Assembly (NCBI GenBank): GCA_016794595.1
Contig: JAEUJN010000008.1
Coordinates: 248,001-312,000, forward strand
Length of the DNA: 64,000 bases
Direction: 5' to 3'
Source: Kineosporiaceae bacterium
GTDB lineage: Bacteria > Actinomycetota > Actinomycetes > Actinomycetales > Kineosporiaceae
The notes under the pieces were generated by a model that was not told the origin of the DNA, searched no databases, and saw nothing but the letters and a program-made list of their open reading frames with translations. This document shows positions 1-64,000 of this stretch, piece after piece. The position numbers were made by a program, and so were the translations under genes. Within the stretch, counting starts at the first letter, position 1. Every line of letters begins with the position of its first letter.

Positions 1-2
1 TG

Positions 3-887
3 GACGCCGTGCAGCGCCTGATCGCCTCCGGTCACGCCTACACCGTGCCCGGCAACGGCAGTGAGCCGGACGGCGACGTGTACTTCGCCGTCCACTCCGA
101 CCCGCACTTCGGCGAGGTGGCCCACCTGGACGAGGCCGCGATGGCCCGGATCTTCGCCGAGCGCGGCGGGGATCCCGGCCGTCCGGGCAAGAAGCACCCG
201 CTCGATCCGCTGCTGTGGCGAGTCGCCCGTCCCGAGGAGCCGGAGTGGGACGGTGACCGCCTCGGCCGGGGTCGCCCGGGGTGGCACATCGAGTGCACCA
301 CCATCGCGCTCGAGCACCTGGGCATGACCTTCGACGTCCAGGGTGGCGGCTCGGACCTGATCTTCCCCCACCACGAGATGGGCGCGTCCCACGCCCATGC
401 CCTGACCGGCTCCCACCCCTTCGCCCGGGTGTACGCGCACTCCGGGATGGTGGGTTTCCAGGGGCACAAGATGAGCAAGTCCCGGGGGAACCTGGTGCTG
501 GTCTCACGGCTACGGGCCGCCGGGGAGGAGCCGGCAGCGATCCGGCTGGCGTTGTTGGACCACCACTACCGCAGCGACTGGGAGTGGACCGACGCCGACC
601 TGACGACCGCCCGAGCCAGGCTGGAGCGGTGGCGCCGGGCCGTGCACCAACGCTCCGGGGCGGATGCAGCGCCGGTGCTCGCCGGGGTCCGGGCCCGGTT
701 GGCGGAGGACCTGGACGCCCCCGGGGCCCTGGCACTGATCGACGGCTGGGCGCAGGCCACCCTGACCGGTGCGTCCGAGTCCTCGTCGTCGGAGTCGCCC
801 TCGGAGGCGGCGTCTGACGTGGCGTCGGCGAACGCGCCGGACCTGGTGCGCCGCACGGTGGACGCGCTGCTCGGCGTCCGGCTCTGA
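3..887 (+). CDS. mshC: Cysteine:GlcN-Ins ligase MshC, 5'-truncated by window edge
   Basis: Joins cysteine to the amine of glucosaminyl-inositol in an ATP-dependent step of mycothiol biosynthesis (cytoplasm). The protein is related to cysteinyl-tRNA synthetase: a WHIECT segment, a [15 protein letters not shown] segment and the signature KMSKSRGN near base 470 are visible. MshC differs from CysS in having [13 protein letters not shown] and in lacking the long tRNA-binding C-terminus; the end of this protein is short, which fits MshC. The frame is open at the left edge, so the true start lies outside the window. A Ser/Glu-rich stretch of about 20 residues sits near the C-terminus. Its stop codon lies in a TGAGCTCA palindrome shared with the convergent neighbour. 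Confidence 0.93.
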
Positions 888-889
888 GC

Positions 890-1756
890 TCAGCCTCGGT
901 TGGGCTCGTCCCCGCGTCGGCGCAGGTACCGCTCGAACTCCCTCGCGATGGCCTCACCACTGGCCTCGGGCAGGTCCGCGGTGTCCTTGGCCTCCTCGAG
1001 TTGGCGCACGTAGGCACCGATCTCGCCGTCCTCCTCGGCGAGTTCGTCCACGCCGTGCTCCCAGGCCCGGGAGTCCTCGGGCAGGTCGCCCAGCGGCACG
1101 GTGACGTCCAGGGCCTCCTCCACCCGGCGTAGCAGGGCGAGGGTCGCCTTCGGCGAGGGGGGCTGGCCGACGTAGTGCGGCACGGCCGCCCACAACGACA
1201 GCCCGGGCAGACCGGCCGCCGACGCCCCGTCCTGCAGGACTCCGACGATGCCGGTCGAGCCCTCGTAGGTCGAGGCCTCGACCCCGAGCCGGCTCTGCAC
1301 GTCAGGGTGTTCGCTGGTCCCGGTGACCGGGATGGGCCGGGTGTGCGGGACATCCGCGAGCAGGGCGGCCAGGGTGACCAGCATGTTGACCCCCAGCTCA
1401 TCGGCGAGCCCGAGCAGCTCGGAGACGTAGGCACGCCAGCGCATCGAGGGCTCGATGCCGCGCACCAGCACCAGGTCGCGGTCCGCCCCCGGCGGCGTGG
1501 CCAGGTAGATGCGGGTGGTGGGCCAGGCCAGGCGCCGGCGCCCGCCCTCGATGCTCACCACCGGGCGGTTGACCTGGAAGTCGTGGTACTGCTCCGGGTC
1601 GAACTCGGCCAGCGGGGTCGCCTGCCAGACGTGGTGCATGTGGGCCACCGCACCGCTGGCCGCCTCACCGGCATCGTTCCAGCCCTCGAACGCCGCCAGC
1701 ATCACCGGGTCGCGCAGGGTCGGCAGCTCGCCGTCACCGTGCGCCCGCTCGCTCAC
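890..1756 (-). CDS. PAC2-family protein
   Basis: 288 aa. Recognised as a member of the PAC2 (proteasome assembly chaperone 2) family widely found next to mshC and metH in actinobacteria. Visible family features are AFEGWNDAGEAAS near the N-terminus, the NMLVTLAALLADVPHTRP segment and the glycine-rich GIVGVLQDGASAAGLPGLSLWA region. GTG start at 1756 preceded by a GGAGGGAG ribosome site. The C-terminus is highly charged. The biochemical role of the bacterial family is not established; the name comes from a eukaryotic proteasome chaperone. The same window carries a 20S-type proteasome about 24 kb away, so a link is conceivable but only inferred. Confidence 0.85.
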   Translation of the reverse strand: MSERAHGDGELPTLRDPVMLAAFEGWNDAGEAASGAVAHMHHVWQATPLAEFDPEQYHDFQVNRPVVSIEGGRRRLAWPTTRIYLATPPGADRDLVLVRGIEPSMRWRAYVSELLGLADELGVNMLVTLAALLADVPHTRPIPVTGTSEHPDVQSRLGVEASTYEGSTGIVGVLQDGASAAGLPGLSLWAAVPHYVGQPPSPKATLALLRRVEEALDVTVPLGDLPEDSRAWEHGVDELAEEDGEIGAYVRQLEEAKDTADLPEASGEAIAREFERYLRRRGDEPNRG

Positions 1757-1825
1757 GCCGTCTCCCTCCGCAGCACCACCGGTCCGACCGGCGGTCGGGC
1801 CGGCACCTCGCGGCCCAGCCTACGG

Positions 1826-3412
1826 TCATCCTGGGGGCCGCGGTCCAGCAGCGTGGTCGAGCAGGTCGTGCAGCCCCATCGGTTCGTCGCGGAAGATGCG
1901 CTCGTCCATGAGCCGCAGGTCATCGGCCACCGTGGGCGTGAAGTCCATCATGTCCAGCACGTCCCGGCGCAGGTCGACCCCGGGGGCGATCTCGATCAGC
2001 CGCAGACCCTCGGCGGTGGCCGTGAAGACCGCCCGCTCGGTGACGTAGAGCACCCGCTGCCCTCGGGCGGCGTGCCGCCCGTTGAAGGTGATCTGTTCCA
2101 CCCGCGGCAGGAGCTTGTGGTGGCGGCCCTCCTGTTCGACCACCAGCCGTCCCGCGCCCACGCTGACCCGCAGCCCGCCGGCGGTGAAGGTGCCGGTGAA
2201 GACCACCGTGCGAGCGCTCTGGCTGATGTTGATGAAGCCCCCTGCGCCGGTGAGCCGTCGCCCGAACCGGGAGACGTTGACGTCACCGTCGGCATCCAGC
2301 TGCGCCATGCCCAGGACGGCGAGGTCCAGACCGCCCCCGTCGTAGAAGTCGAACTGCTGGTTCTGGTCGATCAGGGCATCCGGGTTGACCGCGGCACCGA
2401 AGTTGAGCCCGGACGCGGGGACACCGCCGATCACCCCCGGCTCGGCGGTCAGGGTGACCAGGTCGAGCACCGCTTCCTCGGCCGCGACGGAGGCCACGCC
2501 CTCCGGCATCCCGATGCCCAGGTTCACCACACCGCCCGGGGGCAGTTCCAGGGCGGCCCGGCGGGCCACCACCTTGCGGGCGTCCAGCGCCATCGGGGCC
2601 AACGTGTTCAGGGGCACCCGCAGCCGGTGGGCGAAGGCGGGGGAGTAGGGCGTGGCATAGGTCTGGGGGTGCAGGTCCGGCTCGGCGACCACGACGGCGT
2701 CGACCAGGATGTGCGGGATCTTGACCAACCGGGGGTCCAGCGTGCCGCCCTCGGCCAGGCGCTCCACCTGCACGATCACCCGGCCCCCGCTGTTGCGCGC
2801 GGCCATCGCCATGGCGAGCGCATCCAGGGTCAGGGCCTCCCGTTCCATGGTGATGTTGCCGTGCTCGTCGGCGGTGGTGCCGCGCAGCAGGGCCACGTCG
2901 ATCGGATGGGACCGGTAGAACAGCATCTCCTCGCCGGCGAAGGTGACCAGCTCGACGATGTCGCCGGTGGTCCGCTCGTTGATCCGTCCACCCTCGTAGC
3001 GCGGGTCGACGAAGGTGTGCAGTCCGATCCGGGTGAGCGTTCCCGGATTGCGCGCGGCGATGTCGCGGTACATGTGGCTGATCACGCCCTGGGGCAGGTT
3101 CCAGGCCTCGATCGCCGAGGCGACGGCGAGCTCGGCCACCTTCGGGATCAGGCCCCAGTGACCGCCGATCACCCGGCGGAGCAGGCCCGGGACGGCGAGC
3201 CGGTTCAGGCCGCGCTCGTCGCCGTCCCCCTGCCCGGCGGCGAACAGCAGGGTCAGGCCGGAGGGCTCCCCGGTGACCTCGTACCGCTCGGCCAGCGCGG
3301 CCAGCAGGTGATCGGGGGTGCCGATGCCGACGAACCCGGAGGTCGCGATCGTGTCCCCGGGACGGACCAGTTCGGCGGCGTGGGCCGGAGAGGGCAGCAA
3401 GGGTCGGTGCAC
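1826..3412 (-). CDS. Fused alpha-beta family I CoA-transferase (YdiF/propionate CoA-transferase type)
   Basis: 528 aa, the usual size for single-chain acetate/propionate CoA-transferases in which the two SCOT subunits are fused. The N-terminal half has RPGDTIATSGFVGIGTPDHL; the second half begins with PPGGVVNLGIGMPEGVAS; the catalytic glutamate is expected at E324 in LTAEPGVIGG, in the usual position. It would exchange CoA between short-chain acyl-CoAs and free acids. The start is GTG at 3412; a weak GACAAT -10-like box lies 6 nt upstream. It stands alone between the PAC2 gene and divergent metH. It is 40 kb from the lysine genes and is not obviously their butyryl-CoA:acetoacetate transferase, which is a two-subunit enzyme. 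Confidence 0.85.
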   Translation of the reverse strand: MHRPLLPSPAHAAELVRPGDTIATSGFVGIGTPDHLLAALAERYEVTGEPSGLTLLFAAGQGDGDERGLNRLAVPGLLRRVIGGHWGLIPKVAELAVASAIEAWNLPQGVISHMYRDIAARNPGTLTRIGLHTFVDPRYEGGRINERTTGDIVELVTFAGEEMLFYRSHPIDVALLRGTTADEHGNITMEREALTLDALAMAMAARNSGGRVIVQVERLAEGGTLDPRLVKIPHILVDAVVVAEPDLHPQTYATPYSPAFAHRLRVPLNTLAPMALDARKVVARRAALELPPGGVVNLGIGMPEGVASVAAEEAVLDLVTLTAEPGVIGGVPASGLNFGAAVNPDALIDQNQQFDFYDGGGLDLAVLGMAQLDADGDVNVSRFGRRLTGAGGFINISQSARTVVFTGTFTAGGLRVSVGAGRLVVEQEGRHHKLLPRVEQITFNGRHAARGQRVLYVTERAVFTATAEGLRLIEIAPGVDLRRDVLDMMDFTPTVADDLRLMDERIFRDEPMGLHDLLDHAAGPRPPG

Positions 3413-3481
3413 GCGGACATTGTCGCGTCCGGCACGGGGGGGTCACCCGGGACCTCGATCAGGGCGGGCCGCCAGTCCTCG

Positions 3482-3487
3482 TAGACT
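3482..3487 (+). promoter_or_regulatory. TAGACT -10 box of metH (leaderless)
   Basis: TAGACT ends 8 nt before the metH ATG. This spacing puts the transcription start at or next to the A of the start codon, so the mRNA is probably leaderless. It supports ATG 3496 despite the odd N-terminus it adds. Confidence 0.6.
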
Positions 3488-3495
3488 GGACGGCG

Positions 3496-7248
<3,753 letters not shown>

Positions 7249-7281
7249 GGATGGCAGGGTGCCGACCCATCACCCGGCGTT

Positions 7282-7944
7282 ATGAGTGACCTCCTGCCCG
7301 CTGCCGTCCTGTGGGACATGGACGGGACCCTGGTCGACACCGAGCCGTACTGGATCGCGTGCGAGTACGACCTGGTCGCCGACCACGGGGGGACCTGGTC
7401 CGACGAGCACGCCCACGCCCTGGTGGGTAACGACCTGCTGGTCTCGGCGCGCTACATCGCCGAGAAGGGCCCGGTGGCGCTGGCGCCCGAGGTGATCGTC
7501 GAACGCCTGCTGGACGGCGTCGTGGCCCGGGTGCGCGAGCACGTCCCCTGGCGGCCCGGGGCCCGCGAACTGCTCGCCTCCCTGGCCGCCGAGAAGGTCC
7601 CGTGCGCCCTGGTGACCATGTCGTGGACCCGGTTGGCCGAGGCCGTGCTCGGGACGCTGCCCGCCGGCACCTTCGGTGCTGTCGTGACCGGTGACCAGGT
7701 GCGACGGGGCAAGCCCCACCCCGAGCCGTACCTGGAGGCCGCCCGGCGGCTGTCGAGGGCGCCGGGGGACTGTGTGGCGATCGAGGACAGCCCGACCGGG
7801 ATCGCTTCCGCGGCCGCGGCAGGGATCCCGGTGATCGGGGTGCAACACCTGGTCCCCCTGGCCGGCCGTACGGGGGGGCCGATCGTCACGTCCCTGGAGG
7901 GCCTGAGCCCCTTCGACCTGGTCGCCCTGACCCGCTCGACCTGA
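7282..7944 (+). CDS. HAD-superfamily hydrolase (beta-phosphoglucomutase-like)
   Basis: 220 aa. HAD motif I is WDMDGTLVDTEP with the nucleophile aspartate; motif II serine/threonine is in VTMSW; motif III lysine is in RRGKPHPEPY; motif IV acidic pair is in AIEDSPTGIASA. A cap domain lies between motifs I and II, placing it with the phosphoglucomutase/phosphoglycolate-phosphatase-like group. It follows metH on the same strand after 33 nt, an arrangement I recall from other actinobacteria. Substrate cannot be told from sequence. Confidence 0.88.
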   Translation: MSDLLPAAVLWDMDGTLVDTEPYWIACEYDLVADHGGTWSDEHAHALVGNDLLVSARYIAEKGPVALAPEVIVERLLDGVVARVREHVPWRPGARELLASLAAEKVPCALVTMSWTRLAEAVLGTLPAGTFGAVVTGDQVRRGKPHPEPYLEAARRLSRAPGDCVAIEDSPTGIASAAAAGIPVIGVQHLVPLAGRTGGPIVTSLEGLSPFDLVALTRST

Positions 7945-8131
7945 GGGTCGGGTGCGATCGTCCAGCCTGGTCCTCGGGCGCAGGGGTGCCCCCCCTCGGC
8001 CGGTGGCACGAAGATCACGGCTCGGACAATCGCCCCACGCAGGCGGCTCGGCTCTGGTTAGGTGTCGGCCCTGCGGACCCTGAGCGGATCGACCGGTCGG
8101 CGATCGCTCGATGACCATCACGAGGTGAGCG

Positions 8132-9640
8132 ATGACCACCCACACCACCCCGGACGCCATGCCCGGCGCGGGCGGATCGTCTCCCCTGGGGGCGATCGAC
8201 AGGTACTTCCGGATCACCGAGCGCGGCTCGAGCTATGCCCGCGAGATCAGGGGAGGGCTGGTCACCTTCTTCACCATGGCCTACATCGTGGTGTTGAACC
8301 CCTTGATCATCGGAACCCAGAAGGACAGCACCGGAGCCTTCCTGGGTGGGGGCGATGTCACCTCCGCCATGGTGAAGGTCGCCGCCGCCACCGCGCTGGT
8401 CGGCGGCGTGATGACCATCCTGATGGGCCTGGTGGCCAATTTCCCCCTCGCCCTGGCCACCGGGCTGGGCCTGAACGCCTTCGTCACCTTCGGCATCGCG
8501 CAGTTGCCCGGCATGACCTGGGCAGACGCGATGGGCCTGGTGGTGATCGAGGGACTGGTCATCCTCGTGCTGACCCTGACCCGGGTGCGCACGGCCGTGT
8601 TCCAGGCGGTTCCCCCGTCCCTGCGGACCGCCATCAGCGTGGGCATCGGATTGTTCATCACGCTGATCGGCTTCGTCGACGCCGGATTCGTCCGGCGGAC
8701 CGGCGGCGGCACGGTCCCGGTGCAGCTGGGCGTCGGGGGACAGCTCGCCGGTTGGCCGACCGTGGTGTTCCTGATCGGGCTGGTGATCACCGGGGTCCTG
8801 CTGGTGCGAGCGGTCCCGGGGGCGATCCTGATCGGCATCGTCAGCGCCACCGGCCTGGCGATCCTGGTCGAGGCCGTGGGCAGGATCGGCCCCAGCGTCT
8901 CGGCGTCCGGCGAGGCCAACCCCACCGGGTGGCAGCTGAACGTCCCCACCCTGCCCGACCAGGTCGTGGCCACCCCCGACCTCGGGCTGCTCGGCCACTT
9001 CAGCCTGCTCGGCTCGGTGCAGTCGATCGGCCTGGTCAGTGCCGTGCTGTTCGTGTTCACCCTCATGCTGGCGGACTTCTTCGACACGATGGGCACGATG
9101 GTGGCCGTGGGTACCGAGGGTGCCTTGCTGGACAGCGACGGCACCCCTCCGCAGGTCGACCGGATCCTGATCGTCGACTCGGTGGCGGCCGCGGCCGGTG
9201 GTGCGGCGTCGGTGTCCAGCAACACCTCCTACATCGAGTCGGCGGCCGGGGTGGCGGAGGGGGCACGGACCGGGTTGGCCAGCGTGGTCACCGGCCTGCT
9301 GCTGTTGGTCTCGATGGTCTTCGCCCCCCTGGTGACCGTGATCCCGCACGAGGCCAGCGCACCGGCCCTGATCATCGTCGGGTTCGTGATGATGGTCCAG
9401 GTCCGCTCGATCGACTGGGACGACGGCGAGACCGCGCTGGCGGCCTTCCTGACCATCGTGCTGATGCCGTTCACCTACTCGATCACCACGGGCATCGGGG
9501 CCGGCTTCATCACCTACGCCGTGTTCAAGGCGGCTCGCGGCCGGGCCCGCGAGGTGCACCCCCTGCTCTGGACCGTCTCGGCGCTGTTCCTGCTGTACTT
9601 CGCCATGGGACCGCTGAAGGCGGTGCTCGGCCTGGACTGA
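8132..9640 (+). CDS. NCS2 family purine permease (AzgA/PbuG type)
   Basis: 502 aa integral membrane transporter with about 12-14 predicted helices. The N-terminal ITERGSSYAREIRGGLVTFFTMAYIVVLNP and the later TMVAVGTEG and SSNTSYIESAAGVAEGARTGLASV segments are typical of AzgA-like hypoxanthine/guanine/adenine:proton symporters. ATG 8132 has a GAGGTGAG ribosome site directly upstream. It is monocistronic, with a 187-nt upstream gap in which no riboswitch-like structure was recognised. The exact base transported is not determinable. Confidence 0.88.
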   Translation: MTTHTTPDAMPGAGGSSPLGAIDRYFRITERGSSYAREIRGGLVTFFTMAYIVVLNPLIIGTQKDSTGAFLGGGDVTSAMVKVAAATALVGGVMTILMGLVANFPLALATGLGLNAFVTFGIAQLPGMTWADAMGLVVIEGLVILVLTLTRVRTAVFQAVPPSLRTAISVGIGLFITLIGFVDAGFVRRTGGGTVPVQLGVGGQLAGWPTVVFLIGLVITGVLLVRAVPGAILIGIVSATGLAILVEAVGRIGPSVSASGEANPTGWQLNVPTLPDQVVATPDLGLLGHFSLLGSVQSIGLVSAVLFVFTLMLADFFDTMGTMVAVGTEGALLDSDGTPPQVDRILIVDSVAAAAGGAASVSSNTSYIESAAGVAEGARTGLASVVTGLLLLVSMVFAPLVTVIPHEASAPALIIVGFVMMVQVRSIDWDDGETALAAFLTIVLMPFTYSITTGIGAGFITYAVFKAARGRAREVHPLLWTVSALFLLYFAMGPLKAVLGLD

Positions 9641-9685
9641 TGTCCGGGCCAGAGCCACACCTCGGGGATCACTCGGGGCGCTCCA

Positions 9686-9707
9686 CGCGGAACCACTCGG
9701 CTCCGCG
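9686..9707. terminator. Possible hairpin between convergent genes
   Basis: CGCGGA and TCCGCG form a 6-bp stem around a 10-nt loop in the 71-nt gap between the permease and the convergent ABC permease gene. No U-tract follows, so it is only a candidate. Confidence 0.3.
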
Positions 9708-9711
9708 GGAG

Positions 9712-12234
9712 CTAGTCCGTGGCGATCGCCTGCAGCACGTTGAGCCGGACGGCGCGCACGGCGGGAATCACCGCCGCGAGCACCCCCACCACCGAGGCAG
9801 CCAGCAGCATCCCGCCGATCCCCAGCCAGGGGATGGCCAGGGTTTCCAGGCCCTGGACCCGCAGTCCTCGCTGGAGGGCCACCCCCAGGGCCAGCCCCAA
9901 CCCCGCGCCCAGCACGGCTCCGAAGACCGCTGTGGCCACCGATTCGATGGTGATCATGCCGGCCAGCTGGCGACGACCGAGGCCGACGGCCCGCAGCAGG
10001 CCGATCTCCCGGGTCCGCTCGATGATCGACAGGGCCAGGGTGTTGACGATGCCGAGCACCGCCACAACGACACTGAACAACAGCAGCACGTAGAGCAGGT
10101 TCAGCAGGGTGTCGACCTGGGAGGCAGAGGAGTCGACGAATTCCTCGCCATCCTGCACCGAGACCAGCAGGTAGGGCTCCACGAGCGTGGTCAGCTCGGC
10201 GCGCAGCGCGGCGACGTCCGCGGTCGGCTGCGCCTTGATGTGCACCGAGAACGCTCCCCGGGCCCCGGCCGGGACGGCCTCCTCGTACAGCGATTCATCG
10301 ATCAGGACCTGGCCGATGAACTGGCTGTCCGCATAGATGCCGCCCACGATGAGCTGCCGGGCGGGTAGGGCTCCCACCCGCACCGGGACGGCCTCGCCGA
10401 CGGTCCACCCGTTCTCCTCGGCGCGGGTCTCGTCCACGAGCACATGGGTGGCGTCCAGCGCGGCCAGCTCGCCCGAGCGCATGGTCAGGGCGAAGTTCTC
10501 CGCGATCGGCCCGGCCTCGCCGGCGTAGGCGAAGGTGTCGACCGCACCCACCTGGACGCCGACGCCGTTCACCGTCGCCACCGAGGCGACCTGCGGCAGC
10601 TTCTGCGCCGCCGTCGAGACCGATGTCGGCACCAGGGACTGCCCGCCGGCACTGAGCACGTAGGTCGAGGTGACCTCGGAGGTCACGATGTCGGCCACGC
10701 TGGCCTTCACACTCTGGGCCACCACGGACAGCCCGGTGATCAGTGCCAGGCCGATCATCAGGGCGCTCGCGGTCAACGCCGTCCGGCGCGGCAGCCGCAG
10801 TGAGTTCTCGCGGGCGAGCCGGCCCACCACCCCTCCCAGGGCGGCGAACGGCCAGGCGATCAGCCGGACCACGGGTCGCGTGGTGAGCGGGGCGGCCACC
10901 AGGGCACCGAGCACCGCCAGACCGGCTCCGACCCCGGCCAGCGGCCACAGCGGGTCATCCCGGGTGACGGCGTAGCCGAGCCCGGCGAGCCCCACGACCA
11001 ACAGCGCCCCGCCCACGGACCCGCGCAGGCGCAGGCCCTTGGGCGCGATCACCAGGTCGTCACGCATGGCCGCGACCGGGGCGATCCTGGAGGCCCGCCG
11101 GCCCGGGATCACCGCCGAGGCGACCGTGACCAGCACCCCGACGACGATGCTCCACCCGACGGCGGCGGCGCTGACCGGCAGATCGTCGGCGATCGAGGCC
11201 CCCAGCCCCACCCGGATCGCGGCCTTGGCGCCGAGGGCGATCAGGATGCCCAGTCCGATACCGAGGGCCGAGCCGAGCAGCCCGATCACGACCGCCTCGC
11301 CGAGCACCATGCCCTGCAGCTGGCCCCGGGAGGCCCCGACGGCTCGCAGCAGCGCCAGCTCCCGGGTGCGCTGCCCGAGCAGCATCGAGAAGGTGTTGAA
11401 GATGATGAACGCCCCGACGAAGAGGGCAACGCCGGCGAAGACCAGCAAGAAGGTGGTGAAGAAGCCGAGCCCGGTCTTCAGGGCCTCCTGCGACTCGGCG
11501 TCCAGGGCGGCGCCGGTCACGGCCTCGGCCGTGGCGGGCAGCGCGGCGGCCACGGCCGCCCTCAGCTGGTCCTGGTCGACGCCCGGCTCGGCGGTGATCG
11601 TGAAGGCGCTGACCATGCCGTCCGAGGCCCACGCCGAGCGGGCCGTGGCCTCGTCGACCAGCACCGCGGTGGCCCCGAACATCGACCCGAAGACCACCTC
11701 CCCGGTGATGGTCACCGGGCGCACCTGGTCACCCACGACGGCCCGGGTGGTGTCACCCAGGCTCAGCCCCGACTTGCGCAGCGTGGCCTGCTCGACGGCG
11801 ACCTCCGAGGGCCCGCTCGGCCCGCGGCCGGCCACCAGGCTGAACGCCGGGTCGTCGTCCCGGAAGGCGAAGCCGAGGGTCGGTGCACCCCCGCTGCGCA
11901 CGGCGGTGCCGTCCTTTCCGGCGATCAGTGCCGTGCCCTGCACGTCGGGGGCGACCCGCTGGACCCCGGGCACGGCGGTGAGGGTCTTCTCCAGCGCCAG
12001 CGGCAGCGGTGCACGCGCGTCGTCGAGGCCGCCGTCCCCGCTCGACTGGGTGCCGCGGACCTGAACGTCGACGCCCTTGAGCGCCTGGGAGAACAGGTTG
12101 TTCAGGGTGGCGTCGATGCTGTCGCGCAGCACGAAGGTGCCGGTCACGAAGGACACGCCGAGCATGACCGCACCGGCGGTGAGCAGGAAGCGCAGGATGT
12201 GGCCGCGGATCCCGGCCAGAGTGATCTTGATCAT
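9712..12234 (-). CDS. ABC transporter permease, two FtsX domains
   Basis: 840 aa. One N-terminal transmembrane helix, a large extracytoplasmic MacB-PCD-like domain, three helices (FtsX domain), a further group of helices, a second extracytoplasmic domain and a last FtsX domain with RTREIGLLRAVGLGRRQL. This is the architecture of large MacB/LolE-like permeases working in mechanotransmission rather than bulk transport. It lies 11 nt downstream of its ATPase on the minus strand, so the two form an operon. Substrate is unknown; family members export lipids, peptides or antibiotics or act on cell-wall enzymes. Confidence 0.88.
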   Translation of the reverse strand: MIKITLAGIRGHILRFLLTAGAVMLGVSFVTGTFVLRDSIDATLNNLFSQALKGVDVQVRGTQSSGDGGLDDARAPLPLALEKTLTAVPGVQRVAPDVQGTALIAGKDGTAVRSGGAPTLGFAFRDDDPAFSLVAGRGPSGPSEVAVEQATLRKSGLSLGDTTRAVVGDQVRPVTITGEVVFGSMFGATAVLVDEATARSAWASDGMVSAFTITAEPGVDQDQLRAAVAAALPATAEAVTGAALDAESQEALKTGLGFFTTFLLVFAGVALFVGAFIIFNTFSMLLGQRTRELALLRAVGASRGQLQGMVLGEAVVIGLLGSALGIGLGILIALGAKAAIRVGLGASIADDLPVSAAAVGWSIVVGVLVTVASAVIPGRRASRIAPVAAMRDDLVIAPKGLRLRGSVGGALLVVGLAGLGYAVTRDDPLWPLAGVGAGLAVLGALVAAPLTTRPVVRLIAWPFAALGGVVGRLARENSLRLPRRTALTASALMIGLALITGLSVVAQSVKASVADIVTSEVTSTYVLSAGGQSLVPTSVSTAAQKLPQVASVATVNGVGVQVGAVDTFAYAGEAGPIAENFALTMRSGELAALDATHVLVDETRAEENGWTVGEAVPVRVGALPARQLIVGGIYADSQFIGQVLIDESLYEEAVPAGARGAFSVHIKAQPTADVAALRAELTTLVEPYLLVSVQDGEEFVDSSASQVDTLLNLLYVLLLFSVVVAVLGIVNTLALSIIERTREIGLLRAVGLGRRQLAGMITIESVATAVFGAVLGAGLGLALGVALQRGLRVQGLETLAIPWLGIGGMLLAASVVGVLAAVIPAVRAVRLNVLQAIATD

Positions 12235-12245
12235 CGCCGGCCCGC

Positions 12246-13037
12246 TCAGCTGCGCCGGGTGGCCATGTCGAAACCGCGCATGCGCTCGAGCACGCTGTCG
12301 GCCGTGGGCGAGAGGAGCTCGTCGACGATGCGGCCGTCGTCCAGGAAGAGGACCCGGTCGGCGTAGGCCGCCGCCGACGGCTCATGGGTGACCATGACGA
12401 CCGACTGGCCGAAGTCGTCCACCGAGCGGCGCAGGAAGCCGAGGATCTCGGCACTCGCCCGGGAGTCCAGGTTGCCCGTGGGCTCGTCGGCGAACACGAT
12501 CGCCGGACGGCTCACCAGGGCCCGGGCGCAGGCCACTCGCTGCTGCTGGCCGCCGGAGAGCTGGTTGGGCCGGTGCGCGAGACGATCACGCAGCCCGATG
12601 GTGTCGATCACGTTGTCGAACCAGGCCGGGTCGACCGGCTTGCCGGCAATGTCCAGCGGCAGGGTGATGTTCTCCCGGGCGGACAGGGTGGGCACCAGGT
12701 TGAAGGACTGGAAGACGAAGCCGAGCCGATCGCGACGCAGTCTGGTGAGCTCGCGGTCCTTCAGGCCGGCCAGGTCGACCCCGTCGATGACGATCCGCCC
12801 GGAGGTGGGGGTGTCCAGCGCGGCCATGCAGTGCATGAGGGTCGACTTGCCGGACCCCGAGGGGCCCATGATCGCGGTCAGCCGGCCGCGCTCGAAACTC
12901 ACGTCCACCTCGTCCAGGGCCACCACCCGGGCCTCACCCGAGCCGTAGATCTTGGTCAGTCCCTCGGCGAAGGCGATTCCCCCGGCGCGGTGCGCCGCGT
13001 CATCCGCCGATTCGATTCCCGCCACGTGGATACCCAC
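12246..13037 (-). CDS. ABC transporter ATP-binding protein (MacB/LolD type)
   Basis: 263 aa with the complete nucleotide-binding signature: Walker A GPSGSGKST, Q-loop FVFQSFNLVPTLS, ABC signature LSGGQQQRVACARAL, Walker B VFADEPTGNLDS and H-loop MVTHEP. The frame stays open further upstream, but GTG 13037 is preceded by AAGAGGGGA at 8 nt and gives the family-typical length. Partner of the downstream 840-aa permease. Confidence 0.9.
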   Translation of the reverse strand: MGIHVAGIESADDAAHRAGGIAFAEGLTKIYGSGEARVVALDEVDVSFERGRLTAIMGPSGSGKSTLMHCMAALDTPTSGRIVIDGVDLAGLKDRELTRLRRDRLGFVFQSFNLVPTLSARENITLPLDIAGKPVDPAWFDNVIDTIGLRDRLAHRPNQLSGGQQQRVACARALVSRPAIVFADEPTGNLDSRASAEILGFLRRSVDDFGQSVVMVTHEPSAAAYADRVLFLDDGRIVDELLSPTADSVLERMRGFDMATRRS

Positions 13038-13116
13038 CAGCCGAATCCCCTCTTGTCTGTGCGATCCGGCCGGACGCCGGTGCGAGCTGTCACGAGCCTG
13101 GCACTGCGTGATCCCG

Positions 13117-13155
13117 CCCGATATCGGGGCAACCCCTGAACCGGGGCTCAGGGTT
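13117..13155. other. Two short inverted repeats after the RecB-like gene
   Basis: A perfect palindrome CCCGATATCGGG (13117-13128) is followed by a stem AACCCCTGA / TCAGGGTT (13131-13155, one bulge). They lie just beyond the stop of the minus-strand RecB-like gene and before the ABC operon. They may terminate the former or regulate the latter. Confidence 0.35.
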
Positions 13156-13161
13156 CCCTGG

Positions 13162-14070
13162 TCATTCCTCCTCCAGACCCGGGGTTCGCAGGGCGGACGC
13201 CGCAGGCTCGGCGATCCTGGACCCCGGGTGATCAGGCAGGGGAGGCGGCCGGCCGCCGAAGGCCGGGCAGAGGGCCTTGTGCGGGCACCAGCCGCACATC
13301 CGGCTCGGAGAGGCCCGCCAGTCCCCGGTGTGGACCGCCAGCTCGATCGCCGCCCACAGCGCCCGGAGTTTGCGCTCGGTGGCCAGCAGCTCCCGGGCGT
13401 CAGGGGAGTACCGGAGGATCTCGCCACTGCCCAGGTAGACCAGCTGCAACACCGCGGGCACCCGGCCCCGCAGGCGCCAGAGCACCAGGGCGTAGAACTT
13501 CATCTGGAACAGGGCCTTGGCCTCGTAGGCCTCCCGGGGCGCACGCCCGGTCTTGTAGTCCACGATCCGCAGCCGCCCGTCGGCAGCCACGTCCAGCCGG
13601 TCGACGTAGCCGTGCACCAGGAGCCCGCCGGCAGGTTCGCCGGCCACCCCGTCGTCCAGCCTGACCTGGATGTGCACCTCTCGATCGGCTGGCTCGAGCC
13701 GAGTCGGGTCCTCGAGCTGGAACCAGCGCTCGAGCAGGTGCGGCACCTCGCTCAGCCATCCCGAGACACCCTCGGGGTCAGCGGCGTGGACCGCGGCCAG
13801 CTCGGGGGAGGAGTCGCGCACCCGTTCCCATTGGCTCTCGACCAGAGCCCGGGCGGCTGCGAGATCGCGGCGCTCGGCAGGCAGGTCGAAGAGCCGCTCC
13901 AGGACGGCGTGCACCACCGTCCCGCGGACGGCTGCCGGCGCGGGCACATCGGGCAGGCGGTCGATCACCCGGAAGCGGTACAGCAACGGGCACTGCATGA
14001 AGTCCGCGGCGCGGGACGGCGACAGGCGGGGACCGGGGTCGACCTTCTCGACCGGAGCGCGCATCGCCAT
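13162..14070 (-). CDS. RecB-family nuclease (PD-(D/E)XK)
   Basis: 302 aa. Begins with LSPSRAADFMQCPLLYRFRVID, the Cys-containing N-terminus of Cas4/AddB-like nucleases, and has the nuclease core LRIVDYKTGRAP (D and K of the PD-(D/E)XK site). The C-terminal cysteines in MCGWCPHKALCP complete an iron-sulphur-cluster-like set with the N-terminal Cys. A conserved actinobacterial gene next to trmI and mpa; role probably in DNA repair, substrate unknown. ATG 14070 is chosen because a TAGAGT -10 box lies 7 nt upstream; a start 24 nt earlier is possible but would not fit. Confidence 0.85.
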   Translation of the reverse strand: MAMRAPVEKVDPGPRLSPSRAADFMQCPLLYRFRVIDRLPDVPAPAAVRGTVVHAVLERLFDLPAERRDLAAARALVESQWERVRDSSPELAAVHAADPEGVSGWLSEVPHLLERWFQLEDPTRLEPADREVHIQVRLDDGVAGEPAGGLLVHGYVDRLDVAADGRLRIVDYKTGRAPREAYEAKALFQMKFYALVLWRLRGRVPAVLQLVYLGSGEILRYSPDARELLATERKLRALWAAIELAVHTGDWRASPSRMCGWCPHKALCPAFGGRPPPLPDHPGSRIAEPAASALRTPGLEEE

Positions 14071-14077
14071 GGCCTGC

Positions 14078-14083
14078 ACTCTA
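14078..14083 (-). promoter_or_regulatory. TAGAGT -10 box of the RecB-like gene
   Basis: Minus-strand TAGAGT, 7 nt before ATG 14070; predicts a leaderless transcript and decides the start codon. Confidence 0.55.
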
Positions 14084-14177
14084 GGTGGGCCCACCGACAG
14101 CCGGTCCCGTCGAGCGCTCGCGCCTGGGCACCCGCGCCTGAGCGCCGGCCCGCCACGAGAATGTCAGGGCCGCGCCG

Positions 14178-14183
14178 TAGAGT
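14178..14183 (+). promoter_or_regulatory. TAGAGT -10 box of the M50 protease gene
   Basis: TAGAGT, 7 nt before GTG 14191. It decides the start, because the frame is open for more than 1.2 kb upstream. Confidence 0.55.
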
Positions 14184-14190
14184 CGGGGAC

Positions 14191-15354
14191 GTGGCGACAC
14201 CGATCACCGACGACACCGGGGGGCCGGGTGGCGCGACCCGAGGGATCCGCCTGGGGAGCGTGCTCGGTGCACCGGTGCTGCTCATGCCCTCCTGGTTCCT
14301 GATCGCTCTGCTGATCACCGTGTCGTACACCCCGATGGCCCGAGTGCGGCTGCCGGACGCCGGGGGATTGGCGATCCTGGTCGCCTTCGGTGCGGCGTTG
14401 TTGCTGCTGCTCTCGGTGTTCCTGCACGAGTTGGCACATGCCCTGGCCGCTCGGGCGGTGGGCACCCCGCCGTCCCACATCGTGCTCGACCTCTGGGGCG
14501 GGCACACCGCGTTCGACGCCGACCTGACCACCCCCGCCCGCAGCGCCCTGGTGAGCGTCGTCGGGCCGGCGACAAATGCCGCGCTGGCGCTGTTCGGCTG
14601 GCTCGTCCGTCCGGCAGCCGACCCTGGGGGAGTGGCCGAGCTCCTGCTCATCGGGCTCATCTACTCCAATGCGATCGTGGCCGTCTTCAACGCCCTGCCC
14701 GGCCTTCCCCTCGACGGCGGCAGGGCGCTGGAGGCGTTGGTCTGGAAGCTCACCGGCGATCGCGGCGCGGGCACGATCGCCGCCGCGTGGACCGGGCGGG
14801 CGGTTGCCGCGGGGCTGGCGTTCTGGGCAGTCGGCAGGCCGCTGTTGCAGGGCCGGACCCCATCGCTGATCACGGGGATCTGGATGCTGCTGATCGCCTG
14901 GATGCTCTGGCAGGGAGCCACAGCGGCGCTGACCATCGGACACTGGCGTCGGCGGGCTCCCGGGCTCAGCGTCCAGGCCCTGGCGCGGCCGGCCGCTGGT
15001 CTGCCGGTGCTGAGCCCGCTGTCCGAGGTGGTGGCCCACGCCCGGTCGGTGGGCGCCGCCGAGATCGTGCTGCTGGACGACGGCGCGCGCCCGGTGGGCG
15101 TGGTCGACCACACGGCGTTGGCCTCGGTGCCGGCCGACCGGCTGCCGGTCACCCCGGCCCGGGCCGTCGCGCGGGTGCTCCCGCCACAGGCGACCGTGCC
15201 GGCGGCGCTGGCCGGTGAGGCGCTGCTGGCCCACCTGCGGGCGACCGCCCATCACGAGTACGCCGTGCTGGACCCCCACGGCCGCGTGGTCGGCATGTTG
15301 AACGGCCTGGACGTCCAGGCCCACCTGGACGGGCGGCGGCCGGAGCGAGCCTGA
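14191..15354 (+). CDS. Site-2 protease-like M50 metallopeptidase with CBS-like C-terminus
   Basis: 387 aa. Integral membrane zinc protease: HELAHALAAR carries the HExxH zinc motif, and NALPGLPLDGGRALEAL supplies the third ligand aspartate (NxxPxxPLDGG). About six transmembrane helices surround these. The last 120 residues (from PVLSPLSEVV) resemble a CBS-domain pair ending in YAVLDPHGRVVGMLNGLDV. Such SpoIVFB-type enzymes cut within membranes; CBS domains may sense nucleotides. It sits between the RecB-like gene and trmI, the usual order upstream of the Pup-proteasome genes in actinobacteria. Its substrate is unknown. Confidence 0.88.
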   Translation: MATPITDDTGGPGGATRGIRLGSVLGAPVLLMPSWFLIALLITVSYTPMARVRLPDAGGLAILVAFGAALLLLLSVFLHELAHALAARAVGTPPSHIVLDLWGGHTAFDADLTTPARSALVSVVGPATNAALALFGWLVRPAADPGGVAELLLIGLIYSNAIVAVFNALPGLPLDGGRALEALVWKLTGDRGAGTIAAAWTGRAVAAGLAFWAVGRPLLQGRTPSLITGIWMLLIAWMLWQGATAALTIGHWRRRAPGLSVQALARPAAGLPVLSPLSEVVAHARSVGAAEIVLLDDGARPVGVVDHTALASVPADRLPVTPARAVARVLPPQATVPAALAGEALLAHLRATAHHEYAVLDPHGRVVGMLNGLDVQAHLDGRRPERA

Positions 15355-15383
15355 GCGCGGGCGAGGCGGCCGCCGTCCGCCAC

Positions 15384-16493
<1,110 letters not shown>

Positions 16494-16679
16494 ACCGGCC
16501 CTGGGTGCTGCCGACGGTCGTGGGAAAGGACACAGTCCCCGCGACTCCGAGCGCTCTGGAGCCGTTGGGGGGCGGGCGGTTATGGTCGTGTCTCGGCGAT
16601 GGCGACGACGCAGGAGACGGGCAGGCACGTCTGGCGCGCTGACCGCGTTGTCGTGAGGCGGCCTGTCGGACATCGGGGT

Positions 16680-16685
16680 TAGGGT
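16680..16685 (+). promoter_or_regulatory. TAGGGT -10 box upstream of mpa
   Basis: TAGGGT 37 nt before ATG 16723, giving a leader of about 30 nt that includes the GGGAGGTG ribosome site. No convincing -35 element is visible. Confidence 0.4.
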
Positions 16686-16722
16686 CGATTCGACCCCACG
16701 AGCACGACGGGAGGTGCCCGCG

Positions 16723-18399
16723 ATGAGCAGGAACGAGGAGTCGGCCGTGCCGGATCCCTCGGCCAGTGCCACCGAGGTGGTGCGGTTGCAGGCACAGGTG
16801 GCGCAGTTGGCGGCCCAGAACGACAGGTTGGCCACGACCCTGCGCGACGCCCGCGATCAGATCGTGGCCCTGAAGGCCGAGGTGGACCGGCTGGCCCAGC
16901 CGCCCAACACGTTCGGCATCGTGGTCGCGATCAGCGATCAGGGCGAGGACGAGACGGGCACGGTCGAGATCGTCACCTCCGGCCGCAAGATGCGGGTTGG
17001 CCTGAGCCCCTCGATCGATGTCGACCGCCTGCGCCCCGGCCAGGAGGTCATGCTGAACGAGGCGTTCAACGTCGTCGCGGCCCGGGAGTACGAGCGCACC
17101 GGTGAGATCGTGATCCTCAAGGAGGTCCTCGGGGAGGATCGCGCACTCGTGGTCGCCCACGCCGACGAGGAGCGCGTCGTCCACCTCGCCGGCCCGTTGA
17201 TCGGCGAGAAGCTGCGCGTGGGCGATGCCTACACGATGGACCCGAGGTCGAGCTTCATCTTCGAGAAGGTGCCGAGGGCCGAGGTCGAGGAGCTGGTCCT
17301 CGAGGAGGTCCCGGACATCGAGTACGAGGACATCGGTGGGTTGGCCACCCAGATCGAGCAGATCCGGGACGCCGTCGAGTTGCCGTTCCTGCACCCCGAT
17401 CTCTTCCGGGAGCACGGGCTCAAGCCTCCCAAGGGAATCCTGCTGTACGGCCCACCCGGCTGCGGCAAGACCCTCATCGCCAAGGCGGTGGCCAACTCTC
17501 TGGCCAAGAAGGCCGCCGAGGCCCTCGGGCTGAAGGAGTCCAAGAGCTACTTCCTGAACGTCAAGGGGCCGGAGCTGCTGAACAAGTACGTCGGCGAGAC
17601 CGAGCGGCACATCCGGTTGATCTTCGCCCGCGCCCGGGAGAAGGCCTCCGAGGGGACGCCGGTCGTGGTGTTCTTCGACGAGATGGACTCCCTGTTCCGC
17701 ACCCGGGGGTCCGGGGTGTCCAGCGACGTCGAGACCACGATCGTGCCGCAGCTGCTCAGCGAGATCGACGGGGTGGAGCGGCTGGAGAACGTGATCGTGA
17801 TCGGGGCCTCCAACCGGGAGGACATGATCGACCCGGCGATCCTGCGCCCGGGACGGTTGGACGTCAAGATCAAGATTCAACGCCCGGACGCCGAGGCCGC
17901 GAAGGACATCTTCTCCAAGTACCTGACCGCCGATCTCCCGCTGCACCCGGACGACCTGAGGGCCAACGACGGCTCCGCGACCACCACCGTCGAGGCCATG
18001 ATCATGCGCACGGTGGAGCGGATGTACACCGAGACCGAGGAGAACCAGTTCCTCGAGGTGACCTATGCCAACGGCGACAAGGAGATCCTCTACTTCAAGG
18101 ACTTCAACTCCGGGGCCATGATCCAGAACATCGTGGACCGGGCCAAGAAGACCGCGATCAAGGATCTGCTCGAGACCGGGCAGCGGGGCATCCGGCTCGA
18201 CCACCTGCTCACCGCGTGCGTGGACGAGTTCAAGGAGAACGAGGACCTTCCGAACACCACGAACCCGGACGACTGGGCCCGGATCTCCGGCAAGAAGGGC
18301 GAGCGGATCGTGTACATCCGCACGATCATCCAGGGCAAGCAGGGCACCGAGCCCGGCCGGACCATCGACACCGTGGCCAACACGGGTCAGTACCTCTGA
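16723..18399 (+). CDS. mpa: Proteasomal ATPase Mpa/ARC
   Basis: 558 aa. AAA+ unfoldase that recognises pupylated proteins and feeds them into the 20S core. In order: an N-terminal coiled coil (about residues 15-60) that binds Pup, two OB-fold segments ([10 protein letters not shown] onward), and the AAA module with Walker A GPPGCGKT and Walker [12 protein letters not shown]. The C-terminus GQYL is the docking motif with penultimate tyrosine that opens the proteasome gate. ATG 16723 is preferred; an in-frame GTG at 16714 lies inside the ribosome site GGGAGGTG. The gene is 5.5 kb upstream of dop, separated by an unrelated exporter operon and a Nudix gene. Confidence 0.97.
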
Positions 18400-18524
18400 C
18401 CGACCACTGACCGACCTCATACCCCCACCGGGCAACACGTGTGACGGCCAGCGGGCACCTCTGCCGGCCACCCCGCGGCACCCACTGACGCTGTCAGGCC
18501 GAGTGCCCACCTCCGCGTTCGGCG

Positions 18525-18662
18525 CTGCGGAGCCGCTCGCCATGCTCCGCAGCCGCCAGCCGCGGCGTCCGCTTCATGGCTTTTCGGGTGGTCCTGCCGC
18601 GTCCCCTGCGGAGCACGAGTCGTCCGCCACGGAGCATGAGCAGGTTGGGTGGGGGGGTGGGG
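18525..18662. repeat. Palindromic intergenic repeat, copy A
   Basis: In the gap between convergent mpa and an ABC permease gene. It has a local hairpin CTGCGGAGC / GCTCCGCAG (18525-18552) and two right-hand units: CTGCGGAGCACGAG (18606-18619) and ACGGAGCATGAGCAGGTTGG (18629-18648). The second is almost identical to the right arm of copies B and C. A G-rich tail follows (GGG-T-GGGGGGG-T-GGGG). The left arm is degenerate. No gene is seen in 18400-18662. Confidence 0.65.
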
Positions 18663-19862
18663 CTACTCGGTGCGCAGGGCCACGACGGGGTCCAGGCTGC
18701 CGGCGCGACGGGCGGGGAAGACGCCGAAGAACACCCCGACCGCCACCGAGACCCCGAACGCCAGCGCCAGGGACCACCACGCGATCTCGGCCGGCAGCTG
18801 GGTGAACCGGTCGGCTGCCAGCGCGGCACCGACCCCGAGCCCCATCCCGATCAACCCCCCGACCGTGGTCAACACGACCGCCTCCACCAGGAACTGGGCC
18901 AGGACGTCGCGCTGGCGGGCCCCCAGGGCCTTGCGCAGGCCGATCTCCCGGGTCCGCTCGCGCACCGAGACCAGCATGATGTTGGAGACACCCACCCCGC
19001 CGACCACCAGAGAGATCCCGGCGATCGCGGCGAGCACGATCGTCAGCAGCCCCAGGATGCTGCCGACCGTGCCCAGGATCTGGGTCTGGGTGACCGCGGA
19101 GAACGTCTCGCCCTCGTACTTGTCCTGCAGGGCGGCGATGATCCGGGACTGCAGCGGGCCGATGGCATCCAGGTTGGGGGCCTTCACCGCGATCGCATCG
19201 ATCCGCTCCACCCCGAACAACCGCTGCGCCGCTGACACCGGCACGTGCACCTCGAGATCGCGGCTCACCCCGAACGTCGAGCCGATCTCGGTGAACACCC
19301 CGATCACCCGGAACCGCACGCCGGCGATGGTCACCTGACGGCCCACCGGCTCGACGTCCCCGAACAGGTCGCGGGCGGTCTGCGAACCCAGGACGGCGAC
19401 CCGCCGGCGGGTCTCGACGTCCGCCCCCGACAGGTACCGCCCCCGTGCCAGGGGCCGGTCGAAGACCAGTGGCACGGTCTCGGTGGTGCCGTTGACATTG
19501 GCGAAGACCATCCGGTTGCCCACCCGGACCTGCTCCCCGGAGGAGACGGTGACCGCCACGGCGTCCTGGTTGCCCACCAACCGGCCCAGGAAGGCCGCGT
19601 CCTCGAGTTGCAGGCGGCTGAGCGCCGGCGCGGAACCGAACTGCACCTGGCCGGGTACCACCAGGATCAGGTTGGATCCCAGCCCCTCGACCTGTCGCTC
19701 GACCTCGCGCTTGGCCCCGCTGCCGATCGCGACCAGGATCACCACCGCGGCAACGCCGATGATCACGCCCAGCATGGTCAGGACGCTGCGCAACCGATTG
19801 GCCCGCAAGGCGGTCAGCGCAGACGAGAACGCCTCGCCGAGCTTCACGAGTCCGGCCCCCAC
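18663..19862 (-). CDS. MacB-like ABC permease (FtsX family)
   Basis: 399 aa. One N-terminal helix, a periplasmic-type MacB core domain of about 220 residues, then three C-terminal helices with TREIGLRKALGARQRDVLAQF, the FtsX signature. Its start overlaps the end of the ATPase gene by 19 nt, so the two are co-translated. Third gene of a MacA-MacB-like operon. Confidence 0.9.
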   Translation of the reverse strand: MGAGLVKLGEAFSSALTALRANRLRSVLTMLGVIIGVAAVVILVAIGSGAKREVERQVEGLGSNLILVVPGQVQFGSAPALSRLQLEDAAFLGRLVGNQDAVAVTVSSGEQVRVGNRMVFANVNGTTETVPLVFDRPLARGRYLSGADVETRRRVAVLGSQTARDLFGDVEPVGRQVTIAGVRFRVIGVFTEIGSTFGVSRDLEVHVPVSAAQRLFGVERIDAIAVKAPNLDAIGPLQSRIIAALQDKYEGETFSAVTQTQILGTVGSILGLLTIVLAAIAGISLVVGGVGVSNIMLVSVRERTREIGLRKALGARQRDVLAQFLVEAVVLTTVGGLIGMGLGVGAALAADRFTQLPAEIAWWSLALAFGVSVAVGVFFGVFPARRAGSLDPVVALRTE

Positions 19863-20638
19863 GCGACCGGGGCTGCCGTGGCCGGGTCGACCACGAGCCC
19901 GTCCCGCATCCGGATCTGCCGCCCGGCCCGGGCCGCGACGTCCCGGTCGTGGGTCACCAGCATCACCGCCACCCCTCGCTCGCGGTTGAGTCGCTCCAAG
20001 GTGGCCATCACCTCGGCGCCCGTGACACTGTCCAGGTTGCCCGTCGGCTCGTCGGCCAGCAGCAGGGACGGTTCACCGACCAAGGCCCGGGCGATGGCGA
20101 CCCGCTGCTGTTCGCCCCCGGACAACTGGGCCGGGCGGTGGTCCAACCGGTGCCCCAGCCCGACCGCCTCCAGCGCCGCCACCGCCCGGTCACGGCGCTC
20201 GCGCCGACCGGCGCCGCGATAGATCAGCGGCAGCGCGACGTTGTCGACCGCCGTGGTCCGCGCCAGCAACTGGAACGCCTGGAACACGAAGCCGATCGTG
20301 CGGTTGCGCAACTCGGCCAGGCCGTCGTCGTCCAGGGTGCGGGTGTCGCGCCCGGCCACCAGGACCTGCCCCGAGGTCGGCCGGTCGAGCAGGCCCAGCA
20401 GATGCATCAGGGTCGACTTGCCCGACCCCGAGGGGCCGATCAGCGCCACATAGTCGCCGGGGCGGATGCTGACCGACACCCCCCGCAGAGCGTCGACCTG
20501 CCCGGACCCGACCCGGTAGCTGCGACGGACGTCGACGGCCTCGACAGCGGCCGGGGGAGAGGCCTGCGGGTCGACCTGGGATGACGCCTCCGGGGGGCCC
20601 TGTGACGCCGCCCGCTGCGCGCCCTCGAGCGGGCTCAC
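19844..20638 (-). CDS. ABC transporter ATP-binding protein (MacB type)
   Basis: 264 aa. Walker A GPSGSGKST, ABC signature LSGGEQQRVAIARAL, Walker B LLADEPTGNLDS, H-loop VTHDRD. GTG 20638 overlaps the TGA of the upstream adaptor gene (GTGA), which fixes the start. Residues 1-30 are a Ser/Gln/Pro-rich extension. Energises the exporter with the following permease. Confidence 0.9.
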   Translation of the reverse strand: MSPLEGAQRAASQGPPEASSQVDPQASPPAAVEAVDVRRSYRVGSGQVDALRGVSVSIRPGDYVALIGPSGSGKSTLMHLLGLLDRPTSGQVLVAGRDTRTLDDDGLAELRNRTIGFVFQAFQLLARTTAVDNVALPLIYRGAGRRERRDRAVAALEAVGLGHRLDHRPAQLSGGEQQRVAIARALVGEPSLLLADEPTGNLDSVTGAEVMATLERLNRERGVAVMLVTHDRDVAARAGRQIRMRDGLVVDPATAAPVAWGPDS

Positions 20639-22026
20639 GCCTGGACCCGTTGCCCGTCGCTCACCCGGTCGGCGCCGCGGACGATCACCTGATCCCCGAC
20701 GGTGACCCCATCGGTGATCTCGACCCGGTCGGCGCCCTGGGCGCCCAGGCGTACGGGAACGCGCCGGGCGATGCCGTCGGTCACCCGCCAGACCGCGTCG
20801 CCCCGCTCGTCGCGGAAGACCGCCGAGGCGGGCACCGAGACGGCCTGGTCGGCGGTCCGGACGTGGAGCCGGGCCACTGCCGACATGCCCGGCCGCAATC
20901 CCGTCCTCGAGGGCCCGGCCGGATCCAGCCGCAGCCGCACCTGATAGGTCACCCCGCCCCGGGCCGAGGCCGTCGGTTGCAGATCGACCGACCGGACGGC
21001 GGCCGGGTATCGCATTCCCGGGAGTGCGTCGAGCTCGATCTCGGCCGGCACCTGCGGCCGGACCAGCACCACGTCGGTCTCGTCCACCGAGGCGGTCAGT
21101 CCCAGTTCGGAGACATCGGTGACCGTCAGCAGGGTGGCCCCCGCGGTGACCGGTGTGCCGACCGCCAGATCGGCCACCGTCGCCGTCCCACCGGCGCCGC
21201 CACCACTGAGCAGGGGCCCTGCAGACCCGAGCTGGGACAGCAGGTCGGGCGGTACCTGGTCCAGGGCGGAGGACAGCTCCGAGCCGGACGCCGCGGCCCC
21301 GGCCGCGGCCGGCGACCCGCCGAAGATCACCGTGCCGGCGATGGGGGAGCGGACCGTCAGCGAGTCGACGGCAGCCTGCGCAGCCGTCACGGCGGCACGG
21401 GTCTGGGCACGCTGAGCGCGGGCGAGCGAGGAGGCCAGCCGGCTCAGGCTGCTGAGGCCGGCGTTGAGCTGGCGGACCGCCTGGGAGGCCGCCCGTCGAG
21501 CCGCCTCGTGCTCGGCCCGCGCGGACTCCACGCGGGCCAGGGCGGCGGCACGCACCTGTCCCTCGGGCAGGGCCTCGGCCGCCTGGCGGGCCTGGTCGAT
21601 CGCCTCGGCGGCGCGGCGTCCGGCATCGCTGACCACGGACAGGTCCGCGCGCGGGATCGTGACCCCGCCCGCGGAGGCGGCCTCGGCGTCGGCGCCCTCG
21701 GCCTGCGCGAGCGCCTGGCGGGCGCCCGGGCTGTCGATCGTCAGCAGCACCTGCCCGGCGGCGACCACCTGGCCCTCCCGGACGGCGAGGCTGACCACCG
21801 TGCCCGCCGACGGCGCGCTGACGATGGCGCTGGCCCGGGCTGTCACGGTGGCCGGCGCCTCGACCACCTCGGTCACCGTCGCCCGGGTGACCTGCCCGAG
21901 TTCGATGCCGGTCGGGGAGTCCTCGGTGCAACCGGTCAGCACTGTGGCGGTCACGACCAGTGAGACCAGCGGGGCGAGGACGGCGGTGCGCGGGACGATC
22001 AGCCGCGAGGGCGAACGGGTCGACAC
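20635..22026 (-). CDS. MacA/HlyD-like membrane-fusion lipoprotein
   Basis: 463 aa. N-terminal signal with lipobox VLTGC (Cys at about residue 33), so it is probably lipid-anchored outside the membrane. It has a biotinyl-lipoyl-like segment (VTARASAIVSAPSAGTV), a long alanine-rich coiled coil (residues about 100-200), and beta-barrel segments at the C-terminus ending in GDQVIVRGADRV. It is the adaptor of the MacAB-like exporter encoded downstream. Gram-positive bacteria lack an outer membrane, so the adaptor may act in the envelope or as a sensor. The TACGAT -10 box 6 nt upstream supports GTG 22026. Confidence 0.88.
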   Translation of the reverse strand: MSTRSPSRLIVPRTAVLAPLVSLVVTATVLTGCTEDSPTGIELGQVTRATVTEVVEAPATVTARASAIVSAPSAGTVVSLAVREGQVVAAGQVLLTIDSPGARQALAQAEGADAEAASAGGVTIPRADLSVVSDAGRRAAEAIDQARQAAEALPEGQVRAAALARVESARAEHEAARRAASQAVRQLNAGLSSLSRLASSLARAQRAQTRAAVTAAQAAVDSLTVRSPIAGTVIFGGSPAAAGAAASGSELSSALDQVPPDLLSQLGSAGPLLSGGGAGGTATVADLAVGTPVTAGATLLTVTDVSELGLTASVDETDVVLVRPQVPAEIELDALPGMRYPAAVRSVDLQPTASARGGVTYQVRLRLDPAGPSRTGLRPGMSAVARLHVRTADQAVSVPASAVFRDERGDAVWRVTDGIARRVPVRLGAQGADRVEITDGVTVGDQVIVRGADRVSDGQRVQA

Positions 22027-22032
22027 TCCCTC

Positions 22033-22038
22033 ATCGTA
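22033..22038 (-). promoter_or_regulatory. TACGAT -10 box of the MacA-MacB-like operon
   Basis: Minus-strand TACGAT, 6 nt before GTG 22026; predicts leaderless start of the three-gene exporter operon. Confidence 0.5.
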
Positions 22039-22077
22039 GGTTTCCGGTCTTCGCCTCCCGGAGGCGGGCAGATCCGA

Positions 22078-23370
22078 TCAGCCCGACAGATGGGGCAGAT
22101 CCCAGTCGTCAGGCAGCGCGGCCGGAGGCGGTGGATCGGCAGGCGGGCTGGTCCAGCGGCCGTCGAACGGCGGCGACCCGGCACGCGCCAGGGACATCAG
22201 CTGCTCCCCGGCCGCACGGATCGCCGGAGCCTGCTCGGGGGTCCACCTGCCCGGTCGGCCGGTGAACGCGGCGAACTCCTCCTCGTCGCGCCACTGCGGT
22301 CGCAGCGGCCCGCCGGCCACAACGGGCCGCGGGACCCACACGTCGAGCGCGTGGTCGGCGGTGTCCACCAGCAGAGTGCCGGACGCCGTGCGCCGCCGCA
22401 CCGCCGGCGCCTCGAGATTGCCGTACCAGCCGGTCAGCCGGCCGTCGCCGTCGAAGAAGTGCCAGAGCGACCAGCCGGCCGAACGAGCTGGGATGCGGAC
22501 GTAGATCCCCCGGTCGCGCCACTGTCCGCTCACGCGGTGCGGCCCGTCGTCCGAGTGAGCCGGATTGCCCCCCGGCCTCGGCACCGGTTCCCTGGCCGAT
22601 TCCCGCACCCGTTCCCGGACCGATTCCCGGACGGTGGGCGTGCCCTCGGCAATCCACAGCACCAGCTCGTCCGGGCCGTCGTGCAGCACGGTCGCCGGGC
22701 GCACCACCGTGGCCCGCCCCTGCCGGCCGAAGCGGTACAGCGCCGTCGCCCCCACCGGCCACGGGCCGTGATCGAGCGCCGGTGCGGGCTCGATCAAGGT
22801 GAACAAGGTGCGCGTGTCGGGCACCACCGGACGCCGCGGGTCGGCGAGCAGGGCGTCCACCTCGGCCGGGGTCATCCACCAGGCCTGCGCCACCTCACCG
22901 TCGGCGAAGTGCACCTCACCGTCCCAGACGGTCTCGAACAGGTACACCAGCCCCTGGGTCTGGTGATCGCGGTACCAGGTGGTCAGCAGCGGGCGCAGCG
23001 GCAAGTCGGTGCCGGGAGCAGCCGCGATGCCGACTTCCTCGGCTAGCTCCCGTAGGGCACCGGACCGAGGGTCCTCACCGGCTCCGAGCACCCCGCCGCA
23101 GGCCAGGTCGTGGTGGGCCGGCCAGAGATCCTTGGTGGCCGAGCGGCGGTGTACCAGCAACCGTCCGTCGCTGCGCCGCACGATGATCCCGGTGGCGGCG
23201 TGCGGCAGGTTCTCGGCCCGCATCCGCGAGCGGGGGACGGCGCCGACCACCCGGCCGACCGGATCGTGCGGGTCGTAGAGCGCCACCAGCTCCGCGGAGT
23301 CGTCCCGCCCGGCGACGGGGACCTCACTGCCGCTCCCGGGTCCCGACGACGGTCGAGCGGGCTCAGCCAC
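22078..23370 (-). CDS. Nudix hydrolase-DUF402 fusion protein
   Basis: 430 aa. The first part (about residues 1-215) is an IDI-like Nudix domain with the full box: glycine, five residues, glutamate, then REL-EE-VG (GALRELAEEVGI). The second part (about 215-430) matches DUF402/FomD-like nucleotide phosphatases: WRDRGIYVRIP, WSLWHFF, GWYGNLEAP, TADHALDVWVPRP and a C-terminal EEFAAF helix. Between them is a linker of repeated VRESVRER-like units made from near-identical 12-bp DNA pieces. Both domains act on nucleotide or pyrophosphate substrates, so a bifunctional phosphohydrolase is likely. Its GTG start overlaps the end of the upstream DUF3054 gene by 8 nt. Confidence 0.8.
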   Translation of the reverse strand: MAEPARPSSGPGSGSEVPVAGRDDSAELVALYDPHDPVGRVVGAVPRSRMRAENLPHAATGIIVRRSDGRLLVHRRSATKDLWPAHHDLACGGVLGAGEDPRSGALRELAEEVGIAAAPGTDLPLRPLLTTWYRDHQTQGLVYLFETVWDGEVHFADGEVAQAWWMTPAEVDALLADPRRPVVPDTRTLFTLIEPAPALDHGPWPVGATALYRFGRQGRATVVRPATVLHDGPDELVLWIAEGTPTVRESVRERVRESAREPVPRPGGNPAHSDDGPHRVSGQWRDRGIYVRIPARSAGWSLWHFFDGDGRLTGWYGNLEAPAVRRRTASGTLLVDTADHALDVWVPRPVVAGGPLRPQWRDEEEFAAFTGRPGRWTPEQAPAIRAAGEQLMSLARAGSPPFDGRWTSPPADPPPPAALPDDWDLPHLSG

Positions 23371-23761
23371 GCCGCGCGGCCAGCGCCCGCCAGCCCAGGA
23401 GGAACAGGGCCAGGAACGTGGTGGCGACCGCCACGAAGGACGCCTGGACGCCACCGCCGGTGAGGTGCCGCAGCGTCATGCCCACCGCGACCGTGCCGAG
23501 CAGGATCGCCAGCCCGGAGCGGATCGTGGCCGGGTGTGCACGGCGCAGCAGCACCACGGCCCATCCCAGGACGGTCCCGGTCAGGAACGGCCAGGCGACC
23601 GTCAGGGTGCCGGTCAGCACTGTTCCCTCGTCGTGCGCGCGCCGTCCGAGCAGGACGAAGACCACGACGCTGATCAGGTCGGCGGCTGCCGCCACCCCGA
23701 CGCGTGGACGTGCCCGGGCGAGCGGGGTGAGGGCGTCGGTCGGGGCGGAGGGCTCGGTCAC
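23363..23761 (-). CDS. DUF3054 membrane protein
   Basis: 132 aa. Four predicted helices: AAADLISVVVFVLLGRRAH, TLTVAWPFLTGTVLGWAVVL, IRSGLAILLGTVAVGMTLRHLTGGG and FVAVATTFLALFLLGWRALA. The order and the TGGG-VQ-SFVAVA motif match DUF3054, a conserved actinobacterial family of unknown function. It is divergent from dop and translationally coupled to the Nudix-DUF402 gene. A weak CAAACT box 8 nt upstream suggests leaderless expression. Confidence 0.8.
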   Translation of the reverse strand: MTEPSAPTDALTPLARARPRVGVAAAADLISVVVFVLLGRRAHDEGTVLTGTLTVAWPFLTGTVLGWAVVLLRRAHPATIRSGLAILLGTVAVGMTLRHLTGGGVQASFVAVATTFLALFLLGWRALAARRG

Positions 23762-23794
23762 GGGAGCCAGTTTGTCAGGCGACACCCCGCCCGG

Positions 23795-23830
23795 ACCCGG
23801 ACAGTGACCCGGACCGTGACCCGGACAGTG
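23795..23830. repeat. 3 x 12-bp tandem repeat upstream of dop
   Basis: ACCCGGACAGTG, ACCCGGACCGTG and ACCCGGACAGTG lie head-to-tail in the 147-nt gap between DUF3054 and dop, about 67 nt upstream of the dop -10 box. They could be a regulator-binding array or simple slippage. Confidence 0.7.
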
Positions 23831-23896
23831 ACCCGCGCGGCACGATCTGTCGCCAGGGCCACGTGGGCGTCCCGGGCGGTTGTCGGGCGCGACTCG

Positions 23897-23902
23897 TAGG
23901 GT
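23897..23902 (+). promoter_or_regulatory. TAGGGT -10 box of dop
   Basis: TAGGGT, 6 nt before ATG 23909; predicts a leaderless dop transcript. Confidence 0.6.
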
Positions 23903-23908
23903 GGACTC

Positions 23909-25426
23909 ATGAGTGCGCGCCGGATCATGGGGATCGAGACCGAGTACGGCGTCTCGGCTCCCGGTGACCCGACGGCGAACGCCATGCTGCTGTCCAGCCA
24001 GGTGGTCAATGCGTATGCGGCACCACTGGGCAGCCGCGCGGGGCGTGCCCGCTGGGACTACGAGGACGAGGCGCCCCTGCGCGATGCCCGGGGCTGGGAG
24101 TTCCCCCGGGATGCCGCCGATCCGAGCCAGTTGACCGATTCCCCGGACGACCCCGGGCTGGCCAACGTGATCCTGACCAACGGGGCCCGGCTGTACGTCG
24201 ACCACGCCCACCCCGAGTTCTCCAGCCCGGAGGTGAGCAACCCGCGGGACGCAGTGCTGTGGGACAAGGCCGGCGAGCGGGTGATGCTCGAGGCGGTCCG
24301 CCGGATCGCCGCCAACCCGGGGCTGGGCACGGTCAATCTCTACAAGAACAACACGGACAACAAGGGCGCCTCCTACGGCACGCACGAGAACTACCTGATG
24401 CGCCGCGACACCCCGTTCGCCGACATCGTGCGCCACCTCACCCCGTTCTTCGTCACCCGCCAGGTGATCGCCGGCGCCGGCCGGGTCGGGCGTGGGCAGG
24501 ACGGCACCGGGCAGGGCTTCCAGATCAGCCAGCGGGCCGACTTCTTCGAGGTCGAGGTCGGTCTCGAGACCACGCTGAAGCGCCCGATCATCAACACTCG
24601 TGACGAGCCGCACGCCAGCGCCGACCGGTTTCGCCGGTTGCATGTGATCATCGGCGATGCCACCCAGTGCGAGGTGGCCACCTATCTGAAGATGGGCACC
24701 ACCGCCCTGGTGCTCGAGCTGATCGAGGAGAAGGCATTCACCCGCGACCTCGCCGTCGATCGGCCCGTTCCCAGCCTGCACGCCGTGTCCCACGACCCGG
24801 AGCTGAAGACCCTGCTGCGCCTGCGCGACGGCACCACGGCGACCGCCGTCCAGGTGCAGTGGATGTATCTCGAGCAGATCTCCTCCTACGTCACCGGGCG
24901 ACTCGGGGACGACGCGGACGAGCAGACCAAGGACGTGCTCGCCCGCTGGGAGAGCGTGCTCACGCGGCTCGAGTCCGACCCGATGAGCTGTGCCCGTGAG
25001 CTGGACTGGGTGGCAAAACTCCGCCTGCTCCAGGGGTTCCGGCAGCGCGAGAACCTCTCCTGGGACGCCGCCAGGCTGCAACTGATCGACCTGCAGTGGG
25101 CCGATGTCCGCCCCGAGAAGGGGCTCTACCACCGTCTCGCCCAGCGGGGTCAGGTCGAGCGACTGGTCAGTGACGAGGAGATCACCGCGGCGGTCAGCAT
25201 CCCGCCGGAGGACACCCGGGCCTACTTCCGCGGCCGCTGTCTGTCGCGGTACGGCGAGCACGTGGCCGCGGCCTCGTGGGACTCGGTGATCTTCGACGTC
25301 CCGGGCCGCGGGGCCCTGCAGAGGGTGCCGACCCTCGACCCGCGCCGCGGGACGCGCGACCATGTCGGGGCGCTGATCGACCGGTGCCCCACCGCCGCCG
25401 AGCTGCTCGACGCACTCGCGACCTAG
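23909..25426 (+). CDS. dop: Pup deamidase/depupylase Dop
   Basis: 505 aa. Converts the C-terminal Gln of Pup to Glu and removes Pup from substrates. Carboxylate-amine ligase fold: MGIETEYG at the N-terminus binds Mg-ATP; the catalytic aspartate is D98 in [37 protein letters not shown] and INTRDEPHA are active-site segments. The longer sequence before the Asp strand ([18 protein letters not shown]) is the Dop loop that separates Dop from PafA. It is 52 nt upstream of pup. Confidence 0.97.
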
Positions 25427-25429
25427 GAT
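25424..25429 (+). promoter_or_regulatory. TAGGAT -10 box for pup overlapping the dop stop codon
   Basis: The TAG stop of dop is the first half of TAGGAT. Transcription from it would give pup a leader of roughly 43 nt. Inferred from motif only. Confidence 0.35.
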
Positions 25430-25433
25430 CGAC

Positions 25434-25467
25434 CCAGACCGAACAGAGGGCCAGACCGAGCAGAGGG
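25434..25467 (+). repeat. 17-bp tandem duplication in the pup leader
   Basis: CCAGACCGAACAGAGGG is followed at once by CCAGACCGAGCAGAGGG (16 of 17 match). The second copy runs into the pup ribosome site GAGGGAGGG, so the duplication doubles a ribosome-site-like sequence. Confidence 0.8.
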
Positions 25468-25478
25468 AGGGACCCGCC

Positions 25479-25670
25479 ATGGCCGGTCAGGAACAGAAGA
25501 CCCCCAAGGACCGAGACGGCGAACCGGACGACGCCGCCCCGCCACCCCCGCAGAGCCAGGCCCAGGTCTCCGGCGACGACGTCGACGCGATCCTGGACGA
25601 GATCGACGACGTGCTGGAGACGAACGCCGAGGAGTTCGTCAAGGGATTCGTGCAGAAGGGCGGGCAGTAA
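25479..25670 (+). CDS. pup: Prokaryotic ubiquitin-like protein Pup
   Basis: 63 aa. Disordered N-terminal half rich in Gln, Asp and Pro, then the helix DDVDAILDEIDDVLETNAEEFVKGF that binds Mpa, and a C-terminal GGQ. The final Gln means Dop must deamidate it before PafA can ligate it to lysines. A strong ribosome site GAGGGAGGG lies 8 nt upstream. Followed after 6 nt by prcB. Confidence 0.98.
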   Translation: MAGQEQKTPKDRDGEPDDAAPPPPQSQAQVSGDDVDAILDEIDDVLETNAEEFVKGFVQKGGQ

Positions 25671-25676
25671 CCCACC

Positions 25677-26504
25677 GTGACACCCACCGCGAGCGGCTCC
25701 GAGACCACGGGCGGGCGCCTCCCCACGGCGTTCACCACCCCCGGGTCCTCCTCCTTCACGGACTTTCTGGTCCGGTATTCCCCCGACCTGCTCCCCGGCC
25801 GGCGACACGAGGGCGGGACGATCCCCGAGCTGCCCCACGCCACCACGATCGTTGCGCTCACCTTCGCCGGGGGGGTGGTGATGGCCGGTGACCGGCGGGC
25901 GACGATGGGCCACCTGATCGCCCACCGCGAGATGGAGAAGGTGTTCCCGGCCGACGAGTACTCCTGCGTCGGGATCGCGGGGACGGCAGGGGTGGCGGTG
26001 GAGCTGGTCCGCCTCTTCCAGGTCGAACTCGAGCACTACGAGAAGATCGAGGGCGCCCTCCTGTCCCTGGACGGCAAGGCGAACCGGCTGGCGACGATGA
26101 TCCGCGGCAACCTGGGCATGGCCCTGCAGGGCCTGGCCGTGGTGCCGCTGTTCGCCGGGTACGACATCGATCGCGCAGCGGGCCGGATCTTCTCCTACGA
26201 CGTGACCGGGGGACGGTACGAGGAGCGATCCCACCACAGCGTCGGCTCGGGCTCGCTGTTCGCCAAGGGCACCCTCAAGCGGGGGTGGCGCGAGGATCTG
26301 GACGCCGCGGGCGCCGTCCGGGTGGCCGTCGATTCCCTGGTCGATGCCGCCGAGGAGGACTCGGCCACCGGCGGGCCGGACGAACGCCGCCGGATCTACC
26401 CGGTGGTGGCCAGCGTGACGGAGTCCGGGTACGCCAGGATCCCCGACGCCGACCTGGCGGCCGTGGTCGACGACGTGATGGCCGAGCGGGGGACCTCCTC
26501 ATGA
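25677..26504 (+). CDS. prcB: Proteasome beta subunit PrcB
   Basis: 275 aa. A 55-residue propeptide is cut to expose catalytic Thr56 in [10 protein letters not shown]. Downstream [25 protein letters not shown] and [25 protein letters not shown] are the conserved beta-subunit core, and [10 protein letters not shown] is matched by [10 protein letters not shown]. Forms the inner rings of the 20S core. Stop overlaps the prcA start (ATGA). Confidence 0.97.
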
Positions 26505-27325
26505 GCATGCCGCCCTACTACGCCTCTCCCGAACAGATCATGAAGGACCGGGCGGACTACGCCCGGCGCAACATCGCCCGTGGCCGGCCGGTGATCGTGC
26601 TCGGGTACGACGGCGGGATCGCCTTCGTGGCCGAGAACCCCTCCCGGTCGCTGCACAAGATCAGTGAGATCTACGACCGGATCGCCTTCGCGGCGGTCGG
26701 CAAGTACAACGAGTTCGAGAACCTGCGGGTGGCCGGGGTGCGCTACGCCGACCTGCGCGGGTACTCCTACGACCGCGGCGACGTCACCGCGCGGGGCCTG
26801 GCCAACGCCTATGCCCAGACCCTGGGAGCGGTCTTCACCACCGAGCCCAAACCGCTCGAGGTCGAGATCGCGGTGGCCGAGGTCGGCACCGCTCCCGACC
26901 GGGACCAGATCTTCCGCCTGACCTACGACGGATCTGTGGGCGACGAGGGACCGTTCGTGGCCATGGGCGGGCAGGCCGAGCAGATCACCACCGGCCTGCA
27001 GGAGTCCTGGCGCGAGGGGATGACCCTGTCCGAGGCGCTCACCCTGGCCGTCTCCCTGCTGGGCCGGGACGCCGGCAATGGCGCCGGCCCGCGCACCCTG
27101 GGTGCCGGCCAGCTCGAGGTGGCCATCCTCGACCGCCAACGTCCACGGCGGGCGTTCCGGCGGCTGGCGGGCCCCCTGCTCGAGCGCCTGCTCGCTCCCG
27201 AGGACCCGACCACGGACGTCCCTCCGGTGGACGACGCCCGGCCGGGGTTGCACGACACCCTCACCGGCGACGAGACGCCGGCCCCGGGGGAGTCCCAGGC
27301 CGATCCGGACGCCGGATCTGCCTGA
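26501..27325 (+). CDS. prcA: Proteasome alpha subunit PrcA
   Basis: 274 aa. Outer ring of the 20S core, contacting Mpa. Begins [25 protein letters not shown], the gate-forming N-terminus and H0 helix of actinobacterial alpha subunits; no catalytic threonine. The last 45 residues are acidic and Pro-rich and look disordered. ATG 26501 overlaps the prcB stop, so I reject the upstream extension of the frame. Confidence 0.97.
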
Positions 27326-27371
27326 GCCAGCAGGGATGTCGGCGCGGCTATCGGTACCGGCGGTCCCCACC

Positions 27372-27377
27372 TAGAGT
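27372..27377 (+). promoter_or_regulatory. TAGAGT -10 box of pafA
   Basis: TAGAGT, 6 nt before ATG 27384; suggests pafA has its own leaderless transcript besides read-through from prcA. Confidence 0.6.
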
Positions 27378-27383
27378 GGGTGC

Positions 27384-28745
27384 ATGGACCGCCGAATCTT
27401 CGGGATCGAGACGGAATTCGGCGTCACGTGCGCCTTCGAGGGCCAGCGCAAGCTCAGCCCGGACGAGGTCGCGCGCTACCTCTTCCGCAAGGTGGTGTCC
27501 TGGGGCCGATCGAGCAATGTCTTCCTGCGCAACGGCGCCCGGTTGTACCTGGACGTCGGCTCGCACCCGGAGTACGCCACTCCCGAGTGCGACGACGTGC
27601 GCGAGCTCGTGGTGCACGACCGGGCCGGCGAGCGGATCCTCGAGGGCCTGCTGGTGGACGCCGAGCGCCGCCTGCACGAGGAGGGCATCGCCGGTGAGGT
27701 GTTCCTGTTCAAGAACAACACCGACTCGGCCGGCAACTCCTACGGCTGCCACGAGAACTACCTGGTCAGCCGGCACGGCGAGTTCGGGAGGCTGTCCGAC
27801 GTCCTGATCCCGTTCCTGGTCACCCGCCAGCTGGTCGTGGGGGCGGGCAAGGTGCTGCAGACCCCCCGCGGCGCGGTCTTCTGCCTGAGCCAGCGCGCCG
27901 ACCACATCTGGGAGGGCGTCTCCAGCGCCACCACTCGCTCCCGCCCGATCATCAACACCCGCGACGAACCGCACGCGGACGCCGAGCGCTACCGCCGGCT
28001 GCACGTGATCGTCGGTGACTCGAACATGTCCGAGACCACCACCATGCTGAAGGTGGGTGCCACCGACCTGGTGCTGCGGATGATCGAGGCAGGGGTCGTC
28101 GTCCGCGACCACACCCTGGAGAACCCGATCCGGGCGATCCGCGAGGTCAGCCACGACCTGACCGGGCGCCGCCGGGTCCGGCTGGCCAACGGCCGGGAGG
28201 CGAGTGCGCTCGAGATCCAGGAGGAGTACCTGGAGCGGGCCAAGGACTTCGTCGACTCGCGCGGGCTGCACACCGACGTGATCAAACGGGTGCTCGACCT
28301 GTGGGAGCGTGGCCTTCGCGCCGTCCGTACCGGTGACCCGTCGCTGGTGGACCGCGAGATCGACTGGGCGATCAAGCACCGCCTGGTGGAGCGCTATCGC
28401 GCCCGGCACGACCTGCCGCTGTCGTCACCGCGGATCGCCCGGCTCGACCTGGCCTACCACGACATTCACCGCGATCGGGGACTGCACTACCTGATGGTCA
28501 AGAAGGGGCTGGCCGAGCGGGTCAGCGCCGACATCGAGGTGTTCCGCGCCACCGCCGTCCCGCCGCAGACCACCCGGGCCAAGCTTCGCGGCGACTTCGT
28601 CCGCCGGGCCCAGGAGCGCCGGCGGGACTTCACCGTCGACTGGGTGCACCTCAAGCTCAACGATCAGGCCCAGCGCACCGTGCTGTGCAAGGACCCCTTC
28701 CGGTCGGTCGACGAGCGGGTGGAACGGCTCATCCAGAGCATGTGA
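27384..28745 (+). CDS. pafA: Pup-protein ligase PafA
   Basis: 453 aa. Ligates deamidated Pup to substrate lysines. Shares the fold of Dop: FGIETEFG, the catalytic D57 in [37 protein letters not shown] and INTRDEPHA. It lacks the Dop loop ahead of the aspartate strand, which separates it from the depupylase 3.5 kb upstream. Closes the proteasome gene set and is followed by an FKBP lipoprotein gene. Confidence 0.97.
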
Positions 28746-28759
28746 ACGGCCCCGGCGGC

Positions 28760-28765
28760 TAGGGT
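28760..28765 (+). promoter_or_regulatory. TAGGGT -10 box of the FKBP lipoprotein gene
   Basis: TAGGGT, 8 nt before GTG 28774 in a 28-nt gap after pafA. Confidence 0.5.
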
Positions 28766-28773
28766 GTCATCTC

Positions 28774-29739
28774 GTGTCGGCCCGTCCCCGCCTCGGTCCC
28801 GCGCTCGCCGGTCTGGTGATCCTGATCGCCACCCTGGCCGCCGGGTGCAGCACCCCCAGCAGCTCGGTGGGTCCCACCCGGACGACCGTCGCGACGACCC
28901 TGGACCAGGTCATGGTGGAGGGCAAGGCGGGCGAGAAGCCGAAGATCACCGTGCCCGCCCCGTTCTCGGTGCAGGACAGTCTGCGCACGGTGATGGCCAC
29001 GGGTACCGGCGCGGCGGCCAAGGCCGGCTACCGGGTCACCATCCAGTACGTGGGGGTCAACGGCACGGACGGCACGGAGTTCGACACCTCCTTCGGCGTC
29101 CGCCCGACCAGCTTCGTGCTGAGCGCCGCCAACAACCTGCCGGGACTGGTCACGGCGTTGGAGGGAGTCACGGCCGGGTCACGGCTGCTGCTCGCCCTGC
29201 CACCGGAACGGGCTTACGGCCTCAAGGGCTTCCCGAAGGCCGGCATCGGCCCCACGGACACCATCGTGATGGTGGTCGACCTGGTCGCCGTCCAGCCCGT
29301 GCTCGCCCGGGCCACCGGGACGGCGGCCAAGCCCAAGGCCGGCCTGCCGACCGTGACCCTGGGCGCGAAGGGGGCGCCCACGATCACTCTGCCCAAGGGC
29401 GACCCGCCGGCCACCCTGGTGGTCCAACCGCTGATCGTGGGCAAGGGCGCCAAGGTGGCCCGCGGGCAACAGATCACCGTGCACTACACCGGGGTGCTCT
29501 GGCCCGGCGGGACCGTCTTCGACTCCACGTGGAAGCAGGCCGTCGGGTCCACGTTCTCCATCGGCACGGGAGCGTTGATCGCCGGCTGGGATCGAGGGCT
29601 GGTCGGCCAGCCCGTCGGTAGCCAGGTGCTGCTGATCGTCCCGCCGGACGACGGCTACGGGGCCGAGGGCAAGCCCGAGATCAAGATCAAGGGCACGGAC
29701 ACGCTGGTGTTCGTGGTCGACATCCTGGACGCGGCCTGA
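28774..29739 (+). CDS. Lipoprotein with two FKBP-type prolyl isomerase domains
   Basis: 321 aa. Signal peptide with lipobox LAAGC (Cys about residue 25) predicts an exported, lipid-anchored protein. Two FKBP domains follow. The first (about 75-180) is degenerate, with YRVTIQYVGVNGTDGTEFDTS and FPKAGIGPTDTIVMVVDL. The second (about 215-320) is canonical, with VHYTGVLWPGGTVFDSTW, IAGWDRGLVGQPVGSQVLLIVPPDDGYG and DTLVFVVDI. It would assist folding outside the membrane. It sits between pafA and a cytosolic FKBP, a recurrent actinobacterial neighbourhood. Confidence 0.9.
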   Translation: MSARPRLGPALAGLVILIATLAAGCSTPSSSVGPTRTTVATTLDQVMVEGKAGEKPKITVPAPFSVQDSLRTVMATGTGAAAKAGYRVTIQYVGVNGTDGTEFDTSFGVRPTSFVLSAANNLPGLVTALEGVTAGSRLLLALPPERAYGLKGFPKAGIGPTDTIVMVVDLVAVQPVLARATGTAAKPKAGLPTVTLGAKGAPTITLPKGDPPATLVVQPLIVGKGAKVARGQQITVHYTGVLWPGGTVFDSTWKQAVGSTFSIGTGALIAGWDRGLVGQPVGSQVLLIVPPDDGYGAEGKPEIKIKGTDTLVFVVDILDAA

Positions 29740-29824
29740 TGCCTCCACGGACCGGGCACCGAGCACGGTCACCGCTGTGATCACCGATCCATCCATCCAT
29801 CCCTGCGCCACCCGAGGAGACGCT

Positions 29825-30217
29825 GTGAGCGACGATGTCCTGAACGGCCGCGGCAAGCCCGAGATCGACTTCCCCGGAGGGGAGCCGCCGGCCGCGTTGC
29901 AGGTGGTCGACGAGGTCGAGGGCACCGGCGCGGTCGCCACCGCGGGCAGCCGGGTGAGCGCTCACTATGTCGGGGTCTCCTTCTCCACCGGTGAGGAGTT
30001 CGACGCGTCCTGGAACCGCGGCTCACCACTGGACTTCCGCCTGGGCGTCGGTCAGGTCATCGCCGGGTGGGACCAGGGCATCGACGGCATGCGCGTGGGT
30101 GGCCGGCGACGGCTGGTGATCCCGCCGCACCTGGCCTACGGCAGCCGGGGCGCCGGTCGGGCGATCGGGCCGAACGAGACCCTGATCTTCGTGGTGGACC
30201 TGGTCGACGTCGGCTGA
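29825..30217 (+). CDS. Cytosolic FKBP-type peptidyl-prolyl isomerase
   Basis: 130 aa single FKBP domain: VSAHYVGVSFSTGEEFDASW, FRLGVGQVIAGWDQGIDGMRVGGRRRLVIPPHLAYG and ETLIFVVDLVDV. No signal peptide. GTG 29825 follows a GAGGAGA ribosome site; a four-unit ATCC repeat lies just before it (29787-29802). Confidence 0.92.
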   Translation: MSDDVLNGRGKPEIDFPGGEPPAALQVVDEVEGTGAVATAGSRVSAHYVGVSFSTGEEFDASWNRGSPLDFRLGVGQVIAGWDQGIDGMRVGGRRRLVIPPHLAYGSRGAGRAIGPNETLIFVVDLVDVG

Positions 30218-30239
30218 CCTCGTCGCGGCGGTGGGGCGC

Positions 30240-31379
30240 TCAGGCGTTGATCAGCGCCACGGCGTGCCGGCCGGCCGCTGCGGCGGCCAGGAACGCCGGC
30301 TCGTCGGCGTCCAGGGTGCGACCCATGGTCGACAACCGAACCGGGCTGGCGTCCAGGGCCGCCCGCAGGCCGTCCAGCGAGACAGCCACCAGGTTGTGCC
30401 TGCCCTCCGGCGGCGCGAGCACCGTGGTCTGAGCCCAGACCGCCATCCCGAGTTCGCTCCAGGCGCCGCCGTCCCGACCGGGCAGGCCGAACACCGGCAC
30501 CGCGACGTCCGCCGGCGCCAGGGCGACCCGCGCGAGCGAGGTCAGGCTGTGGTGGGACACCCCGCGATGGCGCTCGCGAGGGTCTGCCCCCGAGACCCGC
30601 AAGGCGGCCACCGGGCGCCCGGACAGCGTCGCCGCGGCATTGACCGCCTCCCCGGTGGCCACCCCGCTGAACCCCCACCGCGTGCCCGTCCCGACCACGC
30701 CCGGGCCCGGTGCCACCACGGCCACATCGGCGTTGAGCACCAAGCGAGCCGCCAGCAGTCCGCTGTGCAGGCTGACCGCCTCCAGGTCACCACCGAAGGC
30801 CTGCCCGACGGTGATGCACGCCTCGATCCACCCGGCGGCCCGCAGCCCGGCCACCGCCCGGGAGAACCAGGCGGGCAGGGCCGCGCCGTCGGTCATCACA
30901 TAGGCCACACGCGGCGGGGCGGCTCCGCCGGCCCAGTCCGCGCGGATCCCGGCGATCACCGGGGCAAGGTGGGAGTGCAGGTCGGCGACCACCACCGGCA
31001 TTCCCCCGACGTCGTCGGCGTCACGCAGCAGCTCGTGGTGGGGTGAGGCCTCCTCGTCGACCCCCAGCACCATGTACTGCTGCGGGGTGTAGCGGGCCTT
31101 GACCAGATGACCGGGACCGAGCGAGACCTGCCCGGCGGCGCGGTGGGGGATGGCCACCACGAAGGCATACCCGCCGGTGCCCAGCCCCGCCTCGAGGGCT
31201 GCGGTGTTGAGCCGGACCAGGTCGCCGACCTCCGGCCGTCCCACCAGCAGCGGATAGGCCAGGGCCCGGACGGGGGTCCAGGTGCGGGTGGCATCGTCCA
31301 GGACGTCGACGGTGCACTCCAGCGCGCCGTCCCACTCGGCGTCGAGCGAGGAGACCCTGCCCTCGCGCCAGCCGCTCAC
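30240..31379 (-). CDS. DUF3866 family protein
   Basis: 379 aa from GTG 31379, chosen for the GGGAGG ribosome site 5 nt upstream; a GTG 54 nt earlier is an alternative. Recognised as DUF3866, a family conserved beside pafBC in actinobacteria. Notable segments are GHLVKARYTPQQYMVLGVDE, VVVADLHSHLAPVIAGIRA, VAYVMTDGAALPAWFSR and ITVGQAFGGDLEAV. The DLHSHL and MTDGAALP motifs could form an active site, but no function is established. Divergent from pafB. Confidence 0.78.
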   Translation of the reverse strand: MSGWREGRVSSLDAEWDGALECTVDVLDDATRTWTPVRALAYPLLVGRPEVGDLVRLNTAALEAGLGTGGYAFVVAIPHRAAGQVSLGPGHLVKARYTPQQYMVLGVDEEASPHHELLRDADDVGGMPVVVADLHSHLAPVIAGIRADWAGGAAPPRVAYVMTDGAALPAWFSRAVAGLRAAGWIEACITVGQAFGGDLEAVSLHSGLLAARLVLNADVAVVAPGPGVVGTGTRWGFSGVATGEAVNAAATLSGRPVAALRVSGADPRERHRGVSHHSLTSLARVALAPADVAVPVFGLPGRDGGAWSELGMAVWAQTTVLAPPEGRHNLVAVSLDGLRAALDASPVRLSTMGRTLDADEPAFLAAAAAGRHAVALINA

Positions 31380-31424
31380 GTCCACCTCCCGATCGACCTC
31401 CCGGCCGTGACGTCCCGTCTCGGG

Positions 31425-31430
31425 TAGCGT
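31425..31430 (+). promoter_or_regulatory. TAGCGT -10 box of pafB
   Basis: TAGCGT, 8 nt before ATG 31439 and 5 nt before an in-frame GTG 31436; the usual spacing favours ATG. Confidence 0.5.
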
Positions 31431-31438
31431 CACGCGTG

Positions 31439-32503
31439 ATGCCCGCGACGAACCGTACCGAACGGCTGCTCAACCTGGTCATCGCCCTGGCTGCCACCAG
31501 CCGCTGGCTGACCAAGGAGCAGATCAGGCGCGCGGTCCCGCAGTACGAGCGGTGCGAGTCCGACGAGGCCTTCGACCGCATGTTCGAGCGGGACAAGGAG
31601 GACCTGCGTGAGCTCGGCGTCCCCCTGGTCACCGGCTCGCACGACCCCCTCTTCGACGACGAGCCGGGCTACCGGATCGACCGCGGCAGGTACGAGTTGC
31701 CCGCCATCGATCTCACTGCCGAGGAGCTGGCGGTGCTCGGCCTGGCCAGCCGCGTGTGGCAGCAGGCCAGCCTGGCCGGTCCGGCGGCCCGGGCGATGGT
31801 CAAGCTGCGCTCTCTCGGGGTGAGTGAGGACTGCGAGACCCTGGTCGGCATCGAGCCCCGGGTGCGCGCGGCCGAGCCGGCCTTCGAGCCGCTGTACGCC
31901 GCGACCCGGGACGGCGCCCCGGTGGCGTTCCGGTATCGCAAGCCCGGGGACACCGCGGCCGCCGAGCGACGGGTGGAGCCGTGGGCCCTGACCGCTCGCG
32001 GGGGCTGGTGGTACCTGGTGGGCCACGACCGGGGCCGCGGGGCCCCGCGGGCGTTCAAACTCAGCCGGATCGAGGGCGGCATCCGGCGGGTGGGTGCGGC
32101 GGGCACGGTGGTCCCGCCCCGAGATCTCGACCCGGCCGCGATGGTCAGACCCGAACGCACCGAGCGGGACGATCGCCCTGCTCGGCTTCGGCTGCGGGCG
32201 GGCCGGGGGACGGCGCTGCGCTTACGGGAGGGGGCCCGTCTGGTGACCGACGAGGAGGGCTGGTCCCTGATCGAGATACCGATCGGGGACGTGGCCCAGC
32301 TGGCCCACCAGCTCGCCGGCCACGGTCCGGACGTTCTCGTGGAGTCCCCACCCGAGTTGCGCGAGCGGGTGCTGGGGCTCCTGCAGGGCACACGCCTGAC
32401 GCACGCCACGGACACCAGCGGCCCCGAGCCGGCGACCCCAGGGCCGCCGAGCCCGGCGGCGGCGCACTCGCCGGTGTCCGGCGCTCCCGGGGGCCCGCGA
32501 TGA
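31439..32503 (+). CDS. pafB: WYL-domain transcription regulator PafB
   Basis: 354 aa. N-terminal winged helix-turn-helix (TERLLNLVIALAATSRWLTKEQIR), a middle region, then a WYL domain with GGWWYLVGHDRGRGAPRAFKLSRIEG and the C-terminal WCX extension. In mycobacteria PafBC activates many RecA-independent DNA-damage genes. The last 40 residues are Pro/Ala-rich. ATGA overlap with pafC implies equal expression of both partners. Confidence 0.92.
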   Translation: MPATNRTERLLNLVIALAATSRWLTKEQIRRAVPQYERCESDEAFDRMFERDKEDLRELGVPLVTGSHDPLFDDEPGYRIDRGRYELPAIDLTAEELAVLGLASRVWQQASLAGPAARAMVKLRSLGVSEDCETLVGIEPRVRAAEPAFEPLYAATRDGAPVAFRYRKPGDTAAAERRVEPWALTARGGWWYLVGHDRGRGAPRAFKLSRIEGGIRRVGAAGTVVPPRDLDPAAMVRPERTERDDRPARLRLRAGRGTALRLREGARLVTDEEGWSLIEIPIGDVAQLAHQLAGHGPDVLVESPPELRERVLGLLQGTRLTHATDTSGPEPATPGPPSPAAAHSPVSGAPGGPR

Positions 32504-33453
32504 GCGTCGGGGCCACGGCGCGGTTGTCGCGACTGCTGACCATGGTGCCCTGGCTGCTGCAACGCCAGGGGGTGCCCCTGGCCGAGGCGGCGGCGCATTT
32601 CGAGATCAGCCAGGCCGAGCTGGTGAAGGACCTCGAGTTGCTGTTCGTCTGCGGGACGCCAGGTCACCTGCCGGACGATCTGATCGACGCCGACTGGGAA
32701 TCCGGGCGGGTCTACCTGCGCAACGCCGATGCCATCTCCCGGCCGCTGCGACTGGGGATCGACGAGGCCGTGGCCCTGCTGGTCGGTCTGCGGACGCTGG
32801 CCGACGTGCCGGGACTGCACGACCGCGACGCCCTGGAGTCGGCGCTGACCAAGCTGTCCACTGCCGCGGGCGATGCCGCGTCGGCCGCTGCCGCGGTCAC
32901 GGTCGACCTGTCCCGAGGGGTCAGCGAGACCACCCTGGGCACCCTGCGAGACGCCGTCCGCCGCCGTCGACGGGTTCACCTGCGCTATCTGGTGCCCAGC
33001 CGGGACGAGACCACCGAGCGGGACGTCGACCCGATCCGCGTGATGACCCTCGATGGGCGCTGGTACCTGGACGGCTGGTGCCATCGGGCCGAGAGCGCCC
33101 GACGGTTCCGCCTGGACCGGGTGGTGAGCGTCGACCTGCTGGACGCGGACGGCACCCCGCCGGCGGGAGTGGTCCCCCCGGACCTGGACGAGCTGTTCTC
33201 ACCCTCGCCCGATGACCTGATGGTCACGGTCGACCTGGCGCCCCAGGCGCGCTGGGTGGCCGAGTACTACCCGGTCGAGCAGACGGTCGAGCTTGCCGGG
33301 GGCGGCCTGCGCGTGCGGCTGCGCACAGCCTCGCCGGACTGGCTTCCCCGCCTGGCCCTGCAGCTCGGTGGTGGCATGCGCGTGATCTCACCCCCCGAGG
33401 TGGTCGGTCGGGTCGCAGAGCTGGCGGACGCCGCTCTGGCGGCGTACTCGTGA
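32500..33453 (+). CDS. pafC: WYL-domain transcription regulator PafC
   Basis: 317 aa. N-terminal helix-turn-helix (RLLTMVPWLLQRQGVPLAEAAAHFEISQ) followed by a WYL domain (RWYLDGWCHRAESARRFRLDRV) and WCX region. Partner of PafB, with which it forms a heterodimer in mycobacteria; some species fuse the two. Start fixed by overlap with the pafB stop. Confidence 0.92.
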   Translation: MSVGATARLSRLLTMVPWLLQRQGVPLAEAAAHFEISQAELVKDLELLFVCGTPGHLPDDLIDADWESGRVYLRNADAISRPLRLGIDEAVALLVGLRTLADVPGLHDRDALESALTKLSTAAGDAASAAAAVTVDLSRGVSETTLGTLRDAVRRRRRVHLRYLVPSRDETTERDVDPIRVMTLDGRWYLDGWCHRAESARRFRLDRVVSVDLLDADGTPPAGVVPPDLDELFSPSPDDLMVTVDLAPQARWVAEYYPVEQTVELAGGGLRVRLRTASPDWLPRLALQLGGGMRVISPPEVVGRVAELADAALAAYS

Positions 33454-33471
33454 GCCGCCGGTTCGGGTAAG

Positions 33472-33488
33472 CCCCCGTCCGGTGGGGG
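33472..33488 (+). terminator. Possible pafBC terminator hairpin
   Basis: CCCCC and GGGGG flank GTCCGGT 19 nt after pafC; a C-rich rather than U-rich tract follows, so intrinsic termination is uncertain. The remainder of the 241-nt gap (33454-33694) includes a comparatively AT-rich stretch near 33600-33650 that may hold the next promoter. Confidence 0.35.
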
Positions 33489-33694
33489 TGTTCCCCCCCT
33501 TCGTGCCATGGGCGGATCCGCCGTTCCGACGATTCTTCCGCGGCACCCTCCACCCCACGTGTCGCGGTGTCGAGGCCGCCTGAGCACCTGCCACGATGTG
33601 ACCGCTGTTAACCCAGAGTACTCATGTGACAACAGAGTGCTACCGACGGGTTTGGCAGGGAAGACACCCACCCGCCACCAAGGAGGCCCTCACC

Positions 33695-34063
33695 ATGACG
33701 ACGATCAAGGCGTCGTGCCCGAGCTGCGGTGACGTGGAGCTCACCCCGCCTCAGGTACGACTGGTCGTCTGTTCGGTGAAGGCCTGGTCGTACTACGCGT
33801 TCACCTGCGGCAGTTGCCTCGAGGAGGTGCGCAAGCCGGCCGGACGCGACGTGGTCGCCCTGCTGGTCTCCGGGGGGGTGATCGCCGAACCGTGGGCGGT
33901 ACCGGCCGAGGCCCTCGAGGAGCACCACGGCCCGGCGCTGAGCTACGACGACGTCCTCGACTTCGCCCTCTGGCTCGACCACGCCGATCTGGTGTCGGCC
34001 GCAGCCGGATCCGGCCAGCCCACCGGCCTGCCGATCAGCACCGAGACCGAGACCGCCGTCTGA
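33695..34063 (+). CDS. Conserved zinc-ribbon hypothetical protein
   Basis: 122 aa. Four-cysteine zinc ribbon CPSCG (residues 8-12) and CGSC (38-41), followed by an all-alpha/beta region with SYDDVLDFALWLDHADLV. ATG 33695 has an excellent AAGGAGG ribosome site 8 nt upstream; the longer frame to 33626 is rejected. No function recognised. Genes like it are seen in actinobacteria, often near tatA and pafC. Confidence 0.75.
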   Translation: MTTIKASCPSCGDVELTPPQVRLVVCSVKAWSYYAFTCGSCLEEVRKPAGRDVVALLVSGGVIAEPWAVPAEALEEHHGPALSYDDVLDFALWLDHADLVSAAAGSGQPTGLPISTETETAV

Positions 34064-34157
34064 ATCGGTCCGCACCGGCGCAGGCGCGGCCCATCGGGAG
34101 GACCCGACTGGGCGTGCGCCCGCTCGATCGGCGCTGACACCCGCGGAGCTCGACGGC

Positions 34158-34163
34158 TAGTCT
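34158..34163 (+). promoter_or_regulatory. TAGTCT -10 box
   Basis: TAGTCT, 6 nt before GTG 34170; leaderless start for the small membrane protein. Confidence 0.5.
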
Positions 34164-34169
34164 GCCCGG

Positions 34170-34463
34170 GTGACCTGGTGGGGCTGGCTGCTGATCTTCG
34201 TGCTGATCGCCGTCCTCGGCGCCGAGGTGATCGGCCTCCAACTGCGCAGCCTGTGGCACAAGGCCACCGCCCTGGCCGACGAGCTCGGTCGGGCCTCGGA
34301 CTCGATCACCGCGCTGACCGACCGGCTCGAGGAACTCGAGACCGCAGCCCGGCAACGGGCCGCCGACGAGCGCGCCCACGCCGTCCCGGCGGTATTCGAG
34401 GACCCCCTGACGCTGCGCCGCGAACGTCACCTGCGGGCACGGGAGAACAGCCGCCGCGCCTGA
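34170..34463 (+). CDS. Small membrane-anchored coiled-coil protein
   Basis: 97 aa. N-terminal helix WWGWLLIFVLIAVLGAEVIGL anchors it in the membrane; residues 30-70 (LADELGRASDSITALTDRLEELE) form a cytoplasmic coiled coil; the tail is basic. No family recognised. It is 54 nt upstream of tatA and on the same strand, so a link to the Tat translocase is possible. Confidence 0.65.
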   Translation: MTWWGWLLIFVLIAVLGAEVIGLQLRSLWHKATALADELGRASDSITALTDRLEELETAARQRAADERAHAVPAVFEDPLTLRRERHLRARENSRRA

Positions 34464-34480
34464 ACTCGTTCGGGCAGACG

Positions 34481-34486
34481 TAGCAT
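34481..34486 (+). promoter_or_regulatory. TAGCAT -10 box upstream of tatA
   Basis: TAGCAT 31 nt before the tatA ATG would give a short leader with the ribosome site GGAAGGA. Confidence 0.35.
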
Positions 34487-34517
34487 GGCTCGCAACTCCC
34501 GCAGCGGAAGGACCCTC

Positions 34518-34790
34518 ATGATCGGCAGGATCTTCGACTCCCCGGCTCAGCTCCTGATCATCGTGCTGATCCTGGTGCTGCTCTTCGGCGCCAAGCGACT
34601 CCCGGACGCCGCCCGTGGCCTGGGCCGCTCGTTGCGCATCCTCAAGGCCGAGGTCAAGGACATGAAGGACGACGAGCCGACGGCCACCCGCAGCACCCCC
34701 GAGGCGGTCGAGGGCCGGCCCGTGCCGCGCACCCCGGCCGAGCCGGAGACCGGCGACCGCGCGCCGTCCGACCGGCGATACGACGCCTGA
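34518..34790 (+). CDS. tatA: Twin-arginine translocase subunit TatA
   Basis: 90 aa. One N-terminal helix ([29 protein letters not shown]) with the FG hinge, then an amphipathic helix and an acidic disordered tail. TatA multimers form the transient pore for folded proteins. ATG 34518 is preferred to the ATG 33 nt earlier because GGAAGGA precedes it and TatA starts with the helix. No tatB seen here. Confidence 0.94.
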
Positions 34791-34799
34791 CCTGGCGCC

Positions 34800-35765
34800 G
34801 TGGCCATCGTGACGCCGCGGCGGACGCGCTCGAATCCGGACGGGCGGATGCCCCTGCGCGAGCATCTTGCCGAGTTGCGCAATCGCCTGGTCAAGTCCGG
34901 GATCGCGATCCTGGTCGGCGCGGTGACCGGGTGGTTCCTGTACCCGCGGGTGTTCGAGGCGGTGCAGCAGCCGTTGCTGGACATCGCCGACGAGCGCGGC
35001 ATCAGCGCCGGGATCAACTTCGCCGACCTGATGGGTGCCTTCAACCTGCACCTGAGCATGTCCATGTACCTCGGGGTTCTGCTGGCCAGCCCGGTCTGGC
35101 TCTACCAGCTGTGGGCGTTCGTGGTGCCCGGGCTGACCACGCGCGAGAAGCGGCACGCCATGGCCTTCTCCGCCATCGGTGCCCCGCTGTTCGCGGCCGG
35201 GGTGTGGCTGGGCTGGATGGTGCTGCCGAACGCGGTGACCTTCTTCGCCGAGTTCAACGAGCCCGGCACCTTGCTGCTGCCCACCGCCGAGAAGTACTTC
35301 GGGTTCGTCACCCGCCTGCTGCTCGCCTTCGGGCTGGCCTTCCTGCTTCCACTGTTCCTGGTCGCGCTGAACCTGGCCGGGGTGGTCAGTGCCGCGGCCA
35401 TGGCCCGCGCCTGGCGGGTCGCGGTGTTCCTGGTGTTCGTCTTCGCCGCCATCGCCTCACCGTCCCCCGACGCCGGGTCGATGCTGGCGCTCGCTGTGCC
35501 CATGTGTGCGCTCTACGCGCTCGCGGTGGGGGTCGCCTTCGTGGTCGACCGGCGACGGGCCCGGCGGGGCGGCGCCTTCGGCGACCTGGCGGACGACGAG
35601 ACCAGCACGATCGAGGCCCCCACCCCGATCGAGGACCCGGCCCCGATCGACCCCGCCGGCCCGGTTCGGGCTCGGGCGACGCCCGACCCGCTCGATCAGG
35701 CCGAGGCGGCCGAGGCGAGGAACGCGACCGAGGCAGCCCGCCCGCGCTTCGACGATGCCACCTGA
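34800..35765 (+). CDS. tatC: Twin-arginine translocase subunit TatC
   Basis: 321 aa. Six helices; RMPLREHLAELRNRLVKSG is the signature N-terminus that binds the twin-arginine signal, with a conserved glutamate (FNLHLSMS, TREKRHAMAF and FGLAFLLPLFLVALN also typical). The C-terminal 80 residues are a charged extension. GTG start 9 nt after tatA. Candidate substrate in this window: the RR-containing carbonic anhydrase at 55.4 kb. Confidence 0.96.
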   Translation: MAIVTPRRTRSNPDGRMPLREHLAELRNRLVKSGIAILVGAVTGWFLYPRVFEAVQQPLLDIADERGISAGINFADLMGAFNLHLSMSMYLGVLLASPVWLYQLWAFVVPGLTTREKRHAMAFSAIGAPLFAAGVWLGWMVLPNAVTFFAEFNEPGTLLLPTAEKYFGFVTRLLLAFGLAFLLPLFLVALNLAGVVSAAAMARAWRVAVFLVFVFAAIASPSPDAGSMLALAVPMCALYALAVGVAFVVDRRRARRGGAFGDLADDETSTIEAPTPIEDPAPIDPAGPVRARATPDPLDQAEAAEARNATEAARPRFDDAT

Positions 35766-36738
35766 CCGGGCGGGAACCGAGGCCCCGGACCGGGTGATCT
35801 CGGTGCTGCTGGCGGTCAACCCCACCTCCGGCAGTAATTCCGGCGCCGCAGCCGGACGCCTGACCTCCTCGGTGCTCGAACACCTCGACGGGGGCAGGCG
35901 GATCGAGACCGCCCTGCTGGTCGCGGGCAGCGCGAGTGAGTTGCAGACCACCGTGCACCGGCTGCTCGCCGATACCGCCGGAGCCCGCCGTCCGGACGCC
36001 CTGGTCGTGGTCGGCGGTGACGGCATGGTGCACCTCGGGGTGAACCTCGTCGCCGGCACCGGGCTGCCGCTGGGGATCGTGGCGGCCGGGACCGGCAACG
36101 ACAACGCGCGAGAACTCGGGCTGCCGGTGGGCGATGTCGCGGCCGCCGCCCGCCTCGTCCGGCAGGCGCTGCTGAGCGGCACCGGACGGTGGGTGGACGC
36201 CGTGCGCTGGAACGACGACCGGGGCAGCACCGGGTGGTTCAGCGGGGTGCTCGGCGCCGGGTTCGACAGCATCGTGAACGAGCGGGCCAACCGCTGGCAG
36301 CGGCTGCGCGGGCGGATCCGCTACGACCTGGCCATTCTGCGCGAACTGCCGGTGTTCCGCCCCCGGCCGTACACGATCACCGTGGACGGCGTCGAGCACC
36401 GCACCGACGCCGTCCTGGTGGCCGTCGGCAACGGTCCCGCCTACGGCGGGGGCCTGCGCATCTGCCACGGCGCCGTGATGGACGACGGGCTGATCGAGGT
36501 GGTCGTGGCCGGGCCGGTGAGCCGCTGGGGACTGCTGCGTCTGTACCCGAAGGTGCACTCCGGGGCGCACCTGCAGCACCCCGCCGTACGCGTGCTGCGT
36601 GGGCGCCGGGTGCGGCTCGAGGCACCGGGCATCGTCGGCTATGCGGACGGCGAGCGCCTGGTTCCGCTGCCGTTGACCTGCGAGGTGGTGCCCGGCGCGA
36701 TCCGGCTGCTCGCGACCGATGTCCCCGGCAGTCGATAG
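35755..36738 (+). CDS. Diacylglycerol kinase-like lipid kinase
   Basis: 327 aa. DAGK catalytic domain: VNPTSGSNSG, VVVGGDGMVHLGVN (GGDG ATP loop), GTGNDNARELGLP, then the C-terminal beta-sandwich with DGVEHRTDAVLVAVGNGPAYGGG. Phosphorylates a lipid such as diacylglycerol at the membrane face. ATG 35755 overlaps the end of tatC by 11 nt; a GTG at 35794 is an alternative. Its stop codon TAG is also part of the -10 box for the next gene. Confidence 0.88.
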   Translation: MPPDRAGTEAPDRVISVLLAVNPTSGSNSGAAAGRLTSSVLEHLDGGRRIETALLVAGSASELQTTVHRLLADTAGARRPDALVVVGGDGMVHLGVNLVAGTGLPLGIVAAGTGNDNARELGLPVGDVAAAARLVRQALLSGTGRWVDAVRWNDDRGSTGWFSGVLGAGFDSIVNERANRWQRLRGRIRYDLAILRELPVFRPRPYTITVDGVEHRTDAVLVAVGNGPAYGGGLRICHGAVMDDGLIEVVVAGPVSRWGLLRLYPKVHSGAHLQHPAVRVLRGRRVRLEAPGIVGYADGERLVPLPLTCEVVPGAIRLLATDVPGSR

Positions 36739-36741
36739 CGT
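36736..36741 (+). promoter_or_regulatory. TAGCGT -10 box of the helicase, overlapping a stop codon
   Basis: TAGCGT begins with the stop codon of the lipid kinase and ends 7 nt before GTG 36749; decides the helicase start. Confidence 0.5.
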
Positions 36742-36748
36742 GGGGGAT

Positions 36749-39532
36749 GTGTCCACCCGGCTCGAGACCTTTGCCGCCGGGTACTCCTTCGTCCTGGACG
36801 ACTTCCAGGTCCGGGCCTGCCGGGCTCTGGAGGGTGGGCGAGGCGTCCTCGTGGCCGCCCCCACCGGATCGGGCAAGACGGTCGTGGGTGAGTTCGCCGT
36901 CCACCTCGCCCTGGCCCAGGGGCGCAAGGCCTTCTACACCACCCCGATCAAGGCACTGTCGAACCAGAAGTACACCGATCTGGTGGCACGCCACGGAGCC
37001 GAGGCGGTCGGCCTGCTGACCGGTGACACCGCGGTCAACGGCGAGGCCCCCGTGGTGGTGATGACCACCGAGGTGCTGCGCAACATGCTGTACGCGGGCT
37101 CGCCCACGCTGACCGGCCTGGGGTACGTGGTCATGGACGAGGTGCACTACCTCGCCGACCGCTTCCGCGGGCCGGTGTGGGAAGAGGTGATCATCCACCT
37201 CCCGCAGCAGGTGCAGATCGCCTCGTTGTCGGCCACGGTGAGCAACGCCGAGGAGTTCGGCGCCTGGCTGGCCGAGGTCCGTGGGGACACCGACGTCGTG
37301 GTCTGGGAGCACCGCCCGGTGCCGCTGTGGCAGCACGTGCTCACCCCGGGCGGGATCGTCGACCTGTTCGCCGACGACGGGTCCGCACCGGGCGCCGACG
37401 GCACGCCGCGAGTGAACCCCGACCTGCGCGACACCTACCGCGGGCGGCCCGGCGGGCGCGGTCAGGGGCGTGTCGGGCGAGGCGCCCCCCGCCGCCCGCG
37501 GCGCCGCCCCCCGGCCCGCCCCGAGGTGCTCGCCCTGCTGGACCGCGCCGCGTTGCTGCCCGCGATCACCTTCGTCTTCAGCCGAGCAGGCTGTGAGGCC
37601 GCGGTCGAGCAGTGCATGGCGGCCGGGGTGCGGCTGACCTCGGCGGCCGAGCGGGCCCACATCCAGCAGGTGGTCGCCGAACGCACCGCAACCATCCCCG
37701 AGGCCGACCGGGGCGTGCTCGGGTACCGCTCCTGGGTCGAGGCCCTCGAGCGGGGGATCGCGGCGCACCATGCCGGCCTGCTGCCCACGTTCAAGGAGGT
37801 TGTCGAGCACCTGTTCGCGGCCGGGTTGGTGAAGATGGTGTTCGCCACCGAGACCCTGGCCCTGGGCATCAACATGCCGGCGCGCACGGTGGTGCTGGAG
37901 AAGCTGGTCAAGTGGAACGGTGAGAGCCACGCCGAGATCACCCCGGCCGAGTACACCCAACTGACCGGGCGGGCGGGCCGGCGGGGCATCGACATCGAGG
38001 GACACGCCGTCGTCCTGTGGCACGAGGGGCTGGATCCGCAGGCCCTGGCCGGGCTCGCCTCGACCCGCACCTACCCTTTGCGATCGAGCTTCCGGCCGAC
38101 GTACAACATGGCGGTCAACCTGGTGGCCCAGGTGGGCCGAGAGCGGGCCCGGCAGATCCTGGAGACCTCCTTCGCCCAGTATCAGGCCGATCAGGGGGTG
38201 GTGGGCCTCGCCCGCCAGTTGCGCCGCCAGGAGGAGGCCCTGGCCGGCTACGCCGAGGCGATGACCTGCCATCTCGGCGACTTCGGCCACTACATGGACC
38301 TGCGCCGCCGGATCGGGCGGCTGGAGGCCGAGTCCTCCCGCTCGGCGGCCGCAGGCCGTCGGCTGGACGCCATCGCCTCCCTGGAACAGCTGCGCCGCGG
38401 GGACGTGATCCGCATCGGTGCCGGGCGCCGCGCCGGGTGGGCGGTGGTGGTCGAGGTGCCGAGCACCTCGGACGCCGATGGGCCGCGGCCGACCATCGTC
38501 ACCGAGACCCACCGGCTGCGGCGCCTTGGGGTGGCCGACGTCCCGCACGGGGTCGAGCCGGTCACCCGGATGAGCCTGCCGCGCAGCTTCGATGCCCGCA
38601 GCCCACACGCACGCCGCGATGTGGCCTCCCACCTGCGCACCCTGATCGCCGGCCGGGACCTGGACGGCGGCCAGCCCGCCGGTGCCCGCGCCGGCAACGG
38701 CGGACCCCGGACGCAGGCCGCCGAGCAGCTCACCCGGCTCCGCGCCGAGCTGAGATCCCACCCCTGTCACGGGTGCGCCGACCGCGAGGATCATGCCCGC
38801 TGGGCCGAGCGCCACCACCGGTTGCGCCGGGACACCGACACCCTCCGCCGACGGATCGACGGCCGCACCAACACGATCGCCCGGGTGTTCGACCGGGTCT
38901 GCGACCTGCTCGCCGAACGCGGGTACCTCACGGTGGGGGACTCAGCGGGTGCGCAGGACCCGGAAGGCGCCGGCAGCGCCACCGGCACCGACGGCACCGC
39001 GGACCTGCGGGTCACCAAGGCCGGGCAGTCGCTGCGCCGGATCTACACCGAGTCCGACCTGCTGGTGGCCGAGTGCCTGCGCACCGGGGTCTGGGCGGGG
39101 CTCGACGGGCCCGGTCTGGCGGCCTGTGTCAGCGCCCTCGTCTTCGAGTCCCGCGGCGACCTGCGCGAGGCCGAGCCGAGGCTGCCCGGTGCAGCAGTGC
39201 GCGAGGCCCTGCAGCGCACCGTGCGCATCTGGTCCGAGTTGGCCGATCAGGAGGGCCTGCACCGGCTGGAGACCACCCGCGAGCCGGACCTCAGCCTGGC
39301 CTGGGCCGTGCACCGCTGGGCCGCCGGCCGCGGCCTGGCCGAGGTGCTCGGCGGCCGGGACGGCGTCGAGCTGTCGGCCGGGGACTTCGTGCGCTGGTGC
39401 CGGCAGATCATCGACCTACTGGGTCAGATCCAGTCGGCCGCTGCCGACGCCGGTGACCAGCAGTTGCGGCGCAGCGCCGCCGCTGCCGTGGACGGTGTCC
39501 GGCGCGGGGTGATCGCCTACGCCGTGGCCTGA
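36749..39532 (+). CDS. helY: Ski2-like DEAD/DEAH RNA helicase (HelY type)
   Basis: 927 aa. Superfamily 2 helicase: motif I APTGSGKT (residues 37-44), motif II DEVH (130-133), SLSATVSN (motif III) and QLTGRAGRRG (motif VI). The C-terminal half is the DSHCT-type region of Ski2/Mtr4 relatives. An Arg/Pro-rich insertion (about 230-255) interrupts the core. Probably unwinds RNA in processing or decay. Flanked by the tat genes and the 5'-3' exonuclease-like gene, as in many actinobacteria. The in-frame ATG at 36719 is less likely than GTG 36749. Confidence 0.9.
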   Translation: MSTRLETFAAGYSFVLDDFQVRACRALEGGRGVLVAAPTGSGKTVVGEFAVHLALAQGRKAFYTTPIKALSNQKYTDLVARHGAEAVGLLTGDTAVNGEAPVVVMTTEVLRNMLYAGSPTLTGLGYVVMDEVHYLADRFRGPVWEEVIIHLPQQVQIASLSATVSNAEEFGAWLAEVRGDTDVVVWEHRPVPLWQHVLTPGGIVDLFADDGSAPGADGTPRVNPDLRDTYRGRPGGRGQGRVGRGAPRRPRRRPPARPEVLALLDRAALLPAITFVFSRAGCEAAVEQCMAAGVRLTSAAERAHIQQVVAERTATIPEADRGVLGYRSWVEALERGIAAHHAGLLPTFKEVVEHLFAAGLVKMVFATETLALGINMPARTVVLEKLVKWNGESHAEITPAEYTQLTGRAGRRGIDIEGHAVVLWHEGLDPQALAGLASTRTYPLRSSFRPTYNMAVNLVAQVGRERARQILETSFAQYQADQGVVGLARQLRRQEEALAGYAEAMTCHLGDFGHYMDLRRRIGRLEAESSRSAAAGRRLDAIASLEQLRRGDVIRIGAGRRAGWAVVVEVPSTSDADGPRPTIVTETHRLRRLGVADVPHGVEPVTRMSLPRSFDARSPHARRDVASHLRTLIAGRDLDGGQPAGARAGNGGPRTQAAEQLTRLRAELRSHPCHGCADREDHARWAERHHRLRRDTDTLRRRIDGRTNTIARVFDRVCDLLAERGYLTVGDSAGAQDPEGAGSATGTDGTADLRVTKAGQSLRRIYTESDLLVAECLRTGVWAGLDGPGLAACVSALVFESRGDLREAEPRLPGAAVREALQRTVRIWSELADQEGLHRLETTREPDLSLAWAVHRWAAGRGLAEVLGGRDGVELSAGDFVRWCRQIIDLLGQIQSAAADAGDQQLRRSAAAAVDGVRRGVIAYAVA

Positions 39533-39567
39533 CCTCGGGGCGCGACGGCCGGCGTCCCTGACGTGGC

Positions 39568-39596
39568 TGACGTCACCGGGTGGACCGGGGACGTCA
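39568..39596. terminator. Bidirectional stem-loop between convergent genes
   Basis: TGACGTCACCGG and CCGGGGACGTCA pair over 12 positions with one mismatch around a 5-nt loop. It sits in the 61-nt gap between helY and the convergent exonuclease gene; the right arm includes that gene's stop codon. Confidence 0.55.
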
Positions 39597-40550
39597 GCGC
39601 TGGGTCAGGGCCGTCACCAACCGGGCCACCGGCGAGTCCAGGTTCCAGCGGGCAGCGAAGTCCACCAGGGCCGCGTGGTCGACCGGGGTGGTCCGGAGCC
39701 TGTCCTCCGGCTCGGGCAGGGCGGCATCGCGGACCACGTCGACAACCGTCGGCGCGACCTCCAGGTACTCACCGGCCTCCAGCAGCCGTCTCCGGACAGC
39801 GGGGGACAGGTCACTGGCCGGTGCGGACGCCGCGGCCCGCACGCTCGCCAGGTCGCGGTAGCGAGCGATCAGGGAGGCGGCCGTCTTCTCGCCGATCCCC
39901 GGCACTCCCGGCAGGCCGTCGCTCGGGTCCCCGCGCAGGGCAGCCATCGCGGCATACCCCGCGCCGTCCGCCACGCCGTACCGTTCGGCGAGCCGCGCCT
40001 GGTCGACCTCCTCCAGGTTGCGCACGCCCTTGCCGGTGTAGAGCACCCGGACCACCCCGGCGTCGTCGATCAGCTGGAAGAGGTCGCGGTCACCGGTGAC
40101 CACGTCGACATCGGCGAGGCCGCCCGCGGCCCGGGATCGGCTCACCTCCCGGGTGGCCAGGGTGCCGATCACGTCGTCCGCCTCGAGTCCCTCACCACCG
40201 AGCCGGGCGATGCCCAGCAGGGCCAGCGCCTCGGCGATCACCGGTACCTGGACCTCGAGGTCATCGGGGGTCTGTTCGACGTCCGGCCCGGCCGTCGGCT
40301 GAACCGGCGCCAGCCGGTGCGCCTTGTAGGAGGGGATGGCGGCCACCCGGAACGCCGGCCGCCAGTCGTCGTCCCAGCAGGCGACGAGACGCTCCGGACG
40401 TCGGCGGGTGATCAGCGTGGACAGCATGTCCAGGAAGCCACGCACCGCGTTGACCGGGGTGCCGTCCGGAGCCGTGATCGGCTCCTTCACCCCGAAGAAG
40501 GCCCGGAAGTACAGCGAGGCCGAATCCACCAGCATCAGGCGACCCGTCAT
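39594..40550 (-). CDS. 5'-3' exonuclease/flap-nuclease domain protein
   Basis: 318 aa. Related to the N-terminal nuclease domain of DNA polymerase I without the polymerase: LMLVDSASLYFRAFFG, WDDDWRP-R (metal site), LGIARLGGEGLEADDVIGTLA, VDVVTGDRDLFQLI and the helix-hairpin-helix GDPSDGLPGVPGIGEKTAASLI. Cuts 5' flaps or single strands in DNA repair or RNA-primer removal. Leaderless start at ATG 40550 with TACGCT 6 nt upstream. Confidence 0.9.
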   Translation of the reverse strand: MTGRLMLVDSASLYFRAFFGVKEPITAPDGTPVNAVRGFLDMLSTLITRRRPERLVACWDDDWRPAFRVAAIPSYKAHRLAPVQPTAGPDVEQTPDDLEVQVPVIAEALALLGIARLGGEGLEADDVIGTLATREVSRSRAAGGLADVDVVTGDRDLFQLIDDAGVVRVLYTGKGVRNLEEVDQARLAERYGVADGAGYAAMAALRGDPSDGLPGVPGIGEKTAASLIARYRDLASVRAAASAPASDLSPAVRRRLLEAGEYLEVAPTVVDVVRDAALPEPEDRLRTTPVDHAALVDFAARWNLDSPVARLVTALTQR

Positions 40551-40556
40551 CGGGGC

Positions 40557-40562
40557 AGCGTA
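40557..40562 (-). promoter_or_regulatory. TACGCT -10 box of the exonuclease gene
   Basis: Minus-strand TACGCT, 6 nt before ATG 40550. It shares bases 40561-40562 with the divergent -10 box of the Lrp gene. Confidence 0.55.
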
Positions 40563-40566
40563 GTGT
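40561..40566 (+). promoter_or_regulatory. TAGTGT -10 box of the Lrp/AsnC gene
   Basis: TAGTGT, 7 nt before GTG 40574. Overlaps the opposite-strand TACGCT box by two base pairs, so both promoters cannot be occupied at once. Confidence 0.55.
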
Positions 40567-40573
40567 TCCGGCC

Positions 40574-41032
40574 GTGGAGGAGATGGATCGGCAGCTGGTG
40601 CACCTGCTCTCCCGGGACGGGCGGATGAGCTTCACCGACCTCGGCAGGGCCACCGGACTGTCGACGTCCGCCGTCCACCAGCGGGTGCGCCGGCTGGAAC
40701 AGCGAGGAGTGATCCGTGGCTACACCATCCTGGTCGACCCGGAGGCGCTCGGCCTGCCGTTGACCGCCTTCGTGTCCGTCACCCCGCTCGATCCGGCCGC
40801 ACCGGACGACGTCCCGGACCGGCTGGCCACGCTGCCCGAGATCGAGGCCTGCCATTCGGTGGCCGGCGCCGACAACTACATCCTCAAGGTGCGGGTGGCG
40901 ACCCCGGGCAGTCTGGAGGGCCTGCTCACCCGCATCCGGGCGGCGGCCGGGGTGGCCACCAAGACCACCGTGGTGCTGTCCACCCCCTTCGAGGGACGCC
41001 CGATCCCCACCGGCGAGGGCGAGAACCCCTGA
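40574..41032 (+). CDS. Lrp/AsnC-family transcription regulator
   Basis: 152 aa. N-terminal helix-turn-helix (MDRQLVHLLSRDGRMSFTDLGRATGLSTSAVHQRVRRLEQRGVI, positions 4-47) and a C-terminal RAM ligand-binding domain with EIEACHSVAGADNYILKVRV. Such proteins sense amino acids. It lies 2.5 kb from the kam genes, so regulation of lysine catabolism is a reasonable but untested guess. Confidence 0.92.
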   Translation: MEEMDRQLVHLLSRDGRMSFTDLGRATGLSTSAVHQRVRRLEQRGVIRGYTILVDPEALGLPLTAFVSVTPLDPAAPDDVPDRLATLPEIEACHSVAGADNYILKVRVATPGSLEGLLTRIRAAAGVATKTTVVLSTPFEGRPIPTGEGENP

Positions 41033-41062
41033 CCACCCCCACCTTCGCCCTTCGCCGGGCCG

Positions 41063-41172
41063 CACCAACCTGCTCATGCTCCGCAGGTGACGCGTCATCT
41101 CGGCGATGTGCCTGACTTGTGCGGTGGCCACGGAGTATGGCGGGCCGGCTGCGGAGCATGAGCAGGTTGGTG
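41063..41172. repeat. Palindromic intergenic repeat, copy B (best copy)
   Basis: Perfect 24-bp arms at 41063-41086 and 41149-41172, each with the core CTCATGCTCC / GGAGCATGAG and outer ACCAACC / GGTTGGT. The 62-nt centre holds a partial internal unit (ACGGAGTATGG). It lies between the Lrp gene and the membrane-protein gene. Confidence 0.85.
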
Positions 41173-41193
41173 GGCTCAAGGCTGTTGCCGTGA

Positions 41194-42066
41194 GTGACGA
41201 CGTCCACCCGCATGGAGCAATCCGTCCAGACCCTGAGCCGCCGGGGAGTACGTGATCAACAGCGCGAGGTCGTCCGGTCCCGCTCCCGCTCGCGCCATCG
41301 TGGGCGGCTGCGCCGGCGATCGCAGCCGGTGATCCTGGCCACCCTGGCCTGTGCCGTGACCGCGAGCCTGGCACTGCGGGTGATCCTGAGCCCGGAGCGG
41401 CTCGGCGACCTGGTCCCGATGCTGATCGCCCACGCGGTGACCGCCGGCTGCCTGGCCGCTGCGGTGCTGTGGCAGAGCACCCAGCTGCGCTGGGCCGACC
41501 GGACGGCGGCCGCGGCCCTGGTGCCCTGGCTGTCGATCGCCGTCCCCGTGGTGGGCCAGGCCGCGTGGTGGGTGGGCACCCCCGGCCGGACGGCGGACGG
41601 CTGGCTGCAGGTGCTCTCTCACCCCGGGTGGGTGGCCGCGCTCACCCTGCTGGCCGCGGACGGCGTCCGGTCGACCTGGACCCGATCCTCGGGGTTGCTC
41701 GGCGCCACGGTGGTCACCGGCGTCCTCGCCCTGGTGCTGGCCCGGCCCGAATGGGCCACCTCGCTGCGGCCCGAGCACGACCCGGTGGTCCGAGCGGTCG
41801 TGGCCGCGAGCATCGTGACCGCCGCCGTGGTCGCCAGCTGCTCCCACTCCACGGCCGCCCGCTGGGCCAGGGCACTCAGCTGCGCCCTGCCGGCCAGTGC
41901 ACTCGCCATCCTGCCGACCCTGCTGTCCACCCCGGATGCCCTGCGGCTCGACCAGCGCTGGACCGTGGTGCTCTACCCGGCCGGCTGCCTGGCCGCCGCC
42001 TCGTTGGCCGTGCTGATGGTGGGCTCGGGCGAGCTGGTCCACCGACGGTTCAGCCATACCGCCTGA
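41194..42066 (+). CDS. Uncharacterised polytopic membrane protein
   Basis: 290 aa. A basic N-terminus (RSRSRSRHRGRLRRR) followed by about eight hydrophobic helices with short loops, such as PVILATLACAVTASLALRVIL and ALVPWLSIAVPVVGQAAWWVG. No family recognised. GTG 41194 or ATG 41212 could start it; no clear ribosome site is seen for either. Converges with kamA. Could transport or sense something related to lysine, but nothing in the sequence shows it. Confidence 0.6.
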   Translation: MTTSTRMEQSVQTLSRRGVRDQQREVVRSRSRSRHRGRLRRRSQPVILATLACAVTASLALRVILSPERLGDLVPMLIAHAVTAGCLAAAVLWQSTQLRWADRTAAAALVPWLSIAVPVVGQAAWWVGTPGRTADGWLQVLSHPGWVAALTLLAADGVRSTWTRSSGLLGATVVTGVLALVLARPEWATSLRPEHDPVVRAVVAASIVTAAVVASCSHSTAARWARALSCALPASALAILPTLLSTPDALRLDQRWTVVLYPAGCLAAASLAVLMVGSGELVHRRFSHTA

Positions 42067-42081
42067 GACCCGGCGACGCGG

Positions 42082-43530
42082 TCAGGCGCCGTCGATCCCG
42101 GAGCGCACTCGGGCACGCCACCACCGCTGCCCCTCGGCCGGCAGGGTGTCCACCGGGTCGTAGTAGGGGTAGGTGCGGGCCAACGCCTCCGGGTCGTCGG
42201 TCTCGAGCGAGGTGCGGTAGTTCTTGGTCCACTGCGAGATGCCGCGCACCGGGTCGTGGGAATGCGCCTGGTGCACCCACCGCTTGCCGACGAAGGGGAC
42301 GTCGCAGACGATCCGCGGGGTCGCGAACCCGGGCAGGTACCCCATGATCCCGTGCTGCAGCTCCTGGGCGTGGCGCAGGCTCACCCGCCAGTGCTCACTG
42401 TTGGGGATCAGGTCGCACATGTAGAAGTAGTACGGGGTGATCATGGCGCCGTCCTGCAGGGCGAAGCACAGGTCGAGCAACTGGTCGACCTCGGAGTTGA
42501 CCCCGCGCATCAGCACCCCCTGATTGCGGACGTCACGCACCCCGGCCGCCAGCATCGCCCCGGCAGCCTCGGCGACCAGGGGGGTCACCGATGCAGCGGT
42601 GTTCACGTGCGTGTGCACGGCCAGGTTCACGCCCCGGGACCGGGCGGTGGTCGCGACCCGGGCCACCCCCTCCACCACGTCAGGCTGGAGCCAGTGCTGG
42701 GGCAGCCCCATCAGGGCCTTCGTGGCCAGGCGGATGTCCCGGATCGTCTCCAGCTCGAGCAGCCGCATCACGAAGGACTCGAGCGTTCGCCACGGCATGT
42801 TGGCCACGTCGCCGCCGGAGACCACGACATCGCGCACCTGGGGGGCCGACCGCAGATAGGCGATCATGGCGTCGGCCCGGTCGACCGGCTTGAGGTCGAA
42901 CCTCAGCTTGGTCACCTGCTCGGTGGAGTTGCCCACCAGGTCCATCCGGGTGCAGTGACCGCAGTACTGCGGGCAGGTGGGCACCATCTCGGCCAGCACC
43001 TTGGTGGGGTAGCGGTGGGTGAGCCCCTCGGCCACCCACATCTCGTGCTCGTGCAGCGAGTCGCGACTGGCGAAGGGGTGCGAGGGCCAGGCCGGGTGCC
43101 GATCCGAGAACACCGGCAGCATGTACCGGCGCACCGGATCGGAATGGAACGCAGCGGTGAACGCCGGACCCCCGGCGGGCATCGCCCCGGCTGTCGAGGG
43201 CACCATGGTGTTGATCATCTGCGGCGGGATCAGCATGGACATCGTGGCCCGCTCGGCCTGGTCGCGCTCGAGGTCGGCGTAGAAGTCGTCGTCCACCAGA
43301 TCACCCAGGACTGCGCGCAGCTGGGGGAGGTTCTTCACACAGTGAGCGCGCTGCCACTGGGCGCTGCGCCACTGGTCGCCGGTGACGTCACGCCACCCGG
43401 GGAACCGTCGCCAGTCGGGCTCGACCAGCTCAATCCGGCGGTATACGTACGGTTGAGGGCCACAACCGTGCACAGAGTCCTTCGCGCCGGCACCCCGGGG
43501 GGTGGGAAGGCCCGTCGTAGTCTGAGTCAT
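42082..43530 (-). CDS. kamA: Lysine 2,3-aminomutase (KamA family radical SAM enzyme)
   Basis: 482 aa. Converts L-lysine to L-beta-lysine with a 4Fe-4S cluster, AdoMet and PLP. Radical SAM motif CPQYCGHC (C186, C190, C193), followed by the expected VVVSGGD. The PLP lysine is probably K416 in VPFVGK. D373 (YMCDL) and D410 (VCDVP) are spaced 37 residues apart, exactly as the two aspartates that hold the substrate epsilon-amine in clostridial lysine aminomutase. This argues for lysine over glutamate as substrate. ATG 43530 is preceded by TACAGT at 8 nt. Divergent from kdd. Confidence 0.88.
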   Translation of the reverse strand: MTQTTTGLPTPRGAGAKDSVHGCGPQPYVYRRIELVEPDWRRFPGWRDVTGDQWRSAQWQRAHCVKNLPQLRAVLGDLVDDDFYADLERDQAERATMSMLIPPQMINTMVPSTAGAMPAGGPAFTAAFHSDPVRRYMLPVFSDRHPAWPSHPFASRDSLHEHEMWVAEGLTHRYPTKVLAEMVPTCPQYCGHCTRMDLVGNSTEQVTKLRFDLKPVDRADAMIAYLRSAPQVRDVVVSGGDVANMPWRTLESFVMRLLELETIRDIRLATKALMGLPQHWLQPDVVEGVARVATTARSRGVNLAVHTHVNTAASVTPLVAEAAGAMLAAGVRDVRNQGVLMRGVNSEVDQLLDLCFALQDGAMITPYYFYMCDLIPNSEHWRVSLRHAQELQHGIMGYLPGFATPRIVCDVPFVGKRWVHQAHSHDPVRGISQWTKNYRTSLETDDPEALARTYPYYDPVDTLPAEGQRWWRARVRSGIDGA

Positions 43531-43538
43531 GCAACCCG

Positions 43539-43544
43539 ACTGTA
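43539..43544 (-). promoter_or_regulatory. TACAGT -10 box of kamA
   Basis: Minus-strand TACAGT, 8 nt before ATG 43530; leaderless kamA transcript predicted. Confidence 0.5.
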
Positions 43545-43547
43545 CGG

Positions 43548-43587
43548 GAGATTCTTCCGTTCTTCGAGCTACTCGCCGTAGAATCTC
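43548..43587. promoter_or_regulatory. kdd promoter (TAGAAT) and possible operator in the kamA-kdd gap
   Basis: TAGAAT (43579-43584) is the likely -10 box for kdd, with a leader of about 25 nt carrying GAGGAGGAG. An inverted repeat GAGATTC (43548-43554) / GAATCTC (43581-43587) overlaps it, and TTCTTC occurs twice 8 nt apart between the arms. These could bind a regulator of the divergent pair. Confidence 0.45.
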
Positions 43588-43615
43588 TGGTCTGAGCTCC
43601 ACTGAGGAGGAGAAC

Positions 43616-44710
43616 ATGGTGGACGTCGGGACCCTGGTCGCAGGTGTCAGCTCCCCGGTGGGACTGCACCGGGTGCTGGAGCCGCTCGGCGTCCTGCCGC
43701 AGGCCGCCTGGCGCCTGGACGCCTCGCCCGCACTGTTCGCCGACGAGGTCCGGGTCAGGGTCGAACGGCTCAACCTGGACGCCGCGAGCTTCAGACAGCT
43801 GTGGGATCGCCACGGGGGGGACGGCGAGGCCGTCCGGGCCGAGGTCGCCCAGATCATCAGCACCCGGGGGAAGATGCACAACCCGGTCACCGGCTCCGGA
43901 GGGATGCTCGTCGGCACGGTGGAGGAGGTCGGGCCGGACAGCCGGCTGGGCCTGGCGCCCGGGGACCGGATCGCCACCCTGGTCTCCCTCACCTTGACCC
44001 CGTTGGCGATCACCGACGGTCTGGCCGCCTGGGACGGGCGTGGCGAACAGGTGCCGTGCACCGGGCACGCGATCCTGTTCGGCCGCTCGATCGCGGCCCA
44101 CCTGCCCGCGGACCTGCCTGCGGAACTCGCGCTGGCGGTGATGGACGTGTGCGGCGCACCGGCCCTCACCCACCGGGTGGTGGCCCGCTACGTCGCCCAG
44201 GGGCGCCCCCCGGTGGTGGCCGTGATCGGGGGGGCCGGCAAGAGCGGCTCCCTCGCCCTGGCCGCCGCCCGCCGAGCCGGGGCGGCACGCACCATCGGCG
44301 TGGTCCCCCTTCCCTCCGAGCGGGAACAACTGACCCGCGCCGAGCTGGCCGACGCCGTCGCGCTCGCCGACGCCAGGGATCCCGTCGCCCTGGCGGGAGC
44401 GGTGGCCGCGGCCGGAGGGCCGGCGGACATCACGATCGTCTGTGTCGACGTCCCCGGGTGCGAGCACGGGGCGATCCTGGCCACCGCCGACCTGGGCACG
44501 GTGATCTTCTTCTCGATGGCCACCTCGTTCGCCACCGCGGCGCTGGGGGCCGAGGGACTGGCGGCCGACGTCCAGCTGCTGATCGGCAACGGCTACGCGG
44601 CCGGCCACGCTGATTTCGCACTCGACGTCCTGCGCTCCTCACCCGGCGCCCGGGGGCTGTTCGAGGCCCGCCTGGCCAGCCACGCCGGCGCAGTCCACCC
44701 CCCGCGATGA
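43616..44710 (+). CDS. kdd: L-erythro-3,5-diaminohexanoate dehydrogenase
   Basis: 364 aa. Oxidative deamination of 3,5-diaminohexanoate to 3-keto-5-aminohexanoate with NAD(P). Recognised by length, the medium-chain-dehydrogenase-like fold with VAVIGGAGKSGSLALAAARRAG (nucleotide loop) and its kam neighbours; segments GKMHNPVTGSGGML and LLIGNGYAAGHADFAL are typical. ATG 43616 follows GAGGAGGAG; the longer upstream frame is rejected. Confidence 0.88.
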   Translation: MVDVGTLVAGVSSPVGLHRVLEPLGVLPQAAWRLDASPALFADEVRVRVERLNLDAASFRQLWDRHGGDGEAVRAEVAQIISTRGKMHNPVTGSGGMLVGTVEEVGPDSRLGLAPGDRIATLVSLTLTPLAITDGLAAWDGRGEQVPCTGHAILFGRSIAAHLPADLPAELALAVMDVCGAPALTHRVVARYVAQGRPPVVAVIGGAGKSGSLALAAARRAGAARTIGVVPLPSEREQLTRAELADAVALADARDPVALAGAVAAAGGPADITIVCVDVPGCEHGAILATADLGTVIFFSMATSFATAALGAEGLAADVQLLIGNGYAAGHADFALDVLRSSPGARGLFEARLASHAGAVHPPR

Positions 44711-44721
44711 CCACCCCTGAA

Positions 44722-44849
44722 CCCCACCCGAACCCGCTCATGCTCCCCAGCCGACCCGTCGTGCTCCCCGGCCGACGGCTATCGCAACCCCTGCGGAGCA
44801 TGGGCGTGACACCTGCGGAGCATGAGCGGGTTGGGGTGGGGTGTGGGGG
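44722..44849. repeat. Palindromic intergenic repeat, copy C, with G4 motif
   Basis: Arms of 29 bp at 44722-44750 and 44813-44841 match at 27 positions and contain the same core as copy B. Two further internal units (GTGCTCCCCGG near 44761, CCTGCGGAGCATGGG near 44790) make four core-like units in total. The right end runs into GGG-TT-GGGG-T-GGGG-TGT-GGGGG (44828-44849), a canonical G-quadruplex pattern. Lies between convergent kdd and plsC. Confidence 0.8.
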
Positions 44850-44889
44850 AGGTCGGCGCGGGGGAGGCCGGCGCGGGCTGGGGTGGCGG

Positions 44890-45576
44890 TCAGGCCTCGG
44901 ACTCGGCCGGCGGTTCGTTGTAGGCGTGCGCGAGTTCCTGGGGCGACATCGCGGCGATCCGGGCCATGACCGCCTCGGTGATCTCGCGACGGGCCTTGCC
45001 TGCGCCTCCCGAGGTGGCGACCGCGGCGATCCACGGTGCCGGGTCGATCGGCTCACCGACGCTGACCCGTACCGGGTGCGGCCGGGGCACCCGGGCGCCG
45101 ATCGGCTGCACCTGGTCGGTGCCGATCAGGGCCACGGGGACGACGGGAGCCCCCGACTCCAGCGCCAGCCAACCCACCCCGGTGCGGCCCTGGTAGAGCC
45201 GCCCGTCCCGGGAGCGGGTGCCCTCCGGGTAGATGCCGAACGCCGTCCCCTCCGCCAGCACGTCCATGGCCAGGCGCAGCGAGGCCATGGCGTTGCGCTG
45301 GCTGTCCCGGTTGACCGGCACGGCATCGACGGCGGTGAAGAAGGTGCGGTTGACCCAGCCACGTACCCCAGTGCCCTCGAAGTACTCCGCCTTGGCCAGG
45401 AATCGCACCCGACGTGGAACCACCAGCGGGATCACCACGCTGTCGATGAAGCTCAGGTGATTGCTCGCGATGATGACCGGACCCTGGGCCGGGATGTGCT
45501 CCAGACCGGTGACCTTCGCGCGCCAGACCAGGCGGAAGATCGAACCCAGCAACCACCGGGCGACCAGGTAACCCAC
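44890..45576 (-). CDS. 1-acyl-sn-glycerol-3-phosphate acyltransferase-like protein
   Basis: 228 aa. PlsC domain with NHLSFID (the H-x4-D catalytic motif) and YPEGTRSRDG (substrate motif), plus PVVPVALIGTDQV. One N-terminal membrane-associated helix. Acylates a lipid precursor at the membrane. It interrupts the lysine gene cluster on the opposite strand and has no obvious link to it. GTG 45576 has GGAGGTG upstream. Confidence 0.9.
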   Translation of the reverse strand: MGYLVARWLLGSIFRLVWRAKVTGLEHIPAQGPVIIASNHLSFIDSVVIPLVVPRRVRFLAKAEYFEGTGVRGWVNRTFFTAVDAVPVNRDSQRNAMASLRLAMDVLAEGTAFGIYPEGTRSRDGRLYQGRTGVGWLALESGAPVVPVALIGTDQVQPIGARVPRPHPVRVSVGEPIDPAPWIAAVATSGGAGKARREITEAVMARIAAMSPQELAHAYNEPPAESEA

Positions 45577-45689
45577 CGCACCTCCAGCTCACCCACCGGC
45601 GGCGCCCGCCGGGCGGCCCACACCGAACCGAGGCGAACTGTACTGGGCGTGCCGCCGTGGATCGGGTCTTCTCCGGCGCAGACCATTTG

Positions 45690-45714
45690 CCACTGAACGA
45701 TTTCCACTGAACGG
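45690..45714 (+). promoter_or_regulatory. Direct repeat in the kamD leader
   Basis: CCACTGAACG occurs twice with a 14-nt period, ending 21 nt before the kamD ATG and just before its ribosome site. Possible operator or RNA element. The rest of the 159-nt plsC-kamD gap shows an ACTGTAC core also present upstream of kamA. Confidence 0.4.
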
Positions 45715-45735
45715 ACTCCCCGAGAGGAGAGATCG

Positions 45736-47310
45736 ATGTCTCGCCGTCCCACGGTGATCGAACTCGACCGCGCCGACACCCGTCGTGCCCGCACCCTGGC
45801 GCGTCGAGCCGGGGCGCCCGTCGTCCGGATCGCCCGCACCCACACCACCGTGTCGGTGGAGCGGGCCACCGTGCGGTTGGCGGGGCTCAGCGGAGCCGAC
45901 AGCGAGCGCGTGCCCTGGGTCAACCACCTGGTGGACGCCGTACGGGCCCAGACCGGACTCGCCCACGGCGTCGCCCTACCGGTGTGGGACGCGCTGGCCC
46001 GGGGGGAGGGTGAGGACCTGCTGACCCTGGCCCAGAAGGCCTCGGCCGGTTCGGTGACCTTCCGCCTGCCCGAGGGGCGCGAGGCGAGCCGCGCGGGGCG
46101 GGCCGCGCGAGCGGCGGTCAGCGTCGGCGTCCGGCGCATCGATCGGGCGCGCGCCCAACGGGACCGGCTCATCGCCCGGTTGGGGGACGCGCCTCGCCGG
46201 CCGTGGATCTACCTGATCGTGGCCACCGGCGACATCTACGAGGACGTGGTCCAGGCGCAGGCGGCAGCTCGTGCCGGGGCCGACGTGATCGCGGTGATCC
46301 GCTCCACCGGGCAGAGCCTGCTCGACTACGTCCCCGAGGGCGCCACCCGCGAGGGCTATGCCGGCACCTATGCCACGCAGGAGAACTTCCGCATCATGCG
46401 GGCCGCCCTGGACGAGGTGGGACGCGAGCTGGGCCGCTACGTCCGGCTCACCAACTATGCCTCGGGCCTGTGCATGCCCGAGATCGCCGCCCTGGCCGGT
46501 ATGGAACGGCTGGACATGATGCTCAACGACTCCATGTACGGCATCCTCTTCCGCGACATCAACCCGATCAGAACCTTTGTGGATCAACGGTTCTCCCGTC
46601 AGATCCACGCCCGCGCCGGGATCATCATCAACACCGGCGAGGACAACTACCTGACCACCGCGGACGCCGTCGAGGCCGCCCACACGGTCACCGTCAGCCA
46701 GCTGCTCAACGAGTACTTCGCGGCCGAGGCCGGGCTCGCCCCCTGGCAGATGGGCCTGGGGCACGCCTTCGAGATCGACCCCTCGATCCCGCAGTCCTTC
46801 CGGCTCGAGCTCGCCCACGCGCTGCTGGCCCGGACGCTGTTCCCGGACGCCCCGCTGAAGTGGATGCCGCCGACCAAGCACATGACCGGCGACATCTTCC
46901 GCGGCTACCTGCTGGACGGGTTCTTCAACCTGGCCGGTGCCCTGACCGGCCAGGGGATCCTGCTGGTCGGGATGATGACCGAGGCCGTGGTCACGCCGTG
47001 GCTGTCCGACCGTGATCTGGCCCTGCAGAACGTGCGCTACGTGCTGGACGCCTGCTCGGGCCTGGACGAGGACTTCCACCCCCCGGCCGGCGGCTTCATC
47101 GCCACCCGGGCCCGAACGGTGCTGGCCGAGGCGATCGAGTTGCTGGAACGCATCGCGGACGACGGCCTGCTGACCGCCATCGGCGAGGGCACGTTCGGCC
47201 TGATGCGGCGTCCGGCCGACGCCGGCAAGGGCCTGGACGGCGTCGAGCAGCGAGCTCCCGGCTACCTCAACCCCGCGATCGACCTGCTCGAGGAAGGAGC
47301 CACCCGATGA
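45736..47310 (+). CDS. kamD: Beta-lysine 5,6-aminomutase alpha subunit
   Basis: 524 aa. Large catalytic (TIM-barrel) subunit of the adenosylcobalamin- and PLP-dependent enzyme that moves the terminal amino group of beta-lysine or D-lysine. Recognised by YLIVATGDIYEDVVQAQAAARAGADVIAVIRSTGQSLLDYVP (positions about 155-197), the GATREGYAGTYATQENFRIMRAAL segment and MPPTKHMTGDIFRGYLLDG. GAGAGGAGAG ribosome site. ATGA overlap with kamE. Confidence 0.95.
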   Translation: MSRRPTVIELDRADTRRARTLARRAGAPVVRIARTHTTVSVERATVRLAGLSGADSERVPWVNHLVDAVRAQTGLAHGVALPVWDALARGEGEDLLTLAQKASAGSVTFRLPEGREASRAGRAARAAVSVGVRRIDRARAQRDRLIARLGDAPRRPWIYLIVATGDIYEDVVQAQAAARAGADVIAVIRSTGQSLLDYVPEGATREGYAGTYATQENFRIMRAALDEVGRELGRYVRLTNYASGLCMPEIAALAGMERLDMMLNDSMYGILFRDINPIRTFVDQRFSRQIHARAGIIINTGEDNYLTTADAVEAAHTVTVSQLLNEYFAAEAGLAPWQMGLGHAFEIDPSIPQSFRLELAHALLARTLFPDAPLKWMPPTKHMTGDIFRGYLLDGFFNLAGALTGQGILLVGMMTEAVVTPWLSDRDLALQNVRYVLDACSGLDEDFHPPAGGFIATRARTVLAEAIELLERIADDGLLTAIGEGTFGLMRRPADAGKGLDGVEQRAPGYLNPAIDLLEEGATR

Positions 47311-48098
47311 GCACGCCCGCGATCACGAGCACCGCCGCAGCCGGCGGGTCTCGCATCATCCGCCCCTACGGCGACACCACCGGGGACGGCATGGTGCAGC
47401 TCTCGTTCACCCTGCCCGTGCCGGCCGGCAAGAAGGCCGAGGGCGCCGCGCTGCAGCTCGCCCGGTCCATGGGCATGGATCCGGCGATGGTCGTGCACGC
47501 CCGGGCGATGGGGGAGGGGTACACGTTCCTCGTGCTCTACGGGCGGGTGAACCACCTGATCGATCTGGACGCCGTGCAGGTGACCGAGCGCGAGTACCCG
47601 CTGCTGTCGGCCAAGGAGATCAACGCGGCGATCCGTTCGCGGCTGCGGCGCAAACTGGTGGTGGTCGGCGCCTGTATCGGCACCGATGCCCACACGGTGG
47701 GGATCGACGCCATCCTCGACATCAAGGGCTTCGCCGGCGAGAAGGGGCTCGAGTACCACCGCGAGATCGAGGTGCACAACCTCGGCGCCCAGGTGCTGGT
47801 GCCCCAGCTGGTCGAGCAGGCGCTGGCGCGGCGAGCGGACGCCGTCCTGGTCTCGCAGGTGGTGACCCAGCGCGACGCGCACCTGCACAACACGCGTGAG
47901 ATGGCGGCCGCCTTCCGCGAGGCCTACCCGGCGGCCTCCCGGCCCCTGCTGGTGGTCGGTGGCCCGCGGTTCGACGAGGGAGCCGCCGCCGAGTTGGGAG
48001 TCGACCGGATCTTCGGCAAGGGCACGACGCCCTCCGAGGTGGCCTCCTACCTGGTGCACGCCCTGCTGCCGGCCCGTCCCTCGCGCAGGTCGGCGTGA
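47307..48098 (+). CDS. kamE: Beta-lysine 5,6-aminomutase beta subunit
   Basis: 263 aa. Carries the B12-binding Rossmann domain with D127-x-H129-x2-G132 in GTDAHTVGID and the probable PLP lysine K140 in DIKGFAG. VLVSQVVTQRDAHLHN and VVGGPRFDEGAAAELG follow, as in clostridial KamE. Overlaps kamD upstream (ATGA) and kal downstream (GTGA). Confidence 0.95.
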   Translation: MSTPAITSTAAAGGSRIIRPYGDTTGDGMVQLSFTLPVPAGKKAEGAALQLARSMGMDPAMVVHARAMGEGYTFLVLYGRVNHLIDLDAVQVTEREYPLLSAKEINAAIRSRLRRKLVVVGACIGTDAHTVGIDAILDIKGFAGEKGLEYHREIEVHNLGAQVLVPQLVEQALARRADAVLVSQVVTQRDAHLHNTREMAAAFREAYPAASRPLLVVGGPRFDEGAAAELGVDRIFGKGTTPSEVASYLVHALLPARPSRRSA

Positions 48099-48529
48099 AC
48101 GCCGGGTCCGCGGGCGCCGATCCTCGCCTCGGCCTGTCCGTGAGTCACCGCCGCTACGTGCCCTACAGCCATGCTCACTACGCCGGGAACCTGGTCGACG
48201 GTGCGTACAGCCTGGCCTGCTTCGGTGACGTGGCCACCGAGGTCTGCATCCGCACGGACGGCGACGAGGGACTGTTCGCCTCCTACTCCGAGGTGGTCTT
48301 CCACGCGCCCGTGCGCGCCGGTGACGTGCTGGAGGTGACCGCGACGGTGGTCCGGGTCGGACGGCGCAGCCGGGAGCTGGAGTTCACTGCGACCGTGCTG
48401 TGCCGGGGGAGGGCAGGGTGCGAGGACGCCGCCCCGGACGGCCCCGCACCGGGGGCCGCGGACGTGCTCGACCCGCCGATCCTGGCCACCAGCGCCCGCG
48501 GGACGGTCGTGGTGCCGGCCCGCGGCTGA
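48095..48529 (+). CDS. kal: 3-aminobutyryl-CoA ammonia-lyase
   Basis: 144 aa single hot-dog domain. Eliminates ammonia from 3-aminobutyryl-CoA to give crotonyl-CoA, the step after Kce cleavage. YVPYSHAHYAGNLVDGAYSLACFGDVATE and FASYSEVVFHAPVRAGDVLEV match this family. A 20-residue Ala/Pro-rich insertion lies near residue 110. GTG 48095 overlaps the kamE stop, so the three genes are co-translated. Confidence 0.88.
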   Translation: MNAGSAGADPRLGLSVSHRRYVPYSHAHYAGNLVDGAYSLACFGDVATEVCIRTDGDEGLFASYSEVVFHAPVRAGDVLEVTATVVRVGRRSRELEFTATVLCRGRAGCEDAAPDGPAPGAADVLDPPILATSARGTVVVPARG

Positions 48530-48679
48530 CGCCGACTTCACCGGGCGTGCTGCAGGGTCGTGGCGGACGGCGTGGGGCGGGCCCCGAGGACCTCGGTCCT
48601 GCTCGTCGTCGACGACACGCCGATCACTCGGCGATTCCCCGGCACCTTTCCTCGGTCAGGGCGCCCCGCGCACAACCCG

Positions 48680-48715
48680 CCTGACCTGCGCTGTCCCGTA
48701 AGGGTGCAGGTCAGG
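48680..48715. other. Stem-loop in a long intergenic gap
   Basis: CCTGACCTGC (48680-48689) and GCAGGTCAGG (48706-48715) form a perfect 10-bp stem with a 16-nt loop, 150 nt after kal. It may terminate the kamDE-kal operon or bind a regulator. No gene is recognised in 48530-48679. Confidence 0.5.
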
Positions 48716-48721
48716 GCCACG

Positions 48722-48749
48722 TTGACAGTCCGGGCTCAGCGGCTAGGTT
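48722..48749 (+). promoter_or_regulatory. Near-consensus promoter TTGACA-N16-TAGGTT with no obvious gene
   Basis: TTGACA (48722-48727) and TAGGTT (48744-48749) are separated by 16 nt, the best -35/-10 pair seen in the window. Predicted start near 48756, immediately followed by a GGCCGTC / GACGGCC hairpin. Confidence 0.6.
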
Positions 48750-49086
48750 CGGTCCTGGCCGTCCACCCCAGCGACGGCCGCCGGCGCACGGAGCGCTGAC
48801 CAGAGTGGGCCAGGGATCGGGTAGCCACGACTCCCAGACCAGGCCCCACCGGCCGTTCCGGACCCGGCGGCCCGGTGGGCACGGACCGGGCCCGCGCGTC
48901 CCGTAGACAACGGGGGAGCCCTCGCACCCGACGAGGTCCCCCTCGGCCCGAAGGACGCCGCGGGCCCGGTCGATCCTCTCCCGCACCTCTCGCCACTCGC
49001 TCCGGCAGCCACCGGGGCGCCATCCGGCCACCGACCGTAAGTCGTCGTAGCGCCGCGCTCGATCGCCGTGACGGCACTCGCCCGTC
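48750..49086. other. Apparent non-coding stretch before lnt
   Basis: About 340 nt with no open frame I can recognise. Frames on the minus strand (for example 48711-49031) are W/G/P-rich shadows lacking a ribosome site. Could be a non-coding RNA or a long leader of lnt driven by the upstream promoter. Confidence 0.4.
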
Positions 49087-49092
49087 TAGGCT
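49087..49092 (+). promoter_or_regulatory. TAGGCT -10 box of lnt
   Basis: TAGGCT, 6 nt before GTG 49099; leaderless start. Confidence 0.5.
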
Positions 49093-49098
49093 TCCCGG

Positions 49099-50820
49099 GT
49101 GAGCGCAACCCCGGTCGACCTCGCCACCTCCTCGGACGACGGGGCACGCCCGGACGGCGCCGGGGTCACTGCGGCGTCCGGTCCCTCGAACCGCCCGCTC
49201 GTCCCCTCACCGGTCGCGGAGCCCGGCGGGCCGCCGGCCGGCCCGCTGCTCGCCTCGCTGCTGGCCATCGCCGGGGGGCTCGCGGTGTGGGGCGCCTTCC
49301 CCGGCCGCACCGCCTGGTGGCTGGCCCCGATCGGGGTGTCGCTGATCTGGCTCGCTCTGCGCGGGCAGCGAACCGGCCGGGCGGCCTGGTACGGCCTGCT
49401 CGCCGGCTGGGCGATGTTCGTCCCGCTGCTGGCCTGGTCGGGCATCTACGTCGGCAAGTTGCCGTGGTTCGCCCTGGCCACCCTGGAGGCGCTGTACGTC
49501 GCCGCCATGGGCGCACTGTCCCCCTGGGTCTGGCGCCTGTTGTCCCGCCGCGCCGGCGGGGCGGTGGTGGCGGTCGGCCTGACCGGCCTCTGGGTGGCGC
49601 AGGAGGCCGCCCGGTCCCGGACGCCGTTCGGCGGATTCCCCTGGGGCAGGCTCGCCTTCAGCCAGGCCGACGGCCCGCTGCTCTCGACCGCCTCGATCGG
49701 CGGCGCCCCCCTGGTGAGCGCCACGGTCGCCCTGATCGCTGCCCTGATCGCCCTGGCGGTCGCCGAACTCGTCGCCGCCCGCCGCTCCCGGTCCCTGCCC
49801 AGGCCCTCGGGACGGGCGGCCGGCTGGGCAGCGGCCGCGGTCCTGGTGGGGGTCCTGCCGCTGGCCGTCCCCCGCCCGGTGGAGGCGGACCGGGAGGTCC
49901 GGGTGGCGGCCGTGCAGGGCAACGTGCCCGAGCCGGGGCTGGAGTTCAATGCCGAGCGGCGCGCCGTCCTGGACAACCATGCCCGGGGCACCCGGCGGCT
50001 GGCGGACCGGGTCGACCAGGGCGCGGCCCCCCGGCCGGACGTCGTGATCTGGCCGGAGAACTCCAGCGACATCGATCCCAAGCGCAACCCGGATGCGGCG
50101 CAGGTGATCCAGGAGGCGGTGGACCGGATCGGCGTCCCGGTGATCGTCGGCACGCTGTTCGAGGAGCCCACCGACCACATCTCCAACGTCTCGATCGTGT
50201 GGGGGCCGAGCACGCCGGCCCCCGGCCCGGCAGCCCGGGTACCGGCCGGCCTGGGCAGCCACTACGTCAAGCGGCACCCCGCCCCGTTCGGCGAGTACAT
50301 CCCCTACCGGTCCTTCTTCCGCCACTTCAGCGACAAGGTCGACCTGGTCCGCCGGGACTTCGTGGCCGGCACGGCCTCGCCGGTCCTGGACGCCGGGGTG
50401 GTCCGCCTGGGCGATGTCATCTGTTTCGAGGTCGCCTACGACGACCTGGTGCGCGACGGCGTCCGCCAGGGCGCCGAGCTGATCGTCGTCCAGACCAACA
50501 ACGCCACCTTCGGGTTCACCGACGAGAGCGTCCAGCAGCTGGCGATGTCGCGGCTACGGGCGGTGGAGTCCGGCCGCGCGGTGGTGCACATCTCGACCGT
50601 CGGGGTCAGCGGCCTGATCATGCCGGACGGTTCGCTCGTCGAGCGGTCCGAGCACTTCACCGCCGAGGTTCTCCAGGCATCGTTGCCGGTGCGCCACGCG
50701 AACACCCTGGCAACCCGCGTGGGAGCCTGGCCGGAACTGGTGCTGGCCGTGCTGGGTGGTCTGCTCGCGGCGGCGGGCCTGCGCCGACGTCCGGCCCGCG
50801 ACACGAGGGAGCCAGCATGA
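49099..50820 (+). CDS. lnt: Apolipoprotein N-acyltransferase
   Basis: 573 aa. Adds the third acyl chain to lipoproteins. About seven N-terminal helices precede a nitrilase domain whose catalytic triad is visible: glutamate in WPENSSD, lysine in YVKRHPAPFGEYIP and cysteine in VICFEVAYDD. A final transmembrane helix follows (ELVLAVLGGLLAAAGL). The first 40 residues are a hydrophilic extension. ATGA overlap with ppm. Lipoproteins in this window (28.8, 22.0 and 62.4 kb) are potential substrates. Confidence 0.95.
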   Translation: MSATPVDLATSSDDGARPDGAGVTAASGPSNRPLVPSPVAEPGGPPAGPLLASLLAIAGGLAVWGAFPGRTAWWLAPIGVSLIWLALRGQRTGRAAWYGLLAGWAMFVPLLAWSGIYVGKLPWFALATLEALYVAAMGALSPWVWRLLSRRAGGAVVAVGLTGLWVAQEAARSRTPFGGFPWGRLAFSQADGPLLSTASIGGAPLVSATVALIAALIALAVAELVAARRSRSLPRPSGRAAGWAAAAVLVGVLPLAVPRPVEADREVRVAAVQGNVPEPGLEFNAERRAVLDNHARGTRRLADRVDQGAAPRPDVVIWPENSSDIDPKRNPDAAQVIQEAVDRIGVPVIVGTLFEEPTDHISNVSIVWGPSTPAPGPAARVPAGLGSHYVKRHPAPFGEYIPYRSFFRHFSDKVDLVRRDFVAGTASPVLDAGVVRLGDVICFEVAYDDLVRDGVRQGAELIVVQTNNATFGFTDESVQQLAMSRLRAVESGRAVVHISTVGVSGLIMPDGSLVERSEHFTAEVLQASLPVRHANTLATRVGAWPELVLAVLGGLLAAAGLRRRPARDTREPA

Positions 50821-51626
50821 CCGGGTCGTTGCGGCCTCTGGTGATCATCCCGACCTACGACGAGCGGCAGAACCTGCCGACCATCGTGCGCCGGGTTCGG
50901 CAGAGCGCGCCCGAGGCGCACGTGCTGGTCGCCGACGACAACAGCCCGGACGGCACGGGCGTGCTGGCCGATGGCATGGCCGTCGCCGACGATCACCTGC
51001 ACGTCCTGCACCGGCCGGCCAAGCAGGGGCTCGGCGCCGCGTATCTCGACGGGTTCCGGTGGGGGATCGAGCACGGTTTCGACGTGCTGATCGAGTTCGA
51101 CGCCGACGGCTCGCACCCGCCCGAGAGGCTGCCCGCGGTGCTGGAACGCATCGAGGCGGGGGCGGACCTGGTGATCGGGTCCCGCTGGGTCGCCGGTGGC
51201 AGCGTGGTCAACTGGCCGAGATCCCGGCAGCTGCTGTCCCAGGGCGGCAACCTCTACACCCGCCTCGCCCTGGGTATCCCGGTCCGGGACGCCACCGCGG
51301 GGTTCCGGGCCTTCCGGGCCGAGGCCCTGGGCAGGATGCGCCTCGAGGACGTGCAGTCGCAGGGGTACTGCTTCCAGGTGGATCTCACCTGGCGCGCCGT
51401 GCAGGCGGGGCTGCGGATCGAGGAGGTGCCGATCACGTTCGTCGAACGCGAGCACGGCACGAGCAAGATGAGCCGGGCGATCGTGCTGGAGGCACTCTGG
51501 CGGGTCACCCAGTGGGGCGTGCGGCGCCGGTGGGCGCGGCTCAGGCGCACCCGGCCCGCTGGCGACCAGGGCCGTGCCGATCGGGAGGATCAGCCCGGTC
51601 GCTCGGTGAGCGGCCGGCCGGGCTGA
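50817..51626 (+). CDS. ppm1: Polyprenol-phosphate mannosyltransferase (dolichol-P-mannose synthase-like)
   Basis: 269 aa. GT2 glycosyltransferase: LVIIPTYDERQNLPTIV, VADDNSPDGTG, KQGLGAAYLDGFRWGI, FDADGSHPPERL (DAD metal motif), VIGSRWVAGGSV and FVEREHGTSKMS. Makes polyprenyl-phosphate-mannose for lipoglycans and protein O-mannosylation. No C-terminal membrane domain, so it likely works with the membrane-bound Lnt encoded just upstream; in mycobacteria the two are one protein (Ppm1). Confidence 0.92.
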   Translation: MTGSLRPLVIIPTYDERQNLPTIVRRVRQSAPEAHVLVADDNSPDGTGVLADGMAVADDHLHVLHRPAKQGLGAAYLDGFRWGIEHGFDVLIEFDADGSHPPERLPAVLERIEAGADLVIGSRWVAGGSVVNWPRSRQLLSQGGNLYTRLALGIPVRDATAGFRAFRAEALGRMRLEDVQSQGYCFQVDLTWRAVQAGLRIEEVPITFVEREHGTSKMSRAIVLEALWRVTQWGVRRRWARLRRTRPAGDQGRADREDQPGRSVSGRPG

Positions 51627-51627
51627 C

Positions 51628-52269
51628 ATGCGCGCCCGAGTCTGGGGGGCTGTGGCCCTCGCCCTGCCGCTGATCGAACTGGTGGTGCTGATCCAGGTGG
51701 GCAGACGTCTCGGGCCGGGCCCCACGGTGCTGATCGTGCTGGCCTCCAGCGTGCTCGGGCTGGCCGTGGTGCGCCGGGCGGGCCGGACGGCGCTGCGCGA
51801 CCTGGCCGCGGCCGGTCGGCGGGGGGCCGGACCCGAGGTGATCACCCTCGACGAGACGGGTCGTCCGCTCGGTTCGGTCGGCGCACCGTCCGGCCGCCCG
51901 GCGGGGGAGCAGGCCGTGATCGCCCTGGCCGGCCTCCTGCTGCTCGTGCCCGGCCTGCTCACCTCGGTGACGGGGCTGGTGTTGCTGATCCCCGGGGTGT
52001 CCTCGCTCGCGGGGGCGGCCGCGGCCCGCCTGCTGCGCCGCCGCCGGGCCACGACCGGCCCGTCGGTGCGGGTGATCTCGGTCGAGCCCGACCCGGGGGC
52101 TGCGCGCCCCCGGCACGGCGCAGCCACCGCGAACAGCGCAGAACCCGCCGTCCGGGAACTGGACGGCGGGCTCTTTGCCGGGGGTGCCGAGGATGGTTCC
52201 GACGAGGCGTCGGGATCGGGCGAACCAGGTCGCCGGCCGGGCCGACCGGATCCCGGGGGAGCGGGCTAG
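51628..52269 (+). CDS. fxsA: FxsA-family membrane protein
   Basis: 213 aa. Two hydrophobic hairpins (ALPLIELVVLIQVGRRLG; AVIALAGLLLLVPGLLTSVTGLVLLIPGV) with the FxsA motif LLLVPGLLTSVTGLVLLIP, and a long acidic/Gly-rich cytoplasmic tail. FxsA was first known for helping T7 exclusion in E. coli; its normal role is unclear. Starts 1 nt after ppm1. Its stop overlaps that of convergent rbpA at CTAG. Confidence 0.87.
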   Translation: MRARVWGAVALALPLIELVVLIQVGRRLGPGPTVLIVLASSVLGLAVVRRAGRTALRDLAAAGRRGAGPEVITLDETGRPLGSVGAPSGRPAGEQAVIALAGLLLLVPGLLTSVTGLVLLIPGVSSLAGAAAARLLRRRRATTGPSVRVISVEPDPGAARPRHGAATANSAEPAVRELDGGLFAGGAEDGSDEASGSGEPGRRPGRPDPGGAG

Positions 52270-52616
52270 GCGGTGCGGCGTCCGGTGAGCCGGCCGCTGC
52301 GCAGCAACTCCAGCCGCTCCTCCAGCAACACCTCGAGCTCGGCAGTGGTGCGGCGCTCCATCAGCATGTCCCAGTGGGTGCGCGGGGGCTTGCCCGGCTT
52401 GGGATCAGGAGTCTCGGCATTCTCCCGCAGCGCGAGGGAGCCGCAGCGGCACTCCCACAGCGCCGGGATGTCAGCCTCGAGGGACATCGGGACGATCATG
52501 GTGTGTCCGTTGGGACAGTGGTAGGTGATCTCCTGGCGGGCGGCCGGCTGGACGCCGACCTCGCTCTCCAGGCTCTGGGCACCCAGTCGGGTGCCTCGCA
52601 TGCTCCGGTCACTCAT
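52266..52616 (-). CDS. rbpA: RNA polymerase-binding protein RbpA
   Basis: 116 aa. Binds RNA polymerase and stabilises the open complex with the group 1 and 2 sigma factors. Segments MRGTRLGAQSLESE (sigma and DNA contacts), CPNGHTMIVPMSLEADIPALWECRCG (core domain, positions 34-59) and HWDMLMERRTTAELEVLLEERL (sigma-interaction helices) identify it. ATG 52616 preferred; upstream extension lacks similarity. A sigma-R/H-type promoter is found upstream. Confidence 0.96.
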   Translation of the reverse strand: MSDRSMRGTRLGAQSLESEVGVQPAARQEITYHCPNGHTMIVPMSLEADIPALWECRCGSLALRENAETPDPKPGKPPRTHWDMLMERRTTAELEVLLEERLELLRSGRLTGRRTA

Positions 52617-52659
52617 GGGATGCCATCCTTCGGGCGCCTCGACGGTGGTCACCTGAGGG

Positions 52660-52685
52660 AACGCCGGGTGTGCGCGCGGTGTTCC
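52660..52685 (-). promoter_or_regulatory. Sigma-R/SigH-type promoter of rbpA
   Basis: On the minus strand GGAACA (starting at 52685), 16 nt, then CGTT (ending at 52660). This matches the known consensus GGAAY-N18-GTT of thiol-stress ECF sigma factors (SigR in Streptomyces, SigH in mycobacteria). rbpA is a known SigR target in Streptomyces. Leader about 40 nt. Confidence 0.6.
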
Positions 52686-52756
52686 TTACTCTTCGGAACT
52701 CATCGGACCTTTTGTCGGTGGTGGCCCCCTCACCCGGCCCGGGCCAGGGCAGAGGC

Positions 52757-54142
52757 TCAGACCACGGCCGGAACCTCGTTGCCCGCCTCGGTGATCCCGC
52801 GGCGCACGTCCACCCGGGAGAGCAGCAGACCACCCATCACGAAGAAGAGCACCAGCGCCAGGATCGCGTACCGGTAGGACTGCGTGAGCTGGAACACCAG
52901 CCCGAACAACAGGGTGCCGAACCAGCTCGTCCCGCGCTCGGCGGCCTGGTAGAGGCTGAAGTACTCCGCCTCCCGGCCCCGGGGGATGAGCTGGCTGAAC
53001 AGCGACCGGGACAGGGCCTGGGTACCGCCCAGCACGATGCCGATCAGCACGCCGAGGGCGACGAAGATGCCGAACGCCCGATCGGGAACCAGGTACCCCA
53101 GGGCCACGACCACGCACCACAGCACCAGACCCGCCAGGATCGAGCGCCAGGCGCCGATCCGGGCCGCGGCGCGCCCGAACAGCAAGGCCCCGGCGATGGC
53201 CACGAACTGCACGACCAGGATGGTCACGATCAGCTGGTCGGAGCTGAGGTGCAACTGTTCCTGGCCGAAGATGCTGGACGCCGCGATCACGGTCTGGATT
53301 CCGTCGTTGTAGAGCAGGTAGGCGCCCAGGAAGAGCAACGTCTGCGGGTAACCCCGCAGATGCGTGAAGGTCTCCTTCAGCTGACCGAAGGACTCCCGGA
53401 CCAGCCCCCGGCCGGCCGGAACGTGCACCGGGTTGACCGGTGGGCGGTCGCGCAGGCCGAGGTAGGGCACCAAGGTGAACGCCGCCCACCACACGCCGGC
53501 GGTGAGCAGGCTGACCCGGACGGCGCCGGCGGTGGACAGGCCGAGCGAGTCGTGGGCGCTGACCACCCCCAGGTTGACCAGCAACAGCAGCCCGCCGCCC
53601 GCATAGCCCAGAGCCCAGCCCCGGCTGGAGACGCCGTCCCGTTCGTCGGGGGTGGCAATGTCGATCAGGATGGCGTCATAGGCGACCAGGGACGACCCGA
53701 GGCACAGCGAGGCCACCATCTGCAACACCACGCCCAAGGCCCAGTTGGTGCCGGCGACGAACACCATGCTCGCCGCCGCCGCCGCACCGACCCAGGCGAA
53801 AGTGGCCATCAGGGAGCGTGCGCGGCCCGTGCGGTCGATCAGGGCTCCGACCATCGGCAGGACCAGGGCCGACAGCAGGGTCGCCACCGTGATCGTGTAG
53901 AGCGCCAGCGACCCGGGGTTCACCGGGATCCCGAGCACCGACAGGTTGGTCGCGCAGACCAGGTCGACGTCCTGCCCGGGGCAGGCCGCCTGCTTGGCCA
54001 CGCTGGTCAGGTAGGGGCCGAAGAGCACCGTTGCGGTGGTGGTCACGTAGGCCGAGTTCGCCCAGTCGTAGAAGTACCAGGCCCGGTGCTCCCGGCGGCG
54101 CGCCGCGGCGTCCGGCTCGGGCGTGACAGCAGCAGGTGTCAC
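52757..54142 (-). CDS. UMF1/Atg22-like major facilitator transporter
   Basis: 461 aa with 12 predicted helices. The N-terminal AWYFYDWANSAYVTTTATVLFGPYL and the later SSRGWALGYAGGGLLLL and TQALSRSLFSQLIPRGREAEYFSLY are characteristic of the UMF1 family, related to yeast vacuolar Atg22 amino-acid effluxers. Substrate unknown, perhaps amino acids. GTG 54142 has GGGAG at 8 nt. Confidence 0.87.
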   Translation of the reverse strand: MTPAAVTPEPDAAARRREHRAWYFYDWANSAYVTTTATVLFGPYLTSVAKQAACPGQDVDLVCATNLSVLGIPVNPGSLALYTITVATLLSALVLPMVGALIDRTGRARSLMATFAWVGAAAAASMVFVAGTNWALGVVLQMVASLCLGSSLVAYDAILIDIATPDERDGVSSRGWALGYAGGGLLLLVNLGVVSAHDSLGLSTAGAVRVSLLTAGVWWAAFTLVPYLGLRDRPPVNPVHVPAGRGLVRESFGQLKETFTHLRGYPQTLLFLGAYLLYNDGIQTVIAASSIFGQEQLHLSSDQLIVTILVVQFVAIAGALLFGRAAARIGAWRSILAGLVLWCVVVALGYLVPDRAFGIFVALGVLIGIVLGGTQALSRSLFSQLIPRGREAEYFSLYQAAERGTSWFGTLLFGLVFQLTQSYRYAILALVLFFVMGGLLLSRVDVRRGITEAGNEVPAVV

Positions 54143-54211
54143 AGTCCATGCTCCCTTCGGGCCGCGGGGTGATCCCCGACATCATGGCTGACGCGCACGG
54201 CGAACCGGGGA

Positions 54212-55411
54212 TCACCCCGCGAACTCCCAGTGCCAGGGCTCCGGCAGCGACCCCTCCCGGCGCGCCCAGGAGGGGTGAAACCACCCGAAAGCCGGAGCAT
54301 TGGCCTGCATCCACCGGTGCTCGGCGGAGTCGAAGTCCTGGATGCCCCCACACAGGTCGACCGCGGTACCCCAGCCGTGATTGCTGGTCCCGGGAGTGGC
54401 GGCCAGGCCTGGCTTGACCTGCTTCAGCCGCACCTGTTCGGCGTAGGAGCGGTAGGAATCGGTGACGCACAACGGGCGCCCGAGGTGGCGGGCGAACTCG
54501 GCCGCGAGCTGGTCGAAGGCGTAGGCGGCGTCGGCCCGCAGGTGATGGCCGGGCGCCCCCCACAGCGGGCAGAGCGCCTCCAGCGGGATCTCCCCGTTGG
54601 CGAACAGTTGCATGTCCCCGCCGGCACAGCTGCCGACCGCCCCGGTGACCCGGTTGTCCCGACGCGTACCGCCGCTGCCCTCGGCGGCCGCGATCGCCCG
54701 GGCCTGGGCCAGCAGACGCGCCTGCTCCTCGGCCTGCTCGACGGCCGTCCGGGTGTCGCTGAGCCGTGCTCGCAGGCGGTCGAGGGTCGCCCGCTGGGCG
54801 GCCACTGCGTCGTCCCGGGCCTGTTTCGCCCGGTGCGCGGCCAGGACCGCGCGCTGGGTGGCCGCGGCCGCCTCGTCCGCCGCCTGGGCGGCGCGCCGCC
54901 GGAGGGCGGCAGCGTGGGACACCCCGGTCACCGTCCGATCGCTCTGGCGGCCGAGCAGCCCGAGCAGGTGCTGTTCGCGGGCGAGGTCGGCTGCAGAGTC
55001 ACCGAGCAGGGCCGAGAGGGTCGGGTCGGCGGCCAGCCCGTTTCCGCTGCTGTAGGCCCGCCGGGCCCACGCGCCCAGTCGCGATCGCTGCCTGGCGAGC
55101 TCGGCCTCGGCCAGGTCGACCTCGTGGCGCCGGTGCGCCTGTTCGGCCGCTGCTCTCTGCTGGGCCTGGACCGCGAGGCTGTAGGCCTCCAGCGCGTGCG
55201 AGGCCTGATCGGCAGCGGTGATCATCTCCGACTCGGCCGCGGCCACCGCCTGATCCTGGTCACTCAGGGACCGGCGCAGCTCGGCCAATCCCGGTGTGCC
55301 GGCACCAGGGGAGGGTGGGGGGATGGGGGTGCCCTCTGCCGCCGCGGGACCCGGTGCCGCCGCCAGCGACAGGGCCACCACGATCATGGCGAACAGACGG
55401 CTCAGAGCCAC
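54212..55411 (-). CDS. Secreted coiled-coil protein with M15 D,D-carboxypeptidase domain
   Basis: 399 aa. Signal peptide (LFAMIVVALSLAAAPGPAAA), a long alanine-rich coiled coil (about residues 45-240, NlpC/RipA-like), then a VanY-type zinc peptidase: YRSYAEQVRLK, SNHGWGTAVDL (His and Asp ligands) and EPWHWEF (His ligand). Likely trims D-Ala-D-Ala ends of peptidoglycan outside the cell; the coiled coil may regulate it or bind FtsEX-like partners. Start overlaps the end of the carbonic anhydrase gene by 10 nt, so the two are co-transcribed. Confidence 0.88.
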   Translation of the reverse strand: MALSRLFAMIVVALSLAAAPGPAAAEGTPIPPPSPGAGTPGLAELRRSLSDQDQAVAAAESEMITAADQASHALEAYSLAVQAQQRAAAEQAHRRHEVDLAEAELARQRSRLGAWARRAYSSGNGLAADPTLSALLGDSAADLAREQHLLGLLGRQSDRTVTGVSHAAALRRRAAQAADEAAAATQRAVLAAHRAKQARDDAVAAQRATLDRLRARLSDTRTAVEQAEEQARLLAQARAIAAAEGSGGTRRDNRVTGAVGSCAGGDMQLFANGEIPLEALCPLWGAPGHHLRADAAYAFDQLAAEFARHLGRPLCVTDSYRSYAEQVRLKQVKPGLAATPGTSNHGWGTAVDLCGGIQDFDSAEHRWMQANAPAFGWFHPSWARREGSLPEPWHWEFAG

Positions 55412-56214
55412 TCCACCTCACCGGTGGACAGGTCGTAGACCGCCCCGACGACCTTCAGGCTGCGCTTGGCGACGAACTCGCCGATGACGGGGTCGCTCTT
55501 GAGCGCCTCGGACACCCGCTCGACGTTGAGCCCGATCACCGTCTCGACGAGGTCCTCGCCCTCGGCACCGATCTCCCCGGCCTCCTCGACGGCCGGCTTG
55601 ATCGCGGCCACGAGATCGTCGATCGCCGTCCCGGTGGGTTTGGCCTTGGTCTCGACCGCCTCGACGGTGGCGTTCACCGCGCCGCAGGCGGTGTGGCCGA
55701 GCACGACGAGCAAGGGGATCTCGAGGTGCTCGACGCCGTACTGGAGCGAGCCCAGCACCGCCCTGTCGACCACCTGGCCGGCCGAGCGGACGACGAACAG
55801 ATCACCCAGCCCCTGGTCGAAGAGCACTTCCGGCGGCACCCGGGAGTCCGCGCAGGACAGGATGGCCGCGAAGGGATGCTGGCCGCCGGCCACGATGGCC
55901 CGCCGGGCCAGGGTCTGGTCGGGGCGCTCCGGGGTCCCGGCGACGAACCGGGCGTTGCCCTCGACCAGCAGCTCACGAGCCTGCTTGCTGGAGGGCGCCG
56001 CCGCGTCGTTGCGGTCGGGGGCGACGTGCTCCCCGCCGGTGTAGGCGACCCCGCCCGCGCCGAGCAATCCACCGAGGATTGCGCCACCGCCCAGGAAGAT
56101 CGCTTCCCGACGGTTCGGCAGGTAGGCATCGATGCCCGACTTCGAGGAGGCCTTGGTGTCTCCCGCCTCGTCGTCCTCGGTGGCGGCCTCGGCCGTGTCG
56201 GTCGGCGCGCTCAT
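55402..56214 (-). CDS. Exported beta-carbonic anhydrase with twin-arginine-like signal
   Basis: 270 aa. Beta-class zinc enzyme: C121-x-D123-x-R125 in LSCADSRVPPE and H174-x2-C177 in LGHTACGA are the zinc and catalytic-dyad residues. It has an N-terminal PNRREAIF followed by a hydrophobic stretch (FLGGGAILGGLLGAGG), a Tat-like signal or membrane anchor after an acidic 30-residue leader. ATG 56214 is chosen; a GTG 9 nt upstream is inside the ribosome site. Interconverts CO2 and bicarbonate, probably outside the membrane. Operon with the M15 peptidase. Confidence 0.88.
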   Translation of the reverse strand: MSAPTDTAEAATEDDEAGDTKASSKSGIDAYLPNRREAIFLGGGAILGGLLGAGGVAYTGGEHVAPDRNDAAAPSSKQARELLVEGNARFVAGTPERPDQTLARRAIVAGGQHPFAAILSCADSRVPPEVLFDQGLGDLFVVRSAGQVVDRAVLGSLQYGVEHLEIPLLVVLGHTACGAVNATVEAVETKAKPTGTAIDDLVAAIKPAVEEAGEIGAEGEDLVETVIGLNVERVSEALKSDPVIGEFVAKRSLKVVGAVYDLSTGEVEWL

Positions 56215-56315
56215 CTGCCCCACCTTTCGTGTCGCGGTCCTCCTGTCCTGTTCGGCCGGTGGTGGGCGCTCCTGTAGCCGGCCGGTCCACGATCGCCCGC
56301 CGGCGTGGGGGGACC

Positions 56316-56321
56316 TACGGT
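56316..56321 (+). promoter_or_regulatory. TACGGT -10 box of the acetyltransferase gene
   Basis: TACGGT, 6 nt before ATG 56328; decides the start in a frame open further upstream. Confidence 0.5.
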
Positions 56322-56327
56322 GTGGGC

Positions 56328-56810
56328 ATGACCGACGAGCGCAGGACCGTGCGGGGTGTCGAGGTCGACGACGAGGCGGGCCTGGACGCCGCCGGGCGCC
56401 TGCTGGACGCCTTCAACCGCGAGTACGACGACCCGACGCCCGGCCCGGAACCCCTGGCGGCCCGGCTGCGGGAACTGATCGCGGACGGCGACACCCTCGT
56501 CCTGGTGGCTCAGGAGGCGGACGAGCCGATCGGCCTGGCCGTCGTCCGGCTGCACAAGGCGATCTGGACCCTGGCACTCGAGGCCTACCTGGCCGAGCTG
56601 TACGTCGTCCCGGAACGCCGGGGGAGGGGAGCGGGCCAGTCCCTGATGCGGGCCTGGCTCGACCGGGCGCGCGACCTGGGCGCCGACTACGCCTACGTGA
56701 TCACCAGCGAGGATGACATCGCCGCACGGTTTCTCTACGCCAAGAACGGGTTTCGCCGCACCGAGGGTGAGGACGGCCCGTTGATGTGCGCCCTCGAGCG
56801 GGAGCTCTGA
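56328..56810 (+). CDS. GNAT-family N-acetyltransferase
   Basis: 160 aa. Acetyl-CoA-binding motif LYVVPERRGRGAGQSLMRAWLDRARDLGADYAYV contains the R/Q-x-x-G-x-G/A loop (RRGRGAGQ). Ends FLYAKNGFRRTEGED, the typical GNAT strand-helix closure. Substrate unknown. Followed by an overlapping exonuclease-like gene. Confidence 0.85.
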   Translation: MTDERRTVRGVEVDDEAGLDAAGRLLDAFNREYDDPTPGPEPLAARLRELIADGDTLVLVAQEADEPIGLAVVRLHKAIWTLALEAYLAELYVVPERRGRGAGQSLMRAWLDRARDLGADYAYVITSEDDIAARFLYAKNGFRRTEGEDGPLMCALEREL

Positions 56811-57457
56811 TCGGTGGCGACCGGGGCATCCCCACCCCCGACGAGCGGCCCGGTCACGAGGTCCGCGATCGCTGGGTGTACGTGGTGACCGACATCGAGG
56901 TGGACGGTCACTGGCCAGGGCCCAACTCGATGTTGTCCTTCGCCTCGGTCGCGGTGCGCGCCGACGGCACGCGCTGCGGGGTGTTCGAGGCCGTACTGGA
57001 GAGGTTGCCGGGAGCCGCAGCCGAGCCGGGGACACTGGCCTGGTGGCAGAGCCAGCCGCCCGAGGCCTGGGCCGCGGCCCGCGCCGATCCGAGGCCCGCG
57101 CCCCAGGTGATGGCGGACTTCGTCGCCTGGGTGGCCACCTTGCCCCGACCGCGGACCTTCGCCGCCTCGCCCCTGGCCTTCGACGGTCCCTGGATGGACC
57201 ACTACCTGCGCCGCTACACCCGGTACGGCCTCACTCAGGGTCCCGATGAGAAGGACCGGTTGTTCGACGGGCCGGGGTTGTGCCTGCGCAGCTACGCCGC
57301 CGCCGTGCTCGGATTCCCTGCGCCGGAGCTGCATGCCTCTGTGGTGCCACCTGCCTGGCTGGGCGACATCGAGCACTCCCATCGCGCCATCGATGACGCG
57401 CAGGGGTACGCCCACCTCCTGGTGGAGCTGTTCCGGCGGGCCGGGGTGCGGACCTGA
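56786..57457 (+). CDS. 3'-5' exonuclease-like protein (RNase H fold)
   Basis: 223 aa. WVYVVTDIEVDGHWPGPNSMLSFASVAV carries the first acidic motif (D-x-E) of DEDD exonucleases; DIEHSHRAIDDAQGYAHLLVELF supplies the third (H-x4-D). The middle FAASPLAFDGPWMDHYLRRY holds the second acidic residue. It probably degrades RNA or DNA from the 3' end. GTG 56786 overlaps the acetyltransferase gene by 25 nt; the start is uncertain as no ribosome site is clear. Confidence 0.7.
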   Translation: MRPRAGALIGGDRGIPTPDERPGHEVRDRWVYVVTDIEVDGHWPGPNSMLSFASVAVRADGTRCGVFEAVLERLPGAAAEPGTLAWWQSQPPEAWAAARADPRPAPQVMADFVAWVATLPRPRTFAASPLAFDGPWMDHYLRRYTRYGLTQGPDEKDRLFDGPGLCLRSYAAAVLGFPAPELHASVVPPAWLGDIEHSHRAIDDAQGYAHLLVELFRRAGVRT

Positions 57458-57460
57458 CCG

Positions 57461-58009
57461 TCACAGTGGATCACCCGAGGGACCGGTGGTCAGCTCGACG
57501 GCGATGTCGAGGTGCCCGGCGTGGCGGGCGTACTCGGCCAGTACGTGGAGACAGATCCACTCCAGGGTGGGCGGGTCGGCGGCGAACCGGCCACCGCGCG
57601 CGGCCGGCGTGGTGGGCCCACAGGTGCGCAGCACCGTTCGGGTCCGCTCGGCGACGGTGGCGAGGCGCTCGGCGAGCTCCGTCGCCGTGACGTCGTCCGG
57701 CACCTGCCAGCGGGCGCCGGGGCGGACACGATCCGCGTCGTCGGAGGGCCACGGATCCGGCACGTTCCAGTCGCCGTAGGGCTCGGTGATCGACTCGCCG
57801 AGAAAACCCCACACGAACCAGCGTTGCTCCATGTGCAGGACGTGCGAGAGCAGTTCGATCGGCGTCCACCCCGAGGGAAGGCGGCTGCGGCGCTGGTCGG
57901 CGACCGACACCGCGAGCACGCCGCGCACGATCTCGGCGCGCAACCAGTCGAGGTAGTCCGCCCAGAGGTCCAGGCCGCCTCGGCCATCGGGCGATGGTTC
58001 GGTGGTCAT
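57461..58009 (-). CDS. DinB/DUF664-like metal-dependent protein
   Basis: 182 aa. Four-helix bundle of the DinB type: WADYLDWLRAEIVRGV, GWTPIELLSHVLHMEQRWFVWGF (first histidine), and WICLHVLAEYARHAGHLDIAVEL (two histidines of the metal site). Many actinobacterial members are mycothiol- or thiol-dependent transferases. ATG 58009 abuts a perfect palindrome and has CACAGT 6 nt upstream. Divergent from the MerR regulator. Confidence 0.82.
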   Translation of the reverse strand: MTTEPSPDGRGGLDLWADYLDWLRAEIVRGVLAVSVADQRRSRLPSGWTPIELLSHVLHMEQRWFVWGFLGESITEPYGDWNVPDPWPSDDADRVRPGARWQVPDDVTATELAERLATVAERTRTVLRTCGPTTPAARGGRFAADPPTLEWICLHVLAEYARHAGHLDIAVELTTGPSGDPL

Positions 58010-58024
58010 GGGCACACTGTGCCC
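58010..58024. promoter_or_regulatory. Perfect 15-bp palindrome at the DinB-like gene start
   Basis: GGGCACACTGTGCCC lies directly against the ATG of the DinB-like gene and covers its -10-like CACAGT. Candidate operator for the divergent MerR regulator or another repressor. Nothing else was recognised in the 193-nt gap (58010-58202). Confidence 0.5.
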
Positions 58025-58202
58025 GGCAGGCGCGGTCACCGACACCTGGGGGAGCAGGCGGGTCGCACGCGCTGGCTGGGTCCGCACGCCCCGCGGCGCG
58101 GCGGTGGATGTGCCCGGCCGGTGAGTGCCCGGCTGCGCACGCTGGTCCGGCTTGACCCTCCAGTCGGGGGAGACCGCAGGATCGAGGAGAAGGGAGGAAT
58201 CG

Positions 58203-59024
58203 ATGGACGATCTGGTCCCGATCGGCCGGTTCTCGCGGATGACCCGCTTGTCGATCAAGGCCTTGCGCTTCTACGACGAGCAGTGCCTGCTGGCTCCGGC
58301 ATGGGTCGACCCGTCGTCCGGGTACCGGTACTACCGCCCGGGGCAGGCGAACCGGGCGGAGGCGATCCGGATCCTGCGAGCGGTCGACATGCCGGTCGAG
58401 GAGATCCGGACGGTGCTCGACGAGGATGACCGTGAGCTGACCGCCAAGCATCTGGCGATCCACCGCGCGCGCCTGCAGGAACGGCTGGCCGACCACGAGC
58501 GCATGCTGCGATTCCTCGAGGTGTTGATCGACCGAGGAGGAGAGGTCATGCCGTACCAGGTCACCACCAAGGATGTTCCCGCCCGAACGGTTGCTGCGTT
58601 GACAGTGCACACCGATCACGCCGGCGTGGCAGAGGCGATCGCGGGAGGCTTCGCCACCGTCGTCGGCGCCCTCGGCGCGGCGGGGGCCACGCCGGCCGGG
58701 GCGCCGTTCATCATCTTCCATCAGGTCATCGACGAGCAGACCGACGGCGACCTGGAGATCTGTATCCCGGTGCCGGACGGCGTGGATGGGCCGGCTGGTG
58801 AGGTCGTCTGGAAGGAACTGCCCGGGGGAGTGGTGGCCAGCACCACCCATCGCGGGCCGTACGACGAGATCGCCCCTGCGTACCACACCGTGACGGGGTG
58901 GATCCAGGATCACGGGCACGCCATCACGGCACCCCCGTGCGAGGTCTACCTCAACGACCCGCACGAGGTGCCACCCGAGGAACTGCTCACCGAGGTCCAG
59001 TTCCCGATCGACGCCGCCGGCTGA
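58203..59024 (+). CDS. MerR-family regulator with GyrI-like effector domain
   Basis: 273 aa. N-terminal MerR helix-turn-helix with wing (IGRFSRMTRLSIKALRFYDEQCLLAPAWVDPSSGYRYY), a dimerising coiled coil (ERLADHERMLRFLEVLIDRG), then a GyrI/AraC effector-binding fold with TTHRGPYDEIAPAYHTVTGWI. This is the BmrR/TipAL-like layout, sensing small molecules. Strong GGGAGGAA ribosome site. Confidence 0.88.
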   Translation: MDDLVPIGRFSRMTRLSIKALRFYDEQCLLAPAWVDPSSGYRYYRPGQANRAEAIRILRAVDMPVEEIRTVLDEDDRELTAKHLAIHRARLQERLADHERMLRFLEVLIDRGGEVMPYQVTTKDVPARTVAALTVHTDHAGVAEAIAGGFATVVGALGAAGATPAGAPFIIFHQVIDEQTDGDLEICIPVPDGVDGPAGEVVWKELPGGVVASTTHRGPYDEIAPAYHTVTGWIQDHGHAITAPPCEVYLNDPHEVPPEELLTEVQFPIDAAG

Positions 59025-59035
59025 GACCCGCTCGC

Positions 59036-59736
59036 TCATGTGCGTCGGGCGAACGTGATGGTCTTCTTCCCGTTCGCAGCGGTGGTGAGGGTGTGGTCGA
59101 ACGCGGGATCGTGCAGGCGTCGGTGGTGGAACCAGCACGCGGGCACGGCATCGTGCAGGTCGGTGGTTCCACCCCGTGACCAGGGACGTTGATGGTGCAG
59201 CTCGGTCCAGGCATAGGGCCGGTCGCAGCCCTCGGCGGCGCAGGTGTCGTAGACGGTGGCCAAGGCGACGCGCTGGGTCTCGGTGAACAGTCGCGACGAC
59301 CGCCCGAGGTCCAGGGGCAGCGAGCCCTGGCCCCGCGCAGGGCCGCCCTGGTGGTGTGCAGGCCGTTGTCCAACGCGCGCGCCAAACCGACCTCACGAGC
59401 GGCGGACGCGCCGTCCGAGGTGGTGGCCTTCGCCAACCAGGCGGCGGTACCGCTCATCCCCGCCCCGTCGCCCACCCCCGCGGCGTCCACCGTCGCCACG
59501 GCGGTGAGCCGCACGGCGTCCAACCGGCGAGCCAGGCGCTCGATGGCCTTCACATCCTCACCTGTCACCACCGCTGTCGGTGCGTCCAGGCACGCTTGCA
59601 GAGCTATCACGGCGTCCACGGCGGTACAGATCCGACCGGGCATCGTCAACGGCGACCCCGCGCCGGCTTCGACCGCCCCCAGAACCGTGACTCGTGCACT
59701 ACTCGAACCCCTGTTCGATATCAACCAGTAGAGCAC
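59036..59736 (-). pseudogene. Decayed DUF222-HNH endonuclease gene
   Basis: The N-terminal part (from about 59736, [30 protein letters not shown]) and the C-terminal HNH part (HNH in WTELHHQRPWSRGGTTDLHDAVPACWFHHRRLHD) are in different frames. They join near 59330, where the second frame reads LPLDLGRSSRLFTETQR, a stretch normally just before the HNH core. About 200 residues of the usual 450-550 aa protein are missing. Members of this family are numerous in actinobacteria, and some ride in group II introns or mobile elements. Confidence 0.75.
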
Positions 59737-59775
59737 TCAAACACCAGGGGAGCGACGCCCGGCCCGCAATCTCGG

Positions 59776-60495
59776 TCAGCCGGACGACTCCGCCAACACC
59801 GCGGCAGCCATGGCGCGCCGGGCGGCACAGCGCCTCGGCATGGTGTGCCAGTAGTAGGGAAAGGTGATCATCGCGATCAGGAGCGCCTCGGCAACGAGCG
59901 CCGCCAGCCACACCCGGTGGGCCTGCTCGAGGTTCAGTCCCAGGTCAGGGATGCCGCCGCAGGCGCGCAGGGATTCGTGGAAGTACTCGTCGAGTTCGGC
60001 CAGGCGCGACCCGCGATACCCGGACAGCCCAGGATCTGCCAGGGCCTCGTGCGGCACCGCCACGTGACGCAACTCGGTGATCAGACCCGCCAGATCGTGG
60101 GCCAACCCCTGCGACGAACCGTGCAGCGCCTCGTCCCAGGGCACCTCGGGTGGGTGACCATCGAGCCAGCGGGTCACCGACCATTTCTCGGGGTAGCCGA
60201 AGCCTGGTTCGCCGACAGCGACCACGTCGGGTACCGCCGTCGTGAGACCGTCCGCGATCACGGGCAACCAGCGGGCTTCCTTCTCGATCGTCTCCGACCC
60301 GCCGGGTTGACGCGGTAGCCGGACGAGCAGGTCATGGCCGAGACGGAACAGGACGTTCGACGATCCGGACGCCGCCAGAGGCTCGAGCGGCGACGCGGCG
60401 CGTTGCGGCAGTGATCGAGCCAGCAACCGGCGAACCACGGGGATGTCCACCGTCAGCTCGTCGGCATGCAGGGGGACCCTGGGCTCGATCGTCAT
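59776..60495 (-). pseudogene. APH-like phosphotransferase missing its catalytic centre
   Basis: 239 aa. The N-lobe is well conserved (GSSNVLFRLGHDLLVRLPR with the ATP-loop, WSVTRWLDGHPP), and so is the extreme C-terminus (AEALLIAMITFPYYWHTMP). Between them (near residue 195), the catalytic HGDLxxxN and DFG-like metal motifs are absent: the usual 80-100 intervening residues are missing. The frame is open, so the deletion was in frame. A catalytically inactive remnant is the likeliest reading; a small regulatory protein is an alternative. Confidence 0.65.
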
Positions 60496-60573
60496 GGGCT
60501 CGATCCTCGAGGCCCTGACGCCCGTCGCACCACTCGATTACCCCCGGCCCACGACCCCCATCCGCACCTCGTA

Positions 60574-60611
60574 CTCAACGCCGATAATGCACATTATGTC
60601 AATTAGTTGAG
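60574..60611. promoter_or_regulatory. Nested AT-rich palindrome upstream of the membrane pair
   Basis: ATAATG-CA-CATTAT (60584-60597) lies inside CTCAAC (60574-60579) / GTTGAG (60606-60611). It is strikingly AT-rich for this DNA and about 100 nt before a -10 box. Likely protein-binding site or origin of a foreign segment. No gene seen in 60496-60717. Confidence 0.45.
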
Positions 60612-60705
60612 CGGCAGTAGCGGCAGGGTCCCCTGAGGCCGCCTCGCCCGGACAAGGGCCGCGCAGGCCACATTGCGACAATGATCCGCGTTGTGGTCTG
60701 CGTAC

Positions 60706-60711
60706 TACCAT
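60706..60711 (+). promoter_or_regulatory. TACCAT -10 box of the membrane-protein pair
   Basis: TACCAT, 6 nt before GTG 60718; supports a leaderless start. Confidence 0.45.
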
Positions 60712-60717
60712 CAGCCC

Positions 60718-61008
60718 GTGCGTACGCGCCTGGCGGCCGCATTCCTGGCCGTCTTCACCCTCGTCGCAAGCATCGTCTCGAGCCAGCTTCACCCGCGCAT
60801 CAGCGAACGCCTCGCCTGGTGGATCGTCTCGGTGATGGCCGTCGTCCTGTTCGTCCTGGCCTTCATGGCGACCTCGGCCCCGCCCGGACCAACTCCGCCC
60901 CCGAATCCCCCTCATCTGCGCGGATCTGGGGTCAGCGACATCGCAGCATCACTGCGCACCACGGTCTCCGAGATCGCCCGCCGCAGCAGCGGATCGCCTG
61001 CGCGTTGA
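60718..61008 (+). CDS. Small two-helix membrane protein, unknown
   Basis: 96 aa. Helices RLAAAFLAVFTLVASIVSS and LAWWIVSVMAVVLFVLAFMATSA, a Pro-rich linker and a hydrophilic cytoplasmic tail (GSGVSDIAASLRTTVSEIA). No family recognised. The stop TGA overlaps a TTG that may start the next gene. Confidence 0.55.
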   Translation: MRTRLAAAFLAVFTLVASIVSSQLHPRISERLAWWIVSVMAVVLFVLAFMATSAPPGPTPPPNPPHLRGSGVSDIAASLRTTVSEIARRSSGSPAR

Positions 61009-61577
61009 TCCTCACGCAGGTCGTCAGGATTCCCCTCGCCCTGCTCGCGGCCCTGCTGGCAGGCCTTGCGCGCGTCATGGCCTGGTGGGCGCGACAGTCG
61101 CCCGATCGCCAGGTGTCGCTGGTGCGTCGCGGTGTCGTGACGGGCTACAGCATGGTCGCGGTGTTCTTCGCCTGGTCCCTGGTCAACGGCACCGCCGATC
61201 GCCTGATCGGCCCGAGGGGCAACGCGGACAACGGCTGGTCGATGGAGCAGACGATCGACTGGCAGGTCGACGGAATTTCCTACGAGGCACACGTCGTCAC
61301 CCGCGGCCGGACAGGTTCCGTCGATGTCACCTACACCGGGGCCGATGGTGCCGAGCGTGTCGTCCGGCAGGACTTGTCGCTCCGCAAGCTGGAGGTCGGC
61401 TTCGACGAACGCTGGGGTTACGTCGGAGCCAATCCTCGTTCGGGTCCCGATGGTCTGCCTGCCGCTGGCTACTCCGTCGACACGTTCCTGGTCGACGTCA
61501 GCTGGGGTCGCGCGACCGGTATCGACCGGGTCTGCGATCAGCTCCACCACAGCTGCTTCGAGGCCCATCCCAACTGA
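61005..61577 (+). CDS. Membrane protein with extracytoplasmic domain, unknown
   Basis: 190 aa from TTG 61005 (overlap TTGA with the previous gene); ATG 61077 is an alternative that drops the first helix. Helices LALLAALLAGLARVMAWW and GVVTGYSMVAVFFAWSLV precede a beta-rich soluble domain of about 120 residues (IDWQVDGISYEAHVVTRGRTG, GERVVRQDLS-like strands) ending with three cysteines in the last 15 residues region (VCDQLHHSCFEAH has two). No family recognised. Partner of the upstream small membrane protein. Confidence 0.55.
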   Translation: MILTQVVRIPLALLAALLAGLARVMAWWARQSPDRQVSLVRRGVVTGYSMVAVFFAWSLVNGTADRLIGPRGNADNGWSMEQTIDWQVDGISYEAHVVTRGRTGSVDVTYTGADGAERVVRQDLSLRKLEVGFDERWGYVGANPRSGPDGLPAAGYSVDTFLVDVSWGRATGIDRVCDQLHHSCFEAHPN

Positions 61578-61658
61578 CCACCGAATCCCGAGGAGTCGAA
61601 CTGCCCCACCCCGACGGCCTACCCCACGCCATGGCCGGCCCAGGGATCGACGACCTCG

Positions 61659-61865
61659 ACCGGCCTCGGCGTCGTAGGGCAGGACCGCATCCGAGAACCC
61701 CGCGAGCACCGAGTCCACGGCAGCCGCCAGCGACCGCCGCCGGGCGCCGTCCGGCAGTCGGTGCACCCCGACCAACAACTCCCCCACGCTGATCGCCGTG
61801 ATCGCCACCTCGTCCTCCAGGCCACCGAGCCACGCCATGACCCCGGCATCGGGCTCCTGCTCGGC
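61659..61865 (-). pseudogene. Remnant of a VapC-like PIN-domain toxin
   Basis: In one minus frame EPDAGVMAWLGG, VAITAISVGELLVGVHRLPDGARRR and SVLAGFSDAVLPYDAEA match the middle of type II VapC toxins. The N-terminal strand with its catalytic aspartate and the C-terminal DA-IAA and TRN-DF motifs are missing or out of frame. No antitoxin (VapB) was found beside it. Confidence 0.6.
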
Positions 61866-61879
61866 TGGCGACGACGGCC

Positions 61880-62074
61880 GTGAGCATTCCGGCCTCGGTG
61901 GCGATCGATCAACCCGGCATCTGGATCTGGGTCGTCGCCCTGCACATCGCTCAGTGCATCTCCTGGGTATGGCGACGACGCAATGCCGTGCTCATGCCAG
62001 CCGTGCTCGCACTGCCCACCATCATCCAACTCGCGAGCGCAGGATTGACCCCGAGGTGGACCGGACGCGGATGA
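61880..62074 (+). CDS. Possible small hydrophobic protein
   Basis: 64 aa from GTG 61880. IWIWVVALHIAQCISWVW and LMPAVLALPTIIQLAS could be two short helices. No ribosome site or -10 box and no recognised family; may not be real. Confidence 0.25.
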   Translation: MSIPASVAIDQPGIWIWVVALHIAQCISWVWRRRNAVLMPAVLALPTIIQLASAGLTPRWTGRG

Positions 62075-62113
62075 CGGCACCGACGGCCACCAGCGCACTC
62101 GGTCGTTGCGTCC

Positions 62114-62440
62114 TCAGTCGTTCTCGGACCTGCGCGGCCGCCGGCGCCCACGGTAGGCGCCCGGCCCGCGGGACCCCCCGAAGACGATGCTCACTCCGAG
62201 CATGAAGCCGAAGTCGTACCAGCCACCCCGGTTGCGGACGGCGTAGATCCCGACCGTGTCCGAGAACCACGAGATGATCAGCGTGATCGGCGCGATGATC
62301 CCGTGCCACAGGCCGAGCCAGAAGCCGGGCGGCTGCGCCCCCGCCTCGACGGCCAGGTCGTTGTCGGGCGCCGCACACCCGGCGAGCAGCACAGATGCGA
62401 GCGAGAGTCCGACGACGAGTGCAGTGCGTGGACGGTTCAT
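62114..62440 (-). CDS. Small lipoprotein with membrane segments, unknown function
   Basis: 108 aa. Lipobox VLLAGC after a short signal. The rest holds FWLGLWHGIIAPITLIISWF and WYDFGFMLGVSIVFGG, segments I recall from a conserved hypothetical family of many bacteria. ATG 62440 follows GGAGGTG; the upstream part of the frame is rejected. C-terminus very basic. Confidence 0.7.
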   Translation of the reverse strand: MNRPRTALVVGLSLASVLLAGCAAPDNDLAVEAGAQPPGFWLGLWHGIIAPITLIISWFSDTVGIYAVRNRGGWYDFGFMLGVSIVFGGSRGPGAYRGRRRPRRSEND

Positions 62441-62551
62441 GAGGCACCTCCGCTCCAGCCACGACGCTACGCCGCCCGGTGCGAGGCGAGGCGGCGCCAA
62501 CGTCCCAGCTGCCTCGGTCCTCGCGGACGCCTCGGTCCTCGGTGGAGCAGG

Positions 62552-63811
62552 TCAGATCAGAATGCGTGGCACGGCCAGGATCTGGCATGAGGAGCCGGAA
62601 GGCGTCAGGTCGACGACCCGAGTGCCCTCGTACACCAGGACGGCGCGGGCGCAGCGGCCCGCGTGCGCGCGGACGAAGTGGACCAAGCCCTGCGTGTCAC
62701 CGGGCCCGACGGTGGTCGACGCCTTCGCCTCGACCGGCACGTACCGGCCGTCGGGGTGCACCAGCAGCAGGTCGACCTCCCGCTGGGTTCGGGTGTCCCG
62801 CCAGTGCCGAACCTGGATTCGATCCCTGGACGCATCGGCCTGAGCCATGAGGTCGTGCGCCACGTCCGTCTCGGTGAGCGCGCCGAGGGTCGTCGCCGGG
62901 GGCGAGCCCAGTCGTGCCCGCGACGCCCAGGCCGCCAGCCCGACGTCGGAGGCGAACACCCGTGGGTGCGCGGTGACCACCCGATGCTCCAGCGGGCGTT
63001 CCGCCTCGGCGCGACGCAGCAGGAACCCGGATTCGAGGATCTCGAGGTGTGACTTGACGGTGGGCGCTTGGCTGCCCAGTTCGCTGGCAGCGCGGGCGTA
63101 GTTGACGATCTGGCCCGAGTTGGCCGCGAAGTAGCGGAACGTCCGGAGCAGCCGTCCGAGATCCGCCCGCTGCTCCCCGGCGCCCAGCGGGAGGACTGCC
63201 TCGACGTAGGCCGCTGTGGCCCGTTCCCAGTCGGCCACGGGTGCATCGGTCAGCACGCCGGCAATGCTGGGCAGGCCGCCGGCCCATCGTCCGGGCTGCA
63301 CCTGGCCTCGGGCGCGGCCGGAGTCTCCCACGGACCAGCCCTCACCGAAGGCGCGCTCGACTCCGGACGCGGCCCCCCTGAGGTCATGCTCCCGTTCGGC
63401 ACGGGTCATGGAGGACAAACGCAGCCGCACCGAGCGGCCGGCCAAGGGGTCACTCCCCCCGAGCTGGTCCCGGCCGAGCCGTGCCGAGCCGGTGATCAGA
63501 AACTGACCGGCCGATCGACGCGCGTCGACCTGCCGCTTGACCCAGAGGGTGAGCTCGGGTTCGAGTTGCGCCTCGTCCAGCACGCAGACGGCGGGCTGAG
63601 CCGCGAGGAACCGGTCAGGGTCGAGCCGTAGCGTCGCCCGGGCGTTCGGGTCGGACAGGTCGATGCGGGGCGCCCAGCCGTGGCGATGGACGAGGTCGTC
63701 GCAGACCGTCGACTTCCCGGTGGCTCGTCCCCCCTCGAGGATCACCACTGGCGAGGTCGCGAGCGCGGCCTCGATCACTGGGGTGATCAGCCGCGGGAGG
63801 ATGCGAGCCAC
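62552..63811 (-). CDS. ATPase with DUF4143 domain
   Basis: 419 aa. N-terminal AAA-type P-loop (ILEGGRATGKST), Walker B VCVLDEAQ, ITGSARL sensor; C-terminal DUF4143 region ends with a PD-(D/E)XK-like nuclease core (QREVDLLLVHPDGRYVPVEAKAS). A winged-helix segment lies between (AASELGSQAPTVKSHLEILESGFLLRR). Such proteins are common in accessory DNA; their role (defence or DNA repair) is unproven. GTG 63811 is chosen because TACGAT lies 6 nt upstream; an ATG at 63841 is the alternative. Confidence 0.8.
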   Translation of the reverse strand: MARILPRLITPVIEAALATSPVVILEGGRATGKSTVCDDLVHRHGWAPRIDLSDPNARATLRLDPDRFLAAQPAVCVLDEAQLEPELTLWVKRQVDARRSAGQFLITGSARLGRDQLGGSDPLAGRSVRLRLSSMTRAEREHDLRGAASGVERAFGEGWSVGDSGRARGQVQPGRWAGGLPSIAGVLTDAPVADWERATAAYVEAVLPLGAGEQRADLGRLLRTFRYFAANSGQIVNYARAASELGSQAPTVKSHLEILESGFLLRRAEAERPLEHRVVTAHPRVFASDVGLAAWASRARLGSPPATTLGALTETDVAHDLMAQADASRDRIQVRHWRDTRTQREVDLLLVHPDGRYVPVEAKASTTVGPGDTQGLVHFVRAHAGRCARAVLVYEGTRVVDLTPSGSSCQILAVPRILI

Positions 63812-63817
63812 GAGGCC

Positions 63818-63823
63818 ATCGTA
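63818..63823 (-). promoter_or_regulatory. TACGAT -10 box of the DUF4143 gene
   Basis: Minus-strand TACGAT, 6 nt before GTG 63811. The region behind it (63824-63880) is unusually AT-rich. Confidence 0.45.
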
Positions 63824-63924
63824 ACATTCGCTGTTGATCATACGAAAAAACAGATGCTGAGTATTGTTTTACCGCACTCGGGTCGTCGGGCTCGGGTCGC
63901 CGACGGCCCCCGCTCATCTCCCGC

Positions 63925-64000
63925 TCATCCGTGGATCAGGTCGCGACGGCCGATCATGATGCTCGCACCAGCCATGCACCCTGCCGCTGCCGCAGCCACG
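63925..64000 (-). CDS. Possible C-terminus of a membrane protein, cut by window edge
   Basis: Minus-strand frame ends AGCMAGASIMIGRRDLIHG then TGA. An Ala-rich helix followed by GRRDL resembles the end of ABC-2-type permeases. Only 25 codons are visible, so it is a tentative partial gene. Confidence 0.3.
   Translation of the reverse strand, partial: VAAAAAGCMAGASIMIGRRDLIHG

Follow-up and report, generated by a model that had tools for sequence, protein, structure and literature searches.

A gap of 23 nt separates two divergent genes of a Kineosporiaceae bacterium. It raises the question of how two promoters could be accommodated there and whether transcription in one direction bears on the other. 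The window, meaning the whole stretch of DNA analysed, is 64,000 nucleotides of contig JAEUJN010000008.1, and positions are counted from its first base. The minus strand gene (39594-40550) encodes a 5'-3' exonuclease/flap endonuclease of the FenA-like type (PF02739, PF01367) with a predicted leaderless start at 40550. Its closest solved structures were PDB 6c33-6c36 (best E 1.8e-85), which we take to be M. smegmatis FenA. The plus strand gene (40574-41032) encodes an LrpA-like regulator of the Lrp/AsnC family (PF13404, PF01037) with a predicted leaderless start at 40574. Its closest solved structures were PDB 2qz8/2vbw (E about 6e-43), presumably M. tuberculosis LrpA, Rv3291c. The family profiles confirmed as real genes the exonuclease-like and Lrp reading frames named in an earlier, sequence-only reading of this DNA. 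A FenA crystal paper is cited in the reference list of PMC11551767.

Just 3' of lrp, at 41063-41172, lies an inverted repeat with 36-nt arms that are 86% complementary, 38 nt between the arms and a fold z-score of -5.1. A paired copy of its core is located near C38:131171-131256, and single arms are located near window positions 18630 and 44813. Since the core recurs at these further sites, the repeat has the appearance of a small dispersed hairpin element.

The intergenic gap and its -10 boxes

Positions 40548-40576 read CAT-CGGGGCAGCGTAGTGTTCCGGCC-GTG, in which CGGGGCAGCGTAGTGTTCCGGCC is the 23 nt separating the ATG of the nuclease gene (minus strand, 40550) from the GTG of the Lrp gene (plus strand, 40574). 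The -10 box of the nuclease gene, TACGCT, occupies 40557-40562 on the minus strand, 6 nt upstream of the ATG. That of the Lrp gene, TAGTGT, occupies 40561-40566 on the plus strand, 7 nt upstream of the GTG. The two have the TA at 40561-40562 in common. The sequence-only reading had given both boxes, the common TA, the 6-7 nt between box and start and the 23 nt between the start codons, and all of these were exact. At the shared TA, -12/-11 of each promoter pair with -11/-12 of the other in a 23-bp register, and the key -10 positions (-12/-11) overlap reciprocally on the two strands as in a bidirectional promoter. The two box spacings and the 23-nt gap together imply a 2-base overlap by arithmetic, and TA is self-complementary. 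The overlap is therefore little independent surprise.

With the last T of each box set at -7, transcription is predicted to start at 40550 on the minus strand and at 40573, one base 5' of the GTG, on the plus strand. The start-to-start distance predicted from boxes and starts is 23-24 bp. This falls within the definition of bidirectional promoters given by Warman, Grainger and colleagues, which requires divergent starts on opposite strands to be separated by 7-25 bp (PMC10268837, available text). Among such distances 18 bp is the most frequent, and 10 and 23 bp are frequent too (PMC12825309, available text). A sigma-70 consensus scan of the region found no -35/-10 pair, which is what -10-only actinobacterial promoters would be expected to show. 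In the available text of PMC3160421, PMC3898074 and PMC6448022, actinobacterial leaderless promoters have TANNNT about 12 nt before the start codon and those of M. tuberculosis have no -35 motif. The leaderless share is put at about 20-25% of genes or transcripts in these sources, and at about a fifth of actinobacterial genes in PMC3160421.

Leaderless usage was assessed on one 364-kb contig with 318 gene calls from a simple home-made gene caller, the starts being uncurated. TANNNT preceded the start by 6 or 7 nt in 20/92 divergent-side genes and in 15/107 tandem genes with gaps >40 nt. The background was six matches over 35 offsets (10-44 nt) in the same 92 divergent-side genes, or ~0.002 per gene and offset. 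By this comparison each box taken singly is far beyond chance, and TACGCT and TAGTGT occupy the two leaderless offsets (6 and 7 nt) that are enriched on their own contig. The contig has 46 divergent pairs. Both genes had TANNNT at 6-8 nt in five of them, and both had NANNNT in seven. Boxes overlapped in two of the 46, the nuclease/Lrp pair and one pair with a gap of 19 nt. The latter, at G000:C38 39930-39950, has the boxes CACGCT/TAGCGT fused in an 18-bp register.

Conservation of each box

The order-level Lrp set comprised 30 loci including that of the source genome. Twenty-two had ≥65% identity and an alignment beginning at the first residues, and 17 of these had ATG/GTG at residue 1; the remaining five were left out of the box count. 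TANNNT was present 6-8 nt before the Lrp start in all 17 assessed loci (shuffle mean 0.2). It was also present in 80/80 named loci (shuffle mean 1.5), which were mostly Streptomyces and had 46 different upstream sequences among them. The box TAGTGT follows this rule, as it matches TANNNT and precedes a conserved ATG/GTG by 6-8 nt.

On the nuclease side, NANNNT was found 6-7 nt before an in-frame ATG/GTG in 29/30 orthologue loci, the source genome included (shuffle mean 2.6, maximum 7), and TACGCT at 6 nt is of this leaderless type. Strict TANNNT preceded the nuclease start in only 5/30. The box in relatives is mostly CAGGAT, with C at -12, across families (orthologue loci L160-L189), unlike the general TANNNT. 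Given these two observations the sigma factor and the strength of the nuclease box are uncertain. The T at -12 of the nuclease box here coincides with the TA common to the Lrp box.

TANNNT is a loose motif, and the boxes might be AT-containing hexamers that arose by chance and do not serve as promoters. This is very improbable, as the background is ~0.002 per start and offset and both boxes are strongly conserved. The earlier view that the gap holds two overlapping leaderless-type -10 boxes, with both start codons read correctly, gains support from the offset enrichment and from the conservation of each box. Two leaderless promoters, with predicted 5' ends, are likely here.

Overlap of the boxes among relatives

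The nuclease and Lrp genes were divergent and adjacent or near in 16 genomes (the source genome, 14 others and G044). The boxes overlapped in one of the 16, the source genome. The start distances implied by the boxes were 24 (source genome), 32, ~38 (G044, where the Lrp start is uncertain), 39 and 67, followed by eight at 125-164 and by 516, 1263 and 1301 bp. The shared-box pattern, with the codons of the Lrp start directly after it, was found in 2/297 genomes of the order, the source genome and G049, and G049 had no detected Lrp match. A second case of a 23-nt gap (G050, L006/L173) was rejected: the nuclease gene there has CAGGAT 6 nt before a GTG located 9 nt further in, which leaves the boxes separate. 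Each box is conserved singly, and the overlap is confined to the source genome among the relatives examined.

The nuclease gene was divergent from the Lrp gene in 15/21 other order-level loci. Among the 80 named loci, 79 had no nuclease gene detected in the 3 kb around the Lrp gene, a few of them being truncated at contig ends. A conserved close divergent partner, as in an autoregulated pair, was sought beside the Lrp gene, and the nuclease gene was not one, with start distances of 32-1301 bp and this absence from named loci.

The sequence-only reading had held that the overlap forces mutually exclusive transcription of the two genes. Simultaneous binding at the two boxes would indeed be excluded, but the claim about transcription was overstated. 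Five E. coli bidirectional promoters showed no competition at basal activity, and repression occurred only under strong activation in one direction (PMC12825309, available text), so mutually exclusive transcription goes beyond what the layout gives. The reading had added that Lrp could control both genes.

Joined together, these claims describe a regulatory switch, in which nuclease and Lrp transcription exclude each other because of the overlap and Lrp, bound at the gap, sets the balance. The boxes do physically overlap, and Lrp-family proteins often act on adjoining divergent promoters. Activation in one direction can also repress the other at bidirectional promoters, whereas basal competition was not seen in E. 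coli (both from the available text of PMC12825309). Between 40500 and 40640 only inverted repeats of 6-10 nt were found and no convincing operator-like palindrome, in a search for inverted repeats. The overlap in 1/16 genomes with the pair, and the pattern in 2/297 genomes of the order, the second without a detected Lrp match, also argue against a switch, which we consider unlikely. Lrp control of both genes was likewise unsupported, given the lack of a convincing palindrome, the single overlap among 16 genomes and the absence of the nuclease gene within 3 kb in 79/80 named loci.

Shared -10 boxes in other genomes

The layout was surveyed in 58 genomes, none of which is listed as the same genus as the source. 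The pattern CAY-N6-ANNNTANNNT-N6-RTG gave 69 sites in 37/58 genomes. The control with one spacer lengthened by 3 gave 66 sites (31+35), and the control with both spacers lengthened by 3 (9/9) gave 24 by hand count. If each site held at most one real promoter, ~42 sites would be expected against the 69 observed (P about 8e-5). Compared with the unsubtracted one-sided control of 66, the 69 were not significant (P 0.37). A clear enrichment (262 counts vs 90 with both spacers +3) was considered and rejected, since the one-sided control attributes most of it to single leaderless promoters. A reversed-pattern control was nearly equal to the shared-TA pattern (221 vs 262 counts). Sites in the 18-bp register numbered about 44 vs 13, as hand counts without a one-sided control. 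Coding-like frames flanked both sides, by a loose rule, in 10 of the 30 sites retrieved from the 69.

Separate head-to-head boxes 0-30 nt apart were found 258 times in the 58 genomes vs 21 in the double-shifted control, and head-to-head leaderless promoters are therefore common. The fused, shared-TA form probably makes up a genuine, if modest, part of them. One shared-TA divergent pair recurred almost unchanged in three genomes of a single genus, g14 (L143, L145 and G054:C1:2709915), and the two loci retrieved had coding-like frames on either side. It is possible that this pair is a conserved bidirectional leaderless promoter.

The survey also bears on whether the Lrp promoter alone is active. 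In that case transcription of the nuclease gene would begin within lrp, or its translation would begin at the later ATG at 40535, and TACGCT would be a passenger of the Lrp box. Chance together with one-sided leaderless promoters accounts for ~42/69 shared-TA sites in the 58 genomes, and the strict TANNNT is rare in nuclease relatives (5/30). Against this, 29/30 nuclease orthologues have NANNNT 6-7 nt before the start, and the box here lies at exactly 6 nt. A lone Lrp promoter is accordingly improbable.

A candidate target of the Lrp-family regulator

A lysine-degradation cluster headed by kamA lies beside the Lrp gene, at 42082-48529 of the window. Its members are a KamA-like protein, kdd, lysine 5,6-aminomutase alpha and beta, and 3-aminobutyryl-CoA ammonia lyase. 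The KamA-family radical SAM protein (lysine 2,3-aminomutase-like; 42082-43530, minus strand) matched TIGR00238/TIGR03820 below the cut-off with E about 1e-38, and its start at 43530 was placed by eye. L-erythro-3,5-diaminohexanoate dehydrogenase, the product of the lysine degradation gene kdd (43616-44710, plus strand), matched NF052381 above the cut-off. By eye, a leaderless-type TACAGT is visible 8 nt before the ATG at 43530 of kamA, facing kdd, and a Shine-Dalgarno-like AGGAGGAG is visible before the ATG at 43616 of kdd. An acylglycerol-phosphate acyltransferase-like gene (44890-45576) also sits within the cluster.

In 12/21 other order-level loci kamA adjoined the Lrp gene and was on the strand opposite to it. 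Within the order the nuclease gene (15/21) is no rarer as an Lrp neighbor than kamA. It is disfavored as an Lrp target because its distance is very variable and because it is absent beside Lrp in named loci. In mycobacteria lrpA adjoins lat, the lysine aminotransferase gene, and LrpA is reported to be able to bind upstream of lat (PMC4726150, PMC3898074, available text). The locus here is similar in having an LrpA-like regulator beside a lysine-degrading enzyme gene. It differs in that the lysine gene is kamA-like and is accompanied by kdd and lysine 5,6-aminomutase genes. As kamA recurs beside Lrp and is metabolically plausible, and as mycobacterial lrpA adjoins lat, kamA or lysine catabolism would be a more sensible candidate than the nuclease gene for control by Lrp.

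Discussion

We conclude that the nuclease/Lrp gap is probably a compact bidirectional promoter, its register being 23 bp and leaderless mRNAs being predicted in both directions. RNA polymerase with the housekeeping sigma factor would load either way round on ANNNTANNNT (40557-40566). Transcription would start on or within one base of both start codons, giving a leaderless mRNA for the FenA-like 5' nuclease on the minus strand and another for the LrpA-like regulator on the plus strand. The gap may have shrunk in this lineage until the boxes met at the self-complementary TA. Two polymerases at once should be impossible on the overlapping boxes through steric exclusion, and at basal activity there would probably be little interference between the directions. 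The motifs and their positions, the conservation of each box and the confinement of the overlap to the source genome were observed directly. The second overlapping pair on the same contig (18-bp register, gap 19) counts in favor of a bidirectional promoter. The modest cross-genome excess of shared-TA sites and the mostly CAGGAT box of nuclease relatives count against it.

The nuclease/Lrp promoter is an ordinary case of an already known promoter kind. Like the 23-bp register of Warman and colleagues it has opposite-strand -10 elements with common bases, paired -12/-11 positions of both promoters and starts predicted 23-24 bp apart. Unlike those promoters, which in the available text of PMC12825309 and PMC10268837 are from E. 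coli and Salmonella with mapped starts, both starts here are predicted and leaderless. The divergent M. tuberculosis genes prpD (Rv1130) and Rv1129c are both leaderless, and closely juxtaposed divergent promoters are called common there (Cortes et al. 2013, PMC3898074). That pair resembles the present one in having a regulator and an enzyme gene head to head, both leaderless (here by prediction). It differs in its genes, and overlap of the -10 boxes is not stated in the available text of PMC3898074. The published actinobacterial TANNNT leaderless promoters also differ, being described for single genes in the text available. A literature search for leaderless promoters together with bidirectional or overlapping divergent ones found, in the texts available, no paper on bacteria that takes leaderless bidirectional promoters as its subject, which is weak evidence of absence.

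A wider proposal is that the shared-TA head-to-head fusion is recurrent and selected in leaderless-rich actinobacteria, that start-codon spacing alone reveals a two-way promoter, and that fusion gave the nuclease box its TA in place of the CA of CAGGAT. This is tentative and on balance doubtful. The 23-nt gap, which contains hardly anything besides the two boxes, is a minimal test object for two-way promoters. For the question of whether overlap couples expression, relatives that have this gene pair with its boxes apart offer natural controls. The finding also points to start-codon spacing as a possible sequence-based predictor of bidirectional promoters in genomes rich in leaderless genes.

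Follow-up and report, generated by a model that had tools for sequence, protein, structure and literature searches.

REPINs are described as inverted REP doublets mobilised by a RAYT (PMC8049555), enterobacterial BIMEs as intergenic arrays of REPs (PMC2817692), and CGTC-tagged REPs as palindromic repeats that lack a dedicated transposase and often occur as dimers (PMC3733652). A repeat family that resembles these systems is present in a Kineosporiaceae bacterium, where it was followed from a stretch of 64,000 nucleotides (the window; GenBank assembly GCA_016794595.1, contig JAEUJN010000008.1, positions 248,001 to 312,000). A preliminary description of the window knew of no published name for the repeat, and none was found in the literature searched, nor any description of it. 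The favoured reading, to which a probability of about one half is assigned, is that these are lineage-specific, non-autonomous intergenic repeats of the REPIN/BIME-like type, turned into a kept gene-end element that serves as a protein-based bidirectional barrier.

The preliminary description had reported a family of three copies, one of them with perfect 24-bp arms around a 62-nt centre. Those arms were recovered at exact coordinates in copy B (41061..41174, no strand assigned, 90-bp class), as perfect 24-nt inverted repeats at 41063-41086 and 41149-41172 with the 62-nt centre between them. Copies A (18524..18652, 101-bp class) and C (44725..44838, 90-bp class), likewise unstranded, have the CTCATGCTCC/GGAGCATGAG core and the GGTTGGG flank in common with copy B. 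The covariance model R1, built from 17 copies including copies B and C of the window, scores these two training sequences at 102.3 and 100.1 bits, respectively, and copy A, which was not in the training set, at 40.7 bits; the E-values are 4e-8 for copy A and 5e-24 for copy C. The family proved real and much larger than three, as about 74 copies are present. The search for further copies, set beforehand as a test, gave at least 75 places in the organism's own genome (G000; 4.95 Mb, 123 contigs) in the covariance-model census, or at least 74 distinct ones, since contig C54 contributes two matches that mirror each other and represent a single copy. The exact 12-mer CGGAGCATGAGC occurs at no fewer than 83 places in the genome among the matches listed, mainly as inverted pairs about 80 nt apart, and the palindromic pattern CTCATGCTCC-N56..86-GGAGCATGAG has 44 matches in the genome vs 0 for the reversed control. 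If only the window is considered, the 10-nt core, with one mismatch allowed, does not exceed chance (9 matches vs 5.2 expected). A rescan of 543 kb, mainly around known copies, yielded two-peaked scores, with copies at 24 bits or more, everything else at 16.1 bits or less, and no added copy above the latter value; because of this gap, few decayed copies exist in the rescanned 543 kb.

Several features of the assemblies touch on these numbers. Contig C54 (53476 bases) mirrors itself about position ~26738, with a long perfect central inverted repeat and mirror-image element positions; the symmetry is probably an assembly artefact and its two element copies one. Contigs often end at or near an element (e.g., C88, C53, C222, C250, and C94 in the related genome G007; C12, C13, and C82 in G000). 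Assemblies thus seem to break at strong palindromes or at an IS110 element, so that copy numbers are lower bounds.

The element measures about 110 bases and consists of a palindromic pair of outer sites of about 24 bp with at least one inner site of 19 bp. The outer sites are inverted (CCAACCYGCTCATGCTCCGCAGGTGAC; consensus CCAACC[CT]G-CTCATGCTCC[GC]C[AG]G[GC][TC]GAC), and T5, T8, and C10 are invariant across 150 of them. The inner site, which the preliminary description had not reported, lacks the AACC part and lies exactly 21 nt inward in 71 of 76 cases, against a chance rate of 0.0003. Every one of the 72 analysable copies has at least one inner site (one in 52 copies, two in 20), and left and right inner sites tend toward mutual exclusion (p 0.006). 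The window copies illustrate this variation. In copy B, the outer left site CTCATGCTCCGCAGGTGAC (41073..41091, + strand, PWM 32.7) faces an outer right site (41144..41162, - strand, PWM 24.9) with a weak inner right site 21 nt inward of it (41123..41141, - strand, PWM 9.8). Copy A combines an outer left site (18539..18557, + strand, PWM 17.4) with inner and outer right sites (18601..18619 and 18622..18640, both - strand, PWM 24.3 and 24.9), while copy C carries four sites: outer left (44737..44755, + strand, PWM 28.4), inner left (44758..44776, + strand, PWM 17.8), inner right, here 22 nt in (44786..44804, - strand, PWM 17.0), and outer right (44808..44826, - strand, PWM 29.2). A lone half element, with two direct sites 21 nt apart and no inverted partner, was also seen in the genome (L110 8036-8085), near the end of a neighbouring gene.

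The outer span falls into two classes that differ by one helical turn: 62 copies measure 89-92 bp and 13 measure 100-102 bp, and no copy has an intermediate value. In the longer class, a GATGATC[GT]GACA-like sequence often fills the empty inner slot; the centres are otherwise diverse between copies. Although the centres have otherwise diverged, they lack indels, which points to a constraint on spacing; the two classes in the own genome could also stem from two founder lineages rather than from a live constraint. No GTAG or CGTC end tag is present, as the outer ends read AACC[CT]G, and at the inner end of the arm GTC is conserved, with the preceding first C in only 64 of 144 arms.

Among 13 genomes of the family, only the own genome and three members of a sister genus, g5 (G004, G007, and G009), carry the repeat, and scanning 248 genomes of the order for the exact core revealed no further carriers. 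Across 84,980 species, the core pattern gave six lone matches in unrelated organisms, and one viral match was also found; all were taken as chance. Beside the g5 variant (CCGCTCATGCTCGCGNNNNGTACCG...) lies another type of palindrome (CAGGCACC...GGTGCCTG, span 65-66). The sister genus has its own span of 72 in 53 of 57 copies, corresponding to 70 bp on the own-genome scale, i.e., about two and about three helical turns below the two own-genome classes (1.94 turns below the 90-bp class). One G007 copy has a span of 83 bp, about one turn above 72.

The position of the copies relative to genes was derived with a home-made codon-model gene caller trained against shadow frames. As the preliminary description had stated, copies A and C occupy convergent gaps and copy B follows an Lrp gene: copy A lies between an mpa-like proteasomal ATPase gene (+ strand, ends 18399) and a macB-like MacB/FtsX gene (- strand, ends 18663), copy B lies behind an Lrp/AsnC gene ending at 41032, and copy C lies between genes ending at 44710 and 44890, with an acyltransferase gene beyond. 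The presence of a Pup-proteasome ATPase gene and the high G+C content would suit an actinobacterium. The classification of positions that it had called for gave 33 convergent, 31 tandem, five divergent (two being the same C54 copy), five in-gene, and one edge placement, so that nearly all copies are intergenic rather than mainly within genes, and the remaining in-gene cases probably include wrong gene calls (e.g., L110 7017-8042). No tRNA genes were found near the divergent copies. Compared with element-free gaps of at least 60 nt, convergent gaps are enriched (OR 6.8, p 1e-10) and divergent ones depleted (p 3e-5), an enrichment whose size is inflated, as most sampled regions were picked for holding elements, and whose direction within the sample is not affected by this choice. 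The median distance between the stop codon and the nearest outer site is 19 nt; it is mostly 5-51 nt and does not exceed 51 nt in 62 of 64 cases. In tandem gaps, 23 of 31 copies lie nearer the stop codon upstream than the start codon that follows (p 0.011). Among convergent gaps, none of the 32 with an element contains another hairpin, whereas 13 of the 47 lacking an element do (p 0.001), the element-bearing gaps having less residual sequence in which a further hairpin could lie; it is as if elements and other hairpins were interchangeable in convergent gaps.

A 21-bp spacing of sites and a fixed step of one helical turn are what a protein bound to one face of the helix needs, and the conservation pattern as a whole suggests a protein on double-stranded DNA rather than an RNA hairpin alone. 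As a multimer, the putative protein would sit on one face of the DNA at these sites, and the resulting complex would constitute a barrier or insulator that works in both directions at the ends of genes, acting either as a roadblock terminator or as a supercoil anchor between converging transcription units. An RNA hairpin formed by the outer arms could assist this barrier, while new copies would arise rarely, through an enzyme other than a RAYT or through host-driven duplication. Such a two-way barrier at gene ends, formed by a protein on double-stranded DNA, is the best-supported mechanism, with the RNA hairpin as its main rival. Its most specific form can be put forward only tentatively: a dedicated multimeric protein, in a so far undescribed protein-DNA system, would occupy the phased three- or four-site palindrome at gene ends genome-wide, as a bidirectional transcription roadblock or supercoil insulator, on an array that is under selection and copied without a RAYT.

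Function at the RNA level, whereby a long hairpin encoded by both strands would end transcription or shield the mRNA 3' end and the DNA sites would have no protein of their own, seems rather doubtful, even though it accounts for a number of observations. The predicted RNA fold of copy B reaches -87.2 kcal/mol (z = -8.6), the sites are located just behind stop codons in gaps where other hairpins are scarce, and the flank past the stop is C-rich, as in rut sites. The stem is not followed by a T-tract; the flank there is GGTTGGGG-like. The preliminary suggestion of a transcription terminator fits the position and the paucity of other hairpins in the same gaps, whereas the absent T-tract and a conservation that points to binding of double-stranded DNA speak against it. 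Within the own genome, the variable positions of the arms pair little more often than in shuffled arms, with a mild excess at a few positions only, and the inner site, usually one-sided, would stay unpaired in a hairpin. Loop lengths that fall into classes one helical turn apart also speak against a purely RNA-level role. Paired changes between the arms do occur at several positions in g5, which favours a hairpin; they stem partly from the mixture of two palindrome types. No match above the gathering score was found between the window and the Rfam RNA families.

The third explanation is a plain REP or REPIN parasite, spread by a transposase that has since been lost and positioned wherever insertion is harmless. 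Its inverted doublet with a diverse spacer is indeed REPIN-like, and g5 shows array growth and an apparent local copy. In G007, the two palindrome types alternate over five elements (L151 6854-7419), whereas the orthologous G004 gap contains one pair (L174 8765-8960), a difference that is BIME-like tandem growth. Another G007 copy (L169 6549-6642) has no counterpart in the orthologous gap of G004. Its centre is nearly identical to that of a copy lying 0.6 kb away, and the resemblance stops at the element; it reads as a recent local copy, although it may instead have been lost in G004, and the empty site is not clean. The g5 copies that could be compared are mostly common to orthologous sites between species, and in the sampled regions none of the own-genome copies was located at a gene that also has a g5 copy, so positions are constant within a genus and seem to change from one genus to the other. 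The preliminary label of a mobile or selected REP-like extragenic repeat is supported by the roughly 74 copies, their 3'-end and convergent bias, and vertical retention with occasional local copying in g5. Its suggestion of a RAYT-like substrate found no support: PF01797 (Y1_Tnp, which covers RAYTs) had no match in the draft assemblies of the four carriers G000, G004, G007, and G009, with positive controls matched, and was present only in two non-carriers. Genes beside clustered copies have no enzyme in common. Together with the missing GTAG/CGTC tag, the near absence of decayed copies, and the strict spacing and inner site that were kept although the centres diverged, the lack of a Y1/RAYT in any carrier makes simple parasitism unlikely. 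A MITE, in which the repeat would represent DDE transposon ends that carry subterminal transposase sites, would explain the terminal inverted repeats and the multiple subterminal sites in unequal numbers at the two ends, but is highly improbable, as 1792 tests over different offsets and lengths revealed no target-site duplication (best z 2.75).

The repeat further appears to be targeted specifically by an IS110-family (bridge-RNA type) element; REPs are known to serve as targets for elements of this kind (PMC1525189). Three copies of this element were found, one whole (L110 4110-5640) and two at contig ends (L061 3970-4086 and L062 1-117), and all three adjoin the repeat at the same base (GGAGCATGAG^TTGCCCTG). 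Within its non-coding RNA region, the words GCATGAG and ACCTGCTC correspond to either side of the outer arm, as would be possible for a bridge-RNA target loop; the resemblance is suggestive only, since the left flank of the sole complete insertion departs from the consensus.

Other palindromes occur in the same genome. A second, compact family has the form CTCGTGATCATGCACTTTCGA-(~10 nt)-TCGAAAGTGCATGATCACGAG (e.g., L219 16730-16891, L214 2746-2791, and L213 14821-14884), with 132 exact 15-mers in G000 and one stray match among 37 relatives. A possible third family, TGCGGTCACTTCCGA, has loops of 23-45 nt (L217 7974, L214 13393, and L226 885).

Among the described systems, the family is best placed with the REPIN/BIME-like repeats as a variant without a RAYT, since it resembles them in build, position, and evolution. 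As in REPs and REPINs, it is a high-copy extragenic palindrome made of inverted units around a diverse spacer, located at 3' ends and in convergent gaps and rare in divergent ones; by the two tests of end tag and RAYT it is not a member of that group, because it has neither. Its two inverted sites of ~25 nt, its tens of intergenic copies, and its vertical retention with rare duplication match the REPINs of PMC8049555. Unlike these, it resides in carriers without a detectable RAYT, lacks the GTAG tag, and has single sites with no obvious hairpin of their own, an extra inner site at 21 bp, and helically stepped spacing. The resemblance to enterobacterial BIMEs (PMC2817692) lies in the alternation of two palindrome types and in tandem arrays that vary between relatives, both confined to the sister genus (e.g., L151); unlike BIMEs, the sequence is unrelated and own-genome copies are mostly single. 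CGTC-tagged REPs likewise lack a dedicated transposase and often form dimers, but here CGTC is not a conserved end tag and the element is larger; the text of PMC3733652 on these repeats makes no mention of Actinobacteria. Bidirectional intrinsic terminators also occupy convergent gaps and form a hairpin on both strands; unlike them, the repeat has no T-tract and is a repeated family with fixed site geometry. The question of what REPs and REPINs do for their hosts is entangled with their RAYT partner. Here, a REPIN-like population persists in carriers of two genera, each with its own site variant, in which no Y1 transposase is detectable, and its site geometry predicts a complex on double-stranded DNA, which makes the question of function directly testable.
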